Shown one piece after another: positions 1 to 21,587 of a stretch of 21,587 nt of DNA. Both the position numbers and the translations under genes were made by a program. The notes beneath the pieces are model-generated. The model was not told the origin of the DNA. It worked only from the letters and a program-made list of their open reading frames with translations, and made no database searches. Each line of letters opens with the position of its first letter. The stretch's first letter is position 1. The DNA lies in assembly GCF_001557115.1 (NCBI RefSeq), contig NZ_LSKQ01000047.1, positions 1 to 21,587 of the forward strand. Reading direction: 5' to 3'. This stretch comes from Erythrobacter sp. CCH5-A1 (GTDB taxonomy: Bacteria > Pseudomonadota > Alphaproteobacteria > Sphingomonadales > Sphingomonadaceae).

Positions 1-106
1 GCATTACTGCGAGGAATTCGCCGAGGCCCCCGGCAGCCCCGCCCCCAGCGCATCGCGCACCACCATCGCCTTGCCGTGGGCCTCGGCGAATTCCTCGCAG
101 TAATGC
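1..106. repeat. Fold-back inverted repeat at left contig end
   Basis: Bases 1-29 are the exact reverse complement of bases 78-106, with a 48-nt spacer. The right arm lies inside the glycosyltransferase reading frame and encodes sensible protein there. The left arm replaces the expected continuation of that protein. A similar fold-back occurs at the other end of the window. The simplest reading is a chimeric or assembly artefact at a contig end, not a biological repeat. Confidence 0.85.
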
Positions 107-741
107 GCGCCGATATGCCGCGCGAGCCAGGGCCGGTGGCGCGGCACCAGCGGCTCGACCGGCAGCTGCACGAAATCCGCGCCGCCGGCGATGGTCTCGT
201 CCAGCAGGCCGAGCGCGCCGGGATCGACCATGTCCTCGGCATCGTGGAACACCAGCATGGCAAAGCGCTGCCGGCTGCGCTCCTCGTCGAGGGTAAGTGC
301 GGCATGGAGGCGGTTGAGGCAATCGGCCTTGGTGGTCGGCCCCTCGCGCCCGTGGATCACCAGCCTGAGGCGCGGATCGCCGCGCGCGGCCGCGATCACG
401 GCGCCGATGGTGTCGGGATCGTTGCAGTAGCAGCCGACGTAGAGGCGCAGGCTTGCCTGGGGCCAGGTGCCGAGCAGGTGCCTGATGGTCTGGCCGATCA
501 CCGCCGCCTCGCGCCAGGCGGGGATCAGCACGGCGACGGGCCCGGCGAGGTTGCGGCGGACGAGGCTCGCCCGGTTGCACCGCCCCGTGACCGCCCGGCC
601 GCGCGCCCTCAGCCACAGCCACGCGGCATCGATCGCCAGATCGTCAAGCGCGCCGACGAGGAAGAATACCCCGGCGAACAGCAGCAATTCATGCTGCAGC
701 AGGGCGAGCCCCTGCCACAGACCAGGCTCGGCAATGGACAA
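4..741 (-). CDS. NfrB-like family 2 glycosyltransferase, 3'-truncated by contig end
   Basis: N-terminal part of a membrane glycosyltransferase of the NfrB (phage N4 adsorption protein B) type, expected to build a surface or secreted polysaccharide at the inner membrane. A hydrophobic segment lies near residues 15-40 and contains the family-typical GALDDLAIDAAWLW stretch. It is followed by the GT-A start LIPAWREAAVIG, the acceptor-side motif KADCLNRL and the metal-binding acidic motif HDAEDMVDP. Full-length relatives are about 700 residues with further membrane helices, so roughly two thirds is missing. The last ten or so residues before the stop at 4-6 come from the fold-back repeat and are not real. 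I prefer the TTG start at 741 because GGAAGGGGG sits about 6 nt upstream; a TTG at 759 is also in frame but has no good ribosome site. No partner gene is visible because the contig ends here. Confidence 0.8.
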   Translation of the reverse strand: MSIAEPGLWQGLALLQHELLLFAGVFFLVGALDDLAIDAAWLWLRARGRAVTGRCNRASLVRRNLAGPVAVLIPAWREAAVIGQTIRHLLGTWPQASLRLYVGCYCNDPDTIGAVIAAARGDPRLRLVIHGREGPTTKADCLNRLHAALTLDEERSRQRFAMLVFHDAEDMVDPGALGLLDETIAGGADFVQLPVEPLVPRHRPWLARHIGAHYCEEFAEAHGKAMVVRDALGAGLPGASANSSQ

Positions 742-759
742 GGCGACCCCCTTCCCCAA

Positions 760-798
760 TCAAGGTGTTAACTTACCTTGACAGGGGGTCTATTGCAA
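760..798 (-). promoter_or_regulatory. Candidate promoter and overlapping operator-like dyad of the glycosyltransferase gene
   Basis: Read on the minus strand, TTGCAA (793-798) and TAAGTT (770-775) are separated by 17 nt and could be -35 and -10 boxes. The -10 match is weak. A perfect dyad with arms TCAAGGT and ACCTTGA (760-766 and 775-781, 8-nt spacer) covers the -10 box and the expected transcription start. That is where a repressor operator would sit. The surrounding 760-862 is clearly richer in A and T than its neighbours. No regulator is encoded nearby, so the binding protein is unknown. Confidence 0.35.
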
Positions 799-839
799 CA
801 GCGCCAAGCAATTTTGATGGTTTAAATCGATGTAATTTC

Positions 840-866
840 GTAACTTGTATAAAGTCGCCAAGTTAC
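840..866. repeat. 8-11-8 perfect dyad at the 3' end of the glyoxalase gene
   Basis: GTAACTTG (840-847) and CAAGTTAC (859-866) are perfect inverted arms around an 11-nt spacer. The right arm overlaps the glyoxalase stop codon (863-865). A transcript of that gene would form a hairpin here, but no U-run follows on the minus strand, so an intrinsic terminator is doubtful. A second operator for the downstream glycosyltransferase is the alternative. Confidence 0.4.
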
Positions 867-1300
867 CACGTGCCGGTATTGGGCATGCTTGCCCAAGGCT
901 CGGCCGGTTCGAGATGGCCTTCCTGAAGCAGCTCGATCGAGATGCCGTCGGGCGATTTGACGAAGGCCATGTGCCCGTCGCGCGGGGGGCGGTGGATGGT
1001 ATGACCGGCGTCCAGCAGACGCTGGCAGGTCTCGTAGACATTGGCGACACGGTAGGCGAGGTGCCCGAAATTTCGCCCGCCGGTATATTCTTCCGCGGGG
1101 CTGCCGTCCTCGGGCGGCCAGTTGTAGGTCAGCTCGACCTCGGCCACCCCGGCCTGGCCGGGCGCGGCGAGGAAGATCAGCGTGAAACGCCCGGCCTCGC
1201 TGTCGAAGCGGCGCACCTCCTCGAGGCCGATCAGCTTGAAGAAGGCGACCGTCGCCTCGGGGTCGGCGACACGGATCATCGAGTGAAGATATTTCACCAT
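863..1300 (-). CDS. gloA: Lactoylglutathione lyase (glyoxalase I, VOC superfamily)
   Basis: Converts the methylglyoxal-glutathione hemithioacetal to S-lactoylglutathione in the cytoplasm, the first step of methylglyoxal detoxification. The 145 residues match the usual length of bacterial GloA. All four metal ligands of the family are in place: His6 (YLHSMIRV), Glu56 (EVELTYNW), His80 (FGHLAYRV) and Glu123 (SIELLQ). The ELTYNW signature is typical of true glyoxalase I and not of the many other VOC proteins. The ATG at 1300 has only a weak GGAATGAG ribosome site. The gene diverges from the SIMPL gene across a 76-nt spacer that must hold both promoters. The gene symbol is a family inference. Confidence 0.85.
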   Translation of the reverse strand: MVKYLHSMIRVADPEATVAFFKLIGLEEVRRFDSEAGRFTLIFLAAPGQAGVAEVELTYNWPPEDGSPAEEYTGGRNFGHLAYRVANVYETCQRLLDAGHTIHRPPRDGHMAFVKSPDGISIELLQEGHLEPAEPWASMPNTGTW

Positions 1301-1376
1301 GGCTCATTCCATTCAAAAACGGTTCATCGACGATGATGCACAACTCGTCGCACCAACTCTTGTGGGGGACAATGCG

Positions 1377-2132
1377 ATGAGCGGCGAAGACATGCAACCG
1401 GCGAATACGACGACCAGTGCCCTGACAGCGCCTGCCAGCCTGCGCTGGTTCGGCACGGCGGCGATCCTCGCGGTCGGCATGATCGCGGGCGGATACCTGC
1501 TCGGCGACGGGCTGCTGCGCGCCAAGGATGCCGAGCGCGCGGTCACCGTCCGGGGCCTTGCCGAGCGCGATGTCACCGCCGATCTCGCCACCTGGACGAT
1601 TTCCTACTCGGCGTCCTCGACCAGCCTTGCCGAGGCGCAAGCCAAGGTGCGCGGCGACACGCAGAGCATCGAGGCCTTCTTCAAGGAGCTCGGCTTTCCC
1701 GCCGAGGCGCTGCAACCGACCGGCGCGAACGTCAACAGCTCGACCGACCTCAGCGGCAACACCACCTACACCGTGCGCCAGCGGCTTGCGCTGCGCACTA
1801 CCGACATCACGCGCGCGCAGAAGGCCGTCGCGCGCCAGTTCGATCTGGTCGGGCGCGGGGTGTTTCTCGAGGAAGGCTCGGGGATGGCCTACACCTTCAC
1901 CAAGCTCAACGCCATCAAGCCCGAGATGGTGGCCGCCGCCACCAAGGACGCGCGCGCCGCCGCGCAGCAATTCGCCAAGGATTCCAATTCGGGCGTGGGC
2001 AAGATCCGCGATGCGACCCAGGGCTATTTCGAGATCGAGGCACGCGACGGCGATGCCGGCGGTTGGGGATCGGCCGACAGCCCGTACAAGAAGGTTCGGG
2101 TGGTCACGACAGTGAGCTTCACGCTCGATTAG
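1377..2132 (+). CDS. SIMPL-domain (DUF541) membrane-anchored periplasmic protein
   Basis: A 251-residue protein with a short cytoplasmic N-terminus, one membrane helix around residues 22-45 (AAILAVGMIAGGYLLGDGLL) and a periplasmic SIMPL/DUF541 domain. The domain begins with the typical TVRGLAERDV strand and ends in a VTTVSFTLD strand. SIMPL proteins are linked to envelope or oxidative stress tolerance in other bacteria, but no enzymatic activity is established. I chose the ATG at 1377 because GGGGG lies 8 nt upstream. An in-frame ATG at 1299 lacks such a site and would overlap the divergent glyoxalase start. It stands alone on its strand before the phosphatase, with a 175-nt gap that holds nothing I can name. 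Confidence 0.8.
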   Translation: MSGEDMQPANTTTSALTAPASLRWFGTAAILAVGMIAGGYLLGDGLLRAKDAERAVTVRGLAERDVTADLATWTISYSASSTSLAEAQAKVRGDTQSIEAFFKELGFPAEALQPTGANVNSSTDLSGNTTYTVRQRLALRTTDITRAQKAVARQFDLVGRGVFLEEGSGMAYTFTKLNAIKPEMVAAATKDARAAAQQFAKDSNSGVGKIRDATQGYFEIEARDGDAGGWGSADSPYKKVRVVTTVSFTLD

Positions 2133-2307
2133 CGACCGGCGGGATACCGCTTGCCGACAAATTCGCACCTTCTGTCGCGCCCCGCAGAGGGTTGGTTGCG
2201 CCTTTGCGTTGCGCAAGTTATCGCGACCCCCAATCAGCGAGGCACGGCACGCAATGCCCGACCTCGCGGCGTTGGCCGGGTCGCACCAGCCGGAACACAA
2301 ACGGGCC

Positions 2308-3114
2308 ATGCTAGACCTTCTGCGCGATTTCTTCACACCCCAGCCCCCGCCCCGAATGCCGACGGTACCCGATGGCCGGCGCTACTACGCGATCGGTGAC
2401 ATCCACGGCAGGCTCGATCTCTACGAGGCCATGATTGCGGCGATCGAGGACGAGATCGCGCGCGCGCCCGGCTTCGACTGTCGCATCGTGCTCCTTGGCG
2501 ACCTGGTCGACCGCGGCCCGGATAGCGCGGGCGTGGTCGAACGCACGCGCCGCTGGCAGCAGACCCGCAAGGTCCGGGTGCTGGCAGGCAATCACGAGGA
2601 AATGTTCCTCGCCGCGTTCCAGAAGCCGGAGGCGCTGCGCCATTTCATCAAGCATGGTGGGTTCGAGACCCTGCTGAGCTACGGATTCACCACCCGTCAG
2701 CTCGCCGAACTGCCGCTCGAGGATCTGTTCGAGGCGCTTCCGCAGATCGTCGGCCAGTCGACCCGCGACTACATCGCCGGCTTCGAGACGATGATCCGCG
2801 CGGGCGACTATGTCTTCGTCCATGCCGGCGTCGATCCCTCTCGCCCGCTGGCCGAGCAGACCCGCAGCGATCTGCTCTGGATCCGCGAGCGTTTCCTGCG
2901 CCATGAAGGCCCGCTTGAGAAGGTCGTGGTCCACGGGCACACGATCTTCGACCGGGTGATGGATTGCGGAAACCGCATCGGAATAGACACTGGCGCTTTC
3001 CGTTCCGGTGTGCTTACAGCGCTCGTGCTCGAGGGCGACCAGCGGCGCATCCTGCAGGCCCGGATCGCGGATGACGGGACAGCGCAGGTGTTCCATGGGG
3101 ACCGTGCGCAGTAA
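2308..3114 (+). CDS. PPP-family metallophosphatase (serine/threonine phosphatase-like)
   Basis: A 268-residue cytoplasmic phosphoesterase with the full PPP metal-site series: GDIHGR (Asp31, His33), GDLVDRGPDS (Asp65), GNHEE (Asn95, His96), VHAGVDP (His172) and VVHGHT (His209, His211). Relatives include PrpA-type protein phosphatases and ApaH-type dinucleoside tetraphosphatases. The sequence alone does not decide the substrate. I chose the ATG at 2308 because the family usually begins a short distance before a proline-rich linker and the YAIGDIHG strand, as here. In-frame starts at 2209 or 2254 would add an unlikely N-terminal extension. The ribosome site at 2308 is weak. It lies 79 nt before ugd on the same strand without a terminator between them, so co-transcription is possible. 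Confidence 0.8.
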   Translation: MLDLLRDFFTPQPPPRMPTVPDGRRYYAIGDIHGRLDLYEAMIAAIEDEIARAPGFDCRIVLLGDLVDRGPDSAGVVERTRRWQQTRKVRVLAGNHEEMFLAAFQKPEALRHFIKHGGFETLLSYGFTTRQLAELPLEDLFEALPQIVGQSTRDYIAGFETMIRAGDYVFVHAGVDPSRPLAEQTRSDLLWIRERFLRHEGPLEKVVVHGHTIFDRVMDCGNRIGIDTGAFRSGVLTALVLEGDQRRILQARIADDGTAQVFHGDRAQ

Positions 3115-3193
3115 GCCCTGTCGCAGGGTCCGGGCTGCCGGGGCGGCAAACGGCGCGCCAGTCGGCGCAGATTCTCGTGAGGGCAGCTAGTTC

Positions 3194-4504
3194 ATGAAGA
3201 TTGCGATGGTGGGATCGGGCTATGTCGGGCTCGTTTCGGGGGCGTGCTTTGCCGATTTCGGCCACGATGTGGTTTGCATCGACAAGGACCAGGGCAAGAT
3301 CGACCGCCTGCACGCCGGGATCATGCCGATCTACGAGCCCGGCCTCGATGCGCTGGTCGAAAGCAACGTCAAGGCCGGCCGCCTCAGCTTCACCACGTCG
3401 CTGGGCGAAGGCATTTCCGGCGCCGATGCGATCTTCATCGCGGTCGGCACCCCGAGCCGCCGCGGCGATGGCCATGCCGACCTCACCTTCGTCTACGAGG
3501 TCGCGCGCGAGATCGGCGAGAAGCTCGCCAATGACGCGGTGGTCGTCACCAAGTCCACCGTGCCGGTGGGCACCGGCGACGAGGTCGAGCGGATCATCCG
3601 CGAGACCGGGACTGCACACAAGTTCGCGGTCGTCTCCAACCCCGAATTCCTGCGCGAAGGCGCGGCGATCGGCGATTTCAAGCGCCCTGACCGCATCGTC
3701 ATCGGCGCCGAGGACGAATTCGGCCGCGAGGTGATGCGCGAGGTCTATCGCCCGCTGTTCCTCAATGAATCGCCGATCCTGTTCACCAGCCGCCGCACCA
3801 GCGAGCTCATCAAATACGCCGCCAACGCCTTCCTCGCGACCAAGATCACCTTCATCAACGAGATGGCGGACCTGTGCGAGAAGGTCGGCGCCAACGTGCA
3901 GGACGTCAGCCGCGGGATCGGGATGGACGGCCGCATCGGCGCCAAGTTCCTGCACGCCGGGCCCGGCTATGGCGGCAGCTGCTTCCCCAAGGACACGCTC
4001 GCGCTGCTCAAGACCGCCGAGGATTACGACAGCCCCACGCGGATCGTCGAGGCGGTGGTCAAGGTCAACGACAGCCGCAAGCGCGCGATGGGCCGCAAGG
4101 TGGTCGATGCGCTCGGCGGCATGGAGGCGGCGCGCGGGAAGAAGGCGGCGCTGCTCGGCCTGACCTTCAAGCCCAATACCGACGACATGCGCGACAGCCC
4201 GGCGATCGCCGTCGCGCAGACGTTGATGGACGCGGGCGTGGCCGTCGCGGCCTACGACCCCGAAGGCATGGAGCAGGCCCGCCCGCTGCTCCCCGATGTC
4301 ACCATGTGCGAGAGCGCCTATGCCGCCATCGAAGGCGCCGACGTGGTGGTGATCGTCACCGAATGGGACGCCTTCCGCGCGCTCGACCTGAAGCGGGTGA
4401 AGGAACTCGCCAACGCCCCGGTGATGGTCGACCTCAGGAACGTCTACAAGCCCGAGGACATGCGCGCGGCGGGGTTTGCCTACACGAGCGTGGGCAGAGC
4501 GTAA
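3194..4504 (+). CDS. ugd: UDP-glucose 6-dehydrogenase
   Basis: Oxidises UDP-glucose to UDP-glucuronate with two NAD+, supplying uronic acid for exopolysaccharide or LPS. The 436 residues have the standard layout. The N-terminal Rossmann fold has the GSGYVGL motif (residues 7-13). The NPEFLREG loop is at 149-156, and a helix with Lys207 and Asn211 (ELIKYAANAFL) follows. The catalytic nucleophile is Cys263 in GGSCFPKD, with Asp267. The C-terminal domain begins around LLGLTFKPNTDDMRDSP. All catalytic residues are intact. A modest GAGGG ribosome site precedes the ATG by about 10 nt. No other sugar-nucleotide gene is beside it, so the polysaccharide it serves cannot be told from this window. The gene converges on the pentapeptide/LprI gene across a long palindrome. 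Confidence 0.95.
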   Translation: MKIAMVGSGYVGLVSGACFADFGHDVVCIDKDQGKIDRLHAGIMPIYEPGLDALVESNVKAGRLSFTTSLGEGISGADAIFIAVGTPSRRGDGHADLTFVYEVAREIGEKLANDAVVVTKSTVPVGTGDEVERIIRETGTAHKFAVVSNPEFLREGAAIGDFKRPDRIVIGAEDEFGREVMREVYRPLFLNESPILFTSRRTSELIKYAANAFLATKITFINEMADLCEKVGANVQDVSRGIGMDGRIGAKFLHAGPGYGGSCFPKDTLALLKTAEDYDSPTRIVEAVVKVNDSRKRAMGRKVVDALGGMEAARGKKAALLGLTFKPNTDDMRDSPAIAVAQTLMDAGVAVAAYDPEGMEQARPLLPDVTMCESAYAAIEGADVVVIVTEWDAFRALDLKRVKELANAPVMVDLRNVYKPEDMRAAGFAYTSVGRA

Positions 4505-4510
4505 AAGCCA

Positions 4511-4592
4511 CTTCCCCCTGGGGAAGGGGTTGGGGGTTATGCAGTCGATAGGGCATAGCCCCCACCCCCGCCCCCTCCCCAAGGAGAGGGAA
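4511..4592. terminator. Long imperfect palindrome between convergent genes, likely bidirectional terminator or dispersed repeat
   Basis: Bases 4511-4542 (starting CTTCCCCCTGGGGAAGGGG) are nearly the reverse complement of 4553-4592 (ending GGAGAGGGAAG), around a short centre. The element almost fills the gap between the ends of ugd and the convergent gene at 4595. Either transcript would fold into a very stable hairpin. The composition (runs of GGGGTTGGGGG and CCCCCACCCCC) resembles G-rich palindromic repeats scattered between genes in many proteobacteria. That resemblance is from memory, and no second copy is present in this window. Confidence 0.6.
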
Positions 4593-4594
4593 GT

Positions 4595-6166
4595 TCAACG
4601 CAGGGGCCTTGTCCTCGGTCGCGGCTCCAGATCGATCCCGTCCTCGAAATAGGCCCGCACACCGCAGGTGATGAAGTCCCCCGCTTCTTCGGGCGTGTTG
4701 CCGGAATTGCCGCTGTAGCGCAGCACGATCCGCCGGCCCTCGATGCGGAACAGCGGGACGGTGACGCCCGCGTCGTTCTTCGCGCTCCACCAGCCGGTCC
4801 TGGGGTCGAAGCGGGTGACGGGCGCGCCCAGCTCGCAGGTATGGGCATTGGCACGCACCGCGGAGCCCTCGGCAGCGATGCTGCCGTCGGGGTTTCCGGT
4901 GAGCGTGATCTCCTGCCCGCTCGCCTCGCGCAGCACCGGCAGGATGCGCTCGTAAAGCGCGCCCCGCCGCATCGCATCGGGGAGTGGGAGGGCGTCGCCC
5001 TCATAGATCACCTTCTCGCCCGGCTTCAGCGCGATGCCAGGGCCCAGCTGCCCGCGCAGCACCGCGATGCGCGCCTGATAGAGGTCGGCGAGGCAGGTGC
5101 GGTCGCCGCCGCACTTGTCACGCGAGGCAAGCCAGCGGCGCTGGGCAGCAAGGTCGCCCTTCCCCGCCGCGCGCGCCGCCGCCCAGGCCTCGGCCAAATC
5201 GCGGTCGAGGCTGCGCAATGCGCTCTCGTATTCGCCGCAGAGGGTCTTTTCGATCGGCGTGGTGGCCTTGGTGCAATCGAAGCTCGGACGGTCTTCGGCC
5301 TCCGCCAGCGAGCGGGTGGCTGAGATCAGGACGCGCGCTTCCTCCGGCGTCAGAATGGCGATGGTCGGCGCATGGGGAGGGAATTCGTCGGCGATATAGG
5401 CGTATGGCGAGGTGACGGTCTCCGCCAGCCGCACCGGGCCCTCGATCCGCGCGGCGGCCAGCGCGGCGAGCGAATCCGGGGCGACAATCGTCCCGTCGAT
5501 CCGCGCGCCCGCAGCCCCGTCACCCCCCACCCCGATGCTGCTGAGATCGGCGCGGGTCAGGTCGGCGCCGGCGAAGTCCGGCCCGAAATTGATGCACCAC
5601 ACATCGACGGTGACCCCGCAGGCGAAGCTTGCGCCCGTCAGGTTGGCGGCGCGGAAGCTGACCTCGCCGAAATCCGCGCCCTGCCAAGCCGGAACGAAGC
5701 GCAGCCCCGCAAGATCCGCGCCGGTAAAGTCGGAGCCGGCCAGATCGACGCCATAAGTCGACAGCCCCGGCCAGCGCGCGCGGGCGGCCTTGGCGGCGGT
5801 GAAGGCGATGCGCACCATCCGCAGATTCGGAATGGCGGTGCCTTCCCAGTTGGTGCCTTCGAGCTCGGTCTCGACGAGGCAGGCGCCTGCGAGCAACGGC
5901 GCGACCTTGCGCATGTCGGCGCCGTTGAAGCTGCCGCCGCGCACCACCGCACGCTTGCCCGCAGGGACGGTGCGCAGGGCGTCGGCGAGGTCCGAGGGGT
6001 TGTACATCTCGCGCGCGTCGATGATCGCCCAACCGGCGCGGGCGGCGGCGGCATCCTCGCCGGGCATGGCGCACAGGTCGGTCACGGGCGGGTCTTCGGC
6101 CAGTTCTCGGGGCGGAACCTCGGGTTCCTGCGCGGCCAAGGCAAGTGCAGCGGCGAGCGTGAACAT
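4595..6166 (-). CDS. Exported protein with pentapeptide repeats fused to an LprI-like (DUF1311) domain
   Basis: A 523-residue protein of unknown role. It starts with a short hydrophobic leader (MFTLAAALALAAQ) that looks like a signal peptide, though it lacks a basic residue. Degenerate pentapeptide repeats of the A(D/N)LxG kind occupy about residues 76-210 (for example GSDFTGADLAG and AANLTGASF) and should form a beta-helix. Residues about 296-374 match the LprI-like N-terminal domain (PF07007): a first Cys in SFDCTKATTPIEKTLC, then QRRWLASRDKC and CLADLYQARI. A C-terminal region of about 150 residues is unassigned. LprI-like proteins inhibit lysozyme in mycobacteria, but that function cannot be assumed here. 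I chose ATG 6166 over the in-frame TTG at 6175, since GGGAGG upstream is too close to the TTG and about 11 nt from the ATG. Confidence 0.75.
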   Translation of the reverse strand: MFTLAAALALAAQEPEVPPRELAEDPPVTDLCAMPGEDAAAARAGWAIIDAREMYNPSDLADALRTVPAGKRAVVRGGSFNGADMRKVAPLLAGACLVETELEGTNWEGTAIPNLRMVRIAFTAAKAARARWPGLSTYGVDLAGSDFTGADLAGLRFVPAWQGADFGEVSFRAANLTGASFACGVTVDVWCINFGPDFAGADLTRADLSSIGVGGDGAAGARIDGTIVAPDSLAALAAARIEGPVRLAETVTSPYAYIADEFPPHAPTIAILTPEEARVLISATRSLAEAEDRPSFDCTKATTPIEKTLCGEYESALRSLDRDLAEAWAAARAAGKGDLAAQRRWLASRDKCGGDRTCLADLYQARIAVLRGQLGPGIALKPGEKVIYEGDALPLPDAMRRGALYERILPVLREASGQEITLTGNPDGSIAAEGSAVRANAHTCELGAPVTRFDPRTGWWSAKNDAGVTVPLFRIEGRRIVLRYSGNSGNTPEEAGDFITCGVRAYFEDGIDLEPRPRTRPLR

Positions 6167-6257
6167 TGGCGGCAAGTCCTCCCGATCAGGAGATTACGCA
6201 AAGGCACGGCGCGCACCAACCCCCGTTTGGCGGGGCGAGCGCACTACGAACCTCATA

Positions 6258-6670
6258 TCAGGGGGCCATCATAAGCCGGGTTCTGTCTCCCCGGACGGTA
6301 TCCTTGCGGACCAGCGCCGGGGTGGCAGCCATTCATCTGGGCCGTCGGTTGCCCGGCGGCTCTAGCAGCCAACCCGGGTCTCTCGGCGCGAAACACGCCT
6401 GCCCTCCTTGCGGAAAGGCGCGAGACCCCTATTCGGCCTTGCTCCGGGTGGGGTTTGCCATGCGGTTGCCGTTGCCGGCCCCCCGGTGCGCTCTTGCCGC
6501 ACCCTTTCACCCTTGCCTGTGCTTCCGAAGAAGCCATCGGCGGTTTGCTCTCTGTGGCACTTTCCCTTGCCCTGCCCGAAGGCAGGACCGGCGGGCGTTA
6601 CCCGCCACCCTTGTTTCGTGGAGCCCGGACTTTCCTCGCACGTAGCGCGGCTGCCTCAGGCCCCCTGACC
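6258..6670 (-). ncRNA. rnpB: RNase P RNA (M1 RNA)
   Basis: The catalytic RNA of RNase P, which matures tRNA 5' ends. On the minus strand the 5' signature GAGGAAAGTCCGGGCTCC lies at about 6637-6620, followed by the conserved GGGTAACGCCC-type loop. Near the 3' end is the universal ACAGAACCCGGCTTATG (6286-6270). The terminal helix P1 is visible as TCAGGGGGCC (6668-6659) pairing with GGCCCCCTGA (6267-6258), ten perfect pairs. These define the ends to within a few bases. The length of about 413 nt fits an alphaproteobacterial type A RNA. The gene is downstream of the amiD operon but has its own promoter. Confidence 0.96.
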
Positions 6671-6676
6671 GGGCGG

Positions 6677-6705
6677 CCTATAGGCGCGCGGTCACAGGAT
6701 TGCAA
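6677..6705 (-). promoter_or_regulatory. rnpB promoter
   Basis: On the minus strand TTGCAA (6705-6700) and TATAGG (6682-6677) are separated by exactly 17 nt. The expected start about 7 nt further on (near 6670) coincides with the first base of the RNase P helix P1. Position and spacing both support a sigma-70-type promoter. Confidence 0.7.
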
Positions 6706-6708
6706 AAT

Positions 6709-7428
6709 TTAGCGCGTCCGCCCCTGATCGCGGTCGAGCAGCAATTGCCACAGGATCGCGGCGATCTCGCCATCGGGAATGCCTGTGATGCGTTCGGGCC
6801 GCCAGCGGCGCTCGAAGGCCTCGACCGCCTTGGCCTGATCGGTGATGTCGTAGCCGAACCGTTCGAGCGCGAGGAAGAAGCTGCCCCAGTTGTGGAAGGG
6901 GTTGCCAGCCGTGAGGCACTCAGGCCGCGGCAGGCACAGCTTGTGCTGCGCCAGCCGGTCCCACGGGAAGAGCTCGCCCGGATCGACCTTGCGCATCGGG
7001 GCGACATCGGAGTGGCCGACGACATTGGCGCGCGGGATGTCGTATTGCTTCACGAGTCGGCCGAGCAGCGGGATCAGCGCGTCGATCTGCGCCTCGGCAA
7101 ACCCGCGGTAGCCCAATGCGTGGCCGGGATGGTCGAGCTCGATCCCGATGCTCGCCGAGTTCACGTCGGGAATGCCGCGCCAGTAGCTCGCGCCCGCGTG
7201 CCATGCGCGGCGGTCTTCCGGCACGAGGCGGATCACCTCGCCACCTTCCGTGATGCAGTAATGCGCGCTGACGCTGGCCTCGGGATCGCACATCCGCGCG
7301 AGTGCCGCCTCGACCGGCTTCATCTCGGTGTAGTGGATGACCACCATGCTGATCGGCAGCGACCGCTCGCCATGGTTGGGCGAGAGCACCTCGCGGTGGA
7401 CCAGCTCGTCTTCAGTGCCCCCCGACAC
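6709..7428 (-). CDS. N-acetylmuramoyl-L-alanine amidase, AmiD/AmpD family (amidase_2)
   Basis: A zinc hydrolase cutting the bond between N-acetylmuramic acid and the stem peptide, of 239 residues. The zinc ligands His32 (VVIHYTEM), His139 (VVGHSDVAP) and Asp149 (KVDPGELFPW) and the catalytic Glu97 (SIGIELDHPG) are all present. The block from SIGIEL through GELFPW resembles AmiD more than the shorter AmpD. E. coli AmiD is an outer-membrane lipoprotein, whereas this protein has no signal peptide, so a cytoplasmic role in wall recycling is the better guess. The C-terminal ~70 residues form a small helical domain as in AmiD. The start is GTG at 7428, with AGGA upstream. It follows chpT by 10 nt on the same strand, so it is the last gene of that operon. 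Confidence 0.85.
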   Translation of the reverse strand: MSGGTEDELVHREVLSPNHGERSLPISMVVIHYTEMKPVEAALARMCDPEASVSAHYCITEGGEVIRLVPEDRRAWHAGASYWRGIPDVNSASIGIELDHPGHALGYRGFAEAQIDALIPLLGRLVKQYDIPRANVVGHSDVAPMRKVDPGELFPWDRLAQHKLCLPRPECLTAGNPFHNWGSFFLALERFGYDITDQAKAVEAFERRWRPERITGIPDGEIAAILWQLLLDRDQGRTR

Positions 7429-7438
7429 GTCCGCTGTC

Positions 7439-8092
7439 CTAGCCGATCATGCCTTCAGGCTCGGGCAGCACCGCGCCGAGCACCAGCGCGCCATCGCCGA
7501 GCTTGTACTGGAGGCCGCCCTCCATCTCCTCGGCGAGCACCGCGATCATGTGCGCGGCGGCGGTGCGGGAGGTGATTTCGTTGGGGGCCAGCTCCCCCTG
7601 AAGCGCGCGGCCGATGGTCTCGTCGAAAGCGATGCGCTCGGCGCGCGCGCGGGCGACGATCTCGACCGCGCCGTCGCGCCGCTCGGCCCCGATGTCGAGC
7701 GTGCCGCCGCGCACCAGTGCATCCAGCGCAATCTGCGCGAGGTTCAAGAGCACCTTGACCGCGGGCTTGGGCAGGCTCGGCTCGGCAATCGCCCAGTTGA
7801 CCTCGACCTTCTTGGCATCGCCCGCCAGCGCGTCGATCACGGCCTTGGCCTCGTCGACCGGGATCGCCTCGCCGAAGCCCCCGGCGGCGCCGAAAGCGAG
7901 GCGGAAGAACTTCAGCTTGTCGGTGCTGATCTTGGCCGACTGCTCGAGCAGGTCGACCACCTGCGCGCGCATCTGCGGGTCCTTCTCCTCGGCGAGCAGC
8001 TCCAGCCCGTTGGCGAGCGCGCCGACCGGCGAGAGCATGTCGTGGCACAGGCGCGAGCACAGCATCGCGGCGAGATCGGTCTGGGAAATCAT
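7439..8092 (-). CDS. chpT: Histidine phosphotransferase ChpT
   Basis: In Caulobacter, ChpT carries phosphate from the hybrid kinase CckA to CtrA and to CpdR, which controls ClpXP-dependent proteolysis. The 217-residue protein opens with the diagnostic helix LCSRLCHDMLSPVGALANG, where His17 is the phosphorylated residue. A degenerate ATPase-like domain follows, ending in the typical GLQYKLGDGALVLGAVLP strands. AGGAAAG about 8 nt upstream supports the ATG at 8092. It lies 10 nt downstream of the M67 peptidase gene and 10 nt upstream of the amidase gene, all on the minus strand, so the three are probably one transcript. The ClpX and ClpP it regulates indirectly are also in this window. Confidence 0.92.
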   Translation of the reverse strand: MISQTDLAAMLCSRLCHDMLSPVGALANGLELLAEEKDPQMRAQVVDLLEQSAKISTDKLKFFRLAFGAAGGFGEAIPVDEAKAVIDALAGDAKKVEVNWAIAEPSLPKPAVKVLLNLAQIALDALVRGGTLDIGAERRDGAVEIVARARAERIAFDETIGRALQGELAPNEITSRTAAAHMIAVLAEEMEGGLQYKLGDGALVLGAVLPEPEGMIG

Positions 8093-8102
8093 GGGCGCTT
8101 TC

Positions 8103-8501
8103 CTAGCTGCCGATCATGGTAAAGGGAAGTGCGACAAACCCTAGTTTGCCGTCCTGCCAGAACCTTGTGTCGTCCCTTGCAAGGATCGCCCAGACCTTGC
8201 CATCTCCGCTGGCGCAGGCGCGGTCGGTGGCGGAGGGCTCGGCGGGCCCGTGCGGGTGCGAGTGGTAGTAGCCGATCAACTGCGGCCCGCCCCCGTCCCG
8301 CGCGGCGCGGTGGGCATCGATCAGCGCCTGCGGGTCGATTTCGAAATGGGTTTGCGGCGAGGGGTGGATGTTGGCGGCAGGGCGGGCTTGCGTGATGCGC
8401 TGGCCCTCCCCCAGCAGGATTCCGCAAGCCTCGCACGGGTGCGCCGCGGCGGCATGGGCGCGCATCTGGCTGAGGGCTTCGCTTGTCACTTCAATCCGCA
8501 T
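8103..8501 (-). CDS. M67-family JAMM/MPN metallopeptidase
   Basis: A compact 132-residue zinc peptidase of the JAB1/MPN+ family. The JAMM metal site is complete: Glu24 (HPCEACGILLGE) and the HxHx7SxxD motif His80, His82, Ser90, Asp93 (YYHSHPHG...SATD). Bacterial stand-alone members remove C-terminal peptides from ubiquitin-like sulphur carriers or have unknown substrates. No ThiS/MoaD-like carrier or sulphurtransferase gene is beside this one. The ATG at 8501 has a weak AAGG upstream. It is the first gene of the M67-chpT-amidase operon. Only 16 nt separate it from the divergent rluD-type start at 8518, so the promoters must reach into the coding regions. Confidence 0.85.
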   Translation of the reverse strand: MRIEVTSEALSQMRAHAAAAHPCEACGILLGEGQRITQARPAANIHPSPQTHFEIDPQALIDAHRAARDGGGPQLIGYYHSHPHGPAEPSATDRACASGDGKVWAILARDDTRFWQDGKLGFVALPFTMIGS

Positions 8502-8517
8502 CGCGCATGGCCTTAGC

Positions 8518-9471
8518 ATGTCCGAGACCGAAATCATCACCGGCACGATCCCCGCCGCCGCGCGCCTCGACAAGGCGCTGGCCGAGGCGACCGGGCTCAG
8601 CCGCGCGCGGGTGCAGGGGTTGATCGAGGAGGGCCGCGTCGATGTTGGCGGCAAGACGGCGACCTCCGCCTCGATGAAGGTCGCCGCCGATACCCCGTTC
8701 CGCATCATCCTTGCCGCCGCCATGCCCGCTGCCGCGCTCCCCGAGGATATCCCGCTCACCATCGCCTTCGAGGACCAGCATCTCGTCGTGGTCGACAAGC
8801 CTGCAGGGATGGTCGTCCACCCGGCGGTGGGCAATATCACCGGCACGCTGGTCAACGCGCTGCTGCACCATTGCCGCGGCCAGCTCAGCGGCATCAACGG
8901 GGTCGCGCGGCCCGGGATCGTCCACCGGATCGACAAGGATACTTCCGGGCTGCTGGTGATCGCCAAGTCCGATGCCGCGCATGAAGGGCTGGCCGCGCAG
9001 TTCGCCGCGCACTCTGTCCACCGCCGCTACATCGCGGTGTGCGCCGGGCACCCCTCCCCTACCGAGGGCACGGTCGACGCGCGCATCGGCCGGTCGGACG
9101 CGGACCGAAAGAAAATGACGGTGCTCCCCAACAATTCCTCGCGCGGGAAAACGGCGATCACCCATTACAAGGTCGTCCAGCGGCTCGATCACGCCGCACA
9201 GATCGAATGCCGGCTCGAAACCGGGCGCACGCACCAGGTGCGCGTTCACTGTGCGTCAATCGGCCATCCGCTACTGGGAGACCCTGCCTATGGCCGCACA
9301 CCCAAACAGCTTCGCCCCGTTCTCGAGCGACTCGGTTTCGCCCGTCAGGCGCTGCATGCGGCAGAACTGGGCTTCCAGCACCCGCTCACCGGCGAAATGG
9401 TCCTATTCCGGAGCAATCTGCCGCAAGACATGGCGGAACTGATCGACGAACTAAGCCGTTGTGATCGATGA
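8518..9471 (+). CDS. rluD: RluA/RluD-family 23S rRNA pseudouridine synthase
   Basis: Isomerises specific uridines of 23S rRNA to pseudouridine. The 317 residues comprise an N-terminal S4 RNA-binding domain (about 15-62, ARLDKALAEATGLSRARVQ) and a catalytic domain. The nucleophilic Asp139 lies in the family signature HRIDKDTSGLLVIAK, and the typical LETGRTHQVRVH motif follows. Asp139 is also the catalytic position in E. coli RluD, and the architecture fits RluD better than S4-less RluA, but the target positions are an inference. I chose ATG 8518, where homology to S4 begins shortly after. It has no visible Shine-Dalgarno sequence and only 16 nt separate it from the divergent gene, so translation may be nearly leaderless. 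Confidence 0.88.
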   Translation: MSETEIITGTIPAAARLDKALAEATGLSRARVQGLIEEGRVDVGGKTATSASMKVAADTPFRIILAAAMPAAALPEDIPLTIAFEDQHLVVVDKPAGMVVHPAVGNITGTLVNALLHHCRGQLSGINGVARPGIVHRIDKDTSGLLVIAKSDAAHEGLAAQFAAHSVHRRYIAVCAGHPSPTEGTVDARIGRSDADRKKMTVLPNNSSRGKTAITHYKVVQRLDHAAQIECRLETGRTHQVRVHCASIGHPLLGDPAYGRTPKQLRPVLERLGFARQALHAAELGFQHPLTGEMVLFRSNLPQDMAELIDELSRCDR

Positions 9472-9585
9472 AACGCGCATACATCTGACCGAAATTCGCG
9501 TATGAACGTAACCCGTGGCCCAGCGCGACGGATGCCCATCAGGGGTCCCCGCCAAGCGGTCGACACCAGAAAGGTTAGGTAACCA

Positions 9586-10491
9586 GTGACCAAGTCAAAA
9601 GCCGCGTCGATGCCGGCGCTGAGCGGTGAGCAGAGCCTCAACCGCTATCTCGCCGAAATCCGCAAGTTTCCGGTCCTCACGGCCGAGCAGGAATACATGC
9701 TCGCCAAGCGCTATCAGGAGCACGAGGACCCCGAAGCCGCCGCCCAGCTCGTCTCCAGCCACCTGCGGCTCGTCGCGAAGATCGCGATGGGTTACCGCGG
9801 CTATGGCCTGCCCGTCGCCGACCTGATCTCGGAAGGCAATGTCGGCCTGATGCAGGGCGTCAAGAAGTTCGAACCCGATCGCGGCTTCCGCCTCGCGACT
9901 TACGCGATGTGGTGGATCAAGGCCTCGATCCAGGAATATATCCTGCGTTCGTGGAGCCTCGTGAAGATGGGCACCACCGCGGCGCAGAAGAAGCTGTTCT
10001 TCAACCTGCGCCGGATGAAGAAGAACCTCGACGCCTACGAGGACAGCGACCTGCGCCCCGACGATCTCACCAAGATCGCGACCGACCTCGGCGTGCCCGA
10101 GGCCGAAGTGGTCAACATGAACCGCCGGATGATGATGGGCGGGGATGCCTCGCTCAACGTCTCCCTGCGCGGGGCCGAGGAAGGCTCGGGCGAATGGCAG
10201 GACTGGCTGGCGGATGATCGCCCGCTGCAGGACGAAACCGTCGCCGAGAGCCAGGAAGCGCAGATGCGCATGGAGATGCTGTCCGAAGCGATGGGCAGCC
10301 TGAACGAGCGCGAGCGCCACATCCTCACCGAACGCCGCCTGACCGAGAAGCCCCAGACGCTCGAAGAGCTGTCGCAGGCCTACGACGTCAGCCGCGAACG
10401 CATCCGCCAGATCGAGGTGCGCGCCTTCGAGAAGCTCCAAAAGGCGATGCAGCGGATCGCGGGCGAGCGGCTGCTGCCCGGGATGGCGTAA
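9586..10491 (+). CDS. rpoH: RNA polymerase sigma-32 factor RpoH
   Basis: Heat-shock sigma factor directing transcription of chaperones and proteases. The 301 residues show sigma regions 1.2-2.4 from about residue 15, with the core-binding and -10 recognition block DLISEGNVGLMQGVKKF and TYAMWWIKASIQEYI. The RpoH box QKKLFFNLR at 134-142 separates RpoH from other group 2/3 sigma factors. The C-terminal helix-turn-helix is EELSQAYDVSRERIRQIE. Length and motifs are complete. The start is GTG at 9586 with AAAGGTTAGG upstream. The 114-nt upstream gap holds its promoter, which I could not identify with confidence. A strong terminator follows. A candidate target promoter lies upstream of clpP in this window. 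Alphaproteobacteria often carry more than one rpoH; which paralogue this is cannot be told. Confidence 0.95.
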   Translation: MTKSKAASMPALSGEQSLNRYLAEIRKFPVLTAEQEYMLAKRYQEHEDPEAAAQLVSSHLRLVAKIAMGYRGYGLPVADLISEGNVGLMQGVKKFEPDRGFRLATYAMWWIKASIQEYILRSWSLVKMGTTAAQKKLFFNLRRMKKNLDAYEDSDLRPDDLTKIATDLGVPEAEVVNMNRRMMMGGDASLNVSLRGAEEGSGEWQDWLADDRPLQDETVAESQEAQMRMEMLSEAMGSLNERERHILTERRLTEKPQTLEELSQAYDVSRERIRQIEVRAFEKLQKAMQRIAGERLLPGMA

Positions 10492-10511
10492 AGTCTAAAC
10501 CATCAACACTG

Positions 10512-10548
10512 AAAGGCCCCCACGCCACTGCGGTGCGGGGGCCTTTTT
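10512..10548 (+). terminator. Intrinsic terminator of rpoH
   Basis: AAAGGCCCCC (10512-10521) pairs perfectly with GGGGGCCTTT (10537-10546) around a 15-nt loop, and the run TTTTT (10544-10548) follows. It lies 21 nt after the rpoH stop. The convergent gene ends at 10558, just beyond it; the A-run on the other side is short, so termination in that direction would be weaker. Confidence 0.92.
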
Positions 10549-10557
10549 AGTGGGACT

Positions 10558-11073
10558 TCAGCGACAATCCGGTTCGAAGTCATAGCTGAGAAAGTAGGTG
10601 TCCTCCCAAATCACTCGCTTGTCCTGCCTCACTGTTGCGCGCACACCTTCGTAAGTGAAGCACACGCCATAGGTGTACCCACCCTCCGGAGGCGTCAGGA
10701 CAGCGACCGCATATTCGAACGGGCGCGCGCGACTCAGCCGGTAGAACCGATGCGCGTCGCTGCGGTTCATGATGGCGTTCTCGGTTTGGAGTGGTCTGCA
10801 TAGGCGCGCCGATTCGGGCGCATCAGGCTCGATTGGCGCGATCACGTAGGTTTCAATCGCCTCCGCGCCCGCCTTCGCTGGCGCAATCCAGACCCTGCGC
10901 GGCAACGTATCGAGCGGCGCCTTGAGGACGAGACACTCCCCCTCCACCCATCCGAACTGCGGCGCTCCGACTTCGGCAAGCGCCGCTTCGGACATGGTGG
11001 AGGACGCAAGCAGGAATGTGACGGCAGCAACCCGGGCCGGGCACTGCCACTTCGACATCTTCGTCGGGGGCAT
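10558..11073 (-). CDS. Small exported protein of unknown function
   Basis: I do not recognise this family. The 171-residue product starts with a basic stretch and a hydrophobic core (ARVAAVTFLLASS) ending in ALA around residue 33, a good Sec signal peptide. The mature part has four cysteines (in GECLVL, ARLCRP, YGVCFTY and the C-terminal EPDCR) that could form two disulphides, and mixed beta-strand-like segments. I chose ATG 11073 because GAAGGGG lies 8 nt upstream; an ATG at 11106 would put charged residues before the signal. It follows the secreted M20 hydrolase gene by 37 nt on the same strand, so co-transcription is likely, but no functional link can be shown. Confidence 0.65.
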   Translation of the reverse strand: MPPTKMSKWQCPARVAAVTFLLASSTMSEAALAEVGAPQFGWVEGECLVLKAPLDTLPRRVWIAPAKAGAEAIETYVIAPIEPDAPESARLCRPLQTENAIMNRSDAHRFYRLSRARPFEYAVAVLTPPEGGYTYGVCFTYEGVRATVRQDKRVIWEDTYFLSYDFEPDCR

Positions 11074-11110
11074 GGCATGCGCCCCTTCTTTCTCTACAGT
11101 GCCCATATGA

Positions 11111-12439
11111 CTACTTCTTCCCCGCCAGATCCATCACCGCCGCGACCATCGCCCGTGCGCCGACCGTGATGCTCTCCCTCGGCGCGATCTGGAACAGCGG
11201 GGAATGGTGCCCGGCAATCGGCGGTCCGCCCGCCTTGGCTGCCGCGATCCGCTCGGGCGTGGTGCCGCCGACCGCGAAGTAGTAGCCCGGCACACCCAGC
11301 CCCGGCGCGACGAAATAGGTGAAGTCCTCCGCACCCATGTTCTGCTGTTCGTAGGGCACCACCGCGCTCTCGCCCAGCGCGCGCTTCATGGTCGCGTTGA
11401 GGCGGCGGGCGAGCGCGGGGTCGTTGATCGTGGTGGGCGTGCCGGAGAAATGCTTGACCGTCACCGGCATGCTGTCGGGCAGCCCGTGCGCCTTGCCGAT
11501 ATTGACCGCGATCCGCTCTACCAGCGCGATCACCTTGGCCCGCGTCTCCTCGTCATTGGCGCGCACGGTGAGCTTGAGGTTCGCCTCGTCCGGGATGATG
11601 TTGTAGGTCGTGCCGGCGTGGATCGAGCCGACCGTCACCACCACCGGCTTCAAGGGCGAAATCTCCCGCGAATCGATGGATTGCAGCGCGGTCACGATCT
11701 GCGAGGCAATGTAGACCGGGTCCTTGCCGAGATGCGGCGAAGCACCGTGGGTGCCGATACCGGGCACCCGCACGTCGAGCGTGTCCGAGCTCGAATACTG
11801 GATGCCCTCGGCGGCCGAGACCGTGCCGGTCGGCAATTCGGCGGCGACATGGAAGGCGAGCGCATAGTCGGGCTTGCCAAAGCGCTGGTAGAGCCCGTCC
11901 TCCATCATCGCCTTGGCCCCGCGCACGCCTTCCTCGGCGGGCTGGACGACGAACATCAGCGTGCCGCTCCACTGCCCCTTGGTGGCCGCCAGCCTGCGCG
12001 CCGTGGCGATCATCGCGGTGATGTGGGTATCGTGCCCGCAGGCGTGCATGGTGGGATATTCCTTCCCGTCCTCGCCCACCTGCTTCGCTTTCGAGGCATA
12101 GGCGAGGCCGGTCTTCTCCTCGACCGGCAGCCCGTCCATGTCGGCGCGGATCAGGATCGTCGGCCCCTTGCCGTTCCTGAGGATGCCCACCACCCCGGTG
12201 CCGCCCACGCCGGTCGTGACCTCAAGGCCCGCCGCCTTCAGCTCGGCCGCCATCCTGGCCGCGGTGCGGTTTTCGCGGAAGCCCAGTTCGGGGTTCTGGT
12301 GGAAGTCGAGGAACAGCGGGGCGAGGTAGCTGTCATATTCGGCCTCGATCGCCTGCTTGGTGGCGACATCCTCGGCCCATGCGGGCGAGGCGGCGGCGGC
12401 CAGCGCGAGCGCGTTCGCGGCGAGGTGGAACAGGCGCAT
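11111..12439 (-). CDS. Secreted M20-family amidohydrolase (peptidase M20D-like)
   Basis: A 442-residue periplasmic metallohydrolase related to hippurate hydrolase and N-acyl amino acid or peptide deacylases. The leader MRLFHLAANALALAAAASPAWA is a clear signal peptide. The M20D metal site is visible: His in LDFHQNPELGF, Cys134 and His136 (HACGHDTH), the Glu pair 169-170 (QPAEEG), His in LAFHVAAELP, and a C-terminal AGHHSP. A lid/dimerisation domain lies in between (about 215-325, THGASPHLG). The ATG at 12439 has GGGGAGAA about 7 nt upstream. Substrates cannot be decided; amino acid conjugates or small peptides are most likely. A 9-bp dyad lies in its leader region. The small exported protein gene follows in the same direction. 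Confidence 0.88.
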   Translation of the reverse strand: MRLFHLAANALALAAAASPAWAEDVATKQAIEAEYDSYLAPLFLDFHQNPELGFRENRTAARMAAELKAAGLEVTTGVGGTGVVGILRNGKGPTILIRADMDGLPVEEKTGLAYASKAKQVGEDGKEYPTMHACGHDTHITAMIATARRLAATKGQWSGTLMFVVQPAEEGVRGAKAMMEDGLYQRFGKPDYALAFHVAAELPTGTVSAAEGIQYSSSDTLDVRVPGIGTHGASPHLGKDPVYIASQIVTALQSIDSREISPLKPVVVTVGSIHAGTTYNIIPDEANLKLTVRANDEETRAKVIALVERIAVNIGKAHGLPDSMPVTVKHFSGTPTTINDPALARRLNATMKRALGESAVVPYEQQNMGAEDFTYFVAPGLGVPGYYFAVGGTTPERIAAAKAGGPPIAGHHSPLFQIAPRESITVGARAMVAAVMDLAGKK

Positions 12440-12470
12440 GGTGCATTCTCCCCAGTGATTTGACCGCAAA

Positions 12471-12498
12471 CTTGCCTGCCGTAGCCCGCGCAGGCAAG
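12471..12498. repeat. 9-10-9 perfect dyad between divergent amidohydrolase and mtgA genes
   Basis: CTTGCCTGC (12471-12479) and GCAGGCAAG (12490-12498) are exact inverted arms with a 10-nt spacer. The dyad sits 31-59 nt upstream of the amidohydrolase start and about 45 nt upstream of mtgA. It could be an operator or a leader hairpin of the amidohydrolase mRNA. No U-run makes it a terminator. Confidence 0.45.
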
Positions 12499-12543
12499 CG
12501 GCCATGCTTCCCTCGTCCCCCGCGCTGCGCTAGAGCCAAGGCC

Positions 12544-13215
12544 ATGGTCTCCCTCATCCTTCGCTACACCGCCAAGGCCATCGCCGCCTTCATCGTGCTG
12601 ACGCTGGTGCTGGTGGTGGCCTTCAAGTGGCTCCCCGTGCCCGTCACCGCGACCATGATCATGGATGGCAACGGCATCACCAAGGACTGGGAGAGCCTCG
12701 ACAATATCGACCGCAATCTGGTGAGCGCGGTGATCGCCTCGGAGGACCAGCGCTTCTGCCAGCATTCGGGCTTCGACACCGAGGCGATCGAGCAGGCGAT
12801 GCGCGAGAACATGGAGGGCGGGAAGATCCGCGGCGGCTCTTCGATCAGCCAGCAGACCGCCAAGAACGTCTTCCTGTGGCAGGGCGGCGGCTATTTCCGA
12901 AAGGCGCTGGAGGCGTGGTTCACCTTCTGGATCGAGCTTGTCTGGGGCAAGCGGCGGATCATGGAGGTCTACCTCAACGTCGCCGAGACCGGGATCGGCA
13001 CCTATGGCGCCGAGGCCGGATCGCAGCGCTATTTCGGCCACTCCGCCGCGCGCCTCAGCCGCGACGAGGCGAGCCGCATGGCCGCAGCCCTCCCCAGCCC
13101 CAAGAAGCGCGCGGTCAAGGGGCCCGGCGGGTGGCTCGCGCGTCATGGCAACCGGATCGAGCGGCGGATCGGGATCGTCCGGCGCGACGGGCTCGATGCC
13201 TGCGTCTACAACTAG
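12544..13215 (+). CDS. mtgA: Monofunctional biosynthetic peptidoglycan transglycosylase
   Basis: Polymerises lipid II into glycan strands on the periplasmic face of the inner membrane (GT51 family, no transpeptidase domain). The 223 residues contain one N-terminal membrane helix (about 10-30, AIAAFIVLTLVLVVAFKWL). The GT51 motifs follow: ASEDQRF with catalytic Glu67, RGGSSISQQTAKN (96-108) with the second Glu-bearing region, and KRRIMEVYLNVAETG. The length is normal for MtgA. The ATG at 12544 has only AAGG very close upstream, but it is the sensible start just before the helix. The gene diverges from the amidohydrolase. No obvious terminator separates it from the CDF gene 80 nt downstream. 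Confidence 0.93.
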   Translation: MVSLILRYTAKAIAAFIVLTLVLVVAFKWLPVPVTATMIMDGNGITKDWESLDNIDRNLVSAVIASEDQRFCQHSGFDTEAIEQAMRENMEGGKIRGGSSISQQTAKNVFLWQGGGYFRKALEAWFTFWIELVWGKRRIMEVYLNVAETGIGTYGAEAGSQRYFGHSAARLSRDEASRMAAALPSPKKRAVKGPGGWLARHGNRIERRIGIVRRDGLDACVYN

Positions 13216-13295
13216 GCGACGGTTTGTCCTGTAATTAGAAGGCGATCATCGTCGCGCGTGACGCGGGCCATGCTTGCGGCTACAAGCACCTGACG

Positions 13296-14249
13296 ATGGC
13301 TCACACGCACGCCCATAACCACCATGATCATGCCCACGGGCACGCGCATGGCCATGGTCATGGCGGCCATTCCCATGCCCCTGCCGACTTCGGCCGCGCC
13401 TTCCTGATCGGAATCGTGCTCAACACCGGCTTCGTGCTGCTCGAGGCCTCGGCCGGGCTGATCTACGGCTCGATGGCGCTGATCGCGGATGCGGGCCACA
13501 ATCTGTCCGATGTGCTCGCCCTCGCGCTCGCGTGGATTGCAAGCATCGCCGCCAGGCAGCCCGCCTCGGGGCGCTTCACCTATGGATACAAGAGCTCGAC
13601 CATCCTCGCCGCCCTCGCCAATGCGCTGCTGCTGGCGGTGGCGATCGGGGCGATCCTGTTCGAGACGCTGCACCGGATCATGAACCCCGTCGAGCCGCAG
13701 GGCCTCGCCATGGCGGCGGTGGCGGGCGTCGGCATCGCGATCAACGCCTTCACGGCCTTCCTGTTCATGAAGGGACAGGGCGATCTCAACATCCGTGGCG
13801 CCTATCTCCACATGGCGGCCGATGCGCTGGTGTCGCTCGGTGTGGTGGTGGCGGGGCTGGCGATTGTCCTCACCGGCTGGGCGTGGCTCGATCCGGCGGT
13901 GAGCATCGTGATCCTCGGCGTCATCGCCTGGGGCACCTGGGGCCTTGCGCGCGATTCCGTGGCGATGGGCCTGCTCGCCGCGCCTGCGGGGATCGAACTT
14001 GGCGCGGTCAGGCAGCATCTTGCCGGGTTCGAGGGCGTGGCCGCGGTCCACGATCTCCACGTCTGGCCCATGTCGACCACCGAGATCGCGCTGACCGCGC
14101 ATCTCGTCATGCCCGCCCGCCCCGCGACCGACAGTTTCCTGGGCGCGGTCGCCGCCAGCCTCGAGACGCGCTTCGGCGTTACCCACGCGACGATCCAGAT
14201 CGAGACCGGCGATGACCCTTGCGCGCACCCCTGCGGAGCCGATTGCTGA
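13296..14249 (+). CDS. His-rich cation diffusion facilitator (CDF) metal exporter
   Basis: An inner-membrane divalent cation/proton antiporter, most likely for Zn2+ (CzcD/ZitB-like), of 317 residues. The N-terminal 27 residues contain 13 histidines, a probable metal sensor or chelating tail. Six membrane helices follow, with both halves of the transport site present as HxxxD: His68-Asp72 (AGHNLSD) and His172-Asp176 (HMAADAL). The cytoplasmic C-terminal domain starts near residue 230 and has the typical VHDLHVWPMS motif. The last residues are Cys-rich (PCAHPCGADC). Its TGA stop overlaps the ATG of the ECF sigma factor by one base, which implies translational coupling. That ties metal export to the sigma/anti-sigma pair. 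The ribosome site is weak. Confidence 0.9.
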   Translation: MAHTHAHNHHDHAHGHAHGHGHGGHSHAPADFGRAFLIGIVLNTGFVLLEASAGLIYGSMALIADAGHNLSDVLALALAWIASIAARQPASGRFTYGYKSSTILAALANALLLAVAIGAILFETLHRIMNPVEPQGLAMAAVAGVGIAINAFTAFLFMKGQGDLNIRGAYLHMAADALVSLGVVVAGLAIVLTGWAWLDPAVSIVILGVIAWGTWGLARDSVAMGLLAAPAGIELGAVRQHLAGFEGVAAVHDLHVWPMSTTEIALTAHLVMPARPATDSFLGAVAASLETRFGVTHATIQIETGDDPCAHPCGADC

Positions 14250-14836
14250 TGGCCGCGCGCCCCCGCCATTCCTCGGACGAAGCGCGCGAGGCGCTGCGCG
14301 ATGCGATGGCGCGGCTCGCTGCCGGGGATCAGTCCGCGCTCGAGGAAATCTATCGTGCCACCCGGGTGAAGCTCTTCGGCATTTGCTTGCGTATCTTGGC
14401 AGATCGAAAGGAAGCCGAGGACGCCTTGCAGGACGTCTATGTCAATCTCTGGCAGCGGGCCGACCGCTATGACCCGTCCCGCGCGAGCCCCATCGCGTGG
14501 CTGGCGGCGTTCGCGCGCAACCGCGCGATCGACCGGCTGCGCACGGGCAAGGTGCGCGGCGGGGCGGTTCCGGTCGAAGAAGCCGCGCCGCTCCCCGATG
14601 AAAACCCGCTGGCCGACGCGCTTCTGATCGATGCCGAGCAGACCGCGCAGATCCACAAGTGCCTGGGCGCACTGGACGCGCGCACGCAGGGCCATATCCG
14701 CGCGGCCTTCTTCGAAGGCAAGACCTATGCCCAGCTCGCCGAGGGGGCCGATGTGCCGCTCGGCACGATGAAGAGCTGGATCCGCCGCGGCCTCCAGCGC
14801 CTGCGCGCCTGTCTCGAAGCGAGCGAGGCGGCATGA
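14249..14836 (+). CDS. ECF RNA polymerase sigma factor (SigK/ECF19-like)
   Basis: A 195-residue extracytoplasmic-function sigma factor with only regions 2 and 4. Region 2 runs from about residue 38 to 98 (LFGICLRILADRKEAEDALQ, then ASPIAWLAAFARNRAIDRLR). Region 4 spans about 138-190, with the helix-turn-helix TYAQLAEGADVPLGTMKSWI. The RASPIAWL/NRAIDRLR segment resembles Mycobacterium SigK. Its start codon overlaps the CDF stop (TGATG), and its own stop overlaps the anti-sigma start (ATGA), so all three are translationally coupled. An in-frame ATG at 14219 lies inside the CDF gene and has no homology support. The probable targets are the two fasciclin genes just downstream, which share an upstream motif. 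Naming it sigK would be premature. Confidence 0.9.
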   Translation: MAARPRHSSDEAREALRDAMARLAAGDQSALEEIYRATRVKLFGICLRILADRKEAEDALQDVYVNLWQRADRYDPSRASPIAWLAAFARNRAIDRLRTGKVRGGAVPVEEAAPLPDENPLADALLIDAEQTAQIHKCLGALDARTQGHIRAAFFEGKTYAQLAEGADVPLGTMKSWIRRGLQRLRACLEASEAA

Positions 14837-15612
14837 GCGGCGTGGACGAGAACACTCCCGAAGTGACCCGCGACGATCCGATGATCGCCGCCGAGTGGGC
14901 ATTGGGCCTGCTTGAGGGCGAGGAGCTGCTCGCCGCGCGCGGCAAATATGCGACCGATCCGGCCTTCGCCTGGCGCAAGGAATGGTGGGACGGCTGGTTC
15001 GCCCCGCTGTCCGACGCCATGCCGGGGGCAGAGCCGGGCGAGCATGTGTGGGACGGCATCGCCGCACGCGTGGCGGCCGCGCAGGCGGCGGCGGGTGCCC
15101 CGGCGGGCGAGGTTGCGGCAGGTTCGAATGTCGTGGCGCTCGAGGCCCGCGTGCGGCTGTGGCAGCGGGTCGCCGGCTTCTCCTCGATCGCCGCTGCAGC
15201 GCTGCTGGCATGGGTCGCGCTCACGCCGTCGCAAAGCCCTGTCGCGCCGCAGCCTCCGCAGATTGCGGCCGCGGCCCCGCTGGTCGCCACCGTTCCCATC
15301 GGCGAGACCGGCCTCCGGCTCGATGTCACCTACATCCCCGAGAGCGAACGCATGGTCGTCGCCGCGATCGGCCTTACCCCTGACGGCGTCCACGACCACG
15401 AGCTGTGGCTGGTGCCCGCCGATGGCACGGCGCTGCAATCGCTTGGCGTGGTCAAGCCCGGTGCGGTGCGCAGCATGACGCTGCCGGCCGCGGCGGTCGC
15501 CAAGCTGGGTGACGGGGCGAGCCTCGTGCTCACCCGCGAGCCGATCGGCGGTAAGCCCGAGGGCAAGGACGCCGGGCCGGTGGTCGCCAAGGGCGCTTTC
15601 AGCCGGGTCTGA
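14833..15612 (+). CDS. RskA-type transmembrane anti-sigma factor
   Basis: A 259-residue single-pass membrane protein that should hold the upstream sigma factor inactive. The cytoplasmic N-terminal domain (about 15-75, AAEWALGLLEGEE) has the anti-sigma fold seen in RskA proteins but no HxxxCxxC zinc motif. One helix (about 112-131, VAGFSSIAAAALLAWVAL) leads to a periplasmic RskA C-terminal domain (PF10099) with the hallmark ELWLVPADG, QSLGVV and LTREPIGGKPEGKDAGPVV segments. In mycobacteria RskA is cleaved by regulated proteolysis to free SigK; no protease gene is beside this one. Its ATG lies in the sigma stop (ATGA overlap), which would keep the two proteins near equal amounts. Confidence 0.9.
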   Translation: MSGVDENTPEVTRDDPMIAAEWALGLLEGEELLAARGKYATDPAFAWRKEWWDGWFAPLSDAMPGAEPGEHVWDGIAARVAAAQAAAGAPAGEVAAGSNVVALEARVRLWQRVAGFSSIAAAALLAWVALTPSQSPVAPQPPQIAAAAPLVATVPIGETGLRLDVTYIPESERMVVAAIGLTPDGVHDHELWLVPADGTALQSLGVVKPGAVRSMTLPAAAVAKLGDGASLVLTREPIGGKPEGKDAGPVVAKGAFSRV

Positions 15613-15672
15613 CAGCCGCATCGCTTCGGCGCGCGCAAACGGCAATTCATCCGCAATATCACCAAGGCGCTC

Positions 15673-15700
15673 CATCCGCCGCGCCCTGTCCTCCGTAGCT
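15673..15700 (+). promoter_or_regulatory. Candidate ECF-sigma promoter of fasciclin gene 1
   Basis: CATCCGCC (15673-15680) and CGTAGCT (15694-15700) are separated by 13 nt. The same pair at the same spacing lies upstream of the second fasciclin gene, and in both the CGTA box is exactly 63 nt before the start codon. The upstream box here reads CCATCC in full, which as I recall is the -35 element reported for mycobacterial SigK. Confidence 0.6.
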
Positions 15701-15706
15701 GACCGT

Positions 15707-15725
15707 GCAAGCGCCCCCTGCTTGC
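15707..15725 (+). promoter_or_regulatory. Leader hairpin of fasciclin gene 1
   Basis: GCAAGC (15707-15712) and GCTTGC (15720-15725) form a 6-bp stem with a 7-nt loop, starting 13 nt after the CGTA box, so near the 5' end of the predicted mRNA. The second fasciclin gene has the same stem at the same place, with a different loop sequence. It could be an mRNA stabiliser or an operator. Confidence 0.5.
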
Positions 15726-15756
15726 CAACGTGACACCTATCGACGGAGAACCCCAC

Positions 15757-16344
15757 GTGACCCCCAAGAACACTCTGATCGCGCTCGCCGCCGCGCTGGC
15801 TGCGACTGCCGGTTTCACCGCCGCCCCGGCGCTGGCCGATCACCACAAGGAGACGAAGGCGGACGTGCCCACCGTCGGCGGCGCGCCGATGTATCCGACC
15901 AAGACCATCGTCGAGAATGCCGTCAATTCGGCCGATCACACCACGCTGGTCGCCGCGGTCAAGGCCGCGGGCCTTGTCGAAGCGCTCTCGGGCCCCGGCC
16001 CCTTCACTGTCTTCGCCCCGACCAACGCCGCCTTCGGCAAGCTGCCCGCCGGCACGGTCGAGACGCTGGTCAAGCCCGAGAACAAGGCGACCCTCACCGC
16101 GATCCTCACCTACCACGTCGTCCCGGGCAAGGTTGCTGCGGGCGAGCTCATCGAACTGATCAAGAAGGGTGGCGGCAAGGCCGAACTCAAGACCCTGGGT
16201 GGCGGCATCCTGACCGCGCGGGTGGTCGGCGGCAAGGTCGTGCTGACCGACGCAAAGGGCGGCACCGCGACCGTCACTCAGGCCGACGTGTTCCAGTCCA
16301 ACGGCGTGATCCACGTGACCGACAGCGTCTCGCTGCCGGGCTGA
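15757..16344 (+). CDS. Secreted fasciclin (FAS1) domain protein 1
   Basis: A 195-residue exported protein consisting of a signal peptide (about 1-27, hydrophobic IALAAALAATAGF, ending in ALA) and one FAS1 domain. The domain shows both conserved blocks: H1 as FTVFAPTNAAFGKLP and H2-like NGVIHVTDSV, with the intervening ILTYHVVPGKV. FAS1 domains mediate adhesion in many bacteria and eukaryotes; mycobacterial MPT70 and MPT83 are the closest functional analogues by context. I chose GTG 15757 because GGAGA lies 7 nt upstream; a GTG at 15730 would put nine extra residues before the signal. It is 144 nt after the anti-sigma gene with its own candidate promoter and terminator, so it is a separate unit, probably controlled by the adjacent sigma factor. 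Confidence 0.9.
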   Translation: MTPKNTLIALAAALAATAGFTAAPALADHHKETKADVPTVGGAPMYPTKTIVENAVNSADHTTLVAAVKAAGLVEALSGPGPFTVFAPTNAAFGKLPAGTVETLVKPENKATLTAILTYHVVPGKVAAGELIELIKKGGGKAELKTLGGGILTARVVGGKVVLTDAKGGTATVTQADVFQSNGVIHVTDSVSLPG

Positions 16345-16415
16345 TCCGCCGCAAGCTTACGGCGCGGGCCTGCGCTCCCCATTCCCCCACCCCGCGCGGG
16401 CCAGCGCTTCTCCGA

Positions 16416-16457
16416 CCCCGTCCGGCCTTCCTCCAGGGCCGGGCGGGGTTTTCTTTT
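16416..16457 (+). terminator. Intrinsic terminator of fasciclin gene 1
   Basis: CCCCGTCCGGCC (16416-16427) pairs with GGCCGGGCGGGG (16437-16448) with one G-U pair, followed by TTTTCTTTT. The same stem, with the same G-U position, recurs after the second fasciclin gene. Confidence 0.92.
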
Positions 16458-16506
16458 GCCTCCATTATGAAATCGCAGGCCTCGAACAAAATATTTTCAC
16501 AGACGT

Positions 16507-16534
16507 CATCCGCCCCTGAACACTCCGCGTAACT
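16507..16534 (+). promoter_or_regulatory. Candidate ECF-sigma promoter of fasciclin gene 2
   Basis: CATCCGCC (16507-16514) and CGTAACT (16528-16534), 13 nt apart, repeat the arrangement seen upstream of fasciclin gene 1. The 13-nt spacer differs almost throughout from the first copy, which argues for selection on the boxes and not simply recent duplication. The start codon is again 63 nt downstream of CGTA. Confidence 0.6.
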
Positions 16535-16540
16535 AAAAAT

Positions 16541-16558
16541 GCAAGCGGGAGGGCTTGC
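16541..16558 (+). promoter_or_regulatory. Leader hairpin of fasciclin gene 2
   Basis: GCAAGC (16541-16546) and GCTTGC (16553-16558) form the same 6-bp stem as in fasciclin gene 1, here with a 6-nt loop, and again start 13 nt after the CGTA box. The ribosome site AAGGAG lies well downstream of the stem, so direct masking of translation is unlikely. Confidence 0.5.
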
Positions 16559-16590
16559 TACTGTGTTCAACCAAATAAGGAGATGATCTT

Positions 16591-17148
16591 ATGAAGTCGA
16601 AATTTGCCACTCTCGCCCTCGTCGCTGCTGCCATTGGCACCACCACCGGGTTTGCGTCCCTCCCTGTTCTTGCCCACCCCCAGCGCGCCGCCGCGTCTGC
16701 CGCGCCGAATATCGTCGAGGTCGCGATGAGCACCGGGGTCCACAACACGCTGGTCGCCGCCGTGAAGGCTGCCGGGCTGGTCGACACGCTCTCGAGCCCC
16801 GGCCCCTTCACCGTCTTCGCGCCGACCGACACCGCCTTTGCGAAGCTCCCCGATGGCACCGTCGCCAATCTCGTCAAGCCTGCCAACAAGGGCACGCTGA
16901 CCGAAATTCTCACCTACCACGCAGTCGCCGGAAAGGTGACGAGCCGCGATCTCGTCGCGCTCATCAAGCAGGGCCACGGCGAAGCGGTGATCGAGACCCT
17001 CGCGGGCGGTGAGCTGACCGCGCGGCTGGCGGGCGACAAGATCGTCATCACCGACGAAAAGGGCCGCGCCACCGCCGTGACCCAGGCCGACGTCAAGACG
17101 TCGAACGGCGTGGTCCACGTGACCGACGGGGTGTTCCTGCCCGCCTGA
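16591..17148 (+). CDS. Secreted fasciclin (FAS1) domain protein 2
   Basis: A 185-residue paralogue of the preceding protein: signal peptide (about 1-28, MKSKFATLALVAAAIG, ending VLA) and a single FAS1 domain from about residue 38. Conserved blocks are HNTLVAAVKAAGLVDTLS, FTVFAPTDTAFAKLP, ILTYHAVAGKV and NGVVHVTDGVFLP. The two differ mainly in the leader, the linker after it and the middle of the domain. An excellent AAGGAG ribosome site precedes the ATG, stronger than that of the first copy, which starts at GTG, so this copy may be the more abundant product. It has its own candidate promoter and terminator. The arrangement implies an old tandem duplication of a whole transcription unit. Confidence 0.9.
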   Translation: MKSKFATLALVAAAIGTTTGFASLPVLAHPQRAAASAAPNIVEVAMSTGVHNTLVAAVKAAGLVDTLSSPGPFTVFAPTDTAFAKLPDGTVANLVKPANKGTLTEILTYHAVAGKVTSRDLVALIKQGHGEAVIETLAGGELTARLAGDKIVITDEKGRATAVTQADVKTSNGVVHVTDGVFLPA

Positions 17149-17219
17149 TTGCCCTGACAGGCAGGCGCTGCCTTCCGCCTTCCCCATCCCCAACCTTGGG
17201 GGGCAGCCCTGCTTGCGCC

Positions 17220-17256
17220 CCCCGTCCGGCCTTCCTCTTGGGCCGGGCGGGGTTTT
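17220..17256 (+). terminator. Intrinsic terminator of fasciclin gene 2
   Basis: CCCCGTCCGGCC (17220-17231) and GGCCGGGCGGGG (17241-17252) form a 12-bp stem followed by TTTTC. The stem, loop start (TTCCTC) and T-run are nearly identical to the terminator of fasciclin gene 1. On the minus strand no U-run follows, so it should act for the plus strand only. Confidence 0.9.
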
Positions 17257-17282
17257 CTATGTATTCTTTGGCGGAGGTTCAG

Positions 17283-17690
17283 TCAGCGAGACCTGCTGGT
17301 TGACTCGCCCATTGCGGCAGCCTTCGCGGCTATTGCGCGATTGCGAGCCTGCTCAATGTCTTCGCTGCTCCATGCGCTGAGCTCGTCGAAGGCTGCCTTT
17401 GATCCAATCTTGTCGCCATTGCCCTCGCCTCTCAGGTGATGCTTGCCCAGCAAATCCTGAATGAACGAGAAGACGAAGGGTGAGGCGGGGTTTCCCTCGG
17501 CCGAGATGATGACAATGCTCGCTCCGTCGTCGCAGGCGAACACGAGCCACTCATTCCCAGCGATGATCCGCTTGTCGGGGCCAACGTCGCAGCTGAGCGG
17601 CGTCGGCTTGTCAGGCCAACGTCTGACCGTATCGGCGGAAGCCTGAACCGTAATGCACGCAGCCGCCAAGGCGAGCGCGCCGCGGAGCAT
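17283..17690 (-). CDS. Small exported protein translationally coupled to clpX
   Basis: I do not recognise this family with confidence. The 135-residue product has a clear Sec signal peptide ([19 protein letters not shown]). The mature domain has two cysteines (PLSCDVG and VFACDDG) that may pair, a strand-rich centre ([20 protein letters not shown]) and a charged helical C-terminus ([20 protein letters not shown]). Its ATG shares one base with the clpX stop (TGATG), so it is read from the clpX message without a separate ribosome site of note. An envelope protein coupled to a cytoplasmic unfoldase gene is unusual, and the link may be positional only. Confidence 0.7.
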
Positions 17691-18958
17691 CAGGCCGCTT
17701 CTTCCTTCTTCGCCGCCTCGCCGCCGTGCACCCGGATCGGGTCCTTCTTGCCGGCGACCACGTCGGCGTCGATCACGATTTCGGTCACGCCTTCCATGTC
17801 GGGCAGATCGAACATCGTGTCGAGCAGCAGGCCCTCGACGATCGAGCGAAGCCCGCGCGCGCCGGTCTTGCGCTTGATCGCGCGCTCGGCGATCGCCTGG
17901 AGGGCGTCGTCGGTGAAGGTCAGTTCGACATCCTCGAGCTCGAACAGCTTCTTGTACTGCTTGACCAGCGCGTTCTTGGGCTCCTGCAGGATGGTGACCA
18001 GCGCCGGCACGTCGAGATCGTGCAGCGTGGCGATCACCGGCAGGCGGCCGACGAATTCGGGGATCAGGCCGAACTTGAGGAGATCCTCGGGCTCGGACTT
18101 CTCGAGCAGTTCGCCCACGCGGCGCTTGTCCGGATCGGCGACATGCGCGCCGAAGCCGATCGAACGCTTCTGGAGGCGGTCGGCGATGATCTTGTCTAGG
18201 CCCGCGAAAGCCCCGCCGCAGATGAACAGGATGTTGGTCGTGTCGACCTGCAGGAATTCCTGCTGCGGATGCTTGCGCCCGCCCTGCGGCGGAACGCTGG
18301 CGGTGGTGCCTTCCATCAGCTTCAGGAGCGCCTGCTGCACGCCCTCGCCCGAAACGTCGCGGGTGATCGAGGGGTTTTCGGCCTTGCGGGTGATCTTGTC
18401 GATCTCGTCGATGTAGACGATCCCGTGCTGGGCCTTCTCGACATTGTAGTCGGACGCCTGGAGCAGCTTCAGGATGATGTTCTCGACATCCTCGCCCACG
18501 TAGCCCGCCTCGGTCAGCGTGGTGGCATCGGCCATGGTGAAGGGCACGTCGAAGGTGCGCGCCAGCGTCTGGGCGAGCAGGGTCTTGCCCGAGCCGGTCG
18601 GGCCGACCAGCAGGATGTTCGACTTGGCGAGCTCGACATCGCCGGCCTTGCCCGAGTGCTTCAGCCGCTTGTAGTGGTTGTGCACCGCGACCGAGAGCAC
18701 GCGCTTCGCCCGGTCCTGACCGATCACGTAATCGTTGAGGGTGGTGAAGATGTCCATCGGCGTGGGGATCTCGCCGTCCTTCTTGCCGGCGATGCCTGCC
18801 TTGGTTTCCTCGCGGATGATGTCGTTGCACAGCTCGACGCATTCATCGCAGATGAACACCGTGGGGCCGGCGATAAGCTTGCGCACCTCGTGCTGCGACT
18901 TCCCGCAGAAGCTGCAGTAGAGGGTGCTCTTGCTGTCGGATCCGCTCAATTTTGTCAT
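17690..18958 (-). CDS. clpX: ClpX, ATP-binding unfoldase subunit of ClpXP
   Basis: AAA+ unfoldase that recognises substrates and feeds them to ClpP; in alphaproteobacteria it degrades CtrA and other cell-cycle regulators. The 422 residues are full length. The N-terminal zinc-binding domain has Cys15, Cys18, Cys37 and Cys40. Walker A is GPTGSGKT (119-126) and Walker B is VYIDEIDK (181-188). The RSIGFGA segment that docks with ClpP and a C-terminal sensor 2 region ([12 protein letters not shown]) are present. It lies downstream of clpP on the same strand after a 197-nt gap, long enough for its own promoter, which I could not define. GGACACAGGA precedes the ATG. The gene downstream overlaps its stop by one base. 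Confidence 0.97.
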
Positions 18959-19155
18959 TCCTGTGTCCTCGAATCCGCGTTCGCGCGTGCCGGAACACCC
19001 CGGGCGGATTCGTCAAGTGTATCGCCCACGCTCCATGAATCAACACATGGTGCGCGATTTCGTGGTGTTACCATATGGGCTGCACTCCAACCGACGCGGA
19101 AAAGCCACGCCTGATGGCAGCCTGTCCCGGAGCGGAGCAGGTCGGGAGCGGCGCC

Positions 19156-19860
19156 TTATTCAGGCGCGCCGCCCGAACCGTCCTCCAAGCCGGTTTCCTC
19201 GGTATCTGGCCGGGTCTCGAACACCTTGTCGACAAGGCCGAAGGCGCGTGCTTCTTCGGCTTCGAGGAAGGTGTCGCGGTCCATCGCCTTTTCGATTTCC
19301 TCGAGGCTGCGCCCGGTGAACTTGACGTAGAGATCGTTCATGCGGCTGCGGATGCGCAGGATCTCGCGCGCCTGGATCTCGATGTCCGACGCCATCCCGC
19401 GCGCACCGCCCGAAGGCTGGTGGATCATGATCCGCGCATTGGGGAGCGCGATGCGCATGCCCGGCTCGCCCGCGGCGAGGAGGAAGCTGCCCATGCTCGC
19501 GGCCTGCCCGATGCACACGGTCGACACGCGCGGCTTGATGTATTGCATGGTGTCGAAGATCGCGAGGCCCGCGGTCACCACGCCGCCCGGCGAGTTGATG
19601 TACATGCTGATCGGCTTGGAGGGGTTCTCGCTTTCGAGGAACAGGAGCTGGGCGACGATCAGCGAGGCCATGCCGTCTTCCACCTGGCCGGTGACGAAGA
19701 CGATGCGTTCGCGCAGCAGGCGGCTGAAAATGTCGAAGCTGCGCTCGCCCCGGCTGGTCTGCTCGACCACCACGGGCACCAGCGCGCCGGTCAGGGGATC
19801 GCGGGTGAATTGCCCCTGCGTGCCGTAGGTTTCGCCTGCGTTGCCGAACAGATCGATCAT
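19156..19860 (-). CDS. clpP: ClpP, proteolytic subunit of ClpXP/ClpAP
   Basis: Serine protease forming the tetradecameric barrel that degrades proteins unfolded by ClpX or ClpA. The 234-residue protein has the full catalytic triad: Ser122 (GQAASMGS), His147 (IMIHQPSGG) and Asp196 (MDRDTFLE). The N-terminal part (about 1-35) resembles the short propeptide plus axial loop of alphaproteobacterial ClpP, and the acidic tail ([13 protein letters not shown]) is a common extension. I chose ATG 19860 with AAAGG 6 nt upstream; an in-frame start at 19923 would add residues not found in the family and would remove the promoter region. A candidate RpoH-type promoter lies 37-64 nt upstream. clpX follows on the same strand. 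Confidence 0.96.
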
Positions 19861-19896
19861 GTGGTGCCTTTGCCCTTGCTGCTTCACGAATTGGCT

Positions 19897-19924
19897 ATGT
19901 CGGAGTGTCAGGGGCAATTTCAAG
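19897..19924 (-). promoter_or_regulatory. Candidate RpoH (sigma-32) promoter of clpP
   Basis: On the minus strand CTTGAAA (19924-19918) matches the sigma-32 -35 box exactly. Seventeen nt after its CTTG comes CCGACAT (19903-19897), a partial match to the alphaproteobacterial -10 CYTATNT. The spacing is right for alphaproteobacterial RpoH, and clpP is a classic heat-shock gene. The predicted leader would be about 30 nt. Confidence 0.5.
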
Positions 19925-20025
19925 GGCGTTTACCTTGTTCGTGTGAATTGCCGGAAGATGGCGCTGCACAGGCTGGGGCGATTTGCCTCTTGAGCGGCGC
20001 GACATTCGTGGCAAACCTGCAGGCC

Positions 20026-21528
20026 ATGACCTATCGCACATTCGGCCGATCGGCCCTCACCCTGCTCCTTGCCACCACCGCTTCTGCCGCGCTTGCCAAC
20101 GAGCCGCGGACGGCCGCCTTTGACGCCGAGCGGCAGATCGAGGCCATCCGCACCCTCGATGACGCGGGCCCGCAGCTGAATGCGGTTATCGTTTATGATG
20201 CCGATGCGGCGACCAAGGCCGGGGCGGAGGCTGTCCTCGGCACGCAGCTTCAGGGCCGCACCGTGCTGGTGAAGGACAATGTCGAGACCGCCGAGTGGCC
20301 GACCACCGCAGGCAGCCTCGCGCTCGCCGACAACGCCACGGGCCGCGATGCGCCGATGATCGCACTGCTGCGCAAGAACGGCGGCGTGGTGCTGGGCAAG
20401 ACCAACCTCAGCGAATGGGCCAACATCCGTTCGAACAATTCGACCAGCGGGTGGAGCGGGGTCGGCGGGCTGACCAGGAACCCCTACGCCATCGACCGCA
20501 ATTCCTGCGGCTCCTCCAGCGGCAGCGGCGCGGCGATTGCGGCGGGCTTTGCCTGGGCCGCGATCGGGACCGAGACCAACGGCTCGATCACCTGCCCGGC
20601 GAGCATCAACGGCCTCGTCGGCTTCAAGCCCTCGGTCGGGATCGTCAGCCGCACCCATGTGGTGCCGATCTCTTCCACGCAGGACACCGCCGGGCCGATG
20701 ACGAAAACGGTGTATGATGCCGCGCTGCTGCTCACCGCCATCGCGGGGCCGGATCAGGCCGACCCGGTGACGCTGGAGGCGAAGCGCGTGACCGACTACA
20801 CCGCCGGGCTCGACACCGCCTCGCTCAAGGGCGTGCGCATCGGCGTGCTGCGCGGTGCGGTGGGCGATCGCCCCGACGTGAAAGCACTGTTCGAGACCGC
20901 GCTCGCCGACCTCACCCGTGCGGGCGCGGTGCTGGTCGATGTTGAATACGAAGCGCCCGGCGCGCTGTGGGAAGCCTCGCTCCCGGTGCTCATGTTCGAG
21001 CTGCGCGTCGAGATGGACAAGTATCTGAGCACCCGCCCCGGCACTGCAGGCCCGCGCAGCCTCGCCGATGTGGTCGCCTTCAACAAGGAGCACGCCGCCG
21101 AGGAGATGCGCTGGTTCAACCAGGACCTGTTCGAGCAGGCACTGACCACCACCGATGCCGAGGCCTATGCGAAGAACCTCGCGACGCTGCGCCGCCTGAC
21201 CAGGGCCGAGGGGATCGACAAGCTGCTGGCCGACAACAAGGTGACCTTCCTCGTCGCGCCCACTCAGGGGCCCGCATGGAGCACCGACCTCGTCAACGGC
21301 GACAATTTCAACGGGCGGATCGGCGCTGGCTACCTCGCCGCGATCGCGGGCTATCCGCATATCACCGTGCCGATGGGCGGGGTCGAAGGCCTGCCGATCG
21401 GCTTCAGCATCATGGGCGCCCAGTGGCAGGACCACGATGTGCTGAAGGCTGGCGCGGTCTACGAGAAGGTGCGGAGCGCATCGCTGCCCGTGCCGACTTT
21501 CGAGCGGTGGAAACCGGCAGGGGAGTAG
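20026..21528 (+). CDS. Secreted amidase-signature family enzyme (peptide amidase-like)
   Basis: A 500-residue Ser-Ser-Lys hydrolase of the amidase signature family. The leader (about 1-24, SALTLLLATTASAALA) is a Sec signal peptide, so the enzyme works in the periplasm. The catalytic triad is readable: Lys83 (VLVKDNVE), cis-Ser163 (CGSSSGSGAA) and nucleophile Ser187 (GTETNGSITCPAS). The GTETNGSI motif, in place of the usual GTDTGGSI, resembles the peptide amidase (Pam) branch, which deamidates peptide C-termini; that assignment is an inference. The ATG at 20026 has only a close AGG upstream, and an in-frame GTG at 20008 is possible. It diverges from clpP. The last 14 or so codons and the stop lie in the fold-back repeat at the contig end, but the left arm reads as normal protein, so the gene is complete. 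Confidence 0.9.
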   Translation: MTYRTFGRSALTLLLATTASAALANEPRTAAFDAERQIEAIRTLDDAGPQLNAVIVYDADAATKAGAEAVLGTQLQGRTVLVKDNVETAEWPTTAGSLALADNATGRDAPMIALLRKNGGVVLGKTNLSEWANIRSNNSTSGWSGVGGLTRNPYAIDRNSCGSSSGSGAAIAAGFAWAAIGTETNGSITCPASINGLVGFKPSVGIVSRTHVVPISSTQDTAGPMTKTVYDAALLLTAIAGPDQADPVTLEAKRVTDYTAGLDTASLKGVRIGVLRGAVGDRPDVKALFETALADLTRAGAVLVDVEYEAPGALWEASLPVLMFELRVEMDKYLSTRPGTAGPRSLADVVAFNKEHAAEEMRWFNQDLFEQALTTTDAEAYAKNLATLRRLTRAEGIDKLLADNKVTFLVAPTQGPAWSTDLVNGDNFNGRIGAGYLAAIAGYPHITVPMGGVEGLPIGFSIMGAQWQDHDVLKAGAVYEKVRSASLPVPTFERWKPAGE

Positions 21529-21587
21529 GCGGGCGCGTAGCCTGATACTCCCCTGCCGGTTTCCACCGCTCGAAAGTCGGCACGGGC
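21486..21587. repeat. Fold-back inverted repeat at right contig end
   Basis: Bases 21486-21527 (end of the amidase gene) are repeated exactly in inverted orientation at 21546-21587, with an 18-nt loop. A 42-bp perfect stem reaching into coding sequence and stopping at the last base of the window is best explained as a chimeric fold-back at the contig end, like the one at the other end. Confidence 0.85.

Follow-up and report, generated by a model that had tools for sequence, protein, structure and literature searches.

A probable SigK/RskA-like circuit with fasciclin-domain targets in a sphingomonad

What does an ECF sigma factor control in Erythrobacter sp. CCH5-A1 when its gene is followed by those of an anti-sigma factor and two secreted fasciclin (FAS1) proteins, and preceded by that of a CDF-family exporter? 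The stretch analysed, which we call the window, is 21,587 nucleotides long, and a sequence-only reading had described the locus as one regulatory island, with three coupled genes and the FAS1 proteins as output. The five genes are indeed found by Pfam where that reading had placed them, both FAS1 genes having signal-like N-termini, and the overlaps can be read directly in the sequence as TGATG at 14247-14251 (CDF/sigma) and ATGA at 14833-14836 (sigma/anti-sigma). As demonstrated below from the letters of the DNA, the locus combines these gene families with a promoter element, a link of that element to rskA, and an inverted repeat in the leaders. It is our belief, with a probability of roughly 0.8, that the whole is a SigK/RskA-like circuit with FAS1 proteins as its adhesin output, including the leader hairpin and leaving the CDF exporter as a lineage-specific operon passenger or accessory. 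Namely, the membrane-spanning RskA-type protein would hold the sigma factor at the inner membrane and inhibit it, and a putative envelope or redox signal would release it. The released sigma would then guide RNA polymerase to promoters of the form CATCC-N16-CGTA[A/G/T]CT, here those of the two tandem FAS1 genes, whose products, once secreted, would work at the cell surface and probably serve adhesion or aggregation. A short hairpin would probably lie near the start of each FAS1 mRNA, where it may protect the message or tune its translation.

The sigma gene (14249..14836, + strand, ATG start, 195 amino acids) matches Sigma70_r2 (4.1e-16) and Sigma70_r4 of Pfam above their cut-offs; SigK (4nqw) is its best solved structure (3.5e-26), with RpoE (2q1z) as the second-best structural relative. 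In particular, Cys138 and Cys188 align with Cys133 and Cys183 of SigK at an identical spacing of 50 (alignment to 4nqw, positions counted manually), and of 53 aligned sigmas, a set that contains the window's and excludes one locus without a sigma match (L053), 52 keep both cysteines. That said, the protein reaches 142.4 bits on the NCBIfam SigK model NF007228, below the cut-off of 226, and for this reason we name it SigK-like rather than SigK. The anti-sigma gene (14833..15612, + strand, 259 amino acids) carries RskA_C (6e-14, 52.9 bits against a cut-off of 29.4) as its only Pfam content at E <= 0.001, with a hydropathy peak at residues 113-131. An AlphaFold2 model (mean pLDDT 85, pTM 0.46) predicts four N-terminal helices, one long hydrophobic helix at 97-130 and a beta-rich C-terminal domain. 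The helices are candidates for the class I anti-sigma domain and the single transmembrane helix expected in a SigK/RskA circuit, and a Foldseek search with this pTM 0.46 model returned no fold match with E <= 0.001. At the level of sequence, the SigK/RskA-like nature of the pair is supported.

FAS1-A (15757..16344, + strand, GTG start, 195 amino acids; Pfam Fasciclin 3.1e-31) and FAS1-B (16591..17148, + strand, ATG start, 185 amino acids; 1e-31) encode proteins that are 56% identical, each with a hydrophobic N-terminal segment resembling a Sec signal peptide (for FAS1-A, by eye and hydropathy). The solved relatives of FAS1-A include TGF-beta-induced protein (5e-35, the best), 1w7d (1e-33), MPT70 (7.7e-13) and, among the weaker ones, carotenoid-binding FAS1 structures (1.8e-12); 1w7d is the best solved relative of FAS1-B (3.8e-34). 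In a stem-loop scan, each gene is followed by a stem-loop that, with its T run, resembles a terminator (16414..16450 and 17220..17252, both + strand); the scanned region holds 6 such structures, and shuffles of it 2.2 on average. At 95% identity, the first of these recurs 804 bp further on, and since the coding and terminator repeats of both genes share one 804-bp register, the FAS1 unit looks like a tandem duplication. Each gene thus has control signals of its own, as had been claimed: a promoter-like element, a leader inverted repeat and the terminator-like stem-loop.

The promoter-like elements lie at 15673..15700 for FAS1-A (CATCC as -35, N16, CGTAGCT as -10) and at 16507..16534 for FAS1-B (CATCC-N16-CGTAACT), both on the + strand, both exact and both 84 bp before the start codon. 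At one mismatch or fewer, CATCC-N16-CGTA[A/G]CT occurs across the whole window at these two sites only; two matches were also given by 14 of 100 shuffles, a count not unusual in itself, and the case is carried instead by the exactness of both sites, their equal distance from the FAS1 genes, and the relatives. At 24 loci, one of them the window and the other 23 taken from the 53 loci of a sigma scan, the N16 element precedes 21 of 26 FAS1 genes, and when the spacer is varied from 6 to 26 before the same 26 genes, the only peak is at 16, with N15 giving 1 and all others 0. What is more, the element is exact before 29 of 46 rskA-linked FAS1 genes and within one mismatch before 37, whereas of 22 unlinked genes none has it exact and 3 have it within one mismatch (Fisher 1.5e-7 and 1.8e-7), where the linked set comprises all 46 listed genes and the unlinked 22 were chosen by FAS1 score; dinucleotide-shuffled upstream regions give 0.9% of 1400 at one mismatch or fewer. 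We prefer this comparison to an alternative one (58/70 linked against 5/24 unlinked) because the latter mixes in loci chosen by the motif itself. The earlier assignment of the FAS1 genes as targets, and the shared upstream motif on which it leaned, are well supported by the exact elements, the fixed spacing and the linkage to rskA, and both genes are very probably direct targets of the sigma factor.

The element is also found farther afield. Two FAS1 genes more than 1.5 Mb from the rskA of their own genomes (L102, L151), selected for having the site, carry exact copies and are candidates for control in trans. Exact matches occur in 62 genomes, with RskA_C present in 45 and absent in 17, and 24 of the 99 listed exact sites precede a listed FAS1 gene; a control pattern, the element written backwards, matches about 20 times in these genomes by manual count. 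In other Proteobacteria the element precedes lipid-enzyme genes, including cyclopropane-synthase genes in Caulobacter and Brevundimonas. The mycobacterial sigK locus contains cyclopropane-type genes, and we therefore claim no novelty for such targets. Porphyrobacter-type genomes have further sites; one example, seen in three close relatives only (L060, L062 and L074), precedes a gene that by eye is of the RND efflux type. Autoregulation is usual for ECF operons. It is not seen here, since the element precedes neither the CDF nor the sigma gene in the window, and we rejected autoregulation by this element at this locus; nor does it precede the CDF gene in the 15 Erythrobacteraceae-type loci of the sigma scan (L001-L015). 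Elsewhere such autoregulation may occur, as at L050, where a site lies just before the sigma gene.

What would the FAS1 output be for? At 12 sister loci, rskA is followed by a gene for a YadA-head protein (12/12 by Pfam, with the YadA anchor in 6), and the element precedes this gene in all 12, at zero or one mismatch. These trimeric autotransporter-like adhesins, absent from this part of the window, are unrelated to FAS1 as proteins, yet take the same place under the same element, which suggests that the FAS1 output, too, concerns surface attachment. In a sigma tree built without two truncated contigs (L003, L006) and without L053, the sigmas linked to YadA group together (97/91), those linked to FAS1 require 3 changes, and the deeper joins are unsure owing to long branches. 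We read the circuit as a SigK/RskA-like surface-adhesin switch. Alternatively, the circuit might serve mainly a photo-oxidative (singlet oxygen) response, with FAS1 proteins protective rather than adhesive, a view that we consider somewhat less likely than not. The cyclopropane-synthase sites and the carotenoid-binding relatives mentioned above would fit it, and so would three reports, each known to us in excerpt: the rise of the R. sphaeroides fasciclin RSP_1409 under photo-oxidative stress (PMC7074977), the rise of FAS1 antigens in light in Mycobacterium kansasii (PMC9861118), and flocculation of A. brasilense, for which PMC10949492, citing other work, names a fasciclin under RpoE-ChrR as the mediator. 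On the other hand, according to PMC10949492 the fasciclin gene of an Icelandic phototroph was not expressed in a light series, and the finding of a YadA-head adhesin where FAS1 otherwise stands points to the surface and not to quenching. The two readings are compatible, as aggregation can itself be a photo-oxidative response.

The adhesin switch would appear to have a further component in the leaders. The inverted repeat of FAS1-A (15707..15725, + strand) has a 7-bp stem and a loop of 5, folds alone and is conserved in position among relatives, and that of FAS1-B (16541..16558, + strand) has a 6-bp stem and a loop of 6. In a test admitting G-T pairs and loops of 3-9, a stem of at least 5 bp is present in 19 of 30 leaders less than 60% identical to each other (shuffle mean 4.7, maximum 11, none of 300 reaching 19), the other 11 failing this ungapped test. 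Stems of at least 6 bp start 2-8 nt after the element in 33 of 58 leaders, against 7, 2 and 1 in later windows, a position control that is somewhat favoured, as later windows retain less of the 45 nt. The position-specific test replaced minimum-free-energy z-scores, which were weak (mean -1.1, 12/25 below -1), and Rfam returned RNase P only for the window and six loci. Stems of at least 5 bp are also present in 9 of 12 YadA leaders. Could a dimeric repressor bind the repeat as its DNA operator? Its position just downstream of the promoter is where an operator would be, and in Porphyrobacter and Erythrobacter the arms are mostly one sequence, GCAAGC/GCTTGC or near it. Across families, however, pairing and position persist although the arms differ in sequence, some pairs are G-T (G-U) and the loops vary, and the YadA leaders carry yet other arms. 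An RNA fits this pattern better than the site of any one regulator, and we regard an operator as unlikely; FAS1 transcripts should start near a hairpin with conserved pairing and varying sequence. In lipid-enzyme leaders a 6-bp stem is found in 0 of 7 and a 5-bp stem in 3 of 7, a value reached by 37 of 300 shuffles in this small sample. If adhesin and not lipid-enzyme messages share the pairing-conserved 5' hairpin, a second, RNA-level layer might select the secreted products. Whether sphingomonads and their relatives thus possess an adhesin switch with exchangeable FAS1 or YadA-head output and an adhesin-only mRNA hairpin as its second layer is a proposal to which we would give even odds.

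The CDF gene (13296..14249, + strand) has matches to Cation_efflux (9.6e-36) and ZT_dimer (3.1e-12) in Pfam and to TIGR01297 above its cut-off. Its product has a His-rich N-terminus. Would our conclusions be different if the exporter were a true part of the circuit, with metal stress as the signal for CDF, sigma, anti-sigma and FAS1 together? The stop of CDF overlaps the start of sigma in the window, and a CDF match lies beside sigma in all 15 Erythrobacteraceae-type loci, both in favour of such a metal-response island. Against this, a CDF match is found in none of the 38 remaining sigma-scan loci (some of which end at contig edges), another gene separates CDF from sigma in L013 and L014, and a transglycosylase match lies within 100 nt of CDF in 10 of the 15. 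What is more, within 300 nt upstream of CDF the best element site departs from the pattern by 3 mismatches in the window and by 3-4 across the window and the 15 loci. As a lineage-specific neighbour without an element, CDF is probably not a target; we ruled it out as a regulon member on the upstream scan, the locus distribution and the L013/L014 separation, its place in the circuit as first proposed is not borne out, and a metal-response island strikes us as quite improbable.

A survey of related genomes, which the sequence-only reading had suggested for co-occurrence, bears out the neighbourhood of rskA and FAS1 genes. A larger group supplied 149 genomes of the family of G001; RskA_C was found in 72 of them, and for at least 46 of the 78 rskA genes a listed FAS1 gene lies no more than 3 kb away, at least 43 of these being downstream on the same strand and 42 of the 43 within 480 bp, measured between domain matches. 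That FAS1 genes are constitutive and merely adjoin sigma-rskA by chance is, although 9 of the 46 linked genes have no site within one mismatch, highly improbable given this arrangement, the N16 spacer peak and the contrast between linked and unlinked genes.

Is the circuit new? The sequence-only reading implied that SigK logic in a Gram-negative would be a novelty, which is not supported: PMC7509140, in the sections that we consulted, describes a sigK-rskA-mpt83 (FAS1) cassette of Yersinia enterocolitica in which mpt83 is preceded by a SigK site, used there in reporter tests. Circuits of this kind are thus known, and what is new here is the group. In the open-licence PMC literature searched, we found neither a sphingomonad SigK/FAS1 circuit nor its YadA-head variant, and no report of a leader hairpin in such circuits came up, in searches not aimed at hairpins or leaders. 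In mycobacteria, major FAS1 antigens are under the control of the SigK regulon. The stimuli of that regulon are called obscure in an excerpt of PMC9861118. With two clean reporter targets and a defined element, a sphingomonad that follows the same logic would make the signal, the promoter and the function of FAS1 testable outside pathogens, and the leader hairpin would be an unexpected layer common to the circuit's messages.

Among known systems, R. sphaeroides RSP_1409 is a target of RpoE, and ChrR is a zinc anti-sigma with a cupin domain. RpoE-ChrR (ECF11), likewise alphaproteobacterial, is a response to stress in which the level of a FAS1 protein goes up (PMC7074977, in excerpt), and ChrR requires zinc according to the part of PMC7406223 seen; the R. 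capsulatus RpoE/ChrR pair is reported, again in excerpt, to be closer to SigK/RskA. Unlike ChrR, the anti-sigma here has RskA_C and a hydrophobic segment with no other Pfam match, and with RskA_C only and no cupin domain (Pfam, E <= 0.001), it does not match the ChrR type. As for the FAS1 fold, 1w7d/1w7e (BETA-IG-H3/FASCICLIN) is single-domain and ranks fifth among the solved matches of FAS1-A. With SigK-RskA-MPT70/MPT83 of Mycobacterium and the Yersinia cassette, as far as the excerpts reach, the locus has in common a SigK-type sigma with both cysteines, an adjacent RskA_C anti-sigma and FAS1 targets with a sigma-linked promoter, in a comparison of gene content and arrangement; with Yersinia it also shares the Gram-negative setting (PMC7509140). 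It differs from SigK proper in the score of its sigma factor on the NCBIfam model, and from both systems in its order, CDF-sigma-rskA-FAS1-FAS1, in having no such site before the sigma gene, and in its two FAS1 genes, each of which comes as a full unit of its own, from leader hairpin to terminator.

Within the window, a transglycosylase gene opens a series that continues on the plus strand with genes for a CDF exporter (13296-14249), an ECF sigma factor (14249-14836), an RskA-type anti-sigma factor (14833-15612) and two fasciclin-domain (FAS1) proteins (15757-16344 and 16591-17148). Beyond them, the opposite strand carries a gene that by eye is clpX-like. The overlaps of CDF with sigma and of sigma with anti-sigma, claimed by the sequence-only reading, are indeed present. 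The two FAS1 proteins are 56% identical, and the control regions of their genes are laid out in exactly the same way. Coding and terminator repeats fall into a common 804-bp register; judging from the protein identity and this register, the second unit is probably the product of a tandem duplication. Further upstream lie a sigma-70-family gene (9586-10491; RpoH-like by eye; Pfam Sigma70_r1_2, r2 and r4), matched in 14 of 15 Erythrobacteraceae-type loci, and, on the minus strand, a bacterial RNase P class A RNA (6256-6666, 252 bits). Fold-backs at the window start (arms 1-35/72-106, 97%) and end (arms 21486-21527/21546-21587, 100%) look like a contig-end artefact, making the outermost 100 bases unreliable.

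Both FAS1 genes follow a promoter-like element, CATCC-N16-CGTA[A/G]CT, derived from a side-by-side comparison of upstream regions, and these two exact copies are the window's only sites with at most one mismatch. A single search of genome contigs with the window's sigma factor returned 53 loci, 23 of them with FAS1 genes (26 genes counting the window's two). The cleanest control for the element is the spacer scan: between 6 and 26, N16 is found in 21 of the 26 FAS1 upstreams, N15 in one, and every other spacer in none. The N16 form occurs 19 further times in those loci, several times before other plausible targets. Taken over 58 sites, the -35 is GCATCCG, its first G present in 54 and its last in 50, and the -10 is CGTA[A/G/T]CT.

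In a survey of 149 genomes from the family of genome G001, RskA_C is present in 72 and FAS1 in 103. The sequence-only reading proposed to look for the neighbourhood in relatives: among the matches listed, including 150 FAS1, a FAS1 gene lies within 3 kb of rskA in at least 46 of 78 cases. In 43 of the 46 listed pairs, FAS1 is downstream of rskA in the same orientation, and in 3 the two are convergent. With at most one mismatch, the element precedes 37 of these 46 linked FAS1 genes, all of which were read, and is absent from 9, as against 3 of 22 FAS1 genes not linked to rskA. By itself, the pattern is no regulon predictor, since 17 of the 62 genomes with an exact copy lack RskA_C, of 99 exact sites 24 stand no more than 450 bp upstream of a FAS1 domain (among the matches listed) and 28 no more than 1 kb from rskA, and a backwards control pattern gives about 20 matches (hand count from the table).

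Close relatives belong to Porphyrobacter/Erythrobacter, and the nearest sigma belongs to Erythrobacter sanguineus (L004), likewise with two FAS1 genes; FAS1-bearing loci extend to Sphingomonas, Sphingobium, Sphingopyxis, Pseudolabrys, Paraburkholderia and Pseudomonas oryzihabitans. All Erythrobacteraceae-type loci (L001-L015) have a match to the CDF gene, and the other 38 loci have none; element-like sites before CDF have at best 3-4 mismatches, both in the window and in every one of L001-L015. Contig edges cut some loci (e.g. L003 and L006), so a missing gene there carries little weight. In Citromicrobium (L013, L014; about 7198-7995), a polysaccharide-deacetylase-like gene (family by eye) separates CDF from sigma.

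FAS1 is not the only gene type behind the element. Namely, 32 rskA genes have no listed FAS1 nearby; downstream stretches were examined for 20 of these, 5 of the 20 having been picked for a site after rskA, and 8 encode a YadA-head protein, as do sigma-scan loci L034, L042, L045 and L046. Pfam confirms all 12, with a YadA anchor in 6, and the element precedes every one at 0-1 mismatch. By the tests applied, the other 12 stretches hold no YadA-head protein; among them, L184 and L186 each contain an exact site with no clear target. L192 has, behind rskA, a short ORF that by eye looks like the start of a YadA-head protein and is possibly a remnant. The two versions can coexist, as genomes G018 and G089 each hold a YadA-head locus and an rskA-FAS1 copy. 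The element also precedes genes for cyclopropane synthases or amine-oxidase-like proteins in Caulobacter, Brevundimonas and Caballeronia (L017, L018, L020, L039, L041 and L080, with 7 sites in all; three proteins identified by Pfam, the remainder by similarity to those three). The mycobacterial sigK locus has a comparable enzyme set. Five Brevundimonas-type loci (L019, L023, L027, L028, L029; about 9258-9600) carry a site of this type after rskA, followed by some 280 nt that lack a clear ORF but contain, by eye, a GC-rich inverted repeat, and then by an ORF we take to be DUF2793-like; the stretch, with no Rfam match, is a possible sigma-dependent small RNA.

Directly 3' of the -10, most FAS1 leaders contain an inverted repeat. 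In 41 of all 58 leaders, a stem of 5 bp or more begins 2-8 nt past the element (300 shuffles: mean 9.3, maximum 16); after thinning to below 60% identity, the count is 19 of 30 versus a shuffle mean of 4.7 and maximum of 11, with 0/300 shuffles reaching 19. The arms vary by group (e.g. GCAAGC/GCTTGC, CACCTC/GAGGTG, GCTTCC/GGAAGC). YadA leaders have such a stem in 9 of 12 (reached by 1/300 shuffles) and a 6-bp stem in 8 of 12 (0/300), lipid-enzyme leaders in 3/7 and 0/7, respectively. Plain folding energies are weakly below those of shuffles. Given the usual start distance from a -10 element, the predicted hairpin would sit near the transcript's 5' end.

Among solved structures, SigK is the best relative of the sigma factor. 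Both redox cysteines align, and 52 of 53 aligned sigma sequences retain them. The anti-sigma model, built from 36 hand-picked sequences, predicts four N-terminal helices, a long hydrophobic helix and a beta domain; its top Foldseek matches, Cu,Zn-superoxide-dismutase-like beta sandwiches, are not significant (E 0.014). Since FAS1 and YadA-head proteins occupy one slot, surface attachment is the probable output. From PMC7074977, PMC9861118 and a citation in PMC10949492, it is reasonable to guess at a photo-oxidative signal, though the strain of the last of these did not express its own fasciclin gene.

Searches of open-licence PMC papers did not find the sphingomonad form, the YadA-head alternative or the leader hairpin. 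Yersinia (PMC7509140) is an already published Gram-negative case of FAS1 controlled by SigK/RskA, and Rhodobacter (PMC7074977) a published alphaproteobacterial case of a FAS1 gene that takes part in the photo-oxidative response. By homology, the window's sigma and anti-sigma may work as SigK and RskA do: according to PMC7509140, the two cysteines are important, mycobacterial RskA inhibits SigK via its N-terminal part and is also able to activate it, and the Yersinia pair acts like the mycobacterial one.
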